Positions 1 through 55,017 of a stretch of DNA of 55,017 nucleotides are shown here, one piece after another. Position 1 is the stretch's first letter; each line of letters starts with the position of its first letter. Under the pieces are notes generated by a model. It made no database searches. It had not been told where the DNA came from and worked only from the letters and a program-made list of their open reading frames with translations. The stretch is from Methylococcaceae bacterium. GTDB lineage: Bacteria > Pseudomonadota > Gammaproteobacteria > Methylococcales > Methylococcaceae. The stretch is taken from contig SCQD01000074.1 in NCBI GenBank assembly GCA_004299145.1, positions 1 through 55,017 on the forward strand, in the 5' to 3' direction. A program made the position numbers and the translations under genes.

Positions 1-16
1 TCGTTGTAAGCTTCAT
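1..16 (-). CDS. Start of a gene downstream of the hydrogenase large subunit (partial)
   Basis: Only the first five codons (Met-Lys-Leu-Thr-Thr) lie in the window. An ATG at 16-14 on the minus strand is preceded by an AGGAG-type ribosome binding site at a good distance, so this is probably a real start about 110 bases after the hyaB stop. In comparable loci the next gene is a cytochrome b subunit or a maturation protein, but five residues cannot tell which. Confidence 0.35.
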
Positions 17-124
17 GGTGACTTCTCCTCTGCCTGTTTCAAGTGGTGGTTAACTTCTCCCACTTTGGCACATCGCGATGCCGTTTGGGGAGGGGAGGAG
101 TCCATGCCATTATCCTATGGACGC

Positions 125-1912
125 CTATCTCACCTGCACCCGCAACAACTCTTTGCCGTCCTGGTCCATCACGTGGGTGGAACAGGCCAGACAGGGATCG
201 AAGCTGTGCAGGGTGCGCAGGATTTCCAGCGGCTCGTCCGGCTTGGCGACTTTGGTATTCATCAACGCCGCTTCGAACGCGCCGATGTTGCCCTTGGGAT
301 CGCGCGGCGAGCCGTTCCAGGTGGTCGGCACGATGCACTGGTAGTTGTCGATCTTGCCGTCCTTGACCTTCACCCAGTGGCCCAGCGCGCCGCGCGGCGC
401 TTCCGTGGTGCCGACGCCCTTGGCTTCCTTGGGCCAGGTGCTGGGTTCCCACTTGGTGACGTTGGCCGTGGCCAAATCGCCGGCCTTGAGGTTTTTCACC
501 AGTTTGTCCTGGAAGTGTTTCATCTGGTGGGCGCAATACTGGGCTTCCAGCCCGCGCGCGGCGGTGCGGCCCAGGGTGGAGAACAGCGCCGTCACCGGCA
601 GGCCCAACTCGCCCAGCAGCTGATCCACCGGTTCCTTGATGGCCGGCATGCCTTTGGCGTAACCGATGATGTAGCGCGCCAGCGGTCCCACTTCCATGGC
701 GTGGCCTTTCCAGCGCGGCGCTTTGATCCAGGAATACTTGGCGCTTTCGTCCAGGTTTTCGATGTGGGTTTTCGTGCCCTTGGTTTTATGGCCCAGCATG
801 AAGCGCGGCTCGGTGACGCCGTCGTAGGGGTGCAAGCCGGCGTCCGGGTTGTCGTAGTGATACCAGGAGTGCGTGACGAATTCCTGGATTTGCGTGGGGT
901 CGCGCAAATCCACTTCGTGCACTTCGTTGAGGTTGCCGCCGATGATGGCCCCGCGCGGCAGGATCAGATTGCCGGCGGAAGTGTCGTTGGCTTTTTCCGG
1001 GATGTCGCCGTAGCTCAACACGTTGCTGGCGGATAGCCCGCCGCCGTACAGCCAGTCTTTGTAGAAAGAGGCGATGGCCTTCAAGTCGGGCAGGTAGACC
1101 TGTTCGATGAACTGAATGGTGCGGTCGATGATGGACGACACCAGATTGAGCCGTTCCATGTTGACCGCGCCGCCGGCCCCATCCAGGTTGACGGCGCAGG
1201 GCACGCCGCCCACCAGCCAGTTGGGGTGGGGGTTTTTGCCGCCGTAGATGGCGTGAATTTTCATGATGTCTTTCTGGAAATCCAACGCTTCCAGATAATG
1301 GGCCACGGCCATCAGATTGGCTTCCGGCGGCAATTTATAAGCCGGATTGCCCCAATAGCCGTTGCTGAACGGTCCCAGTTGGCCGCTTTCCACGAACTTT
1401 TTCAGGCGCGAGGCGATGTCCTGGAAATAACCGGGCGAAGAATTGGGCCAGGGCGAAATGCTCTGCGCCAAAGCCGAGGTCGCCTTGGCATCGGCCTTGA
1501 GCGCGCTGACCACGTCCACCCAGTCCAGAGCGTGCAGGTGGTAAAAATGCACCAGGTGATCCTGCGCTTGCAGCGTCAACTGCATGATGTTGCGGATGCT
1601 GTTGGCGTTCTCGGGAATCTGGATGCCCAGCGCGTCTTCCACCGCCCGCACCGAAGTGAGGGCGTGGGTGCCGGTGCAGACGCCGCAGATCCTCTCCGTG
1701 AAAGCCCAGGCGTCGCGCGGATCGCGGCCCTTGAGAATGATCTCCAGGCCGCGCCACATGGTGCCGCTGGACACCGCGTTGCGGATGATATTGTCGTCGT
1801 CGATATTGACCTCGCAGCGCAGGTGGCCTTCGATGCGGGTTACCGGGTCCACCACGATGCGCTTGCCGGCGTCGTTGAGGGTAAAACCGTTGGGGGTTTG
1901 AATGACGGTCAT
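125..1912 (-). CDS. hyaB: NiFe hydrogenase large subunit (group 1, HyaB/HupL/HoxG type)
   Basis: Catalytic subunit of a membrane-bound uptake hydrogenase, 595 residues, the usual length. The nickel site is formed by two cysteine pairs, both visible: [10 protein letters not shown] (Cys76, Cys79) near the N-terminus and DPCLACSTH (Cys574, Cys577) near the C-terminus. Fifteen residues follow His580. In this family that tail is removed by a specific protease after nickel insertion, so the encoded protein is a precursor. The gene follows the small-subunit gene on the minus strand, about 250 bases away across a cluster of palindromic repeats. The protein has no signal peptide of its own, and family members are exported by riding on the Tat signal of the small subunit. 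The symbol is by analogy and hupL or hoxG would fit equally. The family assignment is very secure. Confidence 0.97.
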
Positions 1913-1953
1913 GCTTGTACCTTAATTAGTCTTGTTTTTTTCTCGTTCAGCTC

Positions 1954-2155
1954 GTTCCCAAGCTCTGGCTTGGGAACGCTGTCCGGGAAGCTCCGGCTTC
2001 CCGTTCCCGCACTGGAAGCCGGAGCTTTCAAGGCCGGGTTCCCAACCTGGAGGTTGGGAACCAGCAGAGTACGGGACGCGGAGCGTCCCCAGCTGCATTC
2101 AAGAAGCCTTAGTTATTCCGCTTCGCGGCGGCTTTCCCACGCGGAGCGTGGGAAC
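1954..2155. repeat. Cluster of palindromic repeats between hyaA and hyaB
   Basis: A mosaic of short near-perfect palindromes fills the gap: one of the GTTCCCAAGC/GCTTGGGAAC type at 1954-1977, GGGAAGC/GCTTCCC at 1985-2002, GGTTCCCAACC/GGTTGGGAACC at 2037-2062, GGGACGC/GCGTCCC at 2073-2089, one copy of the 36-bp unit at 2100-2135, and TTCCCACGC/GCGTGGGAA at 2134-2155. All belong to families that recur elsewhere in the window (14.0, 20.3, 26.3, 35.5 and 39.5 kb). They resemble REP/BIME elements. Sitting inside a two-gene operon, they could stabilise or attenuate the transcript. Confidence 0.85.
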
Positions 2156-2166
2156 GATCATGTCTG

Positions 2167-3237
2167 CTACAGCGTTTTTTCCGGTTTTTTCAACGCCGAA
2201 GCCGCCGCGTGCGCCGCGATGGCGGCGCCCACCGCGCCGGCAGCCGCCAACCCCACCGTGTCGGCGTTGCTTTCCACGCCGAACACGTTGAGGCCGGTGA
2301 CGCGGTCGTAAAACGAGCCCTTGTCCCAGAAATTCTCTTCCGAGCAGCCAAGGCAGCCGTGACCGGACTGGATGGGGTAGGACGTGCCATCGTTCCAGCG
2401 CACGGTGGAACAGGCGTTGTAAGTGGTCGGGCCTTTGCAGCCCACTTTGTACAAGCAATAGCCTTGGCGCGCGCCGGCGTCGTCCCAGTGTTCGACGAAC
2501 TGGCCTGCGTCGAAATGGGCGCGGCGGTAACACTTGTCGTGGATGCGCTGGCCGTAGAACATTTTCGGCCGGCCCTGGGCGTCCAGTTCCGGCAGCTTGT
2601 CGAAGGTGAGCATGTAGGTGATGACGCCGGTCATCACTTCGGCGATGGGCGGACAGCCCGGCACTTTGATGATGGGCTTGTCGGTGATGACTTTGTGGAT
2701 AGGCGTGGCGCGGGTGGGATTGGGCTTGGCGGCCTGTACGCAGCCGTTCGAGGCGCAGGAGCCCCAGGCGATCACCGCCGCCGCGTCTTTGGCGGCGTAG
2801 CGCAGTTGCTCCACAAACGGCTTGCCGCCGACGATGCAGAACATGCCGTCTTCGTTGAGCGGCGGATTGCCTTCCACCGCAAGGATGTAGCGGCCTTTGT
2901 ATTTTTTGATGGTGTTTTCCAGCGCCGCCTCCGCCTGATGGCCGGCGGCGGCCATCAGCGTGTCGTCGTAGTCCAGCGACAGCATGGACAGCACCACGTC
3001 TTTGGCCAGCGGATGGGCCGAGCGGATAAAGGATTCGGAACAACAGGTGCACTCCAGGCCGTGCAGCCACAGCACCGGCGTGCGCGGCTTGGTTTCCATG
3101 GCATGGGCGATTTGCCCGGTGAAGGCAGGCCCCAGCGCCATGGCCGAGGCGGTCAGACTGCAATATTTCAGAAAACTGCGCCGGGTGATGCCCTGGCGGC
3201 GCATCACCGCATAAAACGTATCGGACGTATCGCTCAT
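2167..3237 (-). CDS. hyaA: NiFe hydrogenase small subunit, O2-tolerant type (HyaA/HupS/HoxK)
   Basis: Electron-transfer subunit of the membrane-bound hydrogenase, 356 residues from the ATG at 3237. That start has a strong GGGGGAGG site upstream, and the longer open frame before it is not needed. A twin-arginine signal (TRRSFLK, residues 18-24) is followed by a likely cleavage after Ala46. Counting from there, the mature protein has cysteines at 17, 19, 20, 115, 120 and 149. Cys19 and Cys120 are the two extra proximal-cluster cysteines that distinguish O2-tolerant enzymes with a [4Fe-3S] centre, where standard enzymes have glycine. The C-terminus carries an Ala/Gly-rich hydrophobic segment that would anchor the complex in the membrane. 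The gene is first in the operon, ahead of hyaB, and a possible sigma-54 promoter lies upstream. Confidence 0.97.
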
Positions 3238-3290
3238 CCTCCCCCCTGTTGTCGTGGTTATTCCGGCCGAACCGGTCAAGGGGCGGGACA

Positions 3291-3306
3291 AACAAAGAAC
3301 ATGCCA
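3291..3306 (-). promoter_or_regulatory. Possible sigma-54 promoter of the hydrogenase operon
   Basis: On the minus strand TGGCATG, four bases, then TTGTT resembles the -24/-12 consensus TGGCAC-N5-TTGCW with one mismatch in each half. It lies about 55 bases before the hyaA start. Uptake hydrogenase operons are often driven by sigma-54 with a HoxA/HupR activator, so position and type fit. It is a single motif found by eye. Confidence 0.35.
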
Positions 3307-3378
3307 GGCATGGCCTTGCCATTCACAAGGGATTTGGCGGAAAAAACGTGTACGGATGATGACAATGTCGCTTTCTGC

Positions 3379-3392
3379 GTCGCATATGCGAC
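3379..3392. promoter_or_regulatory. Perfect 14-bp palindrome between hyaA and degQ
   Basis: GTCGCATATGCGAC is a perfect inverted repeat about 16 bases upstream of the proposed degQ -35 box and about 140 bases upstream of the hyaA start. It could be an operator for either divergent gene. No regulator is identified. Confidence 0.3.
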
Positions 3393-3407
3393 ACAAGCGG
3401 AGCGCCC

Positions 3408-3436
3408 TTGGTTCCGACTTCGGCCGTCCCTATAAT
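3408..3436 (+). promoter_or_regulatory. Sigma-70 type promoter of degQ
   Basis: TTGGTT at 3408-3413, a 17-base spacer and a perfect TATAAT at 3431-3436. Transcription would begin near 3443, leaving a leader of about 85 bases before the degQ start. Confidence 0.6.
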
Positions 3437-3527
3437 GTGGATCATGCACTCCGCCCGCCGCTGCACGGCGGTGCTGCCGCGCTGCGGGCCGGAACCACTA
3501 TTGCAATTTTCTCACTGGGAGACAGAC

Positions 3528-4898
3528 ATGCTGGCAACTCTTCAGCCAACCGGACGCTGGACCAAGATTATCCTGACTGCTTTACTGGCCTCGACGCTGG
3601 CGACGGCGCACGCCGCCTGGCCGGAAAGCGTGGACGGCGCCCCCCTGCCCAGCCTGGCGCCCATGCTTAAGCGCGCCATGCCGGCGGTGGTGAACATTTC
3701 CACCAAAACGGAAATCGAAGTCGCCCAGCACCCCTTGATGCGCGATCCGTTTTTCCGCCATTTTTTCGAACTGCCCAACCAGCCGCTCAAGCGCAAGACT
3801 TCCAGCCTGGGCTCCGGCGTCATCATCAACGCCGCCAAAGGTTATTTGATCACCAACAATCACGTGATCGACAAGGCCGACGAAATCACCGTCAAGCTGC
3901 AGGATGGCCGTTTATTGCCGGCCAAGCTGGTCGGGGCGGACCCGGAATCGGATCTGGCGGTCATCCAGGTGGAAGCCAACAACCTGACGGAATTGCCTTT
4001 TGCCAATTCCGATCAGCTCAACGTCGGTGATTTTGTCGTCGCCATCGGCAATCCTTTCGGCCTGGGGCAAACCGTCACCTCCGGCATCGTCAGCGCCCTG
4101 GGGCGCTCGGGCCTCGGCATCGAGGGCTACGAAGACTTCATCCAGACCGACGCCTCCATCAACCCCGGCAACTCCGGCGGCGCTCTGGTGAACCTGCGCG
4201 GCGAACTGATCGGCGTCAACACCGCCATACTCGCGCCCAACGGCGGCAACGTGGGCATAGGCTTCGCCATCCCCATCAACATGGTGGCCGGCATCATGGA
4301 CTCGCTGATTAAGCACGGCGAAATCCGCCGCGGCCTGATGGGCGTCATGGTGCAGGACATCACCCCGGATCTGGCGCAGGCGTTTGGTTTGCAGCAAACC
4401 CAGGGCGCCGTGATTTCCCACGTGCAGCCCGACTCGCCCGCCGCCAAAGCCGGCCTGGAACAAGGCGACGTGGTCATCGCCATCAATGGCCGGGCGGCCA
4501 AAAACGGCATGGACGTGCGCAACGTGGTGGGCATGTCGCAAATCGGCGACGAGCTGGAAATCGAGTTGATCCGCCACGGCGACACCATGACCCGCACCGT
4601 CACCATCGCCAAACCGAAAAAAATCAGCGAAGACGGGCGCAAGATCCACCCCAAACTGGCGGGCACCGTATTGGCGCCGGTCGCGGCGCGCGACGGCAGC
4701 CAGGGAGTGGTGATAGAAAAGCTCAATACCTCCGCATTGGCGGCGGTGGCCGGGTTACGGCCGGGTGACGTGATCGTCGCCGCCAACCGGCAGCGCGTCA
4801 ACGATCTGGACGACTTGGCGGCAGCGGCGCGTTCAGGCAAAGAGTTGTTGCTGAATATTCAGCGCGGCGGCAACAGCTTTTTCCTCGTTTTGCGCTGA
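3528..4898 (+). CDS. degQ: Periplasmic serine endoprotease, DegP/DegQ (HtrA) family
   Basis: Periplasmic protease that degrades misfolded envelope proteins. The ATG at 3528 is chosen because a GGGAGA site precedes it and a clean signal peptide follows (hydrophobic core, then AHA-A), giving 456 residues. An in-frame start at 3408 would add a non-signal stretch. The trypsin-like triad is visible as His112 (NNHVID), Asp142 (ESDLAV) and Ser216 (GNSGG). Two PDZ domains follow, the first around residues 255-345 and the second over the last 90 residues. DegQ and DegP are hard to separate by eye. The name DegQ is chosen because the loop after the N-terminal strand is short. The next gene begins 10 bases after the stop. 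Confidence 0.93.
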   Translation: MLATLQPTGRWTKIILTALLASTLATAHAAWPESVDGAPLPSLAPMLKRAMPAVVNISTKTEIEVAQHPLMRDPFFRHFFELPNQPLKRKTSSLGSGVIINAAKGYLITNNHVIDKADEITVKLQDGRLLPAKLVGADPESDLAVIQVEANNLTELPFANSDQLNVGDFVVAIGNPFGLGQTVTSGIVSALGRSGLGIEGYEDFIQTDASINPGNSGGALVNLRGELIGVNTAILAPNGGNVGIGFAIPINMVAGIMDSLIKHGEIRRGLMGVMVQDITPDLAQAFGLQQTQGAVISHVQPDSPAAKAGLEQGDVVIAINGRAAKNGMDVRNVVGMSQIGDELEIELIRHGDTMTRTVTIAKPKKISEDGRKIHPKLAGTVLAPVAARDGSQGVVIEKLNTSALAAVAGLRPGDVIVAANRQRVNDLDDLAAAARSGKELLLNIQRGGNSFFLVLR

Positions 4899-4908
4899 TG
4901 CTGCCGTC

Positions 4909-5256
4909 ATGAGACCGCGCGCCATTTCCCTGCTGTGCATTTTGCTGACCATCTGGGAATCATCCATGCTGCTGTGGGCGTTGTCGCTGTTTATCCACGT
5001 ATCCGACAAAGCGGAGGTGTTTTTTTTGCTCAGCAGCCTGGGCGTGCTGTTGTCGCTGGGCGGGCTGTGGCTGATGCGGCGCTGGGGGGTTTATTTGTTT
5101 CTCGCCCTGTGGGTTATCTCCTTGTTTACCCAATACTCCGCCTTTAACCTGGCGGAAAACCACCTGACGTCCACTTTCAACTGGCTGATGCTGGCGATTT
5201 ATCTGATCGTGATACTGCCGTATTGGAAATTATTCGGCCTGCCGCGTCAGGGCTAA
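4909..5256 (+). CDS. Small integral membrane protein, unknown function
   Basis: A 115-residue hydrophobic protein that I do not recognise. Three to four membrane-spanning segments are apparent (about residues 5-28, 36-55, 60-82 and 90-108), separated by very short loops. It begins 10 bases after the protease stop on the same strand, so it is probably co-transcribed and may sit in the inner membrane with an envelope-related role. The start lacks a strong ribosome binding site, which is compatible with translational coupling. Confidence 0.7.
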   Translation: MRPRAISLLCILLTIWESSMLLWALSLFIHVSDKAEVFFLLSSLGVLLSLGGLWLMRRWGVYLFLALWVISLFTQYSAFNLAENHLTSTFNWLMLAIYLIVILPYWKLFGLPRQG

Positions 5257-5302
5257 GCGGATGATCTGGCATTGTCGTTCCAGCCAATTACGGACGAAAA
5301 AA

Positions 5303-6034
5303 TCAAGGCAGGTGCTCACTCAACGGCTGGAATTCTTCCCCGGAAAAAAACCGCATGGATACTGGTGCTTGAAATACCAACCGGCATAACAGGCGAAACT
5401 GGATCGGCGCGTTTGGATTGATGCGAGCGACAGTCAAGCGCCATTCCACCTCTGCTTCCAGCAAACGGTGAAAATCAACAGTCAGATAACGTGGGCAATA
5501 CCCCACGTTAAGGTGGTCGTCGGTATGCAGGACAATGGCATAGCTATCCGCCGGGTTAGCCGGGTCGGGCACCAATCCCAACAGTTCACCTTCACTAAGG
5601 TGCCTGATTCGTTCCAATGATTCGGGGGGTACGTAACGCAAACCGTGGCTGAAGAAATACAACTCATATTCTCCCGATGCATTGGTCTCCGGTCGCGGAA
5701 AAACCTCCAGCAAATCGGTGCCGCGTGCACCGCCTGAGCGGGCCAGCAACAGTAAAGGATCATTCGGATCGGCTTCCAGCCCCAACCAGTGCAAATAGTC
5801 CTGATATTCCGGCCTGGATTTTGCCAACAGACGGTTGGCAAACAAAGGAAACAGTGCAGGGGAAACGTAGGATTTGCTCAAGTCCGTCATGCGGCCAAAC
5901 GGCACAAAGCGCGCTGATTTTTTTGCGCCATGGGTATAGTCGAAGCAATATAGGCCATTGCGGTGGCTGAGCCGTCCTACCGGCAGCCAGCTTCGTGTTT
6001 CCGGGTCTTGCCAGGCAACATATAGCGTATTCAT
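5303..6034 (-). CDS. HIRAN-domain protein with a HipA-N-like N-terminal half
   Basis: A 243-residue soluble protein. Residues about 123-205 look like a HIRAN domain, with the pattern GLVPDPANPADSYAI followed by VGYCPRYL (157-166 and 177-184 region). HIRAN is a small beta fold that in eukaryotic HLTF binds 3' DNA ends and that often stands alone in bacteria. Residues 1-110 resemble the N-terminal subdomain of HipA kinases: a VGRLSHRNG strand-turn, then FDY, PFGRM, LFPLFANRLL and ARSGG. The start overlaps the stop of the upstream kinase gene by four bases (ATGA), so the two are translationally coupled. In the HipBST toxin-antitoxin system the HipA N-terminal subdomain is likewise a separate protein (HipS) that restrains the kinase. 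By analogy this protein could be the partner or antitoxin of the kinase. That role is inference, and the HIRAN call is moderately secure. Confidence 0.7.
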   Translation of the reverse strand: MNTLYVAWQDPETRSWLPVGRLSHRNGLYCFDYTHGAKKSARFVPFGRMTDLSKSYVSPALFPLFANRLLAKSRPEYQDYLHWLGLEADPNDPLLLLARSGGARGTDLLEVFPRPETNASGEYELYFFSHGLRYVPPESLERIRHLSEGELLGLVPDPANPADSYAIVLHTDDHLNVGYCPRYLTVDFHRLLEAEVEWRLTVARINPNAPIQFRLLCRLVFQAPVSMRFFSGEEFQPLSEHLP

Positions 6035-6939
6035 GTCAGTTCTTTGGCGAGCGCCAACAAGCGATTGCGGTTTAAGTCCAAAACTTTTAATGCAAATTCA
6101 GCAGCTGTTTCGGATATTTCGTCGGTGGGGATTTGCGCAAAAATTCGTGCGCAATCGGGTAATGTAACGTTTTGCAGTTGATCAAGCCAGGTTCGCGCTG
6201 CCTGTTTGTGCAATTGCGCTGCGTGAGTAAACGCATCCAGTGTACCCAGTGGTTTTTGACACCTAGAGTTCAAGTAAAGCGCGGAACGGGCCTTACCCAC
6301 GTATTGCTCGACGGAGCGACCGCAATCTCTGGTCGTCAGGCGTTCTTTCCGGTTCGCTTCGGTTTCGTGACAACCCAAGGATGAAGCATGATCAAAAGTC
6401 GGCGCCAAATGAATCTTTCCATCTGCTGTAAGAATCAACCCCCAATTTTCGTGGTGCCTATCGCTATTACCAATCCAAGCGTCAAGCATTAGATACCCCA
6501 CAAACACATCAAAAGCGTCATTGGTTTGGACTAAGGGCTGCCAAGCTAAAGGCAAACCGACGATGGGCGATTCCATCAAGGCCGCCGCACGCATTACCGT
6601 GTGTTGATTCACGCCTCGTCGTGCGTCGCTCGGGTAATTCGTATAAACCCTACCCAGCAGTTCGTTGCCCAAAATAAGCCGCCCATGTTCCGGCACCATA
6701 CTTGGGCTAACGACGCCTCGTTGTTCTCGCCACACCGCAAAATTGTAATGAGCATGGGGCAGCGCCAACAACTGACAAAGCTCGCAGGCCACTTTTTCCG
6801 ACCAGTTTTCCCCTGTAGTTGGTCGCCCTTGTTTGAACAAGCAAGGAATATCGTCCTGCGTATACCAAAACTTGGCTTTGGTTCCTAATTGTTCCGGTAA
6901 ATCAGGGGCATCATCCGGCAATTGGACTATCGAATACAT
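6031..6939 (-). CDS. HipA-like serine/threonine kinase, split type
   Basis: A 302-residue protein with the core of a HipA-type kinase but without the usual N-terminal HipA domain. Visible motifs are a lysine in the nucleotide pocket (LFK, Lys36), a following glutamate (WSEKVA, Glu48), the catalytic loop GNSDRHHENW (Asp160, Asn165) and the metal-binding FDHASS (Asp183), so it should be an active kinase. It starts 47 bases after the typA stop on the same strand and overlaps the HIRAN gene by four bases. No HipB-type helix-turn-helix gene is next to it. Known HipA and HipT kinases phosphorylate aminoacyl-tRNA synthetases and stop translation. The target here is unknown. Could be a toxin-antitoxin, stress or phage-defence module. 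Confidence 0.8.
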   Translation of the reverse strand: MYSIVQLPDDAPDLPEQLGTKAKFWYTQDDIPCLFKQGRPTTGENWSEKVACELCQLLALPHAHYNFAVWREQRGVVSPSMVPEHGRLILGNELLGRVYTNYPSDARRGVNQHTVMRAAALMESPIVGLPLAWQPLVQTNDAFDVFVGYLMLDAWIGNSDRHHENWGLILTADGKIHLAPTFDHASSLGCHETEANRKERLTTRDCGRSVEQYVGKARSALYLNSRCQKPLGTLDAFTHAAQLHKQAARTWLDQLQNVTLPDCARIFAQIPTDEISETAAEFALKVLDLNRNRLLALAKELT

Positions 6940-6986
6940 AGACTCAAAGGCGAAGAGATTTCGCTACGCTGCATCCAGGCTACAAA

Positions 6987-8807
6987 TTACTCCCCCGACG
7001 CCCGCGACGCTTTTTTGCGCTCGTGCTCCAGCAGCAGTTTTTTGCGGATGCGGATGTTTTTCGGCGTCACTTCCACCAGTTCATCGTCGTCGATGAATTC
7101 CAGCGCCTGTTCCAGCGTAAAGCGTATCGGCGGCGTCAGCGCGATGGCTTCGTCGCTGCCGGAGGCGCGCATATTGGTCAACTGCTTGGCCTTGGTGGGG
7201 TTTACCACCAAGTCGTTGTCGCGCGAATGGATGCCGACGATCATGCCCTCGTACACCTCGGTGCCGTGCTCGACGAACAAGCGGCCGCGCTCCTGCAGAT
7301 TGAACAGGCCGAAGCCCACCGCCGTGCCGGTCACCATGGAGATCAGCACGCCGTTGATGCGCTGGCCGATGTCGCCTTTTTTGGCCGGTGCGTATTTGTC
7401 GAACACGTGGTAGAGCAGCCCCGTGCCCGACGTGGCGGTGAGGAATTCGGTCTGAAAACCGATCAGGCCGCGTGACGGGATGATGTATTCCAGGCGCACC
7501 CGGCCTTTGCCGTCCGGCACCATGTTCTGCAAGTCGCCTTTGCGCTCGCCCATCTTTTCCATGATGGTGCCCTGGTGCTGCTCTTCCACTTCGATGGTGA
7601 CGAATTCGTAGGGCTCGCACGTCTGGCCGTCGATTTCCTTGACGATGACTTCCGGGCGCGACACCCCCAGCTCATAGCCTTCGCGGCGCATGGTTTCGAT
7701 GAGGATGGACAGGTGCAACTCGCCGCGCCCGGACACTTTGAATTTGTCGGGATCGGCGGTGTCCTCCACGCGCAAGGCCACGTTGTGCAGCAACTCGCGC
7801 TGCAAGCGGTCGCGAATCTGCCGGGTGGTGACGAACTTGCCTTCCTTGCCGGCGAACGGCGAGTTGTTGACCTGGAACGTCATGCTGATGGTGGGCTCGT
7901 CCACGGACAACGGCGGCAAAGCTTCGACGCAATCGGGCGAACAGACGGTGTCGGAAATCTCCAGCGCGTCGATGCCGGTAAAAGCGATGATGTCGCCGGC
8001 ATCGGCCTGCGGCACTTCCACCCGCTCCAGGCCTTTGAAGCCGAGGATTTGCAAAATTCTGGCGTTGCGCTGCTTGCCGTCGCGGCTGACCACGGTGACC
8101 GGCGTGTTGGTCTTGACGGTGCCGCGCTGGATGCGGCCGATGCCGATCACGCCGACGTAGGAGTTGTAGTCCAGGCTGCTGACCTGCATCTGGAAGCCGC
8201 CTTCCACGTTCACCGGCGGCGGCGACACGCGGTCGACGATGGTCTGGAACAGATAATCCATGTTGCCGTCGCGAATGTCCGGGTTGTCGCCGGCATAACC
8301 GTTCAACGCCGAGGCATAGACGACCGGAAAATCCAGCTGCTCTTCGGTGGCGCCCAGGTTGTCGAACAAGTCGAAGGTCTGGTCCAGCACCCAGGAAGCG
8401 CGCGCGCCGGGCCGGTCGATTTTGTTGATGACGACGATGGGCTTCAAGCCCAGCGCAAACGCTTTCTGGGTCACGAAACGGGTTTGCGGCATGGGGCCGT
8501 CGACCGCGTCCACCAGCAGCAGCACGCAATCCACCATGGACAGCACCCGCTCCACTTCGCCGCCGAAATCGGCGTGGCCCGGAGTGTCGACGATGTTGAT
8601 GTGGTAGCCGTTCCAGTCCAGCGCGGTGTTTTTGGCCAGGATGGTGATGCCGCGCTCTTTTTCCAGCGCGTTGGAATCCATGATGCGCTCTTCCACTTTG
8701 GCGTGCGCGGCGAACGTGCCGGATTGTTGCAGGAGTTTATCGACCAGCGTGGTCTTGCCGTGGTCCACGTGGGCGATGATGGCGATGTTGCGTAATTTTT
8801 CAATCAT
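6987..8807 (-). CDS. typA: Ribosome-associated translational GTPase TypA/BipA
   Basis: A GTPase of the elongation-factor family that binds the 70S ribosome and helps ribosome assembly and stress adaptation. The 606 residues match the family length. The G1 motif AHVDHGKTT, the G3 motif DTPGH and the G4 motif NKID are all present near the N-terminus. The later EF-G-like domains and the BipA-specific C-terminal domain are complete. A long perfect hairpin lies 22 bases upstream of the start. The gene is followed closely by the HipA-like kinase on the same strand. Confidence 0.97.
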
Positions 8808-8828
8808 GAGGTACTTAAAAAGTGATAA

Positions 8829-8863
8829 CCCCTCAATCCGCTGCCGGTCAGCGGATTGAGGGG
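8829..8863 (-). terminator. Perfect 15-bp hairpin between the rhodanese gene and typA
   Basis: CCCCTCAATCCGCTG pairs perfectly with CAGCGGATTGAGGGG around a 5-base loop. On the minus strand it is followed, after eight bases, by a short T run. It most likely terminates the rhodanese transcript, but because it is only 22 bases from the typA start it would also sit in any read-through leader of typA. Confidence 0.65.
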
Positions 8864-8914
8864 CGTAAAGGGAGAAATCGACCGCCTATTTTAGCCTGCT
8901 TGGCGGGCCGGCGC

Positions 8915-9319
8915 TCAGCTTTGTTCCCAGGGCAGGCCGTGGTAGCGCCAGCCGCTCACGGAACTACGGTGTTTTTCTCCATCCAAACCGCCTTCAAAGC
9001 CTTCTTCGATATTGGTCAAATCGGTATAGCCGGCCTCCGCCAACGCCTTGGCCGCATCCAGCGAACGCTGGCCGCTACGGCACATCAGAAACAAAGGCGT
9101 GGATTTATCGGGCACCCGTTCGCCGACCTGGGCGACGAAATGCGGATTGTTCTGCCAGGTGTGATCGCTCCAGTCCTTCCACGGCAGGTTGAGGGCGCCC
9201 GGAGGATGGCCGACAAAGCCGAACTCCAGCATGTCGCGCACGTCGATCAACAGCGCGGCGGAATCGGCTTGCAAAGCGGCATGGGCCTGATGAGGATTTA
9301 AGGATTTGATGGCGCTCAT
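8915..9319 (-). CDS. Single-domain rhodanese-like protein
   Basis: A 134-residue protein consisting of one rhodanese domain, with the active-site loop beginning CRSGQRS (a cysteine followed by arginine), which in this family carries a persulfide on the cysteine. Such stand-alone proteins transfer sulfur or act in cyanide or thiosulfate metabolism, and the substrate cannot be read from sequence. The ATG at 9319 is chosen for its GGGGAG site. The longer open frame upstream runs through a palindromic repeat and the end of rnpB and is not coding. No signal peptide is visible, so it is cytoplasmic. Confidence 0.88.
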   Translation of the reverse strand: MSAIKSLNPHQAHAALQADSAALLIDVRDMLEFGFVGHPPGALNLPWKDWSDHTWQNNPHFVAQVGERVPDKSTPLFLMCRSGQRSLDAAKALAEAGYTDLTNIEEGFEGGLDGEKHRSSVSGWRYHGLPWEQS

Positions 9320-9365
9320 GGCACTCCCCTGTAGAGTATGCGGAAAACTTGACGGTTGTAACGCA

Positions 9366-9415
9366 GGGTACGCTGTGCGTACCTTGCAACCCCGAAAGGT
9401 ACGCACAGCGTACCC
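9366..9415. repeat. Inverted pair of GGTACGC palindromes
   Basis: GGGTACGCTGTGCGTACC at 9366-9383 and its exact reverse complement at 9398-9415 are separated by 14 bases. Each arm is itself nearly palindromic, so the unit can fold in two ways. The same arm recurs at 13966, 20474, 21631 and 21729. It lies between rnpB and the rhodanese start and may end the rnpB transcript or belong to a REP-like family. Confidence 0.85.
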
Positions 9416-9442
9416 GACAACGGGTGTTCGGAGATAGAGAAG

Positions 9443-9807
9443 GAGGAGCCGGTCGATAAGCCGGGTTCTGTCGTGGACAGTCATTCATCTGGGACGCACG
9501 TCACCGTGCGCCTCGAGCGACCTACCCGGGAGCCGCGCGGGTCGCGCGTCAGGGATAAACCCAGTGCCCCCCTATTTGGTCTTGCTCCGGGTGGGGTTTT
9601 CCCTGCCACGGCTGTTACCAGCCGCGCGGTGCGCTCTTACCGCACCATTTCACCCTTACCGGCGCCCGCAAGCGCTTAGGCGGTATATTTTCTGCGGCAC
9701 TTTCCGTAGGCTCACACCTCCCAGGCGTTACCTGGCACCCTACCCTGTGGAGCCCGGACTTTCCTCCACTTTCATTAAAGAAAGCAGCGACTGTCTGACC
9801 GACTCCA
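9443..9807 (-). ncRNA. rnpB: RNase P RNA, bacterial class A
   Basis: Catalytic RNA that matures the 5' ends of tRNAs. On the minus strand the conserved landmarks appear in order: a 5' region containing GTCAGACAGTCGC, then GGAGGAAAGTCCGGGCTCC, AGGGTGCCAGGTAACGCCTG, the central GAAACCCC-like segments, and the 3' segment ending CAGAACCCGGCTTATCG, which pairs with the 5' end. The length of about 365 bases is normal. A TACACT -10 box at 9821-9816 agrees with a transcript start near 9809. The ends are approximate within a few bases. Confidence 0.95.
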
Positions 9808-9948
9808 GACGGGGGAGTGTACAGGGTTAGCAAAAAATAAGCCATGGCGTAGCATGCTTCGGCCGTTTGCCTTGCGCACAAAGATCATTGCTTGCCCAAC
9901 CGGCTACCGCTACCATCTTCCTTCACTTTTGTCGTGGAGGGACTATAC

Positions 9949-10533
9949 GTGAGTCACAATCACCTGTTTCGGGCTGGTGAAGCCAGTGTGCCCGGCCCGG
10001 TCGGCCAATTTACCGGGGCCATCACCGAAGTGTTGATTGGCGATGTCTCCGGTCCCGTGGGCCAGGCATTCGCCAACCTGGTGGCGCAAAACGTCGGTTA
10101 TATCCAACCGGAACCCGGCCAGGCGTTCAACTCCGTCGAGCACATGATGGGCCAGGCCAAGGGTTATAACCGCCTATTCGCGGTACGCGCCAGCAATCAA
10201 ATGGTGAGGCCCGCCACCATCGTCATCTGCAAGTCTTCCTTGCGCAACAATATCTTCGAAAAGCTCTACGGCGGCGTCGTGCAGCCCGCCGTGGCCGACG
10301 CCGTGCTGGATGCGGTGGAGGAGGATTACCTGCCCCGGCAACTGGCCGATTCGCTCTGCATCATCGCCCTGGTTTGGCTGGACCCGGCCTGTGCCGACGA
10401 GGCCAGACTGGATAAAACCGCGCTGTACCGCACCAATCGCGCAGCCGCCAAACTGGCCATACAACGCGCCATGCAGGGCGAGCCCAGCGTGGATGAACTG
10501 ATCGCAACCCGGCAAGCGGAGCAACACAACTGA
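9949..10533 (+). CDS. Formaldehyde-activating enzyme (Fae) paralogue
   Basis: Fae condenses formaldehyde with tetrahydromethanopterin in methylotrophs and methanogens. The family pattern is clear in this 194-residue protein: LIGDVSGPVGQAFAN, PATIV, FEKLYGG, a DAVEE segment and a final LAIQRAMQGEPSVDE. The start is taken as GTG 9949, nine bases after a GGAGG site. The upstream ATG at 9892 has no such site. Two features are unlike the standard enzyme of about 170 residues. About 20 extra residues follow the AFAN motif (around residues 46-68). By hand alignment the position of His17 of the Methylobacterium enzyme, proposed to act in catalysis, is Ile25. It is therefore more likely a Fae2/Fae3-like paralogue than the main enzyme. 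The next gene overlaps the stop codon by one base. Confidence 0.88.
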   Translation: MSHNHLFRAGEASVPGPVGQFTGAITEVLIGDVSGPVGQAFANLVAQNVGYIQPEPGQAFNSVEHMMGQAKGYNRLFAVRASNQMVRPATIVICKSSLRNNIFEKLYGGVVQPAVADAVLDAVEEDYLPRQLADSLCIIALVWLDPACADEARLDKTALYRTNRAAAKLAIQRAMQGEPSVDELIATRQAEQHN

Positions 10534-11642
10534 TGTCCGACTCACAAAAGTGGCTGATGCTGGCAGGCGTGGCGGGCGCCGGCTGGCTGGTTTATCTGTT
10601 GGCGCCGATTCTGATGCCGTTCGCCATGGCGGCACTGCTGGCGTATCTGGGTGATCCTTTGGCGGATCGTCTCGAAGCGCGCGGTTTCAGCCGCACCAAA
10701 GCGGTGGTGAGCGTGTTCGCCGCCATGATCCTGGCTACCGCCTTACTGATCTTGCTGGTCGTGCCCCTGATGGAAAACCAGCTGGAAGGGCTGATCGACA
10801 ACCTGCCCCGCTACGCCGCCTGGTTCAACCAAAAGCTGCTGCCCTGGCTGCGCCAGCACTCGGTCATTCAGCGCCGCACGCTGGACTTCAACCAGATCGC
10901 CGAAATGCTCAGCGGCCACTGGCAACAAGCGGGCGGTGTTGCAGCCACCTTGCTGCAATCGCTGTCCAGCTCCGGCATGGCCGTGATTCACGGCCTGATG
11001 ACCTTGTTTCTGGTGCCGGTGGTGACGTTTTACCTGTTGCGCGACTGGGATGAACTGGTGCGCAGCATTCACGACCTGCTGCCGCGCCGTCTGGCCGGCA
11101 CGATAGGCAGCTTGGCCGCCGAAGCGGATGAAGTGCTCGGCGCTTTTTTGCGTGGCCAGTTCATGGTGATGCTGGTCATGGGCGGCTATTACAGCATCGG
11201 CCTGCTGATCGTGGGCCTGGACGTGGCCTTGCTGGTGGGCGTAGTGGCGGGACTGGTGGGATTCATCCCTTACATGGGCGCTGCGGTCGGCATCGGCGCC
11301 GCCTGTTTGGCGGCCCTGGTGCAGTTTCAGGACAGCCAGCACTTGTTGCCGATACTGGCCGTGTTCGGCATCGGTCACGTGCTGGAAGGCACGGTGCTGA
11401 CGCCGCGCCTGGTGGGCAATAAAATCGGCCTGCACCCGGTGGCGGTGATTTTTTCCGCCTTGGCCGGCGGCCAGTTGTTCGGCTTTTTGGGTGTGCTACT
11501 GGCCTTGCCGGCGGCCTCGGTGGTCATGGTGCTGTTGCGCCACGCCCACGACCAATACTTGAGCAGCGCCTGGTACGCGCAAATCCGTAGTGAATCGCCG
11601 CTGCACAAGGAGGCACGCGAGGAAGAAGGCGAGCCGACCTGA
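10533..11642 (+). CDS. AI-2E family inner-membrane permease
   Basis: A 369-residue polytopic protein of the AI-2E exporter (PerM/YdiK/YhhQ-like) family. Two hydrophobic segments at the N-terminus (about residues 10-75), a soluble loop with an amphipathic region (about 80-150) and a cluster of later membrane segments (about 150-345) give the family layout. The segment GNKIGLHPVAVIFSALAGG near residues 295-315 is characteristic. Substrates differ between members and cannot be read here. The ATG shares a base with the Fae paralogue stop (TGATG), so the two are co-transcribed, though a functional link is not obvious. Confidence 0.9.
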   Translation: MSDSQKWLMLAGVAGAGWLVYLLAPILMPFAMAALLAYLGDPLADRLEARGFSRTKAVVSVFAAMILATALLILLVVPLMENQLEGLIDNLPRYAAWFNQKLLPWLRQHSVIQRRTLDFNQIAEMLSGHWQQAGGVAATLLQSLSSSGMAVIHGLMTLFLVPVVTFYLLRDWDELVRSIHDLLPRRLAGTIGSLAAEADEVLGAFLRGQFMVMLVMGGYYSIGLLIVGLDVALLVGVVAGLVGFIPYMGAAVGIGAACLAALVQFQDSQHLLPILAVFGIGHVLEGTVLTPRLVGNKIGLHPVAVIFSALAGGQLFGFLGVLLALPAASVVMVLLRHAHDQYLSSAWYAQIRSESPLHKEAREEEGEPT

Positions 11643-11666
11643 AAACCCAGGGCGGAAGCCGTGACC

Positions 11667-11765
11667 TTACCAAGGCAAGCGAATGGAGTGCGCCGGCAGC
11701 GCGTTAGCGGCGGCGTGACTGGCATGGTAATCAGCCAGCTGGTGAAAATCCAACGAGTAATCAAT
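11667..11765 (-). pseudogene. C-terminal tail of an unidentified gene
   Basis: On the minus strand a short open stretch reads IDYSLDFHQLADYHASHAAA and continues to NALPAHSIRLPW and a stop. Its composition looks like real protein, but it has no start and is cut off upstream by a stop next to the group II intron relic. I read it as the 3' remainder of a gene broken by the mobile intron. The protein is not recognised. Confidence 0.3.
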
Positions 11766-11768
11766 TGG

Positions 11769-11951
11769 TTATCTTTGAAAAGCTCCATGCAGCTTACCCA
11801 AGTGTAACTTCTCTGTTGACTGCGTCGATATAAACCAGCTGTACAATATCTGCGTGACGTGATAGAAGTAATTACCCAAGCCCTCATAATTCCCGTGGAT
11901 ACCATAATAACCCCAGTATCCCCGCAGTTTCCGGCTCAGTTTCCCAATCAA
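11769..11951 (-). pseudogene. Group II intron reverse transcriptase/maturase, C-terminal relic
   Basis: Sixty residues that match the maturase (domain X) end of group II intron-encoded proteins, with the characteristic run KLRGYWGYYGIHGNYEGL followed by a pattern of aromatic residues and YSWF. A complete protein has more than 400 residues, so the reverse transcriptase domain is missing and the ATG at the front is accidental. No intact intron RNA domains were recognised. It is a decayed mobile element. Confidence 0.65.
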
Positions 11952-12291
11952 CTCCGCTTTCGATGCCGGTATGTGTTTCCTTTGCGGGCTACATAACTCT
12001 GCCCCCCTTCCCCATGTGATCGGTAAGCGTCCAGCCGCACCACCTGTTGATTGATGCGCTTTAATTCAATACCTACATCAAGTACTTTAAATAAATTAGA
12101 CTCTATTTCGTTAATATCATGAGTTTTATGTATAGACCTTAGTATTTTAGGAGAGCCAGCAGTCACCATGCCGCCCTCAAACTGTGAACCACATCACAAT
12201 TCTCGCTTCTTGACAACAACCCAGCCTTTCCCATCGGCAGCGGCGTTACAATAAGCGCCAACAACGCGCGCCAGGAAACACCTTCACACTT
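11952..12291. other. Non-coding or degenerate stretch between the intron relic and the HD-GYP gene
   Basis: An open frame on the minus strand (12169 to 11948, 73 codons) runs directly into the maturase relic but resembles no family I know. The base composition from about 12060 to 12170 is AT-rich compared with the surroundings. It may be further debris of the same intron. The last 100 bases should hold the promoter of the HD-GYP gene, but no convincing -35/-10 pair stands out. Confidence 0.4.
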
Positions 12292-13899
12292 ATGATCACC
12301 AATACTGTGGTTGAACGGCTGGAAAAGCTGATCGATGTCGGTATCGCCCTGTCCGCGGAAACCGATCCGCTGCGCCTGCAGGAACGCATTCTGGAAAGCG
12401 CCAGAGAATTGACCAACGCCGACGGCGGCACTTTGTATTCGGTCAAGATCGACAGCGTGCGCATCGAAATCCTGCGCAATACCTCCCTGAACATGGCGCT
12501 GGGCGGCACCAGCGCTCCGCCCAGCACTTTGCCGCCGATTCCGCTGTACAAAGCCGACGGCACGCCGAATTTGAACAACGTGGTGACCTACGCGGTGCAC
12601 AGCGACGCCACAGTCAATATCCCCGACTCCTACGACACGGAAAGCTTCGATTTTTCCGGCACGCGCCGCTTCGACGCGCAAACCGGTTACCGCTCCACTT
12701 CGTTTTTGACCATGCCGTTGCGCAACCACGAGCATGAAATCATCGGCGTGCTGCAACTCATCAACGCCACTTCTCCGGAAACCGGCGCCATCGTGCCTTT
12801 CGACGCCATCACGCAGCGGCTGATCGAGGCCTTGGCCTCCCAGGCCGCCATCGCCTTGACCAAGGACCAGCTCATCGGCGAATTGAAAAAGCTGTTCGAA
12901 GCGCTGATCCACCTCATCGCCGACGCCATCGACCGCAAGTCGCCCTATACCGGCGGCCACTGCCGGCGCGTGCCGGCCATCACCATGGGCCTGGCCGAGG
13001 CGGCTCATCGGGAAAGCAGCGGGCCGCTGCAAGACTTTCACCTGACCGATCAAGACCGCTATGAACTGGAAATCGCCGGCTGGCTGCACGATTGCGGCAA
13101 AATCATCACGCCGGTGCACGTGGTGGACAAGGCCACCAAGCTGGAAACCATTTTTGACCGCATTCACCTGGTGGACAGCCGCTTCGAGGTATTGAAAAGG
13201 GATGCGGAAATCGCTTGCTTGAAACAGCAATTGGCGGAGCTGGGCGTCACGCAACTGTCGCCGCCGCTGCAACAGCAATTGCAGAGTCAACTCGCCGAAC
13301 TGGACGAACAGCGTGATTTTCTGCGCCGCAGCAATACCGGCGGCGAATTCATGAACCAGCAAGACCAGGACCATGTGCGCAGCATCGGCCAACATACCTG
13401 GGTGCTGGGTGGCGAGACGGTGCCTTTGCTGAATGAAAACGAAATCTACAATCTGACCATTTCGCGCGGCACTTTGACGCCGGAAGAGCGCAAAATCATC
13501 AACGATCACATTTGCGCCACCATCGACATGCTGAATACGCTGCCTTTTCCCAAGCATTTGCGCAATGTGCCGGAATACGCCGGCGGGCATCACGAACGCA
13601 TGGACGGCAAAGGCTATCCCAAGGGACTGACGCGGGAACAAATGTCCGTGCAGGCGCGCATTCTGGGGATAGCCGACATATTCGAAGCCTTGACCGCCTG
13701 TGACCGGCCTTACAAATCGGCCAAAACGCTGTCCGAATCCCTTAAAATCATGTTTTACATGAAAAAAGAGGGGCATATCGACCCGGATTTGTTCGAGGTG
13801 TTTGTCCGTCATCAAGTCTACCTGCAATATGCCGAGCGGTTTCTGTTGCCCGAGCAAATCGATGAGGTAAACGTCGAGCAATTGCTGGGTGGTGGTTAA
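12292..13899 (+). CDS. GAF and HD-GYP domain protein, probable cyclic-di-GMP phosphodiesterase
   Basis: A 535-residue cytoplasmic signalling protein. Residues about 15-195 form a GAF sensor domain. From about 205 onward is an HD-GYP domain with the metal-binding HDCGK (His266, Asp267), then HHERMDGKGYP (GYP at 441-443) and ILGIADIFEALTACDRPYK. HD-GYP enzymes hydrolyse cyclic di-GMP. Between HD and GYP there are about 175 residues instead of the usual 60-70. The extra part (about 285-400) is rich in Gln/Leu/Glu and looks like a coiled coil. The start codon has only an AGGAAA site some distance away. It lies upstream of a nucleotide cyclase gene on the same strand, separated by palindromic repeats. 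Confidence 0.9.
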   Translation: MITNTVVERLEKLIDVGIALSAETDPLRLQERILESARELTNADGGTLYSVKIDSVRIEILRNTSLNMALGGTSAPPSTLPPIPLYKADGTPNLNNVVTYAVHSDATVNIPDSYDTESFDFSGTRRFDAQTGYRSTSFLTMPLRNHEHEIIGVLQLINATSPETGAIVPFDAITQRLIEALASQAAIALTKDQLIGELKKLFEALIHLIADAIDRKSPYTGGHCRRVPAITMGLAEAAHRESSGPLQDFHLTDQDRYELEIAGWLHDCGKIITPVHVVDKATKLETIFDRIHLVDSRFEVLKRDAEIACLKQQLAELGVTQLSPPLQQQLQSQLAELDEQRDFLRRSNTGGEFMNQQDQDHVRSIGQHTWVLGGETVPLLNENEIYNLTISRGTLTPEERKIINDHICATIDMLNTLPFPKHLRNVPEYAGGHHERMDGKGYPKGLTREQMSVQARILGIADIFEALTACDRPYKSAKTLSESLKIMFYMKKEGHIDPDLFEVFVRHQVYLQYAERFLLPEQIDEVNVEQLLGGG

Positions 13900-13965
13900 A
13901 ATCCTCTGGGCGCGACGGGGTTAGCCGAAAACAACATCCCCGTACGCAGGCTGACCAACCTTGCA

Positions 13966-14042
13966 GGGTAAGCTGTGCGTACCCTACGTCAATCGGCGCA
14001 GTCGGGAAGCGCCATCGTTCCCACGCGGAGCGTGGGAACGAT
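13966..14042. repeat. Palindromic repeats between the HD-GYP and cyclase genes
   Basis: One degenerate GGGTACGC-type palindrome (13966-13984) and one perfect one of the type ATCGTTCCCACGC/GCGTGGGAACGAT (14014-14042). Both belong to families seen elsewhere in the window. The second ends 43 bases before the cyclase start and could act as a terminator or attenuator. Confidence 0.8.
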
Positions 14043-14085
14043 AAAACGATAAAAAATAAAACCAACACCCGCATCGAATACGCCC

Positions 14086-16308
14086 ATGAAACTCAAGCTG
14101 CCGCGCCGCCTGCCCCTGTACCTCATCAGTGCTTTGCTGACCCTGGTGTTTTTGCTCCACAGCGCGGGTGCGCTGGAGCTGCCGCTGATTCAAAACCTGG
14201 AAAATCACCTCTACGATTTGCGCATGGGCGTTACCGCGCCCAATCAGAAGGATCAGCGCGTCGTGATCGTCGACATCGACGAAAAAAGTCTGGCGCGGGA
14301 AGGGCGCTGGCCCTGGCCGCGCGCCAAGCTGTCGCTGTTGACCAACATGCTGTTCGAGTATTACCAAGTCCGCCTGCTGGGATTCGACGTGGTATTCGCC
14401 GAGCGCGATGAAAGCTCCGGCTTGCAGTTGTTGGAAAAAATAGAAGAAACCTTGCAGCAAGACCACGCCTTGCACGAAGCGGCGCAGGCCATCAAACCCA
14501 GCCTGCAATACGACCGTTTGTTTGCCGAAAGCCTGGTGCATCGCGCCACCATCCTCGGTTTTGCCAGCCGCCAGGACGACGCCGCCGACGTGGGCGCCTT
14601 GCCCACTCCCACCCTGCAGCCGGACCCGCTGCCCGCCGCGCTGGACGCCTTGATCGACGTCAAACACATTACCGGCAACCTGCCGGAACTCCAGGCGGCG
14701 GCGTTGGGCGGCGGTTTTTTCGTCAATCCGCTGCTGGATGAAGACGGCATCTTTCGCCGCCAACCCATGCTGATCCGCCAGGGCAACCGCATTTACAGCA
14801 CCCTGTCGCTGGCCATGTTCCGCGCGCTGTTGCAGCATCCGCCGCTGCACCTGGAAATCAACGAGGACTACGGCAATAACGACCAGGGCAAGCTGGAAGC
14901 ACTGCGCCTCGGCAGCTTCCGCATTCCCGTCGACGAAAAAAGCGGCGCGCTGATTCCTTACCTGGGCAAGCAGGGCAGTTTTCCTTACGTATCCGCCACC
15001 GACGTGCTCAGCGCCACGGCAAAACCCGAGTTGCTGCGCGGCAAAATCGTCCTGGTGGGCACCACGGCCACGGGCTTGCTGGATATGCGCTCCACCCCGC
15101 TGCAAAACGTCTACCCCGGGGTCGAGGTGCACGCCAATCTGCTGGTCGGCATGCTGGACCAGACATTCAAGGAAAGACCCAATTACGCCCTTGGCCTGGA
15201 GTTTCTGCGCATACTCATCGTCGGCCTGATTATGACCTTCTGGGCGCCGCGCCTGTCTGCAGCCTGGAGTTCGGCATTGGCCATCGGCGTGTTTGCCTTG
15301 TTGAACGCCAGCAATCTGATGGCTTGGCAGCAGGGCGGCATCGTGCTCAACGTCGGCGCGCCCATCGTTTTGATCTTTCTGCTGTACGCCAATCAAATGT
15401 TTTTCGGTTATTTCATCGAAAGCCGCAATAAAAAGCGCCTGGCGGGACAATTCGGCCAATACGTGCCGACCGAATTGGTGGAAGAAATGAGCCTGCAGGA
15501 AAGTGATTTCGGCGTGGGCGGCGAAAACCGCGAAATGACCGTGCTGTTTTCCGACGTGCGCGGCTTTACCACCATTTCCGAAGGCTTGGCGCCGAACGAG
15601 CTGTCGCAGCTGATGAACCAGTTTCTGACGCCGCTGACGCGGGTGATCCACAACCACAAAGGCACCATCGACAAGTACATGGGTGATGCCATCATGGCTT
15701 TTTGGGGAGCGCCGCTGCGCGATGAGCGGCACGGCCTGCACGCCATACAAGCGGGACTGGACATGCTGCGCGCGCTCAAGGGCATACAGGCTGATTTCAA
15801 GGAGCGCGGCTGGCCGCCCATCAAAATCGGCGTCGGCATGAACACCGGCGTGATGAGCGTCGGCAACATGGGCTCGGAGTTCCGCATGGCGTATACCGTG
15901 CTGGGCGACGCGGTCAACCTGGGTTCGCGCCTGGAAGGGCTGACCAAGCAATACGGCGTGTACATCATCGCCAGCGAAACCACCAAGGCCGTCGCGCCGG
16001 AATATGCTTACCGGGAATTGGACCGGGTACGGGTCAAGGGCAAAAATGAACCGGTCGCCATTTACGAGCCCATCATGCTCGTCGACGAATTGACGGAAAT
16101 GGACAAGCGGGAGTTGGCGCTGCACCAGAAAGCGTTGGAAGCTTATCGCGCCCAGTCCTGGGACAGGTCGAAAAAAATGTTCGGCGATCTGGCACAAGCC
16201 CATCCCGAGCGGATGCTGTATCAAATCTACCTGGAACGCACCGAACACTTTATGCAAAACCCGCCGGGCGAAGACTGGGACGGCGTGTTTACTTTCCAGA
16301 CCAAATAA
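14086..16308 (+). CDS. CHASE2-domain adenylate/guanylate cyclase (class III)
   Basis: A 740-residue membrane receptor enzyme. A first membrane segment (about residues 8-28) leads into a periplasmic CHASE2 sensor (about 35-365, with the typical VIVDIDEKSL and GRWPWPR near its start). Then come three close membrane segments (about 367-450) and a cytoplasmic class III cyclase domain (about 475-660). The metal-binding aspartates are in LFSDVRGF and GDAIMAFWG. Whether it makes cAMP or cGMP was not decided. The last 75 residues look helical and may be a short output or tetratricopeptide-like region. It follows the HD-GYP gene, so two nucleotide second-messenger proteins sit side by side. Confidence 0.93.
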   Translation: MKLKLPRRLPLYLISALLTLVFLLHSAGALELPLIQNLENHLYDLRMGVTAPNQKDQRVVIVDIDEKSLAREGRWPWPRAKLSLLTNMLFEYYQVRLLGFDVVFAERDESSGLQLLEKIEETLQQDHALHEAAQAIKPSLQYDRLFAESLVHRATILGFASRQDDAADVGALPTPTLQPDPLPAALDALIDVKHITGNLPELQAAALGGGFFVNPLLDEDGIFRRQPMLIRQGNRIYSTLSLAMFRALLQHPPLHLEINEDYGNNDQGKLEALRLGSFRIPVDEKSGALIPYLGKQGSFPYVSATDVLSATAKPELLRGKIVLVGTTATGLLDMRSTPLQNVYPGVEVHANLLVGMLDQTFKERPNYALGLEFLRILIVGLIMTFWAPRLSAAWSSALAIGVFALLNASNLMAWQQGGIVLNVGAPIVLIFLLYANQMFFGYFIESRNKKRLAGQFGQYVPTELVEEMSLQESDFGVGGENREMTVLFSDVRGFTTISEGLAPNELSQLMNQFLTPLTRVIHNHKGTIDKYMGDAIMAFWGAPLRDERHGLHAIQAGLDMLRALKGIQADFKERGWPPIKIGVGMNTGVMSVGNMGSEFRMAYTVLGDAVNLGSRLEGLTKQYGVYIIASETTKAVAPEYAYRELDRVRVKGKNEPVAIYEPIMLVDELTEMDKRELALHQKALEAYRAQSWDRSKKMFGDLAQAHPERMLYQIYLERTEHFMQNPPGEDWDGVFTFQTK

Positions 16309-16687
16309 AATGTAACGGATGGATAATCCATACCCTTGGCGTATTCCTTATGGCATGGCGGATTTCATAGTAAACGTTCACCCCCCTAGGCTGGCAAAGG
16401 CAGCAATGCCGGATCATGCCGGGCCAGCCTGCCCGAACGGAAATAGCCGAACCGTCGTTGTCGAATCAGGCGTACCGACCACCCCGCTGATCACCACAAA
16501 GGGTGCGCCTCTATCATGGCTGCTTCATAGTGAATAGAGATGGGACAGCGCTTACGCCTAAGGTCTTGTGCGGTGAGAGCAAGCCAACTTCGACCCCAGG
16601 TTCTGAGGCAAAGCATGGTGTGATCATGCGGTGCGACTGCCCTGCACGCGCGGTGGCGGCAGCGCTTGAGCGTTGCGACGAAAAGTT
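16309..16687. other. Non-coding stretch before the cold-shock gene
   Basis: About 380 bases with no gene that I can support. Short open frames on both strands here lack ribosome binding sites and family resemblance. No repeat of the families seen elsewhere and no tRNA were recognised. Confidence 0.5.
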
Positions 16688-16717
16688 TAGACAAAGCGTT
16701 GCGTGTAGGACTATACT
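16688..16717 (+). promoter_or_regulatory. Promoter of the cold-shock gene
   Basis: TAGACA at 16688-16693, an 18-base spacer and TATACT at 16712-16717. Transcription from about 16724 would give a leader of about 70 bases before the cold-shock protein start. Long leaders are usual for csp genes and often regulate them by RNA folding. Confidence 0.5.
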
Positions 16718-16793
16718 GGCGGCGCGTGGGGTTTTTTATAAAACCTTACCGAAAATGTTCTAGTGTTTTTCAATTTTGTGAGTTTGTATATAC

Positions 16794-16997
16794 ATGCGTA
16801 CTGGTACTGTAAAGTGGTTCGACGAAGGTAAAGGTTTTGGTTTTATTACTCCGCAGGACGGCGGCGATGATGTTTTCGTACATCATTCCACGATCAGCGG
16901 CAGCGGTTTCAAGGTGCTTACCGAAGGTCAAGTTGTACAATTTGAATCCCAGAAGGGACCGAAAGGTTTCCAGACTACGAAGGTAGAGCCTAACTAA
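16794..16997 (+). CDS. Cold-shock domain protein, CspA family
   Basis: A 67-residue single-domain RNA chaperone. Both nucleic-acid-binding motifs are present: RNP1 as KGFGFI (about residues 13-18) and RNP2 as VFVHH (about 27-31), together with the family opening [12 protein letters not shown]. The length is standard. The start lacks a strong ribosome binding site, not unusual for csp genes with structured leaders. A strong terminator follows within 60 bases, so it is a single-gene transcript. It is convergent with cusA. Which Csp paralogue it is cannot be told. Confidence 0.95.
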
Positions 16998-17026
16998 GGC
17001 CTCAAGAATACTCATCCGATTCAGCC

Positions 17027-17053
17027 AAAACCCCGCCCTCCGGCGGGGTTTTT
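17027..17053 (+). terminator. Rho-independent terminator of the cold-shock gene
   Basis: A CCCCGCC/GGCGGGG stem with a short loop, preceded by AAAA and followed by TTTTT. It lies between the convergent csp and cusA genes, and its flanking A and T runs would let it work in both directions. Confidence 0.85.
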
Positions 17054-17121
17054 GCGTTTAGGAAGGCAGATAAACAGGAACCGGCTCTGATTGCAGGCAG
17101 TCGCCGGATTGACTGCGCAAC

Positions 17122-20100
17122 TCATCCGCGTTCTTCTCCATAACGCCGGTACAAAATCGGCAGAAAAATCAGCGTCAGCGCCGTGGATGTCACCAGCCCG
17201 CCGATGACGACTATCGCCAGCGGACGCTGAATTTCCGAACCGGGGCCGCTGGCGAACAGCATGGGCACCAGACCGAAAGCGGCGATGCCGGCCGTCATCA
17301 GCACCGGCCGCAGCCTGCGCATGGTGCCTTCCACCACCACCCGGCCCATGTCCATGCCCTGGGCGCGCAGTTGGTTGAAGTAACTGACCAGCACCACGCC
17401 GTTGAGCACGGCAATGCCCAGCAGGGCGATGAAGCCTACGGAAGCGGGTACCGATAAATACTCGCCGGATATCCACAGCCCTACCACGCCGCCTATCATG
17501 GCGAGCGGGATGTTGGACAACACCAGCACCGCCTGGCGCACCGAGCGGAAGGTGGAAAACAACAGCAAAAATATCAGGCCGATAGCCACCGGCACCACCA
17601 AACCCAAGCGGGCGGCGGCGCGCTGCTGGTTTTCGAACTGGCCGCCCCATCTCAGGTAATAGCCGCTGGGCAGCGGCACTGCTTTGTTCACCACCGACCG
17701 GGCTTCTTCCACAAAACCCACCAGGTCGCGGTCCTGCACGTTGCTGCGCACCACGGCGAAGCGCTGGCCTTGTTCCCGGCCCACGGCTACCACGCCTTCC
17801 ACCCGTTCCAGTTTGGCGATGCTGGATAAAGCCGTTTTACGCCCGTCGGGCAGGGCCACTTGCAGCGCCGCCAGGGTGTTCATGTCGCCGGGGCCGCGCA
17901 GGATCAACGGCGTGCGCTGAATGCCTTCCTGCACGATGCCCAGCTGCAAGCCCTCGATGCCGGCGCGCAGGGCTTCCTGCAATTGATCGCCGGTCAGACC
18001 CAGACGCCCCGCCGCCAGCCGGTCCACGTTCAATTGCAGGTATTGCATGCCGCTATTGCGGGTGGTGAATACGTCGCTGGCGCCCGGCACTTTGCGCAAG
18101 GCGGCGGCGATTTCTTCCGCCTTGGCATTGAGCACGGCCAGTTCCGGGCCGTAAAGCTTGACCGCCACGTCGCCGCGCACGCCGGTCAGCATTTCCGTGA
18201 CGCGCATCTGGATGGGCTGGGTGAAGCCGTAAGCGATGCCGGGGAAGTCGTCCATGACTTTACGGATTTCATCGATCAGCGCGTCTTTATCGTTCATGCG
18301 CCACTCCTCTCGCGGTTTGAGCACCATGAACGTATCGGTTTCGTTGAGCCCCATGGGGTCCAGCCCCAATTCATCGGAGCCCAGGCGGGCGGTGATGCGG
18401 GTGACTTCGGGCACGGCTTGCAGAATGGCTTTTTGAATCTGTACGTCCAGACGCGCGGATTGCTCCAGGGTGATGGACGGCAGTTTTTCCACCTGCACGA
18501 TGATATCGCCTTCATCCAGCGTCGGCATGAAGGTTTTGCCGATCTGGCTGAACAGCAACACCGTCACTAGCAACAGCCCTCCGGCGATTTTCACCACCGT
18601 GGCGACGTGCGACAAACACCACAGCAGAATGGGACGGTAGGCGGCGTTCAATTTGCGCGGCAGCCAGGGGTCTTCATGTTCAGGGTGTTTCAGTAGGAAC
18701 GAAGCCAGCACCGGAATGACGGTCATGGACATGAGCAGCGCGCCGGTCAGAGCGAACACGATGGTCAGGGCTACCGGCGCGAACAGCTTGCCTTCGAGGC
18801 CTTCCAGGCTGAGCAGGGGCAGAAACACGATGATGATGATGAGAATGCCGGAGGTGACCGGCACGGAGACTTCCTTGACCGCCCGGTAGATCACGTGCAA
18901 ACCCGGCAGCTTGGCGGCGGCGTCCTGGTCGGCCATGCGGGTGGCGATGTTTTCCACCACCACCACGGCGCCGTCCACCAGCATGCCGATGGCGATGGCG
19001 AGTCCGCCCAGGCTCATCAGATTGGCGGTCAGGCCGAATTGGCGCATCAGGATGAAGGTCCACAGCGCCGCCAGCGGCAAAGACAACGCCACGGTAAGCG
19101 CGGCGCGGACGTCGCCGAGGAACAGCATCAACAGCACGATCACCAGCGCCACCGCTTCAATCAGTGCTTTGACCACGGTATGCACGGCGCGGCCTACCAG
19201 GTCGCTGCGGTTGTAAAACGGGCTCAGTTCTACGCCTTTGGGCAGTACCGGTTTCAGTTCCTCCAATTTTTGCTCCAGTCCGGCGATGACCTGGCGGGCA
19301 TTGGCGCCGCGCAGGGATAGCACCAAGCCCTCTACGGCTTCGGAGGGGTTTGCGGCCGGAGACTGGGGGCTCGATGCTTGATGATTGGGTTCCATCTTTT
19401 GTTCTTCGGCCCCCAGCCTCATACCTCCAGCTTCCAGCCCCCGGCTTTGCGTCACCGCCCCATAGCGGGTCAAAGCGCCGATGCGCACCTCGGCCACGTC
19501 GCCGACGCGGATCGGTACGCCATCCCGCTCCGCCACGACGATGGCGGATAGGTCATCCAGGTTTTTGATGCGGCCTTCCGAGCGCACCAGCAGCGCTTCC
19601 TCGCCTTCGGCGACGCGCCCGGCGCCGTCGTTGCGGTTGTTGCTCAGCAAGGCTGCTTTCAGGTCTTGCAAAGCAATGCCGCGCGAGGCCAGACGCAGGT
19701 GGTCGGGAATTACCTCGAAACTGCGCACCATGCCGCCCAGCACGTTGACGTCTGCCACGCCCGGTACGTTGCGCAGCACCGGGCGGATCACCCAGTCCAG
19801 CAGATTGCGCTTTTCCATCAGCGGCAGATCGCCTTCGATGGTGAACATGAACATTTCACCCAGCGGCGTGGTCATGGGGGCGACACCGCCGTCGATGCCG
19901 TCCGGCAGCTCGGCCCAGACGCCGTTCAGGCGTTCGGCGATTTGCTGGCGCGCCCAGTAAATGTCGGTGCCTTCTTCAAAGTCCACGGTAATATCGGTGA
20001 CCGCGTATTTGGCGATGGAGCGCAGCATGGTCTGTCTGGGGATGCCCAGCAGGCTCAGCTCGATGGGCGCGGTGATGCGCGACTCCACCTCTTCCGGGGT

Positions 20101-20265
20101 CATGCCGGGCGCTTTGATGATGATTTTTACCTGGGTCGGCGACACGTCCGGGAAAGCGTCGATCGGCAGCGCGAGCGCGGCGAAATACCCCGCCACGGCC
20201 ATGAGCGCCGTCATGACCAGCAATAGCAAGCGTTGCGTGAGGGCGAAACGGATGAGATCAGACAT
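17122..20265 (-). CDS. cusA: Heavy-metal efflux RND pump, CusA/CzcA family
   Basis: The inner-membrane proton-driven pump of a tripartite metal exporter, 1047 residues, with the normal two-fold arrangement of large periplasmic loops and twelve membrane segments. The segment GMLVDGAVVVVEN, around residues 425-437, is the heavy-metal family motif. The aspartate six residues before this Asp in CzcA is alanine here, which argues against a typical CzcA, but the metal (Cu/Ag or Zn/Co/Cd) was not settled. Around residues 275-308 there is a low-complexity stretch of about 34 residues (with EEQKMEPNHQASSPQSPAAN) where relatives have a short turn. It is encoded by a repeat-like insert at 19342-19443. 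Transcribed after the outer-membrane and adaptor genes, across about 250 bases of repeats. Confidence 0.95.
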   Translation of the reverse strand: MSDLIRFALTQRLLLLVMTALMAVAGYFAALALPIDAFPDVSPTQVKIIIKAPGMTPEEVESRITAPIELSLLGIPRQTMLRSIAKYAVTDITVDFEEGTDIYWARQQIAERLNGVWAELPDGIDGGVAPMTTPLGEMFMFTIEGDLPLMEKRNLLDWVIRPVLRNVPGVADVNVLGGMVRSFEVIPDHLRLASRGIALQDLKAALLSNNRNDGAGRVAEGEEALLVRSEGRIKNLDDLSAIVVAERDGVPIRVGDVAEVRIGALTRYGAVTQSRGLEAGGMRLGAEEQKMEPNHQASSPQSPAANPSEAVEGLVLSLRGANARQVIAGLEQKLEELKPVLPKGVELSPFYNRSDLVGRAVHTVVKALIEAVALVIVLLMLFLGDVRAALTVALSLPLAALWTFILMRQFGLTANLMSLGGLAIAIGMLVDGAVVVVENIATRMADQDAAAKLPGLHVIYRAVKEVSVPVTSGILIIIIVFLPLLSLEGLEGKLFAPVALTIVFALTGALLMSMTVIPVLASFLLKHPEHEDPWLPRKLNAAYRPILLWCLSHVATVVKIAGGLLLVTVLLFSQIGKTFMPTLDEGDIIVQVEKLPSITLEQSARLDVQIQKAILQAVPEVTRITARLGSDELGLDPMGLNETDTFMVLKPREEWRMNDKDALIDEIRKVMDDFPGIAYGFTQPIQMRVTEMLTGVRGDVAVKLYGPELAVLNAKAEEIAAALRKVPGASDVFTTRNSGMQYLQLNVDRLAAGRLGLTGDQLQEALRAGIEGLQLGIVQEGIQRTPLILRGPGDMNTLAALQVALPDGRKTALSSIAKLERVEGVVAVGREQGQRFAVVRSNVQDRDLVGFVEEARSVVNKAVPLPSGYYLRWGGQFENQQRAAARLGLVVPVAIGLIFLLLFSTFRSVRQAVLVLSNIPLAMIGGVVGLWISGEYLSVPASVGFIALLGIAVLNGVVLVSYFNQLRAQGMDMGRVVVEGTMRRLRPVLMTAGIAAFGLVPMLFASGPGSEIQRPLAIVVIGGLVTSTALTLIFLPILYRRYGEERG
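19342..19443 (-). repeat. In-frame repeat-like insert inside cusA
   Basis: About 100 bases that interrupt the conserved periplasmic region of cusA without shifting the frame. The segment carries imperfect inverted arms of the type GAGRCTGGGGGC / GCCCCCAGYCTC around a centre, plus GGCTGGAAGCTGGAGG, quite unlike the neighbouring codons. Only this copy is in the window. Boundaries are judged from where the protein departs from family expectation. Confidence 0.55.
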
Positions 20266-20298
20266 AAAGTAGCTTTGGGTTAAGTATGTTTTACGCTC

Positions 20299-20498
20299 GT
20301 TCCCAAGCTCCAGTTTGGGAACGCCGCACGGGAAGCTCCGGTTTCCAGGGGTTGAGACTATCCGGTGGGTTAGGTTTGGGTGAGGTTTATAGTTTCACCC
20401 CTGCCGATACTTGAGCAGGGACCGGGGTTTGCCCCCGGCCCAAGAACGACATTTCCAGGGACCGGCCAACTTTGTAGGGTACGCTCAGCGTACCCTAC
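20299..20498. repeat. Palindromic repeats between cusB and cusA
   Basis: GTTCCCAAGC.../...TTGGGAAC at 20299-20322, GGAAGCTCCGGTTTCC at 20331-20346 and a perfect 25-base palindrome GTAGGGTACGC/GCGTACCCTAC at 20474-20498. They fill much of the gap between the adaptor and pump genes. Members of the same families lie at 2.0, 9.4, 14.0, 21.6 and 35.5 kb. Confidence 0.85.
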
Positions 20499-20513
20499 GA
20501 ACTAAAACCCCTG

Positions 20514-21767
20514 CTACGGCTCCTTTTCCTCGGTCCACTTGGCCTTGATGGCCGCCACGCCTTGCACGGCCACCGCATCGCCCACCGTCAAAGGCCCACG
20601 CAACACCAACTCCCCGTTGCTCTGTCCCAACGATTCCACCCGGCGCGGCTCAAATCCCCGCGCGGTCTGCACGAACACATAAGCCGCGTCGGCGTGGCGC
20701 GCCAATGCCGAGGCCGGCACGCGCCACAACTTTTCCGCTGCCTCGGCGCGCAAAATGTCCACGCCTACCGTCTGGCCGGGGTAAAGCCCATTCACCAGCG
20801 CCTGGCCGGCACGAGGCGGTTGATTTTCAAACTCCGCCCGCGCTATCACGCTGTGGGTGGTGGGCAGTACCTGACGACCGACGCCGCTGATGCGGGCAAC
20901 CAGCGCTTGGCCTTTGACGCGCACCTGATCGCCCATCGCGACGTTGCCCACTTGCTCCGGCGGCAAGTCGATTTCCAGCCACAGCCGGCTCATGTCGGCG
21001 ACCCGGAACAACGGCGCCAGTTGGTCTACCTGCTGGCCGGTGGTGATGAGTTTTTCCAGCACCATGCCGGTCATCGGCGCTTTGATGGCCAAATGATCGC
21101 TGAGCTTTTGCGTTTTAATCAGGCGCTCCACTTCGGCCCGGCTCATGCCGGCAATCGTCAGCACCTGGCGGACTTCGCTGTCGCCGGCGGATTGTTTGTC
21201 GTGCTGGTTGCGGGTTTCTTCCCAGCGACGCTTGGGGATGGCGCCCTCGGTCAGCAGCTTTTCGTCGCGCGACAGCAGGCTGTCGGCCAAGCGGTGCTCG
21301 TTGGAGGCTTGCAGCGCTTCGCGCTGTAGCGTTAAAAACGCGGCGCTGGCCAGTTGCGCCAGTTCCTGTCCCTGCACCACGCTGTCGCCCACCGCCACGT
21401 CGACGCGGCTGACCAGGCCGGCGTGGGGTGTGCTGACCATGAATTCGCGGCCCGGCGGCACCACCACGCGCGCCGAAGCCGTCAACAGCGGCACCGCATC
21501 GGCAACTTGTACTTGAGCGGTGCGGATATCCAGTTTGCCGGCTTGTGCGGCGTCGATGGGGATGAGCGTATCGGCATAGGCCAGACTGGTGCCCGAGAGA
21601 ACGGCGGCCAGGGTTAAGATACGCAGTCTTGTAGGGTACGCTGTGCGTACCTGGTGTCCCACAAGGTTGGCGGCCATCCGTGTAAAAAAGCGGAATTCCA
21701 GTAATGGCGCCCACAGCGCTCCGAATCTGGTACGCACAGCGTACCCTACAGAAAATAAACGTGTCAT
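20514..21767 (-). CDS. cusB: RND efflux periplasmic adaptor, CusB type
   Basis: Membrane-fusion protein linking the pump to the outer-membrane channel, 417 residues from ATG 21767, which has a GGGAG site and overlaps the upstream gene by four bases. A barrel-sandwich hybrid (about residues 95-215 with an alpha hairpin inside), a beta-barrel and a C-terminal region match the CusB/CzcB family. The N-terminus is odd. MTRLFS is followed by about 40 residues encoded by a palindromic repeat element (the stretch flanked by GYAVRT and VRTAYP), and only then by a standard signal sequence ending in SLAYA. Removing the element would join MTRLFS directly to RLRILTLAAVLSG, a normal signal peptide. Export could be weakened, or an internal start might be used. 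Confidence 0.92.
   Translation of the reverse strand: MTRLFSVGYAVRTRFGALWAPLLEFRFFTRMAANLVGHQVRTAYPTRLRILTLAAVLSGTSLAYADTLIPIDAAQAGKLDIRTAQVQVADAVPLLTASARVVVPPGREFMVSTPHAGLVSRVDVAVGDSVVQGQELAQLASAAFLTLQREALQASNEHRLADSLLSRDEKLLTEGAIPKRRWEETRNQHDKQSAGDSEVRQVLTIAGMSRAEVERLIKTQKLSDHLAIKAPMTGMVLEKLITTGQQVDQLAPLFRVADMSRLWLEIDLPPEQVGNVAMGDQVRVKGQALVARISGVGRQVLPTTHSVIARAEFENQPPRAGQALVNGLYPGQTVGVDILRAEAAEKLWRVPASALARHADAAYVFVQTARGFEPRRVESLGQSNGELVLRGPLTVGDAVAVQGVAAIKAKWTEEKEP
21631..21749 (-). repeat. About 120-bp inverted-repeat element in the 5' coding part of cusB
   Basis: The ends are GTAGGGTACGCTGTGCGTACC (first 20 bases are GTAGGGTACGCTGTGCGTAC) and its exact reverse complement, around an inner segment of about 77 bases. 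The element sits between codon 6 and the signal peptide and keeps the reading frame open. The same arms form the smaller unit at 9366-9415. Confidence 0.85.
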
Positions 21768-23017
21768 GGCATTTCTCCCACTACCTGGTTGTATCGGGCG
21801 GTGTCGCGCTTGCATTGGATGGACAGCAATTCGGCGTCCTGGATGGCGGTGCGGGCGGCTCCTTCGATCTTGAGCAAATCGAGCAATTCCATTTCGCCGG
21901 CCTCAAAACTGCTGCGGCTGATGTCGAAATGGCGTTCGGCCAGCTTTTTGCGTTGCTGCGCCACGGCCAGTTGCGCTTTATCCACGGCCAGACGGCGTTC
22001 GGCTTCGTGCAGAAAACGCTCCAGTTGCCGCGCCAGCAGGTCGCGTTCGGCGATGGCCTGGTTCAGCTTGACGTTGGCGTCCGCCTCGACCGGCGCGTTG
22101 TAATCGCCGCCGCCGAAAGGCACTTGCACGACCAGGTTGGTGGAGTCGTCCCGCGCCAAACCGCGTTCGAACCAATCATGCTGGGTGCCGACCAATACCG
22201 TGGGCTGGTTGCCCTGCTTGGAAGTGCGTACCCATTCCAGTTCGGCGCGGGCGCGCTCCACGGCGGTGTTGGCCGCCGTCATGGCGGGATGGGTGTCGGC
22301 GATTGCAACCAGTGGGCTGGGGGGTTCGTCGAAAGCGCCAGGCAGCCGGTCCAAGCGCGTCAAATTGCCGTATGCCTGGAGGGTCTGCGCGAGATTGGCT
22401 TCGGCCTCGGTGACTGCATTGAGCTTTTCCAGGTTGTCGCTTTGTGCCAGCAGCAAATCGGCACGCGCCAGATCGCCGGCTTCCACGCGCAAACGCACCG
22501 TGTTGGTGAGACGGCTGGACACGTCGTAGACCTGTTTGGCCAAACGGAAGCGGCTTTCCGCCGCTGCGATATCCCACAATAGTTCCCGCACCAGGCCTGC
22601 CACCTCGTAGCGTAGCGTACGCTGGAACTCGGCGGCATTGGCCGTGGCCCTATCCGCCAGGTGCTGCCCCGCCGCTTTCTGTCCCCACATCCACAAGGGC
22701 AGTTGGAGGCCGGTTTGAACCTGCTTGATGCCGCGATTACGGCTCAAGGAATCGTCGATGTATTGGGCATACAGCGCGGGATAGCCGGGCAGCCAGCTGT
22801 CGCCGCGCCGATGCAATGCCACGGCTTCTTCTTCCATGGCTCCCGCGACCGCCATTTTGGGGTAGGTTTCCGTAGCCAGATCAACCAGTTGTTTCAGACT
22901 CAGGCTGGTATCGCTGGGCCAGTGCTCATCCCCATCGCCCGCCATTGCCGCCGGCGAGACTACGCCAAGCAGTACTACATAAAACAGCGCCAAGCAGCGC
23001 CGAAGATCGAAGGCCAT
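21764..23017 (-). CDS. cusC: Outer-membrane efflux channel, TolC/CusC type
   Basis: Outer-membrane component of the metal exporter, 417 residues from the ATG at 23017. This start has a GGAG site nine bases upstream and a clean signal peptide (LFYVVLLGVVSPAAMAG). An upstream ATG (23032) and a TTG (23047) in the same frame are less well supported. The protein shows the duplicated outer-membrane efflux pattern of alternating long helices, with residues about 60-230 and 250-410 as the two repeats. There is no obvious lipobox. The gene is first of three in the order C-B-A and overlaps cusB by four bases. Confidence 0.9.
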   Translation of the reverse strand: MAFDLRRCLALFYVVLLGVVSPAAMAGDGDEHWPSDTSLSLKQLVDLATETYPKMAVAGAMEEEAVALHRRGDSWLPGYPALYAQYIDDSLSRNRGIKQVQTGLQLPLWMWGQKAAGQHLADRATANAAEFQRTLRYEVAGLVRELLWDIAAAESRFRLAKQVYDVSSRLTNTVRLRVEAGDLARADLLLAQSDNLEKLNAVTEAEANLAQTLQAYGNLTRLDRLPGAFDEPPSPLVAIADTHPAMTAANTAVERARAELEWVRTSKQGNQPTVLVGTQHDWFERGLARDDSTNLVVQVPFGGGDYNAPVEADANVKLNQAIAERDLLARQLERFLHEAERRLAVDKAQLAVAQQRKKLAERHFDISRSSFEAGEMELLDLLKIEGAARTAIQDAELLSIQCKRDTARYNQVVGEMP

Positions 23018-23084
23018 AGCCGAAAACTCCATAATGGGCGCCTGCAAGGCAGAAAGCGGCCCGGTTTACCGTAAAAAAGCGCGA

Positions 23085-23504
23085 TTAAACGGTAAGCGAT
23101 GGCGGCGCACGCGGCAGAGCGTGCCGATAGTGGGGGGAGGGAAGAAAAGGCGGAACCGCAACAGCGCCGGGCGGCGTTGGTGCAGCGGTTTGGGGGATGG
23201 CGGGCGCCGGCAGTGGCAGCAGCGCCGTATCGGCGGCGGCCAACGCAGGCAAAGGCTTGTGTTGCAGGCCAGTGGCGATGCTCACCACCATGCCGGGCAA
23301 CTCTTGCTGCTGGCCGTTTGCCTGGCAGGCGGCTTGATCGGCCAACACGGTCAGCGCTTCAATGCCCGGCAAGTGCACGCTGCCGGGCTCCACTTCGCCG
23401 CCGACGTGGGCGTGCACCAGCGGCGCCGCCAGTTGGGCGACGATCAGCAGCAGGACCAGCAGGGTTTTGCAGGAGGCCCGCAAGGGCGCGAGAGTGATCG
23501 GCAT
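23085..23504 (-). CDS. Small exported protein upstream of the metal efflux operon, unknown
   Basis: A 139-residue protein that I do not recognise. From the ATG at 23504 it has a hydrophobic signal segment (LLVLLLIVAQLAAPLVHAH) and a mature part that ends in a proline- and alanine-rich tail with several histidines. It begins near the end of the antiporter gene and stops about 70 bases before cusC on the same strand. A role in metal handling in the periplasm is suggested only by this position. The start is uncertain because no strong ribosome binding site precedes it. Confidence 0.6.
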   Translation of the reverse strand: MPITLAPLRASCKTLLVLLLIVAQLAAPLVHAHVGGEVEPGSVHLPGIEALTVLADQAACQANGQQQELPGMVVSIATGLQHKPLPALAAADTALLPLPAPAIPQTAAPTPPGAVAVPPFLPSPHYRHALPRAPPSLTV

Positions 23505-23532
23505 GGCGCTGATTATGCGACTGTTCCTGATT

Positions 23533-24882
23533 TCAGCGCAACCACTCATACTGCAAATACCAGATGGCAAACGAGCCGAAAAAGTTCACCAGCACCGCCG
23601 GCAAAAACTTGAGGTGCGCGGCGAAGGTGTAGCTGCGCTCGATGGACATGGTCATGACGCCGGCGGCGGAGCCCACCACGGTCAGGCTGCCGCCGACGCC
23701 GACCATGAGCGTGTTGAGCGTCCATTGCTCCACCCCCAGCGCGGGGTTGGACATGATGGCGGCGGCTTCCAGCAGGTTGTTGTCGATAAAGCTGGATACC
23801 AGGCCGAGCAACACGTTGACGAAAGTGGGCGACTCATGTTCGTACAGCCAGGCGATGTAGGACAGCCAGCCCACGTGGCTCAGCGCCGCCATGCCGGTGA
23901 TGATGCCGATGTAATACATCAGCGTGCTCCATTGCACCTTTTGCAGCTGAATTTCCACCGGTACCTCGACGCCTTTCAGCTTCAGGACCCAGGTATACAG
24001 CATCACCACGCCCAGGCCGGTGCCGATGGCGAATTCGATGTCCACCTGCAAAAACAGATTGAGCAGCACGGCGCCGACGATGGCGCACAGACAGATGACG
24101 GTCAGCGCGATGCCGCCGGGTTTGATGTTGCTGCGTCCTATACTCAGCGCCGTTTGATCATCCCTGCGCCGGCCCGGCCTGGAAAGATGATGCTCGCAGT
24201 CGGCCAGCGGTTTGATCAAGCCGCCGTATTCCAGACGGCGCAAATAGAATACGTGCAGCACCAGGGCGGTGAGCAGCCAGCCGCACAGGCTGGCCGGCAG
24301 CAACAGCAACAGGTGGCTGAGCGTCAGCTTGCCGGCCAATATCACCATCAGGCTGGTGGAGGTGCCGACGAACCAGACGCCCGAGTTGGAGGCGACGATG
24401 ATGTTGCACAGCGCCAGGTGCGTGTATTTTTGATGGGTGGAAATATTGCGGATGGCGTGGCCGAACACCATCGAGGTGGTCAGGCTGCTGATGAACGGAC
24501 TCAACAGCGCGCAGAAAAAACCGGTCGCCCAGAATATGCCCCGCGCCCCGAACCCCTTGCTCATCAGGAATGCGGTCAAAGCGCCGAACACGTTCCGCTC
24601 GTCGAGGATTTCCACCATCATCCACATGAAGGCCATGAAGGTAATCAGGGCGAACAGGTTTTCCTTGGTTTCCGCCTGCATGATTTTCAGCGCGTGGAAG
24701 CGCTCCGGTCCTTCGCCGGTGATCAGGTAGTACACGCCCAAGACCGCCATGGACGACATCATCAGCAAAGCCGGTTTGAATTTGTCCAGGCCCAGCCTGA
24801 CTTCCAGGATGATGAGCACGATGCCCGTCACAAAAATGGCGAGCACGATGAAACCGATGGGTGAAAGCGGCAGTATGGGCAT
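23533..24882 (-). CDS. nhaD: Sodium/proton antiporter, NhaD type
   Basis: A polytopic inner-membrane protein of the ion-transporter superfamily that includes NhaD and arsenite permeases. About eleven to twelve hydrophobic segments are spread over 449 residues. The run ALLSPFISSLTTSMVFGHAI and the later SSFIDNNLLEAAAIM match NhaD proteins, which exchange Na+ (or Li+) for protons. The ATG at 24882 gives a normal NhaD opening (IGFIVLAIFV). A TTG at 24906 would add eight residues. The gene lies 45 bases after the nucleotidase gene and just before the small exported protein, all on the minus strand. Confidence 0.85.
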   Translation of the reverse strand: MPILPLSPIGFIVLAIFVTGIVLIILEVRLGLDKFKPALLMMSSMAVLGVYYLITGEGPERFHALKIMQAETKENLFALITFMAFMWMMVEILDERNVFGALTAFLMSKGFGARGIFWATGFFCALLSPFISSLTTSMVFGHAIRNISTHQKYTHLALCNIIVASNSGVWFVGTSTSLMVILAGKLTLSHLLLLLPASLCGWLLTALVLHVFYLRRLEYGGLIKPLADCEHHLSRPGRRRDDQTALSIGRSNIKPGGIALTVICLCAIVGAVLLNLFLQVDIEFAIGTGLGVVMLYTWVLKLKGVEVPVEIQLQKVQWSTLMYYIGIITGMAALSHVGWLSYIAWLYEHESPTFVNVLLGLVSSFIDNNLLEAAAIMSNPALGVEQWTLNTLMVGVGGSLTVVGSAAGVMTMSIERSYTFAAHLKFLPAVLVNFFGSFAIWYLQYEWLR

Positions 24883-24927
24883 GGATAGGCGCTGGAAGTT
24901 TTCCAATAGGACGGTTGCCGCTTTTAA

Positions 24928-25587
24928 TCAGGCCGGCTTCGGCATCAGCTCGCGTAAATCCTCTATCGCTGTGAATTCGTCGATGGCGCGCACCGCTTGG
25001 CGCGAATCGGGTTTGCGGATGGCGTATAGATGGGCAAAACCGTAAGCCTTTGCGGAGCGCAGTACCGCCAGGCTGTCGTCGATCAGTGCGGTGCGGTGCG
25101 GTTGGAACGGTTCCAGATTTTGCAATTGCGGCCAAAAAGCGGGGTTTTCCTTGGGCAAACCGAATTGGTGCGAGCTGACGATGACGTCGAAAAACTCGTG
25201 CAGACAGGTTTTTTCCAGCTTGAGGCTGAGCGACTTGGGGTGGGCGTTGGTCACCAGTACCAGGCGTTTGCCTTGGTTGCGGGCAGCCTCCAGAAACTCG
25301 CCGACGTGCGGCAGCATGCTGATCAGTCCGGCGACTTCGGATTTCAGGCCAGCGATGTCCAGCGCCAGTACTTCGCTCCAATAATCCAGGCAGTACCACT
25401 CGATGCGCCCTTCCATGGCCTTGAAGCGCGGCACCAGTTCCTGTTTGGCCGCCGCCGGCGACAAGCCCCGGCTTTGCGCATAGCGCAGCGGTACGAATTC
25501 TTGCCAGAAATGATTGTCGAAATTCAGATCCAGCAAGGTTCCGTCCATATCGAAAAAAATGCTGTCGATTTGCTTCCAGGGCATCAT
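24928..25587 (-). CDS. yrfG: HAD-family nucleotidase, YrfG (GMP/IMP 5'-nucleotidase) type
   Basis: A 219-residue HAD hydrolase. Motif I is FFDMDGTLLDL (nucleophile and acid/base aspartates), motif II lies in LVTNAHP, the motif III lysine is in GLPKENP and motif IV is ALIDDS. Length and the LRYAQSRGLS region match the E. coli YrfG group, which dephosphorylates GMP and IMP. It is divergent from nudE across a 44-base gap, the same neighbourhood as in E. coli, which supports the assignment. The first two codons are both ATG, and either may be used. Confidence 0.88.
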   Translation of the reverse strand: MMPWKQIDSIFFDMDGTLLDLNFDNHFWQEFVPLRYAQSRGLSPAAAKQELVPRFKAMEGRIEWYCLDYWSEVLALDIAGLKSEVAGLISMLPHVGEFLEAARNQGKRLVLVTNAHPKSLSLKLEKTCLHEFFDVIVSSHQFGLPKENPAFWPQLQNLEPFQPHRTALIDDSLAVLRSAKAYGFAHLYAIRKPDSRQAVRAIDEFTAIEDLRELMPKPA

Positions 25588-25631
25588 GGCAGACAGTATA
25601 TCCTATAGCTTCTTCAACTCACGCCAAGCCC

Positions 25632-26183
25632 ATGAATCCGCAACTTCCCACCATCCTCGGCAGAGAAATCGTCAGTCAAAGCGCTTACGTCATCGTCGAA
25701 GCGTTGGACCTGCAATTTTCCAACGGCGCGCGCCGGCGTTTCGAGCGCATCGCCCCCAACGGCACCAACGCCGCGGTGTTGGTAGTGCCCATGCTGGACC
25801 CGGACACGGTGCTGCTGGTACGCGAATACGCCTGCGGCATGCACCGCTACGAACTGGGACTGCCCAAGGGGCAGGTGCCGCAGGGTGAGGATTTGCTGGC
25901 GGGCGCCAATCGGGAACTGATGGAAGAAACCGGCTACGGTGCGCGCAAACTGGAGCGGCTGACGGCGATGACCATCGCCCCGGCCTACATCGCCCACGCT
26001 TCGGAAATCGTGCTGGCCGAAGAACTTTACCCAGAGTCCAGGGAGGGCGATGAGCCGGAAGCGCTGGAAGTCGTGCCCTGGTCGCTGCGGCGTCTGGATG
26101 AACTGCTGGGCAGCGGCGAATGCAGCGAAGCGCGCACCATCGCCGCGTTGTACATGGTCAAGGACCGGTATCGGCGGCTATAA
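25632..26183 (+). CDS. nudE: ADP-compounds hydrolase NudE
   Basis: A 183-residue Nudix hydrolase that cleaves ADP-ribose, NADH and diadenosine polyphosphates to AMP. The Nudix box is visible as GQVPQGEDLLAGANRELMEE and the following TG (about residues 79-101). The opening up to RFERIAP and the closing DEL..R.A segments match NudE. Divergent from the nucleotidase gene. The next gene starts 60 bases on, in the same direction. Confidence 0.92.
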   Translation: MNPQLPTILGREIVSQSAYVIVEALDLQFSNGARRRFERIAPNGTNAAVLVVPMLDPDTVLLVREYACGMHRYELGLPKGQVPQGEDLLAGANRELMEETGYGARKLERLTAMTIAPAYIAHASEIVLAEELYPESREGDEPEALEVVPWSLRRLDELLGSGECSEARTIAALYMVKDRYRRL

Positions 26184-26243
26184 GTTTGCATGCGATCTTA
26201 GGCGGCAAATGAACAACTCACCGACCAATAGCAGGCCGATACC

Positions 26244-26747
26244 ATGACCGACATTTATCTCGTTACCCTCATTGCCGCGCCCAGCCTGGAAGAAAACCTG
26301 GTGGACTGGCTGCTCAGCCATGAAAGCCGCCGCGAAGCGGAATCACTAAGGCTTAATGAAAGCCGCCGCGAAGCGGAATCACTAAGGCTTAATGAAAGCC
26401 GCCGCGAAGCGGAATCACTAAGGCTTAATGAAAGCCGCCGCGAAGCGGAGTCACTAAGGCTTAATAAAAGCCGCCGCGAAGCGGATTGCGACAGCTGCGC
26501 AGCAAAGCCGGCCAGTTCCGACAAATGCTGCCATGGCTTTACCAGCTTTGCCGTGTCGGGACATTCCAGCCGCCATCAGGGCTTGAGCCTGGAAGAGCAA
26601 GTGGCTGGCCGCAAAAAACAGGTGGGGTTTGAAATGCACATTCGCGGGCCGGATTTGGCCGCTTTGCTGGCGGGGCTTAAACAAGACTTTGCCGGTACCG
26701 GGCTGCACTATTGGGTGACGCCGGTGTTGGACAGTGGCACTTTGTAA
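26244..26747 (+). CDS. DUF3240 family protein carrying an in-frame 36-bp repeat array
   Basis: The first 27 residues (MTDIYLVTLIAAPSLEENLV and on) and the last 80 (FTSFAVSGHS, LSLEEQVAGRKKQV, GTGLHYWVTPVLDSG) match the small DUF3240 family of about 100 residues, which often accompanies CusA-type pumps. Between them are four copies of ESRREAESLRLN and a partial fifth, 12 residues each, encoded by a 36-bp repeat that elsewhere in this window lies between genes. The frame is kept, so a 167-residue protein could still be made, with a charged repetitive loop where relatives have a short linker. If the fold tolerates it the protein works. Otherwise the gene is a recent casualty. It lies about 6 kb from cusA. 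Confidence 0.8.
   Translation: MTDIYLVTLIAAPSLEENLVDWLLSHESRREAESLRLNESRREAESLRLNESRREAESLRLNESRREAESLRLNKSRREADCDSCAAKPASSDKCCHGFTSFAVSGHSSRHQGLSLEEQVAGRKKQVGFEMHIRGPDLAALLAGLKQDFAGTGLHYWVTPVLDSGTL
26322..26485 (+). repeat. Array of 4.5 copies of a 36-bp repeat inside the DUF3240 gene
   Basis: Units begin at 26322, 26358, 26394 and 26430, with a truncated fifth at 26466. Each contains the hairpin-forming GCCGCCGCGAAGCGG. The copies are almost identical (one A/G change in the fourth, a changed first codon in the fifth). The reverse complement of the same unit occurs once at 2100-2135 and four times at 39521-39664. There are no spacers, so this is not CRISPR. Confidence 0.95.
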
Positions 26748-26789
26748 CGCGGCAGGGCTGGAATATCCGGATTTTCGAACCCATAAAAA

Positions 26790-26818
26790 GGGCGGTTACC
26801 CCGTCGGGGTTTCCGCCC
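26790..26818 (-). terminator. Terminator of the small exported protein gene
   Basis: GGGCGG/CCGCCC outer stem and ACCCC/GGGGT inner stem with a two-base internal mismatch on each side. On the minus strand it is followed directly by TTTTT, so it ends the transcript of the gene at 26841-27227. Confidence 0.75.
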
Positions 26819-26840
26819 TACAGACACGAATAAGGTTGGC

Positions 26841-27227
26841 TTATTTGGCGTGCTGTTCGCTGACTTTCTTTTCGATGGCCGTCAGCTTTTCGACTGCTTC
26901 GCTCAGAGCTGCGGCAGATTTTGCCATATCGCCTTTTTCAGCTTCATTGGTGGCGGTTCTGATGCGAGCCTGTGCGTGCTGCAAAGAAGCGCCGAGGTAG
27001 TCGCCGGTGACTTCTTTCATGTGCTGCTTAGTGAGCTTGAGCTCGTCCAGGGTCATGTCTTTGTGGCCGGCCTGGGCGTGGGTCAGCGCGCTTTTGACGC
27101 TGGCCAGGGCTTCCTTGGTGTGCTTCAGCACGCCTGCCGCGTCTTCAGCGGCCATGGCGGCAACGCCGCTCAACCCTATAACACCAGCGATCAGTACGGC
27201 AGCAATTGTTTTTACATAAGACTTCAT
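26841..27227 (-). CDS. Small exported helical protein, possibly SmbP-like metal-binding
   Basis: 128 residues from the second of two close ATGs. An AGGAG site nine bases before 27227 but nearly touching the ATG at 27236 decides this start. A signal peptide (TIAAVLIAGVIGLSGVAAMA) is followed by a fully helical, Ala/Lys/Glu/His-rich mature part with spaced His residues (LKHTKEAL, LTHAQAGHKD, LQHAQARI). This pattern resembles the small metal-binding protein SmbP of Nitrosomonas, a periplasmic four-helix bundle, but the similarity is by composition and spacing only. A strong terminator follows, so it is a single-gene transcript. Confidence 0.6.
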   Translation of the reverse strand: MKSYVKTIAAVLIAGVIGLSGVAAMAAEDAAGVLKHTKEALASVKSALTHAQAGHKDMTLDELKLTKQHMKEVTGDYLGASLQHAQARIRTATNEAEKGDMAKSAAALSEAVEKLTAIEKKVSEQHAK

Positions 27228-27613
27228 TTTTTTCATTCTCCTAAGGTATTTAAGATTGTCATGTTAGCGTCGTCGAGCCTTTCGATATGGGGGCTTTCAG
27301 CTTGCTTCGAATTGCGCATGCTCGGATGAATATGCCCGGATGGCGTGTCGTCCGTGTCGGTGATCGGCCCGAAAAAACGCAGCGCAAGGCCCCATCGGAT
27401 CGTTAAGCGCGCCTAATGTTAATAAAAAACGTCGATCCATGCTATGCGCTTCCATCAAATCGCTGAAAAACAGCGCTGGACGCGCGACTGGCAACACGCC
27501 TGCGTTGTCTTGAGGGGTGGGCTAAAACCCTTAAATCTCCAGGGATAAAATTTTCATCATGCAACAATTTCAAAACGGGATAATACCGGCTTCTTCCGTT
27601 TCACGGCTTATCC
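27228..27613. other. Intergenic stretch between the small exported protein gene and rlmM
   Basis: About 385 bases with divergent genes on both sides, so it should hold two promoters. I could not fix a convincing -35/-10 pair for either. A 66-codon frame on the minus strand has no family resemblance and is not called. None of the palindromic repeat families occurs here. Confidence 0.5.
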
Positions 27614-28687
27614 ATGCCCCCCCTTACCCATTTGATCCTTTACTGCCGCGCTGGTTTCGAAAACGAGTGCGCCGCCGAAATCGCCGATGTGGCCGCCGCC
27701 ATGGGCGTGTTTGGTTTTTGCAAAGCCAAGCCGGATTCCGGTTACGTGCAGTTCGTACCGCACGAGCCGCAGCAAGCTCGCGCGCTGAGCGGCATTCCGG
27801 TCGACCGTTTGGTATTTGCCCGGCAAGCCGTCTGTGTGAGCGAGTTTCTCACCCAATTGCCGGTGCATGACCGCTTGCAGGCGCTGCTACCCGCCATCGA
27901 ACGCATGGGGCAGCGCTATGCCGACCTGCGCCTCGAAACGGCCGATACCAACGACGCCAAAGCGTTGAACACGTTTTGCCGCAAGTTTGCCGGCCCGCTA
28001 CGCCATGCTTTGGAAAAAAAAAGTATCGCCGTGAGCAATCACGCTGACCCGGCGGAAGCTCCCAACCTGCACCTGTTTTTTCTCAGTTCCAGCGCCGTCC
28101 ATATCGGTTGGTCCGATCCCGCCTCGGCCTCGCCCTGGGTCATGGGCATTCCACGCTTGAAGTTTCCTTCCGGTGCGCCCAGCCGCTCGACGTTGAAGCT
28201 GGAAGAGGCTTTTTTCTGCTTTTTCAGCGAAGCACAGCGCACGGCCAAGCTCCGGGCCGGCATGAGCGCCGTCGATCTCGGCGCCGCCCCGGGCGGCTGG
28301 ACTTGGCAGTTGGTCAAGCGCGGCATGCACGTCACTGCGGTGGATAACGGCCCCATGGATGCCACGCTGATGGCGTCCGGGCTGGTGGAACACCTGCGCG
28401 TCGACGGCTTTCGCTACCGCCCCGCCAAGACGGTGGATTGGCTGGTCTGCGACATCGTGGAACAGCCTGCGCGCATCGCCGCCTTGGTGGGCCGCTGGTT
28501 GGCGCAAAATGACTGCCGCAACGCCATTTTTAATTTGAAGCTGCCCATGAAAAAGCGCTACGAAGCCGTGCAGCAGTGCGGCGACATCATCCAAGCCACC
28601 CTGACCGGCAGTGCAATGGCGGAGCGGCCACGCTTCAAGCAGCTATATCATGACCGGGAAGAAGTAACGGGGTATTTGAGCGTGTAA
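27614..28687 (+). CDS. rlmM: 23S rRNA (cytidine-2498-2'-O)-methyltransferase RlmM
   Basis: A 357-residue SAM-dependent methyltransferase that modifies the ribose of C2498 in 23S rRNA. The N-terminal third is a THUMP-like RNA-binding region. The C-terminal half carries the SAM-binding motif VDLGAAPGGWTWQL (around residue 220) and the catalytic lysine/aspartate region of FtsJ-type enzymes (VDWLVCDIVEQP and FNLKLPMKKRYE). Length and order of motifs match the E. coli enzyme. Stands alone, on the plus strand. Confidence 0.95.
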   Translation: MPPLTHLILYCRAGFENECAAEIADVAAAMGVFGFCKAKPDSGYVQFVPHEPQQARALSGIPVDRLVFARQAVCVSEFLTQLPVHDRLQALLPAIERMGQRYADLRLETADTNDAKALNTFCRKFAGPLRHALEKKSIAVSNHADPAEAPNLHLFFLSSSAVHIGWSDPASASPWVMGIPRLKFPSGAPSRSTLKLEEAFFCFFSEAQRTAKLRAGMSAVDLGAAPGGWTWQLVKRGMHVTAVDNGPMDATLMASGLVEHLRVDGFRYRPAKTVDWLVCDIVEQPARIAALVGRWLAQNDCRNAIFNLKLPMKKRYEAVQQCGDIIQATLTGSAMAERPRFKQLYHDREEVTGYLSV

Positions 28688-28748
28688 GAGAACAACGGCT
28701 TGTTTTGCAGCATCGACCCCATGTGACTATCCGCATCGTTTTTTCCCC

Positions 28749-29591
28749 ATGCTCTCCATTACCAATCACGACCGCAACCGCCTTGGTTTGAATTACGTCT
28801 ATCCGGTGCTGTCGCGCCGGGCCGAAGGACTTTCCATCGGCATCAACCTCAATCCCAATAACGCCTGCAACTGGCGCTGCATTTACTGCCAAGTGCCCGG
28901 TCTGCAACGCGGCGGCGCTCCCGCCATCGATTTGGCGTTGCTGGAGCGGGAGCTGCGTGAACTTTTGCAAGACGTTTTGCAGGGAGATTTTTTCGATCGG
29001 CTGCACGTCCCGCCGGCTTGGCGGGAAATTCGCGACATCGCCATATCCGGCAACGGCGAGCCTACCAGTTCAGCCGAGTTTTGCCGGGTCGTCGATCTCA
29101 TCGGCAGCGTCGCCGCCTCGTTGGGTCTGGACGATTGCAAGCGGGTGCTGATCAGCAACGGCAGCCTGGTGCACCAGCCGTTGGTGCAGCAAGGGCTGAA
29201 ACGCTGGGGCGAATTGGGCGGAATCCTGTGGTTCAAGCTGGATTCGGCCACTGACGCGGGCTTGGCGCGCATCAACAATGCCGGGCTTGCTTCCGCCAAA
29301 GCGCGCGCCAATCTGGAAACCGCCGCCGCTTTGTGTCCGGTCTGGATACAAACCTGTTTGTTTCTGCAGGATGAACAGCCGCCGGCGCTGCACGAGTGCC
29401 GTGCTTACCTGGAGCTGCTGGCGGATTTGACAGCCAGGTCCATTCCCCTGCAAGGCGTATTGCTCTATGGCTTGGCACGCCCCTCCCGGCAACCGGAAGC
29501 GCCCCGTTTATCCGCTCTTCCGCTGGAATGGCTGGAGAGTTTCGCCAACGATATTCGCCGGCTTGGGCTGGAAGTCAAAGTCAGTGAGTAA
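28749..29591 (+). CDS. Radical SAM protein, function unknown
   Basis: A 280-residue radical SAM enzyme with the iron-sulfur motif CNWRCIYCQ (CxxxCxxC, residues about 39-46) followed by the ISGNGEPT strand typical of the fold, where SAM is bound. It belongs to the broad Fe-S oxidoreductase group (COG0731-like), and no specific substrate can be named. There is no extra C-terminal cluster motif. It follows rlmM by 60 bases on the same strand and may be co-transcribed, but no direct link to rRNA modification is evident. Confidence 0.82.
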   Translation: MLSITNHDRNRLGLNYVYPVLSRRAEGLSIGINLNPNNACNWRCIYCQVPGLQRGGAPAIDLALLERELRELLQDVLQGDFFDRLHVPPAWREIRDIAISGNGEPTSSAEFCRVVDLIGSVAASLGLDDCKRVLISNGSLVHQPLVQQGLKRWGELGGILWFKLDSATDAGLARINNAGLASAKARANLETAAALCPVWIQTCLFLQDEQPPALHECRAYLELLADLTARSIPLQGVLLYGLARPSRQPEAPRLSALPLEWLESFANDIRRLGLEVKVSE

Positions 29592-29610
29592 GGCAGACGA
29601 GCCTTGATCG

Positions 29611-30366
29611 TTATACACCCAGCGCACGCTGGCGCACGGCTTCGTACAACAACACACCCGCCGCCACCGATAAATTCAGGCTCTCCACCTGGCCGCGCAT
29701 CGGCAGGCTGACCAGTACGTCGCAGTGTTCGCGCGTCAGTCTGCGCATGCCCTTGCCTTCGCCGCCCACCACCAGAGCCAACGGGCCTTTCAAGTCCGTC
29801 TGATAAACGCTCTGCGGGGCATCGCCGGCAGCGCCGGTGATCCACACGCCGGCATCTTTTAAATCCCGCAACGTACGCGCCAGATTGGTGACGCGGAACA
29901 CCGGCACGGTTTCGGCGGCTCCGCTGGCCACTTTGAATACGGTGGGGGTGAGCGCCACCGACTGGTCTTTGGTGACGATGACGCCGTCCACCCCGGCAGC
30001 ATCGGCGGTGCGCAGACAAGCGCCCAGATTGTGCGGGTCCTGCACTTGGTCCAGCACCAGGAATAAAGGGGGGTGATCCAGTTGGGTCAACAAATCCAGC
30101 AGCGCGTTTTCTCCCTGCTCGGCGGGCACTTGCACGCGCAGTATCACGCCCTGGTGGTTGACGCCGCCGGCCATTTTATCCAAGCGGCGACGGTCGCTCT
30201 GTTGCACGGTAATGCCCAAGCTTTCCAGCGCTTGGCGGATTTTGGCGATGCGCGCGTCGCTGCGCTGGCCGTCCAGCCAGGCAGCGACGACTTTATCCGG
30301 CGTGTGTTCCAGTGCGGTCTGGGCGGCGTGCAGGCCGCAGACCGTGCGCTCAACGCTCATGCTCAT
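29611..30366 (-). CDS. rlmB: 23S rRNA (guanosine-2251-2'-O)-methyltransferase RlmB
   Basis: A SpoU-family (SPOUT fold) methyltransferase of 251 residues that methylates G2251 of 23S rRNA. The N-terminal substrate-binding domain opens with VCGLHAAQTAL. The three SpoU motifs are visible as NLGACLRTADAAG, VVGGEGKGMRRL and ESLNLSVAAGVLLYE, which form the SAM-binding knot. The start overlaps the rnr stop by four bases on the minus strand, the usual gammaproteobacterial pairing. Confidence 0.96.
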   Translation of the reverse strand: MSMSVERTVCGLHAAQTALEHTPDKVVAAWLDGQRSDARIAKIRQALESLGITVQQSDRRRLDKMAGGVNHQGVILRVQVPAEQGENALLDLLTQLDHPPLFLVLDQVQDPHNLGACLRTADAAGVDGVIVTKDQSVALTPTVFKVASGAAETVPVFRVTNLARTLRDLKDAGVWITGAAGDAPQSVYQTDLKGPLALVVGGEGKGMRRLTREHCDVLVSLPMRGQVESLNLSVAAGVLLYEAVRQRALGV

Positions 30367-32618
30367 CGCTTGCTCCGTCGCCGCCGGGTGGTTTTGGCGG
30401 GGGCGGTCGCGGGCGTGGGCGGCTTGGCCTGGATCATTTCAAAATCGACTTTCTTTTCGTCCAAATCCACGCGCGCCACGATGACGCTGACGGTATCGCC
30501 CAGCCGGTATACCAGGCCGCTGCGCTCGCCCTGCAAGCGCCGGCCGACCGGGTCGAAGTGGAAGTAATCGCTGCCCAGCGTGGATATGTGCACCAGGCCT
30601 TCGACGTAGATATCCTTCAATTCCACGAACAAGCCAAAAGGCAAGACGGTGGAAATCACGCCCTCGAAGGTTTCGCCCAACTTGGACTGCATGTATTCGC
30701 ACTTGAGCCAGGACACCACGTCGCGGGTGGCTTCATCGGCGCGCCGCTCGGTGCTGGAGCACTGCTCGCCCATGAGCACCATGTCGTTGACGGAGTAGGC
30801 GAACTCTTCCGGCTTGCGGCCTTGCAGGCAATGGCGGATGGCGCGGTGCACCAGCAGGTCGGGGTAGCGGCGGATCGGCGAAGTAAAGTGGGTGTAGGCG
30901 GCGATGGCCAGCCCGAAATGGCCTTTGGCTTCCGGGCTGTAGACCGCCTGGGACAGCGAACGCAGCAGCACGGTCTGGATCAGGTGCTCGTCGGGCCGGC
31001 CTTTGATCTGGTTGATCAAAGCGGCGTAGTGCTGCGGCTTGGGCTCGTCCCCTCCGTGCAGTTTCAGGTCCACTTCGCCCAGAAACGCCCGCAGGTCGTT
31101 GATTTTGGTGGGCGATGGGCCTTCGTGTACCCGCAGGATGTGCGGCATCTGGTAGCGCTGTAAAAACTCGGCGGCTGCCATATTGGCCATGATCATGCAT
31201 TCTTCGATCAGGCGGTGCGCGTCGTTGCGCTCCGTCGGCACGATGCGCTCGATTTTGCGGCCTTCGCCAAACACGATTTTGGTTTCCTGGGTTTCAAAAT
31301 CGATGGCGCCGCGCGCCTCGCGCCGGCTGCGCAAAGCCTGGTACAAGGCGTGCAGGCTTTCCAGGTGCGGCAACAAGGCATAGCGTTTTTCGCGCAGTTC
31401 CGGGTCGTGATCGACCAGGATTTTGGCGACTTCGTTGTAAGTCAGGCGCGCGTGTGAACGCATGACGGCATCGTAAAAAGTGGCAAAAACGATTTCGCCG
31501 TTTTTGTCGACCTGCATGTCGCAAACCATGCACAGCCGGTCTGCGTCGGGATTGATGGAACACAGGCCGTTGGAGAGGATTTCCGGCAGCATGGGGATGA
31601 CGCGCTCGGGAAAATACACGGAATTGCCGCGATTTTGCGCTTCCAGGTCCAAGGCCGTACCCGGTTTGACGTAGTGGGAGACGTCGGCGATGGCGACCAG
31701 CAGACGCCAGCCGTCGGTTTGACGCTCGCAATACACGGCGTCGTCAAAATCGCGGGCGTCTTCGCCGTCTATGGTGACCAGCGGCCAGGCGCGCAGGTCG
31801 AAGCGGCCCTGCTTGGCGGCCTCTTCCACCACGGGACTGAGCCCGGCGATTTCTTCCTCCACCGCCGTCGGCCAGATATTGGGCAGGTTATGGCTGCGGA
31901 TGGCGATTTCGATTTCCATGCCCGGCGCCAGGTGTTCGCCGAGCACTTCCACCACCTGACCGATGGGTTGGCTGTGGCGGGTGGGCTGTTCGACGATTTC
32001 CAGCATCACGATCTGGCCGGGTTCCGCGCCGGCCAAGCGTTCCATGGGCACCAGAATATCGTGGGTGATGTGCTTGCTGTCCGGCACCACGGTAGCGATG
32101 CCGCGTTCCATGAATAAACGCCCGACCACTTGGCGCGTATTGCGCTCCAGGATTTCGACCACGCCGCCTTCGGGTCTGCCGCGCCGGTCGATGCCGCGTA
32201 TGCTGGCGACCACGCGGTCATCGTGCATGAGTACGCGCATTTCCCGCGGCGAAAGAAACAGGTCTTCACTGCCGTCGTCCGGGCGCAAAAAACCAAAACC
32301 ATCGGGATGACCAATGACGCGACCGACCACCAAGTCGCTTTGATCGACGACGCAGTAGAGATGGCGCCGGTTTTTGAGCAACTGCCCGTCGCGCTCCATG
32401 GCGTTGACGCGGCGCTGCAACGAAATCCGGTCTTCTTCATCCGTAACGCCCAGCTGCTCGGCCAGCTCATCGAACCCCATGGGGGCACCGCGCTCGCCCA
32501 GCACCTCCAAAATCAATTCGCGGCTGGGAATGGGTTTTTCGTATTTTTGTGCTTCACGTTCCGCATAAGGGTCTTGGTAAGTGAAGCTGTTCGTCGTCTC
32601 GTTGGAAGACGCATTCAT
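30363..32618 (-). CDS. rnr: Ribonuclease R
   Basis: A 3'-5' exoribonuclease that degrades structured RNA, 751 residues. An N-terminal helix-turn-helix (about residues 25-80), cold-shock domains, the RNB catalytic domain (motif DGEDARDFDDAV with the metal-binding aspartates, around residue 285), a C-terminal S1 domain and a final basic tail (KTTRRRRSKR) are in the expected order. In E. coli the basic tail controls stability and ribosome binding. Transcribed just before rlmB. Confidence 0.97.
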   Translation of the reverse strand: MNASSNETTNSFTYQDPYAEREAQKYEKPIPSRELILEVLGERGAPMGFDELAEQLGVTDEEDRISLQRRVNAMERDGQLLKNRRHLYCVVDQSDLVVGRVIGHPDGFGFLRPDDGSEDLFLSPREMRVLMHDDRVVASIRGIDRRGRPEGGVVEILERNTRQVVGRLFMERGIATVVPDSKHITHDILVPMERLAGAEPGQIVMLEIVEQPTRHSQPIGQVVEVLGEHLAPGMEIEIAIRSHNLPNIWPTAVEEEIAGLSPVVEEAAKQGRFDLRAWPLVTIDGEDARDFDDAVYCERQTDGWRLLVAIADVSHYVKPGTALDLEAQNRGNSVYFPERVIPMLPEILSNGLCSINPDADRLCMVCDMQVDKNGEIVFATFYDAVMRSHARLTYNEVAKILVDHDPELREKRYALLPHLESLHALYQALRSRREARGAIDFETQETKIVFGEGRKIERIVPTERNDAHRLIEECMIMANMAAAEFLQRYQMPHILRVHEGPSPTKINDLRAFLGEVDLKLHGGDEPKPQHYAALINQIKGRPDEHLIQTVLLRSLSQAVYSPEAKGHFGLAIAAYTHFTSPIRRYPDLLVHRAIRHCLQGRKPEEFAYSVNDMVLMGEQCSSTERRADEATRDVVSWLKCEYMQSKLGETFEGVISTVLPFGLFVELKDIYVEGLVHISTLGSDYFHFDPVGRRLQGERSGLVYRLGDTVSVIVARVDLDEKKVDFEMIQAKPPTPATAPAKTTRRRRSKR

Positions 32619-32702
32619 CGTATAAGGATTCCTTCGTGTTTTTTTTCGTCAAACAGGATTGTATAGAATTCGCGGCGTTTTGGCTTAGCTGCCGTAGCAA
32701 GA

Positions 32703-32731
32703 TTGACAGGTTCCCAGGGGTTTATTAGAAT
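32703..32731 (+). promoter_or_regulatory. Promoter of tRNA-Leu
   Basis: A perfect TTGACA at 32703-32708, a 17-base spacer and TAGAAT at 32726-32731. It points at the tRNA gene 47 bases downstream. Confidence 0.75.
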
Positions 32732-32777
32732 GCTCGCTCTATCGGCGGTGTCGGAAACAGCGATATCGTTAGATCTT

Positions 32778-32864
32778 GCCGAGGTGGCGGAAATGGTAGA
32801 CGCGCTAGTTTCAGGTACTAGTGGGGGAAACTTCGTGGAGGTTCAAGTCCTCTCCTCGGCACCA
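32778..32864 (+). tRNA. tRNA-Leu (anticodon CAG)
   Basis: An 87-base class II tRNA. The acceptor stem GCCGAGG pairs with CCTCGGC. The anticodon loop TTCAGGT carries CAG, which reads CUG leucine codons. A long variable arm and the GTTCAAGTCC T loop follow, and the CCA end is encoded at 32862-32864. A strong promoter lies upstream and a terminator just downstream. Confidence 0.97.
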
Positions 32865-32889
32865 TACAACAGGTCGTTTTGATCGCTTG

Positions 32890-32916
32890 AAAAGCCGCGC
32901 ATTGCGCGGCTTTTTT
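32890..32916. terminator. Bidirectional terminator between tRNA-Leu and purA
   Basis: AAAAGCCGCGC/GCGCGGCTTTTTT with a three-base loop. The A run before and T run after the stem let it end both the tRNA transcript and the convergent purA transcript, whose stop lies five bases away. Confidence 0.9.
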
Positions 32917-32920
32917 CGTT

Positions 32921-35426
<2,506 letters not shown>

Positions 35427-35503
35427 GAGTGATGTGAGCTTAAGGGAGGAGGTTCGAAAAACTTATCTTAAAAACATTCAAGGACGGGATCGCATCGTTT
35501 ATC

Positions 35504-35690
35504 GTTCCCACGCTCGGCGTGGGAACACAGCCCGGGACGCTCTGCGTCCCGATAAGGATTCCGTTGCGCGGCGGTTTTCCCGTGGCTACGCACTACGGGA
35601 GGAACGCAAGGCAGCCCGCGAAAATACCCTCATCAGTGGATTCAGGACGCGGAGCGTCCCTGGATGCGTTCCCACGCCGAGCGTGGGAAC
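35504..35690. repeat. Inverted palindromic repeat element between hflC and hisZ
   Basis: A GTTCCCACGC/GCGTGGGAAC palindrome at 35504-35526 and its counterpart at 35668-35690 frame the gap. Inside are GGGACGC/GCGTCCC palindromes (35532-35548 and 35645-35660). Same families as at 2.0 and 14.0 kb. It may terminate or stabilise transcripts between the hfl and his/pur genes. Confidence 0.85.
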
Positions 35691-35708
35691 GATTAAACCG
35701 CCCATGCA

Positions 35709-36578
35709 TCAACGCTCTTTGTCTTTTTCTTTTTTGAAATAGCGGAAAAAGTCGGAATCCGGATCCGCCACGATGGTGGCGTCCTTGTTTTTGAAGGTTT
35801 TGGTGTAGGCGTTCAAGCTGCCGTAGAAAGCAAAGAACTCGGGATTTTTACCGTAAGCTTTGGAGTAAATTTCCGCCGCCGTGGCGTCGCCCTCACCGCG
35901 CAAGGTTTCCGCCTCGCGATAGGCATCGGCGAACAACACTTCGCGTTGGCGGTCGGCGTCGGCGCGGATGCGCTCGGCTTCCTGGGCACCGCGTGAGCGG
36001 AACTCTTTGGCCACGCGCGCCCGCTCCGCCTCCATGCGATGATATACCGAAGCACTCACTTCATTGGGCAAATCCACGCGCATGACGCGAATATCGGTGA
36101 TTTCGATACCCATGTCATGGGCAATGGGGCTGGAACTGTCGATCAGCACGTGATGAATCTGGCTGCGCTTGGATGAGACCAGTTCACGAATGGTGTTTTT
36201 GCTGAACTCGCCGCGCATGCCGTCCTTGATGATTTGCTCCAGGCGGATATTGGCCTGCAGCACGTCGCCGGAGACCGTGGTATAGAACTTGGCGACGTCT
36301 TTGATGCGCCACTTGACGAAAGAGTCCACCAGCACGTTTTTCTTTTCCGACGTCAAAAAGCGTTCCGGTTTCAAATCCAGCGTCAACAGCCGCCCGTCGA
36401 ACTTTTTGATGTTGTTGTAAAACGGAATGGCAAAGTGCAGGCCGGGTTCGTAATCGGTTCCAACGATTTCACCCAGCCGGAACTTGATGGCTTTCTGCGT
36501 TTCCGCCACGGAGAATACCGACAGGTAGCCTCCCAGCAGCACAGCGGCCAGGGCAATGTAAATTCGATTTTGCGGCAT
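35709..36578 (-). CDS. hflC: FtsH protease modulator HflC
   Basis: A 289-residue inner-membrane protein of the SPFH/band 7 family. One N-terminal membrane anchor (IYIALAAVLLGGYLSVFSV) is followed by the periplasmic band 7 domain and a charged coiled-coil tail. With HflK it forms a large cage around FtsH and limits degradation of membrane proteins. Starts two bases after the hflK stop. The end is rich in lysine and glutamate, as in relatives. Confidence 0.97.
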   Translation of the reverse strand: MPQNRIYIALAAVLLGGYLSVFSVAETQKAIKFRLGEIVGTDYEPGLHFAIPFYNNIKKFDGRLLTLDLKPERFLTSEKKNVLVDSFVKWRIKDVAKFYTTVSGDVLQANIRLEQIIKDGMRGEFSKNTIRELVSSKRSQIHHVLIDSSSPIAHDMGIEITDIRVMRVDLPNEVSASVYHRMEAERARVAKEFRSRGAQEAERIRADADRQREVLFADAYREAETLRGEGDATAAEIYSKAYGKNPEFFAFYGSLNAYTKTFKNKDATIVADPDSDFFRYFKKEKDKER

Positions 36579-36580
36579 GG

Positions 36581-37753
36581 TTATTGTCCCCTCGCTTCAC
36601 GGCCACGGACAGAAGAACGCAAAGGCTTGCTCTCACTCACCGGTATGGGCGAAGACAGCGTGCTCGCAGGGGGCTCGACGGTTTTGACGGATTCGTCGCT
36701 GTCGCCGGCGGCAGCTCCCGAGGTCAACTTATCCAGCGGCAAATAAACCAGATTGTTGCCGGCCTTGGAATCCACCAATACCGTGTGGCTGCCGTGCATC
36801 ACCGACTGCATGGCGTCCAGATACAAGCGCTTGCGCATGACTTCAGGCGCTTTTTCGTACTCGGCCAGCACTTTGCTGAAACGGCTGGCATCACCATTGG
36901 CGCGCGCAATCACTTTCTGCTTGTAGGCTTCGGCTTCAGCTCCCTGGCGCGAAGCCGTGCCTTTGGCTTTGGGGATGACGTCGTTGCGGTAGGTTTCGGC
37001 TTCGTTGATCAAGCGCTGTTCATCTTCCCGCGCCTTGATGGCGTCCTCGAAAGCCCCCTGCACTTCTTCGGGCGGCTGCGCATCCTGCAGATTGACGCTG
37101 GTAATGCGGATGCCGGCCTTGTAACCGTCCAGCACTTGCTGTAATTCCGCTTTGATTTCTTCGGCGATTTCGCTACGGCCCTTGGTCAGTACAAAGTCCA
37201 TGTCGCTTTTGCCGATGACGCCGCGCTCCGCGCTTTCGGTCACTTGTTTGAGGGTGGCTTCCGGGTCGCGCACGTTGAACAGAAACTCTTTGGCGTCCTT
37301 GATCTGGTATTGCACTGCCAGACGCACGTCGACGATGTTTTCATCCTGGGTAAGCATCAGCGCTTCTTTTGGCACTGCGCCCGCCGATTGCTGGCGTATG
37401 CCGCTGGAGCGATAGCCTACTTCCACGAAGCGCTGATTCTCGACGTTGACGGTTTCCACGTTTTCGATGGGCGAAGGGTAATGCCAATGGAGACCGGAAT
37501 CGGTGGTTTCCTGGTACTTGCCGAAGCGCGTAACCACGCCGCGTGTACCTTCGTCGACGATATAAATGCCGGTCAAAGCCCATACGCCCAGGCCTACGAC
37601 TGCCAGCAGGCCAAAACCGCCGCCGCCGAACAAATTGCCGAATTTTTCTTGTAGTGAACGTATCGCTTCGTCGACTTCGGACGATGAAGGGGGCTGTCGG
37701 TCTTGCCCGCTCCAGGGATCTTTGTTGCTGCCTCCCGGCTCATTCCAGGACAT
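36581..37753 (-). CDS. hflK: FtsH protease modulator HflK
   Basis: Partner of HflC, 390 residues from the ATG at 37753, chosen for its AGGAG site and because the family begins MSWNEPGGSNKDPW. A Gly/Asp-rich cytoplasmic head (about 1-45) leads into one membrane segment (LLAVVGLGVWALTGIYIV, about 52-70), the SPFH domain and coiled coils. The tail is Ser/Pro-rich. Ninety-five bases separate it from hflX. Confidence 0.97.
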   Translation of the reverse strand: MSWNEPGGSNKDPWSGQDRQPPSSSEVDEAIRSLQEKFGNLFGGGGFGLLAVVGLGVWALTGIYIVDEGTRGVVTRFGKYQETTDSGLHWHYPSPIENVETVNVENQRFVEVGYRSSGIRQQSAGAVPKEALMLTQDENIVDVRLAVQYQIKDAKEFLFNVRDPEATLKQVTESAERGVIGKSDMDFVLTKGRSEIAEEIKAELQQVLDGYKAGIRITSVNLQDAQPPEEVQGAFEDAIKAREDEQRLINEAETYRNDVIPKAKGTASRQGAEAEAYKQKVIARANGDASRFSKVLAEYEKAPEVMRKRLYLDAMQSVMHGSHTVLVDSKAGNNLVYLPLDKLTSGAAAGDSDESVKTVEPPASTLSSPIPVSESKPLRSSVRGREARGQ

Positions 37754-37848
37754 GGTTGCGCTCCTGTGTATTTTGACTGTTGGGTTGGGATGATCGTGGC
37801 TCGGAAGAACCGGTGGACGAATTGGATGCATGAACAAGCTGTGTGGCG

Positions 37849-39150
37849 TTACGCGGCAGCAGGCGTGACTGGAATGACGGTTACCTGTTCCAGCAGGCGC
37901 AAATCTTTGTCCGACAACTCCACGTCCATCATCCAGCCGCCGCCGTCATCCATGGCTTCGCGTAGCACCGCGCCAAGTTGAAACAGTCTAGCACGAATCG
38001 AGCCTTGCGCAGCCGAGAGCTGCACCCGGCACCTGCGCTTACCGCAAGCCAGGCGATTTTCCAACGCCTCGGCCAGCAGTTCCAGGCCATCCTTGCTCAG
38101 CGCCGACAGCCATACGCGCCGCACTGCGCCGGTCTCATCCCACTCCAGGCGGGGGGGCGCATCTTCCAGCAGGTCGATTTTGTTGAAGACTTCGATTTGG
38201 GGGATTTTATCGGCACCAATTTCCGTCAACACCTCGTTGACGGCCTGGATGGTTTCATCGCGCCGCGTGGCATTGGCATCCACCACGTGCAACAGCACGT
38301 CGGATTCACAGGCTTCTTGCAGGGTAGAGCGAAAAGCCGCCACCAGTTCGTGCGGCAGGTGGCGAATAAACCCCACCGTGTCGCCCAGCACCACGGTGCC
38401 GCCGTGGGGCAGCCTAAGCCGGCGCATGGTAGGGTCCAGGGTGGCGAACAACTGGTCGGCCACGAAGACTTTGGCGTGCGTCAGGGTATTGAACAGGGTG
38501 GATTTGCCGGCATTGGTGTAGCCTACCAAAGATACCGTAGGCACGTCGGCGCGCTTGCGGCCGCTACGGTTTTGATCGCGCTGGCGGTCCACTTTATCCA
38601 GGCGTTTTTCGATGACGCGGATGCGGTTGGCCAGCAGGCGCCGGTCGGTTTCCAACTGGGTTTCACCGGGACCGCGCAGGCCGATGCCGCCTTTTTGCCG
38701 CTCCAGGTGAGTCCAGCCACGCACCAATCGGGTGGACAAATGGCGCAACTGCGCCAGCTCGACTTGCAACTTGCCTTCGAAAGTGCGCGCGCGCTGCGCA
38801 AAAATATCCAGAATCAGGCCGGTCCTGTCGACCACGCGCACCGACAGGGCACGCTCCAGATTGCGCTCCTGGCTGGGGCTGAGTTCGTGGTCGATGAGCA
38901 CCAGATCGGCGTCGTGGGCCTGCACCGTTTCACGCAGTTCATCCACTTTGCCCTGACCGATGAAAAAACGGGCATCAGGAGAGCGGCGGCCACAAACCAT
39001 CCGGCCCACCACCTCAGCACCGGCCGAACCGGCCAACTCCCGCAATTCAGCGATATCTTCCGGATCGTCGTTGCCGCCGGTAAAAACCAGGACCGTCCTT
39101 TCGCCCGCATCCGGCCGCTCGAACAGAGCGCTTTCTATCGACGTTGCCAA
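37849..39150 (-). CDS. hflX: Ribosome-splitting GTPase HflX
   Basis: A GTPase of 433 residues that binds the ribosomal exit region and rescues stalled ribosomes under heat stress. The N-terminal HflX domain contains the conserved LVLIDHELSPSQERNLE. The G domain has the P-loop GYTNAGKSTLFN, then DTVGFIRHLPHEL (G3) and NKIDLL (G4). It starts 17 bases after the hfq stop, the usual hfq-hflX order. Confidence 0.97.
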   Translation of the reverse strand: MATSIESALFERPDAGERTVLVFTGGNDDPEDIAELRELAGSAGAEVVGRMVCGRRSPDARFFIGQGKVDELRETVQAHDADLVLIDHELSPSQERNLERALSVRVVDRTGLILDIFAQRARTFEGKLQVELAQLRHLSTRLVRGWTHLERQKGGIGLRGPGETQLETDRRLLANRIRVIEKRLDKVDRQRDQNRSGRKRADVPTVSLVGYTNAGKSTLFNTLTHAKVFVADQLFATLDPTMRRLRLPHGGTVVLGDTVGFIRHLPHELVAAFRSTLQEACESDVLLHVVDANATRRDETIQAVNEVLTEIGADKIPQIEVFNKIDLLEDAPPRLEWDETGAVRRVWLSALSKDGLELLAEALENRLACGKRRCRVQLSAAQGSIRARLFQLGAVLREAMDDGGGWMMDVELSDKDLRLLEQVTVIPVTPAAA

Positions 39151-39167
39151 CTAACCGCCAGCCCCAA

Positions 39168-39428
39168 TCAGACTTCTTCGTCCAAAACATCCCCATCTTC
39201 GCTGTCGCCGCTGTAAATGCGGACCTGGCGGGTCGGTACGATGGTGGAAATGGCGTGTTTGTAGACCATCTGGTTGACGGTGTTTTTCAACATGACCACA
39301 TATTGGTCAAACGAATCGATCTTGCCCTGTAATTTAATGCCGTTAACCAAATAAATGGATACCGGGACGTGCTCCTTGCGTAGGGCATTCAAAAACGGAT
39401 CTTGTAAATTCTGTCCCTTGGACATCAT
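39168..39428 (-). CDS. hfq: RNA chaperone Hfq
   Basis: An 86-residue Sm-like protein that forms a hexamer and pairs small RNAs with mRNAs. The Sm1 region [20 protein letters not shown] and the Sm2 signature [10 protein letters not shown] are intact. The short tail is acidic ([13 protein letters not shown]). The first two codons are both ATG. A four-copy repeat array separates it from miaA upstream, so it may have its own promoter in the 93 bases between. Confidence 0.98.
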
Positions 39429-39520
39429 GGTTTCCCCTTTTTTAGTGTTGCGCGCAAAGTTCCAGGCGGAGTATCAAAGTCTATCCACGCCTTAACTAAG
39501 CGGGGATTTTAACACACATT

Positions 39521-39664
39521 CAAGAAGCCTTAGTTATTCCGCTTCGCGGCGGCTTTCAAGAAGCCTTAGTTATTCCGCTTCGCGGCGGCTTTCAAGAAGC
39601 CTTAGTGATTCCGCTTCGCGGCGGCTTTCAAGCAGCCTTAGTGATTCCGCTTCGCGGCGGCTTT
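39521..39664. repeat. Four tandem copies of a 36-bp palindromic repeat between miaA and hfq
   Basis: Units start at 39521, 39557, 39593 and 39629, each containing CCGCTTCGCGGCGG, and are nearly identical. The array begins six bases past the miaA stop on the minus strand. It is the reverse complement of the unit inside the DUF3240 gene and of the single copy at 2100. Confidence 0.95.
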
Positions 39665-39670
39665 CCTGCA

Positions 39671-40627
39671 TTAAGCCTGGTGCAGCCCTTTATCCAGGCG
39701 CGGCGCCAAATCGTCCATCACCCGACTGCCCAATGTTTCCGCGTCGGCGGACTCGTACCACAGAGCGTCATTTTCGCGCTTGAGCCAGGTGAGCTGGCGC
39801 TTGGCCAATTGCCGGGTGGCGATGACGCCTCTGTCCGTCATGGTGGCCCAATCGCACTCTCCCGCCAAATAAGCCCATACCTGCCGGTAACCCACGGCGC
39901 GTATGGACGGCAAAGCTGGGTGAAGATCACCGCGCTGGTACAGGCGCTCGACTTCGTCCACCAGACCATCCGTCAACATGGCGCGAAAGCGCTCGGCAAT
40001 GCGCTGGTGCAATGCAGCGCGTTCGCGCGGCGCCACCACGATCTTGACGGCATGAAACGGCAAACCGGCCGACTCCGCCGCCGCCCATAACTCGCTCAGG
40101 GGTATGCCGGTCAGCAAAAACACTTCCAGCGCTCTTTGCGTACGCTGGGGATCGTTGGGATGGATGCGCGCCGCCGAGACAGGGTCGACCTGGCGCAGCC
40201 GTTCGTGCAAAGCAAGCTGCCCCAGGTGTTCGGCCTGTTGTTCCAGTTCTCGACGCACATCGGCATCAGCCGGTGGCAACTGGGCCAGACCGCGCGTCAA
40301 GGCGTTGAAGTACAGCGAAGTCCCTCCGGCCAGGATGGGTAAGCGCCCCCGGCGGTAAATCTCGCCGATCAAGGCCAGGGCCAGATCGCGAAACCTGCCG
40401 GTGGAAAAAACTTCGCCGGGATCGAGTATGTCGATGAGGTGGTGTGGAATACCGCGCCGCTGCAGCAAAGTCGGCTTGGCCGTGCCTATATCCATGCCGC
40501 GATAGACCATGGCCGAATCCACGCTGATAATCTCGCCATTCAGGCGCTCAGCCAGATAAACGGCCAGATCCGACTTGCCCGAAGCCGTTGGCCCCATGAG
40601 CAATAGCGCCGCCGGTAAGGTACTCAT
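39671..40627 (-). CDS. miaA: tRNA dimethylallyltransferase MiaA
   Basis: Adds an isopentenyl group to A37 of tRNAs that read codons beginning with U, 318 residues. The P-loop GPTASGKSDLA, the substrate motif DSAMVYRGMDIGTAKP and LAGGTSLYFNAL are intact. The start overlaps the mutL stop by four bases, the conserved mutL-miaA-hfq order. Confidence 0.98.
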   Translation of the reverse strand: MSTLPAALLLMGPTASGKSDLAVYLAERLNGEIISVDSAMVYRGMDIGTAKPTLLQRRGIPHHLIDILDPGEVFSTGRFRDLALALIGEIYRRGRLPILAGGTSLYFNALTRGLAQLPPADADVRRELEQQAEHLGQLALHERLRQVDPVSAARIHPNDPQRTQRALEVFLLTGIPLSELWAAAESAGLPFHAVKIVVAPRERAALHQRIAERFRAMLTDGLVDEVERLYQRGDLHPALPSIRAVGYRQVWAYLAGECDWATMTDRGVIATRQLAKRQLTWLKRENDALWYESADAETLGSRVMDDLAPRLDKGLHQA

Positions 40628-42456
40628 TTTCCACGCAAAAACAAACGGTCCAAATCCTTCAGGCTGAATTCGCTCCAGGTCGGCCGCCCGTGGTTACACT
40701 GGCCGCTGAACGGCGTGCGCTCCATTTCGCGCAGCAAGCCGTTCATTTCTTCCAACGTCAAGCGCCGCTTGGCGCGCACCGAGCCGTGGCAGGCCACTCT
40801 GGCCAACAGTTCGTTGATGGCCTGAGCGACGCCCTGGCTGCTGCCGTACTCGGCAAGCTCCCGCAGTAATTTGCGCAGCAAATCATCCATGTCCGCGTCG
40901 GCTATCAGGGCCGGCACGGCCCGCACCACCAGCGTATCCGGCCCTGCTCTGTCAACCTCAAACCCCAAAGACAGCAAGACATCAGGGCTGCCCTCCGCCA
41001 ATTCGGCTTCCGCTGCACCGACCGTCACGCGGACCGGCAACAGCAGCGGCTGACGCACGATAGCCCCGGCACTGTGTTGGCGCTTGAGTTTTTCATAAGT
41101 GATGCGCTCATGGGCGGCGTGGGCATCGACCACGACCAACCCGTTCGCCGACTCCGCCAAAATGTAGATATTGTGCAAATGCGCCACGGCATATCCCAAC
41201 GGGTGAGACTCCTGCTCCAGTTTCGGCGAGGCTTCCCAGGCGGGCGAATCGGGCTTTTCAGGCAGAGGAGGATGCAATGAGCCGTAGAAGGCGGTTTGTT
41301 CCGCCACCCTGAAGGGCAGAGGCGTTTGGCGGGGCGCGGGCCAATCGCCGGGTGATCGCTGCATGGCGGCACTTTCCGGACCGGGAGCAAGCACTGGCTG
41401 CGTTACGCCACTCGACGCAAACGGGGGAGGTGAAACGGGAGCGGGCGCAACACCGGGCCGCAAATCCGCCAGACTGCGGCTCAAGGCGCTGAACAAAAAA
41501 TCATGCACCATGCGTCCCTCGCGAAAACGCACTTCCAGCTTGGCCGGATGGGCGTTGACGTCCACCAGCGTGGGATCCAGCTCCAAATACAGCACATAAG
41601 CGGGCTGGCGTTCATGGTGCAGCACGTCCTGATAGGCCTGGCGCACGGCGTGCGCCACCAGTTTGTCACGCGCCAGGCGGCCATTCACGTAAAAGTACTG
41701 CATGTCGGTCTGACCACGGGAAAACGTGGGCAAGCCCACCCACCCCCACAAGCGCAAACCCGCCTGGGCAAAATCGATGTATACCGCCTGCTGCAAAAAA
41801 TCCTCGCCGCATACGGCGGCAATACGTGTATCGCGCAGGGCTGCTTCGAGCAGGCGCTTGTGGCGGACAACGGGGGCTTGGTTGTGCGTCAGCGTAAAAC
41901 CCACGTCGAAACGGCTCAGGGCAATGCGTTTGATCACGCTGTCGATGTGGGTGAATTCGGTTTTTTCCGTGCGCAAAAATTTACGCCGGGCAGGCGTGTT
42001 GTAAAACAGGTCGCGCACTTCCACGCTGGTGCCGGTCGGGTGGGCATCAGGCACGGGGTCGAAATGGGATTCCGTGCCATCGGCCAGCACCCGCCAAGCA
42101 TTGGCGGCTCCCGGCTGGCGCGACACCAGGGACAAGCGCGCAATGGAACTGATGGAAGGCAGCGCCTCGCCTCGAAAGCCCATGGTAACCACCCGCTCCA
42201 GGTCGTCCAATGACGCGATTTTGCTGGTAGCGTGGCGCGACAGCGCCAAGGGGAGATCATCCTTATGGATACCGCAGCCATCATCGCGCACCAGGATCAA
42301 GCGCGAGCCCCCTGCCTCGACCTGCACGTCGATTTGCGTAGCTCCGGCATCCAGCGCATTTTCGACCAGTTCCTTCACTACTGAAGCCGGACGCTCGATA
42401 ACTTCACCGGCGGCGATCTGGTTGACGAGTTGGGGCGGCAGAGAACGGATGCGCAT
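40624..42456 (-). CDS. mutL: DNA mismatch repair protein MutL, probably endonuclease type
   Basis: A 610-residue GHKL ATPase that links MutS to the later steps of repair. The ATP-binding motifs are intact (AAGEVIERPASVVKELVENA, DDGCGI, GFRGEAL). A Pro-rich linker spans about residues 330-415. The C-terminal domain contains DAHAAHERITYE, close to the metal-binding endonuclease motif DQHAxxERxxYE and to the form seen in Pseudomonas MutL, which nicks DNA. This suggests repair without MutH. First gene of the minus-strand block that runs to purA. Confidence 0.96.
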   Translation of the reverse strand: MRIRSLPPQLVNQIAAGEVIERPASVVKELVENALDAGATQIDVQVEAGGSRLILVRDDGCGIHKDDLPLALSRHATSKIASLDDLERVVTMGFRGEALPSISSIARLSLVSRQPGAANAWRVLADGTESHFDPVPDAHPTGTSVEVRDLFYNTPARRKFLRTEKTEFTHIDSVIKRIALSRFDVGFTLTHNQAPVVRHKRLLEAALRDTRIAAVCGEDFLQQAVYIDFAQAGLRLWGWVGLPTFSRGQTDMQYFYVNGRLARDKLVAHAVRQAYQDVLHHERQPAYVLYLELDPTLVDVNAHPAKLEVRFREGRMVHDFLFSALSRSLADLRPGVAPAPVSPPPFASSGVTQPVLAPGPESAAMQRSPGDWPAPRQTPLPFRVAEQTAFYGSLHPPLPEKPDSPAWEASPKLEQESHPLGYAVAHLHNIYILAESANGLVVVDAHAAHERITYEKLKRQHSAGAIVRQPLLLPVRVTVGAAEAELAEGSPDVLLSLGFEVDRAGPDTLVVRAVPALIADADMDDLLRKLLRELAEYGSSQGVAQAINELLARVACHGSVRAKRRLTLEEMNGLLREMERTPFSGQCNHGRPTWSEFSLKDLDRLFLRGK

Positions 42457-42662
42457 GAAATTCCAGAGCGAAAAATGGAAGCGTATTTTAGCCTAACCGA
42501 TCATGGCGCGAGTGCCGCCCCTGAGCATGGACGAACAAGCAAAGCTCTGCGGCAATCACGAGGGGTTCGGCAGAGCGCACCAACCGCCTACTGGCGCGTT
42601 ATGCAACTTTCGCTGTACCATGACCGGTTGTTAAAGCATTCGATGACTCAGGTGATTTAAAG

Positions 42663-45290
42663 ATGGGCGCTCTCGTTTTACATTTTGGCATGCAAAAGAC
42701 CGGCGGCACGTCCATTCAGCTTTCACTCAAAAACGCGGCAACAGACGATGGATTTGCCTATCTGTCGCTCGGCAAAACCAACTCCAGTGCCGGGCTCATG
42801 GCCGGATTCGCATCCCACCCGGGCAACTATCCCTTATTCGCCAAAGCGGGCTACTCCGAAGAAAAGCTGAAACAGCAACGCGCCGCCATGCGCCGGCAGT
42901 TGACCGAACAACTAAGCGGCATGGGCGACAAAACAACCATCATATCCGCCGAAGACATCCTGCTGATGGATGCCGCAGGGCTGGCTGAATTGCGCGATTT
43001 TTTGTCGCCCATGGCCTCCGGCATTTTGCTGGCGGGCTATATCAGAGCCCCTAAAGGCTACATCGAGAGCGGTTTTCAACAGCGCGTAAAGAGTGGCAAT
43101 GCGGAGTTCAAAATCACCCGGCACCTTTATCCGGGTTACCGACCGTTGTTCGAAGCGCTCGAAAATACCTTCGGCACCGATAAAGTTCAATTCTGGCCCT
43201 TCAAGCCCAACCATTTCCCCAATCGTTGCGTTGTCCAGGATTTTTGCCGCCGCATCGGCATACAACTTCCGCCCGACAAAATCATCGACATCAACGACGA
43301 GCTGAGCCTACCCGCCATCCGCTTGTTGTATGCCTATCGGAAATACGGACCCGGCTTTCAAAAAATCGCCGTTGACAATCCGCTACGCGGCGACGCAAAC
43401 GCAGAGGCGGTACGCGAAAACCAGCGGCTCGTCGAACAATTACTACAACTGGCCGGCCCCAAGCTCCATATCGATAATCGCCTGATCCATCCTATTTTGC
43501 GTAAGCAGCGCGAAGACATCGAATGGATGGAAGCACGCCTAGGCGCTCCCCTGAAAGATCCTCAAGCCCCCGCAGGGGAACCCGTCATCGCAGCAGAGGC
43601 GGATTTGCTGCAATTCGAAGCGCCCGAATTGGAATGGCTCGCCGAACAAGTCGGCTGGGCGGCATCGCGTTTTAAGTCGGCAGAGCCACGCCACGAATTA
43701 GTCGCCGAAGCGGTCCACGCGTTGCGCATGAAATTGGCCGAGCACCAGTTAGCGGAAACCGCGCAAAAACAGCAGAGCGCGCCGCAACCTCGTGCCGCCA
43801 AAGCTGAAAAGCCCCCAAAGGGGCCATTTATTTTACACATCGGCATGCAAAAGACGGGCAGCACCTCTATTCAGCTATCGCTGAAAAATACCGCACCCGA
43901 TGAACGATTTACCTATTTGACACTCGGCAAAAAAGCCAAAGCCAGCCCCGGCGTTATTGCCGGATTTGCCACCCGCCCCAGCGACTACCATCTGTTTACC
44001 AAGGTAAACTGGCCGGAAGAAAAGATGGATAAGCACCGCAAGGCCATGCGCCGGCAATTACACCGGTCATTGAAGCAGTGCGGTGGCAAAACAGCCATTT
44101 TATCGGGCGAAGACATTCCACTGATGGATGAAGCCGGATTGGTGGAGTTGCGCGATTTCCTGTCGAAAAGGACAACCGATATCAAGGTCGTCGGTTATAT
44201 ACGAGAACCTAAAGGATATATGGAGAGCAGCTTCCAGCAACGCTTAAAAAACGGCAAAGGAGCACTCAACATGGAAGGTCTATACCCTCGCTACCAGCGA
44301 CTATTCGAAGGATTCGAAAAGGCATTTGGCGCGGACAACGTCCAGTATTGGCTTTTCAATACGGCTGATTTCCCCAATCGCTGCGTGGTTCAGGACTTCT
44401 GCCGGCGCATCGGCATGGATTTCCCCGCCGATAAAGTCATTACCGCCAATATTGCACTGACGCTGCCAGCAATCCGCTTACTGTATGCCTATCGAAAATT
44501 CGGATCGGGCTACGGCATCGGTCCCTGGATGATACGCGAAAACCAGTTACTCATCGATCAATTAACCAAACTGGATGGCCCCAAACTTCGCTTTGACGAC
44601 AGCATGGTCGAACCTGTTTTAAACAAATACCGGGAAGACATCCAGTGGATGGAAACGCGCATCGGCAAACCTTTCAAACCCCAACCAGTACCCGCGGAAA
44701 ATATCGATAATGCTGTCGAGCGGCAACAGCGCAGCGAACCGACTATTTCCAAAGAAACAGACCTGCTGCAATTTGAAGCCCCCGAACTGGAATGGCTCGC
44801 CGAGCAGGTAGACTGGGAAACCTCGCGCTTCAAGCCGAAATGGCAACGCCACGAATTGGTCGCAGAGGCGGTCCATGCGCTACGACTGAAGCTGGCCGAC
44901 CTTCATCTGCCAAAAACCGCATCGCAAGAACAACGCGAAGCCGCCCGCAATCGGGGCGGCAAGTTCTCGAAACTCTGGCAAAAAGACGTCAAAGAATTGG
45001 TTAGCGAAGCCAAATCGGCCCGACCGACCTATTTCGAAAAAATGTCGAACGCACGCGCCAGAGCACTCGTCAAGATAGTCTTCCGAAAAGTCAATCGCCA
45101 ACTGAATCGCCCCGGCTGTGTTCAGCTGCAAATACCTGGGTTTGGTAAATTTACCACCGTGCCGGTAAGCTACGAGATGGATGGAGAATTGATAACCAGC
45201 AGACAAATCGAGTTTAGTCCTGAAAAGGCGCTGAAATCACCCCAAAAAAAACCAAATAAAAACGATGAACTAATCAACCGAAAACTATAG
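42663..45290 (+). CDS. Tandem sulfotransferase-like protein with a C-terminal HU/IHF-like region
   Basis: An 875-residue protein built from an internal duplication. Unit 1 (about 1-385) and unit 2 (about 386-770) each open with a P-loop-like GMQKTG(G/S)TSIQLSLKN (Gly9 and Gly394) as in PAPS-dependent sulfotransferases. Both share a later GYIR(A/E)PKGY and NRCVVQDFCRRIG, and end in the same DLLQFEAPELEWLAEQV segment. A last part (about 775-860) has the outline of an HU/IHF domain: helices, then QLQIPGFGKF (GFG at 826-828) and FSPEKALK (851-858), which corresponds to the FxPxKALK end of HU proteins. It opens the surface-polysaccharide region, so modification of a polysaccharide or an envelope molecule is likely. 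The purpose of the last domain is unknown. Weak ribosome binding site. Confidence 0.75.
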   Translation: MGALVLHFGMQKTGGTSIQLSLKNAATDDGFAYLSLGKTNSSAGLMAGFASHPGNYPLFAKAGYSEEKLKQQRAAMRRQLTEQLSGMGDKTTIISAEDILLMDAAGLAELRDFLSPMASGILLAGYIRAPKGYIESGFQQRVKSGNAEFKITRHLYPGYRPLFEALENTFGTDKVQFWPFKPNHFPNRCVVQDFCRRIGIQLPPDKIIDINDELSLPAIRLLYAYRKYGPGFQKIAVDNPLRGDANAEAVRENQRLVEQLLQLAGPKLHIDNRLIHPILRKQREDIEWMEARLGAPLKDPQAPAGEPVIAAEADLLQFEAPELEWLAEQVGWAASRFKSAEPRHELVAEAVHALRMKLAEHQLAETAQKQQSAPQPRAAKAEKPPKGPFILHIGMQKTGSTSIQLSLKNTAPDERFTYLTLGKKAKASPGVIAGFATRPSDYHLFTKVNWPEEKMDKHRKAMRRQLHRSLKQCGGKTAILSGEDIPLMDEAGLVELRDFLSKRTTDIKVVGYIREPKGYMESSFQQRLKNGKGALNMEGLYPRYQRLFEGFEKAFGADNVQYWLFNTADFPNRCVVQDFCRRIGMDFPADKVITANIALTLPAIRLLYAYRKFGSGYGIGPWMIRENQLLIDQLTKLDGPKLRFDDSMVEPVLNKYREDIQWMETRIGKPFKPQPVPAENIDNAVERQQRSEPTISKETDLLQFEAPELEWLAEQVDWETSRFKPKWQRHELVAEAVHALRLKLADLHLPKTASQEQREAARNRGGKFSKLWQKDVKELVSEAKSARPTYFEKMSNARARALVKIVFRKVNRQLNRPGCVQLQIPGFGKFTTVPVSYEMDGELITSRQIEFSPEKALKSPQKKPNKNDELINRKL

Positions 45291-45413
45291 CGCCCAAAGT
45301 TCAGGCGTTATTGGCAAATAAACCGGATTTCATAACTTTACCGACTATCAACGCCCAGCGGCGCAGGGCTAGCAATTCACGCGCCGATTGAGGTATAGTG
45401 GAGTTGAATTTTT

Positions 45414-46385
45414 GTGGTCACCGGTACAACAGTCATGCCGCTCGCCGATACTGGCAACAAATCCGCTGCTCATCCAGCCCGCAAGCTGTCCTCCAGTGCC
45501 GTATCGATCGCCCTGGGCAGCTCCGCCAAAAAACGGGCTGAACGGCGCGAACAGCGGACTACCGCAGGTCAAGAGCGCGTTTTCACTCGGCTGCCAAGTC
45601 TGCAACGCGCCAAACGTAGCGGACTTCAAGTGCAAAAGGCGGTTGTTTTTGCCTTGTTTATGCGGGAATTGCGCACCCGCTTCGGCAGATATCAGCTGGG
45701 CTACCTCTGGGCTCTGCTGGAACCCGGCATACATGTGCTGGTGCTGGTGACCCTGTTTAGTTTTTTTCTGGGACGGGTAAAGATCGGAATTTCATTTCCG
45801 GTTTTTTTTGTGGCAGGCATAGTCCCCTGGTTCCTTTTCAACAATATCGCCGTACGCTCGCTTAAGGCGGTAAACGCCAATGCGGGGCTATTCAACTATA
45901 AATTACTAAAACCGATCGATACGGTGCTCGCGCGGGTAGCGCTCGAACTATTGATTTACAGTATCGTATACGTGGCATTACTGGCGGTAGTCAGGGGAAT
46001 GGGCGCCCCCGTCCATATTTCGAACCTATTCAAACTGATAGGCAGTTTTATCGCCGTAGGCTGTTTTGCAACGGGCATAGGCCTGGTTTTCATGGTCATT
46101 GGCGAGTTCTTTGCCGAATCCGAAAAAATCGTCCCAATGCTTATCCAACCCCTCTACTTTCTGTCCGGCGTCCTGGTTTCGGCCAATCAAATCCCGGTGG
46201 ACTACCGGGGCTATTTATTGTGGAACCCGCTATTCCATGCCATTGAAGTCGGGCGCGGCGCGTTATCGCCCAATTACGAGGTCGGTGAAGTCAGCCTTTT
46301 TTATGTTTTCGTCTGCGCCTTGATCGCAAACGTCGCTGGTCTTTGGGTATACCGCATCAGTGAAAGGAAACTGATGAGCCGATGA
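45414..46385 (+). CDS. Capsule polysaccharide ABC exporter permease, KpsM-like
   Basis: Inner-membrane permease of an ABC-2 type polysaccharide exporter. From about residue 72 the protein (LQVQKAVVFALFMRELRTRF, then GYLWALLEPGIHV) matches KpsM/CtrC/BexB proteins of about 250 residues, with six membrane segments. The first 70 residues are an Arg/Ser/Ala-rich extension not seen in typical members. No good ribosome binding site marks GTG 45414 or ATG 45435, and an internal start such as GTG 45629 is possible. A TATAGT sequence at 45393-45398 may be a -10 box. Its stop overlaps the ATPase start by four bases. Confidence 0.88.
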   Translation: MVTGTTVMPLADTGNKSAAHPARKLSSSAVSIALGSSAKKRAERREQRTTAGQERVFTRLPSLQRAKRSGLQVQKAVVFALFMRELRTRFGRYQLGYLWALLEPGIHVLVLVTLFSFFLGRVKIGISFPVFFVAGIVPWFLFNNIAVRSLKAVNANAGLFNYKLLKPIDTVLARVALELLIYSIVYVALLAVVRGMGAPVHISNLFKLIGSFIAVGCFATGIGLVFMVIGEFFAESEKIVPMLIQPLYFLSGVLVSANQIPVDYRGYLLWNPLFHAIEVGRGALSPNYEVGEVSLFYVFVCALIANVAGLWVYRISERKLMSR

Positions 46386-47074
46386 TAACGCTTAAGAATG
46401 TCACCAAATTTTATAAGACAACTCACGGCAAACATTATGTATTCCGCGACATCAACCTTGTTATTCCAGAAGGGAAGAGCGTCGGCTTGATCGGACGGAA
46501 CGGAGCCGGAAAATCGACGTTACTGCGCATGCTCGGCGGCATCGACAAGCCGGATGCAGGCGAAATCATCACCCAGAAGTCCATTTCATGGCCGGTAGGC
46601 TTGTCGGGCGGCTTTCAAGGGAGCATGACTGGGCGGGAAAATGCAAAATTCGTTTGCCGTTTATACGCTGCAAAAGACGAAATACGGGAAAAACTCGCTT
46701 ATGTCCAGGAGTTTGCCGACATGGACGAGTATTTCGACATGCCGGTCAATACCTATTCGGCGGGCATGCGCTCGCGGCTTGCGTTCGGATTAAGCATGGC
46801 GTTCGACTTCGACTATTACATTATCGACGAAGTAACGGCGGTCGGTGATGCCAGCTTTAAACGCAAAAGCAGAGAAATCATGAGAGAGAAAAAGCACAAG
46901 GCCAATTTCTTAATGGTTTCTCACAACTTCAGCACCATAAAAAACTATTGCGATATCGCCTTGCTGATCAGCCGGGGCGGGGTATTTATCCATGAAAGCA
47001 TCAATGAGGCGATAAAAGCATATATGAAGGATGAAGCCGCAAAAAATGTTGCCGACGCTCATGCGATTTCTTAA
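46382..47074 (+). CDS. Capsule polysaccharide ABC exporter ATPase, KpsT-like
   Basis: A 230-residue ATP-binding subunit. Walker A is GRNGAGKSTLL (about residues 38-48), the signature loop lies in TYSAGMRSRLAFGLS, Walker B is DYYIIDEV, and the switch histidine is in MVSHNF. The size and the SAGMRSRLAFG form match KpsT/CtrD/BexA, which power export of long polysaccharides without a large binding domain. Overlaps the permease gene by four bases. Confidence 0.93.
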   Translation: MITLKNVTKFYKTTHGKHYVFRDINLVIPEGKSVGLIGRNGAGKSTLLRMLGGIDKPDAGEIITQKSISWPVGLSGGFQGSMTGRENAKFVCRLYAAKDEIREKLAYVQEFADMDEYFDMPVNTYSAGMRSRLAFGLSMAFDFDYYIIDEVTAVGDASFKRKSREIMREKKHKANFLMVSHNFSTIKNYCDIALLISRGGVFIHESINEAIKAYMKDEAAKNVADAHAIS

Positions 47075-48176
47075 AAAGTTATTCCCGCTGGATGATAAAA
47101 AACGGTTGATCCCCAGGCTGATCATCGGGGTACCGATGACCCTGGCCGTTTTATATTATGGGTTGATCGCCGTGGATCATTACGTCGCGGAATCCACCGT
47201 CATCATCAAAAGCACCGCCGAACCGGAAATGGGCGGGACATCGCTGAGTTCGTTGTTTTTGGGCGGCAGCTCCATGGCGCGGGAGGATGCGCTGCAGTTG
47301 AAGACGTATATCCTTTCTCCCGACATATTGGAGCGATTGGATAAAGAATTGAGGCTGAGGGAAGCCTATGGCAAAACAGGACCGGATATATTTTATCGCC
47401 TGTTTCCCGACGCCTCGCGCGAGCGTTTTCTTGAATATTATCGCTCACGGGTCACCGTGGAATTCGACGAGCAAACAGCCAGCCTGACGGTCATGACGGA
47501 AGCTTTTGAGCCTGAACTGGCTTGGTTGCTCAACAAGTATATTCTGGCGGAAAGCGAAAAGTTCATCAATGAAGTATCGAACAGGATTGCTCGTGAACAA
47601 CTTGATTTCGCCAATCAGGAAGTTGAAAGGAATCGCAAGCGTCTGGATTCGGCGTTGGACAATATGCTGGAATACCAGAACCGCCACGGCGTACTGGACC
47701 CGTTGACACAGGCTGACGCCTCCAATCGGATCATTCAGGAAATGGAAGCCAAGCAAACAGCGCTCGAAGCGGAATTACGCAATCTGCAAACCTATTTGAA
47801 CAACGATACGCCGCAGGTGATTGGCGCAAAGAACGTCATCAAATCGCTGCAACAACAGATTGCTCAAGAAAGAGCCAAACTGGCGGCCCCCGGCAATAAC
47901 AAACTCAACCAGTTGGCCCTCAACTTTTTGGAGTTTAAAGCCGCGGTCGAATTCAATGGCGACATTTACAAGCTATCGCTCGCAGCGCTGGAAAAAATAC
48001 GTATAGAAGCGGCGCGCAAAATCAAAAGCCTGGCTATTATCTCCTCCCCCTATCAACCGGAAGAAACCGAGTGGCGTACCACATTGTGGAATCTCGCTAT
48101 TCTACTATTTGTAACCACATTATTAAACGGCCTGGTGAATCTTGCCGGCGCCGTTATCGATGATCACCGTGAGTAA
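47031..48176 (+). CDS. Capsule export inner-membrane/periplasmic protein, KpsE-like
   Basis: A polysaccharide co-polymerase/adaptor of the KpsE/CtrB/BexC type, 381 residues or slightly fewer. One membrane segment near the N-terminus (about residues 25-45), a long periplasmic part with coiled coils (about 190-330, rich in Gln/Glu/Leu) and a second membrane segment near the C-terminus (TLWNLAILLFVTTLLNGLVN). It connects the ABC exporter to the outer-membrane channel. It overlaps the ATPase gene by 44 bases from ATG 47031. ATG 47046 and 47061 are alternatives, and none has a clear ribosome binding site. Confidence 0.88.
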   Translation: MKPQKMLPTLMRFLKKLFPLDDKKRLIPRLIIGVPMTLAVLYYGLIAVDHYVAESTVIIKSTAEPEMGGTSLSSLFLGGSSMAREDALQLKTYILSPDILERLDKELRLREAYGKTGPDIFYRLFPDASRERFLEYYRSRVTVEFDEQTASLTVMTEAFEPELAWLLNKYILAESEKFINEVSNRIAREQLDFANQEVERNRKRLDSALDNMLEYQNRHGVLDPLTQADASNRIIQEMEAKQTALEAELRNLQTYLNNDTPQVIGAKNVIKSLQQQIAQERAKLAAPGNNKLNQLALNFLEFKAAVEFNGDIYKLSLAALEKIRIEAARKIKSLAIISSPYQPEETEWRTTLWNLAILLFVTTLLNGLVNLAGAVIDDHRE

Positions 48177-48180
48177 TGCT

Positions 48181-50043
48181 ATGAAATATCTGCAGGGTGT
48201 ACTTATCGCTATCAGTTTTGGCGGCTTGGCGCATGCTGCCGATCCCTATTCCATCGTTGGACTGGGCCAAAGCCAGGGCGTATCCGCTGGTACACCGGGC
48301 GGTTATGCCGCAGGATCACCGACATCGACCGGATTCGGACAAGGCTCGCTGCTGACAGGGGGGGGGCTGCCGGGTTCGCAATCCGCCCCTACCCCCCAAC
48401 CGCCGACCAGCCAAGCCTCGGCTTTTCCGTCATCCACGATCAATTCCGCCGTCCCCGTCTCCGGGCTACAACAGCCGATGCAGCAGTCTTATGCGCCGGG
48501 CTATCCACAAACGGCACCGACCTATGCCACTGCCGCCGGCGGTTACCGCCCCATCACGCCCAGCCGCATGTTCGGCGCTCAGCTATTCAATGGAAATTTT
48601 GGTGGACTGACCGGTGGCGGTTTTAACCCGGATTACCAGGTAAACGTGGGCGACAGCGTGCAACTGCAAATGTGGGGCTCGTTCAACTATAGCGGCCAGG
48701 CGGTAGTAGACCCCCAAGGCAACATATTTGTACCCAATGTGGGGCCGGTGCCGGTGGCCGGCGTCCCCAACGCGCAATTGAATCGACTGGTCGAAGACCA
48801 GGTGCGGCGGGTCTACAAGGCCAACGTGGGCGTCTACGTTTCACTGGATATTTCGCAGCCGGTCAAGGTTTTCGTAACGGGTTATGTCAGACAGCCCGGC
48901 CTATACGGGGGAGTCGCTTCCGAATCATTGCTCAGTTACCTCGACAGAGCCGGCGGCGTGGACCCGGACCGGGGCAGCTACGTGGATGTCACCATCAATC
49001 GCGGCGGCGTCATCCGCAAAAAAGTCAATCTGTACGACTTCTTACTGCACGGACGCTTGGATTACATACAGTTACAGAACGGCGACGCCATTGTCGTCGG
49101 CCCGCGCAAATATACTTTCAGCGTTTCGGGCGAGGCGTACAACCCTTATGATTTCGAGTTTGAACGCCCCGAAATACCCTTGCAAAAAGCCTTGGACGTA
49201 GCCAAACCTAAACCTGGCGCCACCCACGTCAGCGTGATCCGCCGGCAAGGAGACTCTTCACGCAGCGAATATTTCGCCTTGGATCAGATCGCCGGCGTGA
49301 TTCTTCAGGACGGCGACGCCATTTCGCTGACCTCGGACCGGTACGCGGGCACGATCCAGGTAAGAGTCGAAGGCGCCCACTCCGGCGAACACGCGCTGGT
49401 TCTGCCCTATGGCTCGACCATGAAAGAAGTATTGGAACGGGTAAAACCCAACGCCTTGTCACGTATCGATGCGATTCAATGTTTTCGGAAATCGGTGGCA
49501 TTGCGGCAAAAGGAAATGCTGAACGTCAGCCTCAACAAGCTGGAAGAAGCCGCTTATTCGGCCCGTTCGGAAACCATAGAAGAAGCCAATTTGCGCACGG
49601 CTGAAGCCCAGCTTATCAGCAAGTTTGTCGAGAAAGCCCGCCTGATCGAACCGAAAGGCCAGGTGGTGCTGGATCAGGCGGCCCTGGAAAGCACCATTCT
49701 TGAAGATGGAGACGTGATACGCATCCCTGAGCACTCATCATTGGTCATGGTCCACGGTGAAGTACTACTGCCAAACGCCGTCAGCTGGCGCGAAGGGTTG
49801 GATGCCGACGACTATATCGATCAGGTAGGCGGATATACGCAAAGCGCCGACACCTCAAAAATTATTGTCATTCACCAAAACGGCGAAGCGCTGGCCGCCA
49901 ATGACGCGGGCGACTTGCTGGAAGGCGATGAAATCATGGTTCTACCCAGGATAGACACCAAGAACATCGAGATAGCAAGGGCGCTGGGAACCATCATCTA
50001 CCAAATTGCCGTTGCATCAAGATTTGCGATGATGTTGTTCTAA
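48181..50043 (+). CDS. Outer-membrane polysaccharide export protein, SLBB/Wza-KpsD type
   Basis: A 620-residue periplasmic/outer-membrane protein for polysaccharide export. The ATG at 48181, four bases after the KpsE-like stop, is followed by a signal peptide (GVLIAISFGGLAHA) and then a Gly/Ser/Pro/Gln-rich stretch to about residue 140. A polysaccharide export domain follows (VNVGDSVQLQMWG, then PQGNIFVPNVGPVPVAG). Several SLBB repeats come next (VFVTGYVRQPGLY; VSGEAYNPYDFEF; VMVHGEVLLPNAV). There is no lipobox cysteine at the signal cleavage site, so it is more like KpsD than Wza. Together with the preceding three genes it forms a complete exporter. Confidence 0.9.
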   Translation: MKYLQGVLIAISFGGLAHAADPYSIVGLGQSQGVSAGTPGGYAAGSPTSTGFGQGSLLTGGGLPGSQSAPTPQPPTSQASAFPSSTINSAVPVSGLQQPMQQSYAPGYPQTAPTYATAAGGYRPITPSRMFGAQLFNGNFGGLTGGGFNPDYQVNVGDSVQLQMWGSFNYSGQAVVDPQGNIFVPNVGPVPVAGVPNAQLNRLVEDQVRRVYKANVGVYVSLDISQPVKVFVTGYVRQPGLYGGVASESLLSYLDRAGGVDPDRGSYVDVTINRGGVIRKKVNLYDFLLHGRLDYIQLQNGDAIVVGPRKYTFSVSGEAYNPYDFEFERPEIPLQKALDVAKPKPGATHVSVIRRQGDSSRSEYFALDQIAGVILQDGDAISLTSDRYAGTIQVRVEGAHSGEHALVLPYGSTMKEVLERVKPNALSRIDAIQCFRKSVALRQKEMLNVSLNKLEEAAYSARSETIEEANLRTAEAQLISKFVEKARLIEPKGQVVLDQAALESTILEDGDVIRIPEHSSLVMVHGEVLLPNAVSWREGLDADDYIDQVGGYTQSADTSKIIVIHQNGEALAANDAGDLLEGDEIMVLPRIDTKNIEIARALGTIIYQIAVASRFAMMLF

Positions 50044-50084
50044 AAAGGTCAAAAGCTTAGGTATCTTTTTATAATTGAATTGCG

Positions 50085-51908
50085 ATGAATCAAACAAACA
50101 GCCAACTAGTCGAACAAAAGTATCACCCGCTTCAGGATGTATTGCTGCCGGAAGGCAAGAAAAATGTCACGGACCTTTATTTAAGGATGCTTACGGGCTA
50201 CACGGAGTTGGACGAACAATGCCTGGCCATGGAAAAAGGAGCGAAAGTATCGTTCAACACCTACTTCAACTCGTTTTACGAAAGCTATTGGGTCGAATGC
50301 ACCAATGTACGGGAACTTATTCTGCAAGTAGAGTACTCAGGCTCCGTCCTGGTCGAAGTTTTTCGCGACACCAAAAACCACGGCTGCCATCGGATAAACT
50401 GGAAAAAACTCAGCTCCGGCAGAACCAAGCAAAGCCTGATCAAGATATCCATGTTCGGCCTTAGCGGATTAGGCGAGGCGGGCCGCCTGTTTCTCGACAT
50501 CATCGCGGAAAAGGATTCCAAAATAGGCAGAATCACATTTCTGACTGATCAGCCCCCCACCCATGAGCCGCTGATAACGCTGGGCATCTGCACGTTCAAC
50601 AGAGAGCCTTTCCTGTATCGAAACCTGCAAGAAATCCTGTCCTATTCCGACGTCATCAAATCCATCGAAAAAGTCATCGTCGTTAACCAGGGGCCGGACT
50701 TCGTCGATCAGGAGCTGACGGATCTGATCGAAAAATCCGACCTGATCAAACTGATCAAGCAACGAAACCTTGGGGGGTGTGGCGGCTTTACCCGCACCAT
50801 GCACGAATGCCTGGAATTCCATGACGCAACACACCACGTGTTGATGGATGACGATGCCTTTCTTGATGCCCGCATATTGCGCAACCTGGAATATTTCCTG
50901 GGCTACGCCGACAAAAATATCGTCGTCGGCGGCCATATGCTGGATTTGTTGCGCCCATGGGTGCTTTACGAGGCCGGCGCCATCGTAAAGCGCAACTCCC
51001 GCATTAAATCCATGCACCACAATATCGACCTGCGCGCGCTGGGCTCCTTACTGGTATTTAATCGTTGCCACTATTCCGACTATAACGCGTGGTGGTTTTG
51101 CGCCATTCCAACCGAGCACATTGAGGAAGTGCAATTTCCGGCGCCGATTTTTATTCGCGGCGATGACATGGAATTCGGTATCCGGCTCCAGGAAAAAGGC
51201 GTCAAAACGGTCGCGCTGCCAGGCATTGCGGTATGGCATGAACCTTTCTATATCAAAGTTGGTGGTTGGCAGCTCTATTACGATCTGAGAAACCGTTTGA
51301 TCATGGCCTCGGTTTATCCCAACCGTTTTGCCCTGGAAACCCCCAAAGGGGTATTGTGGATGCTGTTGCGCGCACTGGCGATCAATGATTATCTCGAGGT
51401 CAATTTATACTGTAAGGCGATACAAGACTACCTGAAAGGGCCATCGTTATTTGATACCGATGCCGAGGAGATTCACAATGAAGTGTCCCAGCTGAGCAAA
51501 GCCTGGAGCCCGGAGGTATTAACCAATGCAGAGGATCTGAAACGGCCCAGGAAGATCAAGTCCATGCCCAAATCTGAACTGAAAAGGACTTGGCTGCTGT
51601 TCCGCAGAATCTTTTCGGAAATGTTTTCGGTAAATTCCGGCAAAAACAAACCGCTATTACTCATGGACCATGAGGTGAGCCCGGCCAATGTCGACGCCAA
51701 CCCTTACGTGAAAACAAATGGCGTAGGCAGTTACTATTTGCTCTATCGTTCAGATCGAAAAAAACACGTAGATTTATTGATCATGTGTTCGAAAACCTTT
51801 TACGCCTATCTGAAAAACCGATCAAATGCCGCAACGGCATGGGCTGAGAACATCGAAAGACTCAGAAGCGGTGAGCATTGGTCCAGTGTATTCATAGACG
51901 ACAAATAA
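50085..51908 (+). CDS. GlfT2-like family 2 glycosyltransferase
   Basis: A 607-residue glycosyltransferase with the layout of mycobacterial galactofuranosyltransferase GlfT2: an N-terminal beta-rich part (about 1-155), a GT-A domain beginning TLGICTFNREPFLYRNLQEI, and a helical C-terminal part. The metal-binding triad is MDDDAF (Asp255-257), followed by NAWWFCAIP, RGDDMEFGIR (a likely catalytic Asp-Asp) and the histidine of AVWHEPFY. It probably adds galactofuranose or a related sugar to the polysaccharide exported by the preceding genes. Donor and acceptor are inference, since no galactopyranose mutase gene is in the window. Lies 42 bases after the exporter gene. Confidence 0.85.
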   Translation: MNQTNSQLVEQKYHPLQDVLLPEGKKNVTDLYLRMLTGYTELDEQCLAMEKGAKVSFNTYFNSFYESYWVECTNVRELILQVEYSGSVLVEVFRDTKNHGCHRINWKKLSSGRTKQSLIKISMFGLSGLGEAGRLFLDIIAEKDSKIGRITFLTDQPPTHEPLITLGICTFNREPFLYRNLQEILSYSDVIKSIEKVIVVNQGPDFVDQELTDLIEKSDLIKLIKQRNLGGCGGFTRTMHECLEFHDATHHVLMDDDAFLDARILRNLEYFLGYADKNIVVGGHMLDLLRPWVLYEAGAIVKRNSRIKSMHHNIDLRALGSLLVFNRCHYSDYNAWWFCAIPTEHIEEVQFPAPIFIRGDDMEFGIRLQEKGVKTVALPGIAVWHEPFYIKVGGWQLYYDLRNRLIMASVYPNRFALETPKGVLWMLLRALAINDYLEVNLYCKAIQDYLKGPSLFDTDAEEIHNEVSQLSKAWSPEVLTNAEDLKRPRKIKSMPKSELKRTWLLFRRIFSEMFSVNSGKNKPLLLMDHEVSPANVDANPYVKTNGVGSYYLLYRSDRKKHVDLLIMCSKTFYAYLKNRSNAATAWAENIERLRSGEHWSSVFIDDK

Positions 51909-51962
51909 ATTTCACGTGATTTATTGCTATGACGCACAATCGGGCCTGGAGTTGAATTTAAT

Positions 51963-52877
51963 ATGCGAAAAAAAATCGTAGTACATATAGGTACTCATAA
52001 AACCGGTACAACGACGATACAAAACGTTTTCGAAACCAACAGAGCGGAATTAAAAACGTTAGGCGTACTCTATCCTGCCACCAATCGTGAGCCATATCCT
52101 GGCCTGCCCAAACATACCAGTGTTTTTCACGCCATGGGGAATACCGAATCGGCAGAGGTCGAGAGGAAGATATTGCTGGAAGAGTTTGAAAAATCAAACT
52201 GCAAGTTCATGATAATCAGCGAAGAAGGGCTCGCCGAACCGAGGCCGGGCGCACTTAGATTCTTTGCGCCATTTACGGAAAACTATGACATTCATGTCGT
52301 TGCATATCTGCGTAGACAGGATGTGTTCGTAGAATCGCTCTACAACCAATTTGTCCGGGAGAGAGGGGAACAACGATTGATATCCGAGTTTTGCCGCGCA
52401 CCTAAAATAAAAAGCAGACTCGACTATCACGGAATACTGACCTCGTGGCGCGAACTCGGCACGGTTAGCGCGTTCAACTTTGACAGCGTCAAATCCAGAC
52501 TATCCGACTCTCTGCTGGAAGCCGTGGGAGCACCAATACTGAATGGTCATGAAACCAGGGAAAATGTCAGTCCTGACATGCGAATCATTACCGCATTGGT
52601 TTATATGCACCGAACGGGCTTGAAGTTTGATCGGCAAGCCATGCTTAATACCTACAAAAAGGTTTATACTGGACAAGCCGTAAAGAAAACCATACTGGGC
52701 GCCAACCTAAGAGCGGAAGTCCTGCAATGGTGCGCCCCTTCCAATGAAAAGCTTAAATCAGATTTTGGAGTATCGTTCAACAACGAAAACCCCATTGAAA
52801 GCTTTTATCCCAACGACATTCCCGAACTGGATGCCGCGTTCGCGGCTTTGGCGCTGATGTCCGCCGAAGGCAGATGA
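51963..52877 (+). CDS. Sulfotransferase-like protein
   Basis: A 304-residue single-domain protein with the PAPS-binding opening VVHIGTHKTGTTTIQNVFE at residues 6-24 and a later VVAYLRRQDVFVESLYNQFV, the second phosphate-binding region of carbohydrate-type sulfotransferases. It resembles each unit of the tandem protein at 42.7 kb in outline, though not closely in sequence. Position inside the capsule locus suggests it sulfates the polysaccharide. A kinase or other P-loop role is less likely. A spacer of 54 bases separates it from the glycosyltransferase gene. Confidence 0.75.
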   Translation: MRKKIVVHIGTHKTGTTTIQNVFETNRAELKTLGVLYPATNREPYPGLPKHTSVFHAMGNTESAEVERKILLEEFEKSNCKFMIISEEGLAEPRPGALRFFAPFTENYDIHVVAYLRRQDVFVESLYNQFVRERGEQRLISEFCRAPKIKSRLDYHGILTSWRELGTVSAFNFDSVKSRLSDSLLEAVGAPILNGHETRENVSPDMRIITALVYMHRTGLKFDRQAMLNTYKKVYTGQAVKKTILGANLRAEVLQWCAPSNEKLKSDFGVSFNNENPIESFYPNDIPELDAAFAALALMSAEGR

Positions 52878-53101
52878 GTTCAGCGCTCATTCGGAACTCC
52901 ACAACGCTGCCATGTATTCAGCAGAGGCTCTATCGGCACCCAAGATCACCGATTTTAGCCAGAACATACCTGATCACTTTGCATTTATTTTGCTTGAATA
53001 GCCTCGTATCCAAGAAAAAAAGAACGCCAGTCATAAAGCATAGGCTTAACCACAAAAACAAGCTCAATTCCGGTGCAAACACATTCCAAAAGGCCAACGC
53101 G

Positions 53102-55017
53102 ATGAACTCAGTGATTTATGCAGCAAGGAGAGCTTTAACGGGCATTATTGCCGGATCGGGCATCGTGCTTTGCGCAAGCGTGGCGCAAGCTGATTCGAAT
53201 AGCGACTTGAGCGTCAATTTCGCTGTACTTGAATACTACCCAGCGCTTAAGTCTAAAATTGGATTCGCCAGGGCCATGTCGAATAAATCGATTCCTGATA
53301 CCCTGCCCTACTTGCAGGAAATGAAGCCCGCGATTTTCTGTAGCGAAGTCGATTTCGATGATGTCGAAGAACCCAATTATGCGTTACAACCATACCCGAT
53401 AAGAAGCACTGGAAAACACGTTTCGGTTGATCCGGCAAGCCCCTGGTTTATGGATTTGCAGTCAAAGCTGAAAAGTGAAAACATCAAGATGCTTTTCCAA
53501 ATCATCGGCGCCCCCACGCCTTTTCAGCAGCCGAACATCAAACGACCGGCGATTCACCCCATGCCGACAGATGTAAGGGGTGCCGCCGAAGCGACCAGAA
53601 GCTGGATCGCCAATTACCAACGCAACAACCCAATTCTATGGTCGATCTGGAACGAGCCCGTACACACCCTGGCGGGACCGAATTTAAGAAAAGCAGCGGC
53701 GGGGATGATAGACATCTATACATCCTACTTCAACGCACTCGACCCCGTAAGCGATGAAGATGAATTGGGATTAGCCAGTTTTATTGCGGCTTCGGTACAC
53801 AAAGGATTTGATGGCAGACCATTTATTGAACAGGTGATCCAGCCTATTAAGGAAAGGATGAAATATGACAGATCCCTCAGAATCGATTTTCTTACGTTAA
53901 ATAGCTATTTCGGCAAAAGAGACCTGCTTGTTGCCGGTGCCAGAAGGGCGTTGGGAGTTGATACGCAAACAACGCCCATCATATTCAGTCAATATGCACC
54001 GGAACAATCGAAGCATCGCTCGGACGGCGCACCGCGCGAAGGCACGGTGTTAAATGCGACCCGCTATTTAACCGACATTGCAGAATTGCTGCAGGAAACC
54101 GATGTCGAACACGTCTGCCTCAGCTATTGGGTAGGCAACGGGGATAAAGCCTTTCTCAAGGATGCCGGCACTAAAGCATCATTTACTCCGAGCGCCCATT
54201 ATCATGCCGTCAAGTTCTATATGGACCTTCCCATCATAAGGAGCAAACTTAACACTTCGGATAATTTCATTAACGGCATCGCGGCCAGAGATTATAAAAA
54301 AGCCGGCGTGTTGCTTTGGAACGATGCCCCCAATCCAAGAACGGTCAGGCTGAATTTGTCGGGCATCCCCGCCTCGATTCTAAAAAATAATCCCATGGTG
54401 AAGATTCGGTATCTGGATGCCAAACACGGCAGCCCGGCGGAAGACGCCGCCGGCGCTACGCCATTGGTGCTGGATAAAGGCGATCTGTTGCAGCCCAATG
54501 CAACCATCGACGTTCAACTGGCGGGACCTGGAATAGCACTGGTAACCGTTGAATCCAAAACCGTCGATGATCCATTGTTGCGCAATGGTTTAAAAACAGC
54601 CAAATTTATTCGCAGCCTGATGTTTGCAAACCGCGAGAGGAGTGGCAATGGGGTTGTGCCAAACGGCAACATCGGCGCCTACGACTCAGTAAGAGATATT
54701 GCCTATCTGGGACTTAAGGACAATAGGGGAGCAGCCTATGCCGGTGCCGGCTTTACCGGCCTGCCGGGCAGCATCTATTTAAATTATCGACTTTGGCAAT
54801 CTGCCGGTAACGCCAACAACCATGGGTTTACGGGGGTGCGCGTCGACTATTACATGAAAGATCAGCTAATTAGCAGCATTGCCTATCATACGGCACAGCA
54901 TGCCAATACCCCCGCCATACTGCCTTGGGGCAATCTCCCGGGCATAAAAAGCCAAATAATTGTTGAACCCAAAATCGGTTCCGGCAAGAGTTTCGAATTG
55001 AATATGGCTAAAACGGC
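53102..55017 (+). CDS. Exported glycoside hydrolase-like protein (partial, runs off the window)
   Basis: An open frame from ATG 53102 continues to the last base (638 codons visible). A signal peptide (GIIAGSGIVLCASVAQA) is followed by a domain with the outline of a clan A (beta/alpha)8 glycoside hydrolase. ILWSIWNEP carries the probable acid/base Glu185, and Glu301 in SQYAPEQ is a possible nucleophile. A beta-rich part follows from about residue 400 and a further beta-rich part from about 500 to the edge. Related proteins (for example PslG, GH39) trim exopolysaccharide in the periplasm, which fits the location at the end of an export locus. The family number is not certain. A gap of 224 bases precedes it, so it may have its own promoter. 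Confidence 0.75.
   Translation, partial: MNSVIYAARRALTGIIAGSGIVLCASVAQADSNSDLSVNFAVLEYYPALKSKIGFARAMSNKSIPDTLPYLQEMKPAIFCSEVDFDDVEEPNYALQPYPIRSTGKHVSVDPASPWFMDLQSKLKSENIKMLFQIIGAPTPFQQPNIKRPAIHPMPTDVRGAAEATRSWIANYQRNNPILWSIWNEPVHTLAGPNLRKAAAGMIDIYTSYFNALDPVSDEDELGLASFIAASVHKGFDGRPFIEQVIQPIKERMKYDRSLRIDFLTLNSYFGKRDLLVAGARRALGVDTQTTPIIFSQYAPEQSKHRSDGAPREGTVLNATRYLTDIAELLQETDVEHVCLSYWVGNGDKAFLKDAGTKASFTPSAHYHAVKFYMDLPIIRSKLNTSDNFINGIAARDYKKAGVLLWNDAPNPRTVRLNLSGIPASILKNNPMVKIRYLDAKHGSPAEDAAGATPLVLDKGDLLQPNATIDVQLAGPGIALVTVESKTVDDPLLRNGLKTAKFIRSLMFANRERSGNGVVPNGNIGAYDSVRDIAYLGLKDNRGAAYAGAGFTGLPGSIYLNYRLWQSAGNANNHGFTGVRVDYYMKDQLISSIAYHTAQHANTPAILPWGNLPGIKSQIIVEPKIGSGKSFELNMAKT

What the first reader, a model, noticed from the sequence alone, without database searches (positions are those of the whole stretch)
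5303..6939. Kinase plus HIRAN pair: a split HipA-type system with a DNA-end-binding module and no HipB
The kinase has full catalytic motifs but no HipA N-terminal subdomain. That subdomain seems to be fused to a HIRAN domain in the coupled downstream gene. In HipBST the separate N-subdomain protein is the antitoxin. Here the HIRAN fusion suggests that DNA ends or stalled replication could control the kinase, a plausible phage-defence or damage-response switch. The pair sits directly behind typA and no HTH antitoxin gene is nearby.
Basis: partly seen in the sequence, partly recalled or inferred. Interest (0 to 1): 0.7.

Follow-up and report, generated by a model that had tools for sequence, protein, structure and literature searches.

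The report
Kinase toxin and its likely antidote
Two overlapping genes encode a bacterial enzyme of a known growth-stopping kinase family and a partner that probably holds it in check and carries a part resembling known DNA-end binders; the pair belongs to a family already predicted in print, and its neighbours and its pattern of decay in other bacteria fit a toxin-antidote pair that travels with anti-virus defences.

Summary
Kinase gene (6939-6031, minus strand, 302 aa) and partner (6034-5303, 243 aa) overlap by ATGA behind typA, with no Pfam HTH gene around. But this arrangement is published as hipIN (Gerdes 2021, PMC8262856), with the same DNA-end/phage-defence hypothesis, and is PADLOC candidate PDC-M03. 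No experiment on it was found in the searched library.

New here: (1) Decay asymmetry: in independent searches of the same genomes no intact kinase lacked an adjacent HipS-like gene, while HipN often outlives a broken or lost kinase (8 of 22 in cyanobacteria). This supports kinase = toxin, HipN = antitoxin. (2) hipIN lies behind or inside type I, IIG or III restriction operons in 6 of 20 non-cyanobacterial loci, including 4 of 6 in the window's sister clade, and on three kinds of phage. (3) Here it is a low-GC insert; the same-genus genome has the empty site. DNA-end sensing stays untested.

The parts
6031..6939 (-). hipI: HipA-like Ser/Thr kinase without N-subdomain 1 (302 aa), presumed toxin
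   Evidence: AlphaFold2 model pLDDT 93.1; CtkA Z 28.0 over 274 residues, HipT(Lp) Z 19.4, HipA Z 18.7
6865..6885 (-). Gly-rich loop, residues 19-25 (GTKAKFW); Thr20 is Thr or Ser in 46 of 46 relatives, a possible autophosphorylation site
   Evidence: role by analogy with HipA/HipT (PMC10627512, passages)
6445..6462 (-). catalytic motif DRHHEN, residues 160-165
6391..6393 (-). Mg2+-binding Asp183
   Evidence: assignment by analogy
5303..6034 (-). hipN: HipS-like domain fused to HIRAN domain (243 aa), presumed antitoxin and possible sensor
   Evidence: AlphaFold2 model pLDDT 90.3
5693..6034 (-). HipS-like domain, residues 1-114
   Evidence: HipS Z 11.6 and 11.1, HipA-N Z 10.6; Couple_hipA matches 28 of 60 relatives' N-halves at E 0.01
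5804..5833 (-). conserved loop R68-Y77 (RLLAKSRPEY); Arg74 in 109 of 109 relatives; placed by inference where HipS carries its inhibitory Trp65 loop
   Evidence: alignment with HipA is weak
5339..5677 (-). HIRAN domain, residues 120-232
   Evidence: E 1.3e-9; lp_0118 Z 13.7; HLTF HIRAN Z 11
6031..6034 (-). ATGA stop/start overlap of the two genes, suggests translational coupling
5257..5302 (.). left junction zone of the insert (after the 115-aa membrane protein gene)
6940..6986 (.). right junction zone of the insert (47 bp to typA); no sigma-70-like site found between 5150 and 7150

Best explanation
It is a horizontally acquired hipIN module. HipI is a HipA-family Ser/Thr kinase that, when free, stops growth by phosphorylating an essential component (target unknown; for HipA and HipT it is an aminoacyl-tRNA synthetase). 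HipN, translated from an overlapping frame, binds the kinase through its HipS-like domain, which stands in for HipA's N-subdomain 1, and keeps the ATP site shut. Its HIRAN domain is the regulatory input. The module most likely serves as an abortive-infection type phage defence that rides on phages, plasmids and restriction operons. Shown here: fold and domain make-up, catalytic residues, gene coupling, insertion, kinase-first decay, RM and phage linkage. Inferred: toxicity, neutralisation, target, trigger, defence.
For: Domain folds. HipS does neutralise HipT by direct binding at the active site in E. coli O127 and Legionella (PMC10627512 and PMC9325769, passages). Decay asymmetry: cyanobacterial sample of 292 genomes, each gene sought on its own: 14 of 14 intact kinases have an intact HipN directly downstream, 8 of 22 HipNs have a broken or no kinase; window's class, 369 genomes: 13 of 13 intact hipIN-type kinases have HipN, 2 of 15 full-length HipNs lack an intact kinase (G206 frame break, G329 none); Pseudomonadota sample, 214 genomes: 6 of 6 open kinases (window included) have HipN; of 11 HipNs, G951 has a kinase with a stop, G978 a short kinase match (146-301), G884 and G932 no kinase match and G887 lies at a contig end. 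At one fixed Nostocales site beside a PfkB-type sugar kinase gene, 12 of 21 loci have an intact kinase and 9 have various deletions, HipN intact in all 21 (HipN-first sample). HipI and HipN distances correlate, r 0.95, 0 of 2000 permutations, 70 pairs. RM linkage, co-directional: 6 of 20 non-cyanobacterial loci. Cargo of Vibrio PM2-like phages and a C. difficile phage beside the integrase and of an IMG/VR contig with tail genes. Insert: GC 50-53% against 61-62% in flanking genes, empty site in G016.
Against: No functional data. The asymmetry would also arise if HipN had a function of its own; orphan HipNs stay open and their dN/dS resembles that of paired ones (median 0.174 against 0.182 over all pairs in range; pairs lacking any kinase at one site are mixed: 0.17, 0.44, and about 0.6-0.7 at very low divergence). 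Related genomes share losses, so the events are fewer than the counts. Most cyanobacterial loci show no RM gene nearby with the queries used, and the window itself has none. The hhalign match of the HipN N-half to K-12 HipA is weak (probability 2.5%, E 0.018) and a sequence profile of it found nothing in the PDB at E 10; the claim rests on the fold and on Couple_hipA hits.
Confidence: 0.68

Rival explanations
1. A purely selfish addiction module: the pair persists on phages and plasmids by killing cells that lose it, and has no defence role. The HIRAN domain would only hold the complex on DNA or autoregulate it.
For: Found on plasmids (8 of 72,556 records) and phages (5 of 50,697 records); patchy; kinase decays once on a chromosome.
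Against: Co-directional embedding in RM operons of three types and carriage in integrase-proximal phage slots fit defence cargo better; addiction alone does not explain the RM preference.
Confidence: 0.22
2. HipN is not an antitoxin but an adaptor: HIRAN takes the kinase to DNA ends, where it phosphorylates repair or replication proteins.
For: HIRAN of HLTF binds DNA ends (PMC4666394, passage; PMC8262856); orphan HipNs are retained intact.
Against: An adaptor needs its kinase, so HipN should not outlive it so often (8 of 22); the HipS-like fold is that of a proven kinase inhibitor; some kinases of the family pair with a HipS-like gene without HIRAN (G200, G250, G492, and G301 with stops).
Confidence: 0.12
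3. The copy in this window is no longer a working sensor-switch: it keeps the kinase and HipS-like domain, but its HIRAN domain has lost DNA-end binding.
For: Ala162 where 56 of 109 relatives have Tyr, 25 His and 7 Phe (HLTF Tyr93 position); no promoter-like site found.
Against: Both frames are intact and R133, Y134, N160 and D163 are kept.
Confidence: 0.12
4. A host regulator functionally tied to typA/bipA translation control.
For: 47 bp behind typA, same strand.
Against: Of 38 genomes of the family, only the window's own has a close HipN; no other of 30 typA loci fetched shows hipI or hipN beside typA.
Confidence: 0.03

Closest known systems
hipIN (HipI kinase + HipN putative antitoxin), Gerdes et al. 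2021, PMC8262856
   Same: Gene order kinase then partner, kinase without N-subdomain 1, partner = HipS-like + HIRAN, no HTH gene; same hypothesis of DNA-end sensing and abortive infection.
   Different: No difference in kind found. Their clade XI tree was not rebuilt with their sequences.
PADLOC PDC-M03 (phage defence candidate)
   Same: Both proteins match its models over nearly full length.
   Different: A candidate label only; 'PDC-M03' gave 0 papers. Payne et al. 2024 (bioRxiv 10.1101/2024.01.29.577857) was seen only as a reference entry; that it is the source of the PDC models is recalled.
hipBST
   Same: Split HipA: separate HipS-fold antitoxin and short kinase.
   Different: hipBST has HipB (HTH) and HipS upstream of the kinase; here no HTH gene, partner downstream and fused to HIRAN.
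HipAD / DS-6 / PDC-M66 (HipA-like kinase + DUF3037 protein)
   Same: Two-gene HipA-like kinase system without HipB; experimentally anti-phage, kinase activity or gene needed, partner neutralises (PMC13092281 and PMC12548924, passages).
   Different: Partner unrelated by name: DUF3037/DUF1829, not HipS-HIRAN; the kinases were not compared here.
VapKSC / CapK-CapS
   Same: Works like: a DNA-activated kinase circuit guarding a toxin in phage defence (PMC13373217, passages).
   Different: GHKL kinase and STAS domains; the kinase is the sensor, not the toxin.
diDNase-HipA-HIRAN clusters, PMC11706625
   Same: HipA + HIRAN gene pairs, linked there to hipIN and to mobile elements (passages).
   Different: Gram-positive clusters with an added deoxydinucleotide nuclease; no such nuclease gene is recognised beside the window's pair by Pfam.

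Membership tests
hipIN | short kinase (279-321 aa for the short families) lacking N-subdomain 1 | tested here: met
   302 aa; model aligns to HipT(Lp) and to HipA from about residue 120 on
hipIN | core kinase motifs kept (Gly-rich loop, catalytic and Mg-binding motifs; activation loop not examined) | tested here: met
hipIN | kinase gene first, antitoxin gene downstream in the same operon | tested here: met
   ATGA overlap
hipIN | partner = HipS-like domain + HIRAN domain | tested here: met
hipIN | kinase falls in the HipI subclades of clade XI | not tested
   published sequences were not at hand; only PADLOC matches
hipIN | HipN neutralises HipI | not testable with these tools
   a prediction in the source paper too; decay asymmetry is indirect support
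PDC-M03 | both component models match | tested here: met
hipBST | HipB HTH gene in the operon | tested here: not met
   no HTH family in 63 open frames at 2.9-12.3 kb
hipBST | stand-alone HipS upstream of the kinase | tested here: not met
   partner downstream and fused to HIRAN
hipBA | full-length HipA with N-subdomain 1, HipB upstream | tested here: not met
DNA-end-binding HIRAN (as in HLTF) | DNA-contact residues | tested here: inconclusive
   R133, Y134, N160, D163 align with HLTF Arg71, Tyr72, Asn91, Asp94 (numbering recalled; Tyr72 and Tyr93); Tyr93 position is Ala162, Phe142 position appears to be Pro210 (alignment by eye)
abortive-infection system | phage protection through growth arrest | not testable with these tools
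   neighbourhood evidence only

The most novel reading that the evidence does not exclude
hipIN is a plug-in second strike for restriction systems: it settles directly behind or inside restriction-modification operons, and HipN's HIRAN domain reads the DNA 3' ends or single strands made when the restriction enzyme (or the phage) cuts DNA, letting go of HipI so that a cell whose restriction did not clear the phage stops growing. In the window the module has landed behind typA and would respond to ends made by other nucleases.
Probability: 0.2. Interest if true: 0.75.

Novelty: new member of a known kind. Interest (0 to 1): 0.42.

Why it matters
hipIN has been a paper prediction since 2021. The kinase-first decay turns 'putative antitoxin' into an assignment supported by comparative evidence, and the operon-level link to type I, IIG and III restriction systems suggests a testable trigger: DNA ends. 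If true, it would be a HipA kinase switched by DNA damage, joining restriction to growth arrest. The window's copy itself is an ordinary, recently acquired member.

Tried and rejected
Rejected: (a) link to typA. (b) Recent transfer from cyanobacteria: the genome-contig scan returned mostly cyanobacteria, but its query alignment was two-thirds cyanobacterial; the tree puts the window HipN as sister (98/97) to six gammaproteobacterial rows. (c) HipN paired with a new partner where the kinase is missing: upstream genes are mixed (PIN-type genes, leuC-like, ubiE-like, others; read by eye). (d) Fused HipL as a Rosetta stone: none among my loci; G142 (555 aa with HIRAN) is not a recognisable kinase fusion by eye. 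(e) Target-site duplication or terminal repeats at the insert: nothing convincing. (f) HIRAN residue lookup in the literature gave only Tyr72/Tyr93.

Weak points of the counts. The 80 loci are HipN-first; of 76 with enough upstream DNA (L061, L064, L094, L111 left out as too near a contig end), 47 have an intact kinase, 17 a broken one, 12 none; L056 and L066 were moved by hand from intact to broken; six (L056, L068, L088, L092, L099, L122) are frame breaks that could be assembly errors. The binomial p of 0.003 for 10 against 0 (gene lengths 906:729) treats genomes as independent; I judge about six lesions distinct, p about 0.03. G366 and G675 are kinase fragments without HipN and were not counted as intact; G366 lies at a contig end. 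G071 (order sample; L178) has an interrupted kinase and a HipN with a stop in the match; it is not in the tally. The 0 of 15 control regions used RM queries taken from the test loci and so favours the test side; the fairer contrast is (107 neighbour proteins match 197 PADLOC families at 1e-15, type I, IIG and III RM among the 25 shown; 112 control proteins match 74, none of these types among the 25 shown). Only 20 of the 107 were then scanned singly. Of 134 control open frames listed I used 112, to keep under the residue limit.

Full report
What is there. On the minus strand, directly behind typA (8807-6987), lies an open frame of 302 codons (6939-6031) whose stop overlaps the start of a second frame of 243 codons (6034-5303) by ATGA. 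The first matches Pfam HipA_C (E 2.4e-6, below Pfam's cut-off), the second HIRAN (E 1.3e-9) and, barely, the HipA N-terminal family (E 0.21). Both match PADLOC's phage defence candidate PDC-M03 over nearly their whole length (E 3.5e-120 and 1.9e-93). The genome has no other HIRAN match. Neighbours are housekeeping genes: a trypsin-like PDZ protease, TypA, a rhodanese, a formaldehyde-activating enzyme and an AI-2E type transporter; no HTH family is found in 63 open frames at 2.9-12.3 kb.

Structure. AlphaFold2 on alignments of window and the search for related loci sequences gave confident models (HipN pLDDT 90.3 from 58 rows, HipI 93.1 from 46 rows). HipN residues 1-114 match HipS of Legionella (Z 11.6, rmsd 2.1, 99 residues), HipS of E. 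coli (Z 11.1) and the HipA N-domain (Z 10.6); residues 120-232 match lp_0118 (Z 13.7) and the HLTF HIRAN domain (Z about 11). HipI matches the kinase CtkA best (Z 28.0, 274 residues), then HipT (Z 19.4) and HipA (Z 18.7). In sequence, 28 of 60 HipN N-halves match Couple_hipA at E 0.01; hhalign to K-12 HipA is colinear but weak, and a profile of the N-half found no PDB sequence. Kinase residues K36, D160 and N165 are invariant in 46 sequences, D183 is in 45, and the Gly-rich loop has Thr or Ser at position 20 in all 46. In HipN, Arg74 is invariant in 109 of 109 and Tyr77 is in 99. I infer that this loop takes the place of the HipS loop with Trp65, which is needed for HipT neutralisation (PMC10627512, passages); superposition could not be run.

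HIRAN residues. By eye on the HMM alignment, window R133, Y134, N160 and D163 correspond to HLTF Arg71, Tyr72, Asn91 and Asp94; the stacking Tyr93 is Ala162 here but Tyr in 56, His in 25 and Phe in 7 of 109 relatives; the duplex-specific Phe142 appears to be Pro (102 of 109). Gerdes et al. had noted the missing Phe and suggested ssDNA binding. So DNA-end binding is possible for the family and less sure for this copy.

It is known. Gerdes et al. 2021 (PMC8262856; abstract, sections on clade XI, HipN, HipL and HIRAN read) named the arrangement hipIN and proposed that HIRAN recognises phage DNA ends and frees the kinase. PMC11706625 (passages) found HIRAN-HipA pairs beside diDNase genes. Searches with HipN, hipIN, HipL, HipJ, HipS and HIRAN, HipA plus HIRAN, PDC-M03, and HipA with defence terms listed no experimental study of hipIN; subscription papers and preprints are not in that library.

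Acquisition. hipI and hipN have 50.1% and 53.4% GC against 61.2% (typA) and 62.2% (protease). In the only same-genus genome (G016) the protease, the small membrane protein and typA are contiguous, with 110 bp between the last two and no hipIN. Of 38 genomes of the family only the window's own has a close HipN; with the PADLOC profile, distant full-length relatives appear in three others, G026, G029 and G030. No promoter-like site was found near the pair (0 against a shuffle mean of 1.5). Among 68 paired loci with a called upstream gene, it is co-directional in 52, while the downstream gene is so in 34 of 63 (related loci not removed; p 1.4e-5 and 0.61).

Decay asymmetry. Each gene was sought by its own profile in the same genomes. 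Cyanobacterial sample of 292 genomes: 14 near full-length kinases, all 14 with full-length HipN directly downstream; 22 full-length HipNs, 8 without an intact kinase (five with no kinase match, three with fragments); one kinase fragment (G675) without HipN. Window's class, 369 genomes: 13 of 13 open hipIN-type kinases have HipN; of 15 full-length HipNs, G206 has a kinase split in two frames and G329 none. Four further kinase matches (G200, G250, G492, and G301 with stops) sit beside a HipS-like gene without HIRAN, like the published hipJS. Pseudomonadota sample, 214 genomes: 6 of 6 open kinases, window included, have HipN; of the 11 HipNs, one (G951) has a kinase with a stop, G978 a short kinase match, G884 and G932 no kinase match (a divergent kinase could be missed at this threshold) and G887 lies at a contig end. 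In the HipN-first set of 80 loci, 29 of 76 evaluable lack an intact kinase, and at a single conserved Nostocales site the kinase is intact in 12 of 21 loci and broken in various ways in 9. Losing the kinase while keeping HipN is thus tolerated; losing HipN while keeping the kinase was not seen. That is what a toxin and its antitoxin should show. A function of HipN of its own is not excluded: orphan HipNs stay open, with dN/dS near that of paired ones.

Company. On the Rhodococcus plasmid the order is R-S-hipI-hipN-M; in G382 it is M-S-hipI-hipN-R; in G381 hipIN follows a type I R gene, in G060 a two-frame type IIG gene, in G109 a type III mod-res pair, in G115 type I genes ending in M, with an integrase-like gene next (the integrase by eye). 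That is 6 of 20 non-cyanobacterial loci with an intact kinase, all co-directional. G381, G060, G109 and G115 are four of the six loci in the sister clade of the window's HipN (support 98/97), so close relatives sit behind three types of RM system. In G206 a DpdE-like gene lies beside the pair. hipIN also lies beside the integrase in PM2-like Vibrio phages and a Clostridioides phage, among tail genes on an IMG/VR contig, and beside DUF499/DUF1156/helicase genes on a Nostoc plasmid. Most cyanobacterial loci show no RM gene with these queries.

Mechanism. Best supported: HipI is the toxin, HipN the antitoxin acting through its HipS-like half; HIRAN is the regulatory input. The trigger is inference. 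DNA ends or single strands would fit the HIRAN fold, the RM company and a precedent in which a kinase is activated by ssDNA and a related operon guards a toxin in phage defence (PMC13373217, passages). HipA-kinase systems with another partner do protect against phages (PMC13092281, PMC12548924, passages). The window's copy is an ordinary member, acquired by horizontal transfer.

Noticed in passing
L165:7029-11418: hipIN lies directly behind an intact recG-like gene and is followed by a 188-codon duplicate of that gene's 3' end, as if it had inserted with duplication of the gene end.
   Followed up: no
L041:5628-10254 and L170:1961-8588: hipIN is embedded inside type I restriction operons in two different gene orders (S-hipI-hipN-M and S-hipI-hipN-R).
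   Followed up: partly
L035, L043 (Vibrio phages of Vinavirales): Two tailless PM2-like phage genomes of about 14 kb were read that carry hipIN next to the integrase; four such records match HipN.
   Followed up: partly
L112, L172, L116/L182, L060/L085, L067/L104: Solitary HipN genes without any kinase remnant, some at sites shared by two genomes; possibly retained as antidotes against incoming hipIN.
   Followed up: partly
G200, G250, G492: Kinases of this family beside a HipS-like gene without HIRAN, resembling hipJS; the HipS-like part is the constant partner.
   Followed up: no
window 9892-10530: Formaldehyde-activating enzyme (Fae) gene, which marks the host as a methylotroph.
   Followed up: no
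window 128-3396: Frames that look like the large and small subunits of a [NiFe] hydrogenase (read by eye) at the window's left end.
   Followed up: no

Follow-up and report, generated by a model that had tools for sequence, protein, structure and literature searches.

Part of a small conserved gene of a Methylococcaceae bacterium, encoding a DUF3240 protein, consists of nearly identical 36-bp units in tandem. This raises the question of whether the repeat is an old part of the protein or a piece of DNA that entered it from elsewhere, and, if it entered, how it came there and what it has done to the protein. We analysed the stretch of 55,017 nucleotides that carries the gene (hereafter the window) together with the rest of its genome and with the genomes of its relatives.

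A tandem repeat within the DUF3240 gene

The gene (26244-26747, + strand) encodes a 167-aa product that passes the Pfam gathering threshold for PF11582 (DUF3240) with a score of 66.5 bits vs a cut-off of 21 (E 2.4e-18), the match covering only residues 94-166, the C-terminal 73 residues. TRF finds a tandem repeat at 26320-26485 with a 36-bp period, 4.6 copies and 98% matches, through which the reading frame stays open; the repeat reported in the earlier note is thus real, as is its claim that each unit adds 12 residues and keeps the frame, for the translation reads ...LLSH(ESRREAESLRLN)x4 KSRREAD.... The left target flank CCATGA lies at 26318-26323 (+), and the first element begins after its GA. 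Four full elements (AAGCCGCCGCGAAGCGGAATCACTAAGGCTTAATGA, the last ending in AATAA) occupy 26324-26467 (+; 26322-26465 in the unit search), as located by sequence, TRF and unit search, each encoding one ESRREAESLRLN peptide, and are followed by a truncated fifth element (AAGCCGCCGCGAAGCGGA) at 26468-26485 (+). The insert ends with about 45 bp of non-element sequence (26486-26530, +), a Cys-rich segment encoding DCDSCAAKPASSDKCCH, for which comparison with relatives and with the rest of this genome gave no counterpart. No Rfam family matched at the array.

In a genome of the same genus (G001) the orthologue is uninterrupted and has 100 aa, leaving an excess here of 67 aa (201 bp) in total; the relatives' uninterrupted sequence at the split site is LVDWLLSHEGRYGFTS. 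The four and a half units, absent from the relatives, split the domain as had been claimed, although the split point lies after helix 1, with the second strand following it, and not directly after the first strand. In an AlphaFold2 model, helix 1 runs through the repeats to residue 81, with a block pLDDT of 79-96 over residues 1-70, and the Cys-rich segment is left unresolved; the model is weak, since it was built from an alignment of two sequences, and its prediction is one long charged helix, helix 1 being lengthened by the repeats. The next gene (26841-27236, - strand) encodes a product that, at a score under the Pfam cut-off, looks like a small metal-binding protein.

A dispersed element restricted to one genus

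Within the window, the 36-bp unit occurs nine times at three mismatches or fewer (4 + 1 + 4), compared with no occurrence in 100 shuffles. The reverse-complemented copies that had been placed near 2100 (one) and 39521 (four) were both recovered on the - strand: the former is a solo element at 2099-2134 (2101-2136 in the unit search), adjoining a GTTCCCACGC...GCGTGGGAA palindrome, and the latter a head-to-tail array of four elements at 39520-39663 (39522-39665 in the unit search), outside the DUF3240 gene and found by TRF and unit search, in which the unit at 39633 is a GGCTG variant. Genome-wide, about 169 units match with three mismatches or fewer in a 30-bp core, 81 of them forward and 88 reverse (control 0), many of them intergenic and many in other genes. 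The DUF3240 repeat is one instance of an event that affected the whole genome, and the earlier view of it as a dispersed repeat that invaded the gene is borne out by these copies and by the relatives without the insert.

A set of 186 units at 126 places, drawn from sequence stretches around listed repeat places, comprises 92 solo elements and 34 head-to-tail arrays with all units on the same strand (control 0). Neighbouring units are spaced by 36 bp in 46 cases, by 39 bp in 12 (for the most part in a subfamily whose inner loop is longer) and by 37 bp in two; the assembly is a draft of one strain in 353 contigs, and the tandem copy numbers depend on it and may be misstated. Units differ at 2.1 positions within arrays vs 4.3 between arrays, which argues for local growth of arrays. 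The 39-bp subfamily, seen at L063, L070, L074 and L082, carries the inner loop CGTCCTCGCGG, its length is also a multiple of three, and at L063 it encodes ALVIPRGRGGFQE in a DUF3426 protein.

The element is confined to this genus. Searches gave 161 matches in this genome and four in G001, and 299 other genomes of the order and 368 of the class had none. The distribution was the same in an earlier alignment-based search, which covered 60 relatives and gave 11 hits, mostly diverged, in G001, and an exact 29-mer had no match in the contig collection searched, which possibly does not include the source genome.

Element anatomy, target sites and a possible route of movement

The element consensus reads [A/C]AGCC GCCGCGNAGCGG WATNACTAA GGCT[T/G], then C[T/C][T/G]GA, with a core that is near-invariant apart from a few loop positions. 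The outer stem AAGCC/GGCTT covaries to CAGCC/GGCTG, an A-T pair being replaced by a C-G pair (p 5e-8), and this covariation points to a hairpin. The predicted single-strand folding energy is no better than that of shuffled sequence (z 0.13), so that the hairpin rests on covariation together with symmetry. On the left, the target ends in GA (often GGGA) at 83 of 110 places and in CA at 19, and on the right the element has an NNGA end of its own. The tetranucleotides on the two sides agree in six cases vs 4.8 after shuffling, that is, no more than shuffled, and there is therefore no target-site duplication. Many solo elements interrupt other REP-like palindromes, for example CTCTCCCTCCGGGA|GAGGGCCGGGGTGAGGG and GTTCCCACGCTCCGCGTGGGA|ATGCAGCC, of which empty versions also occur. 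Uninterrupted GTTCCCACGC...GCGTGGGAACG palindromes lie at 14016, 35503 and 35667 of the window; in other parts of the genome this palindrome serves as a target for the element.

We interpret the repeat as a miniature, non-autonomous mobile palindromic element of exactly 36 bp that has expanded in one Methylococcaceae species, a reading to which we assign a probability of about 0.85. The element is dispersed in both orientations, follows a target ending in GA, adds exactly 36 bp without duplicating the target, and occurs between genes, inside other REP-like palindromes and, in frame, inside about 30 coding sequences. We envision that copies of a short hairpin enter sites with a terminal GA, the target not being duplicated, and, more tentatively, that a single-strand HUH transposase (Y1, of the IS200/IS605 or RAYT-like kind) acts on it in trans. 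Tandem arrays might extend through new insertions at the NNGA with which the element itself ends on the right, through unequal exchange or through slippage.

Movement as a DDE-type MITE, or spread by gene conversion or template switching, would do without a Y1 enzyme, and we place it only a little below even odds. None of the three Y1_Tnp genes in the draft genome is flanked by the 36-bp element, and errors of replication at hairpins could account for the insertions inside other palindromes, both of which speak for such a route. Single-strand transposition by the Y1 enzymes of IS200/IS605 is expected to leave no target duplication, whereas typical MITEs have target-site duplications and terminal inverted repeats of 15-30 bp. 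The element differs from a MITE on both counts, its terminal repeat being only 5 bp, and the lack of duplication and the fixed GA at its right end are as expected of IS200/IS605-like movement. Elsewhere in the genome, a RAYT-like gene (L117:1180-2006) has inverted copies of a different REP (GATGCGCTGACGTAAGGAAGCGCATCG) on both sides, and an IS200-like TnpA gene (L115:1200-2206) lies among AACCCCGGAGGGGTT...CCGGGGGTTGAGCG repeats.

In-frame insertions in coding sequence

Insertions were called as coding when both flanks were coding on the same strand and in the same frame, according to our own iterated hexamer classifier; an initial model, with the longest ORFs as its training set, failed to separate the strands and gave way to the iterated one. 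Besides DUF3240, 28 in-phase coding insertions are open and three contain a stop. Over all places, a mean of 0.50 of the six frames across the element is open, and against that background chance would seldom give 28 open insertions of 31 (binomial p 2e-6, with related copies counted as independent and coding status taken from our classifier). The open readings within genes are SRREAESLRL at 12 places, the ALVIPLRGG type at six, the SLSDSASRR type at five, the AAAKRNNSG type at three and PPRSGITKA at two. The consensus has a TAA stop in the AAAKRN reading, and in all three in-gene members a base change removes it.

Pfam places inserts inside or adjoining the domains of RlmN, FolP, MltG, a MurD-like protein, an outer-membrane efflux protein (OEP), a TonB receptor, GH3, an LMW phosphatase and a PAS kinase, among other domains. 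The insert of the MurD-like gene is a 36-bp element lying inside a REP, and the REP too is in frame. Composites of another REP (CCCTCTCCC...GGGAGAGGG) with a nested 36-bp element stand in frame inside genes, a MurD-like ligase being one example, at L102:911-2386, L172:411-2498 and L096:4979-6838, and one DUF2398 gene (L072:1270-2715) has two separate in-frame insertions, of one and three units. Given a net gain of 36 bp and an element open in about half of its frames, many in-gene insertions would be tolerated, and the remaining ones were presumably removed by selection.

Empty sites in homologues

A concatenation of 17 protein segments was searched against G001, G008 and G014, and the homologues fetched were aligned locally. 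Seventeen proteins, DUF3240 and 16 others, could be aligned to an uninterrupted homologue. In 11 of them the length difference is exactly 12, 24 or 36 residues, that is, one, two or three units: 12 in RlmN, an ABC-transporter protein, OEP, a GDSL protein, the PAS histidine kinase, the TonB receptor (reference G014) and the L146 protein, which from its look we take to be peptidyl-prolyl-isomerase-like, with no family assigned; 24 in the LMW phosphatase; and 36 in the HlyD-like, MltG and FolP proteins. The NagZ-like, patatin (reference G014), MurD-like, SPOR-domain and deacetylase proteins show the gap together with small further differences. The DUF3426 protein (L063) gave no alignment to the fetched homologue and was left out of the count, as were the inserts in PanB, HemE, DXS, Ppx/GppA and TrmB, which are at the ends of the proteins, with the start codon or C-terminus uncertain there. 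The homologues in the related genomes hold the empty sites, and open-frame insertions of the element are far over-represented.

A rival reading is that the insertion has inactivated DUF3240, with the many other in-gene copies marking decaying pseudogenes. An insert of 67 aa is large for a 100-aa protein, and three of the in-phase coding insertions do contain stops; we nevertheless regard this outcome as improbable, in view of the 28 to 3 dominance of open frames and the loss of the TAA from all three in-gene insertions in the AAAKRN reading. Furthermore, this genome holds no second, uninterrupted copy of FolP, RlmN, MltG, the MurD-like protein or DUF3240, which, for conserved enzymes, argues against simple inactivation. 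As the frame is kept and the five genes checked have no intact second copy, we infer that most invaded proteins still work. Beyond the mobile element itself, it is conceivable, though we consider it doubtful, that the element is shaped for life in genes: its 36 bp (39 bp in the subfamily) and its roughly half-open frames would make it a self-spreading hairpin that supplies the conserved proteins of a free-living bacterium with multiples of a ready-made peptide of 12 or 13 residues, the predicted long DUF3240 helix among them.

An assembly artefact or contamination is very improbable. The 353-contig draft, and an array about as long as a short read, would invite such a suspicion, whereas 92 solo copies have an exact net length of 36 bp and intact frames, assembly completeness is 100% with contamination at 0.93, and related copies are present in a single-contig genome of the same genus. 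It is likewise very improbable that the DUF3240 protein has had the charged repeat from its ancestors as a functional part: the repeat keeps the frame and its predicted structure is a clean helix, but the same DNA is intergenic and also lies in unrelated genes, in other frames too, and every homologue read from the same genus, the family and the order is uninterrupted, which refutes this reading for the relatives examined. The charged repeat, whose sharing among relatives would have marked it as ancestral, was found in no relative.

Comparison with known systems

Mobile palindromes that enter functional proteins have been known chiefly from Rickettsia, whose genomes are reduced. The present case shows this process in a methanotroph that is free-living, where copies are numerous and near-identical, empty sites are exact at 36 bp, and several housekeeping genes are invaded. 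How well proteins tolerate insertion, and whether new protein segments come from mobile DNA, are therefore open to direct measurement. It also cautions that short repeats labelled extragenic may lie in coding sequence.

The parallel drawn earlier with Rickettsia palindromic elements is apt in kind. Those elements, about 150 bp long, are likewise palindromes standing in frame in many unrelated genes (review PMC10969869), as the present one does at 28 places and in DUF3240. Ours differs, by length and description rather than by sequence, in its 36 bp, its tandem head-to-tail arrays and its free-living gammaproteobacterial host. Closer are the GTAG- and CGTC-tagged REP superfamilies, palindromes of 20-40 bp in high copy that are mostly intergenic, with some inside unrelated conserved genes of free-living bacteria (PMC3733652). 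The 36-bp element, with its approximately 169 units, shares with them the short palindrome, the high copy number and the presence in conserved genes. In contrast to them it carries no tag, its consensus ends being GA|AAGCC and GGCTTCNTGA; it stands solo or head-to-tail, not as inverted dimers, and its hairpin is asymmetric. GTAG REPs associate with RAYT genes; in this draft genome no RAYT gene flanking the element was found.

REPINs, which go with RAYTs, are also short non-autonomous repeats, with inverted doublets as the replicative unit and known tandem clusters that include flanks (PMC3116915); inverted doublets are not the main form here, where the 126 places hold solos and same-strand arrays. 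PARCEL, too, is palindromic DNA that encodes tandem peptide repeats, but its motif has 25 residues, lies in ORFs of unknown function and is spread between distant taxa (PMC2996958), as opposed to 12 residues, conserved genes and one genus. We found no earlier report of the 36-bp element in the open literature, most subscription papers lying outside the search. Taken together, REPs inside genes and the palindromic elements of Rickettsia were already known, and what is new is an untagged, genus-restricted 36-bp element in a free-living bacterium.
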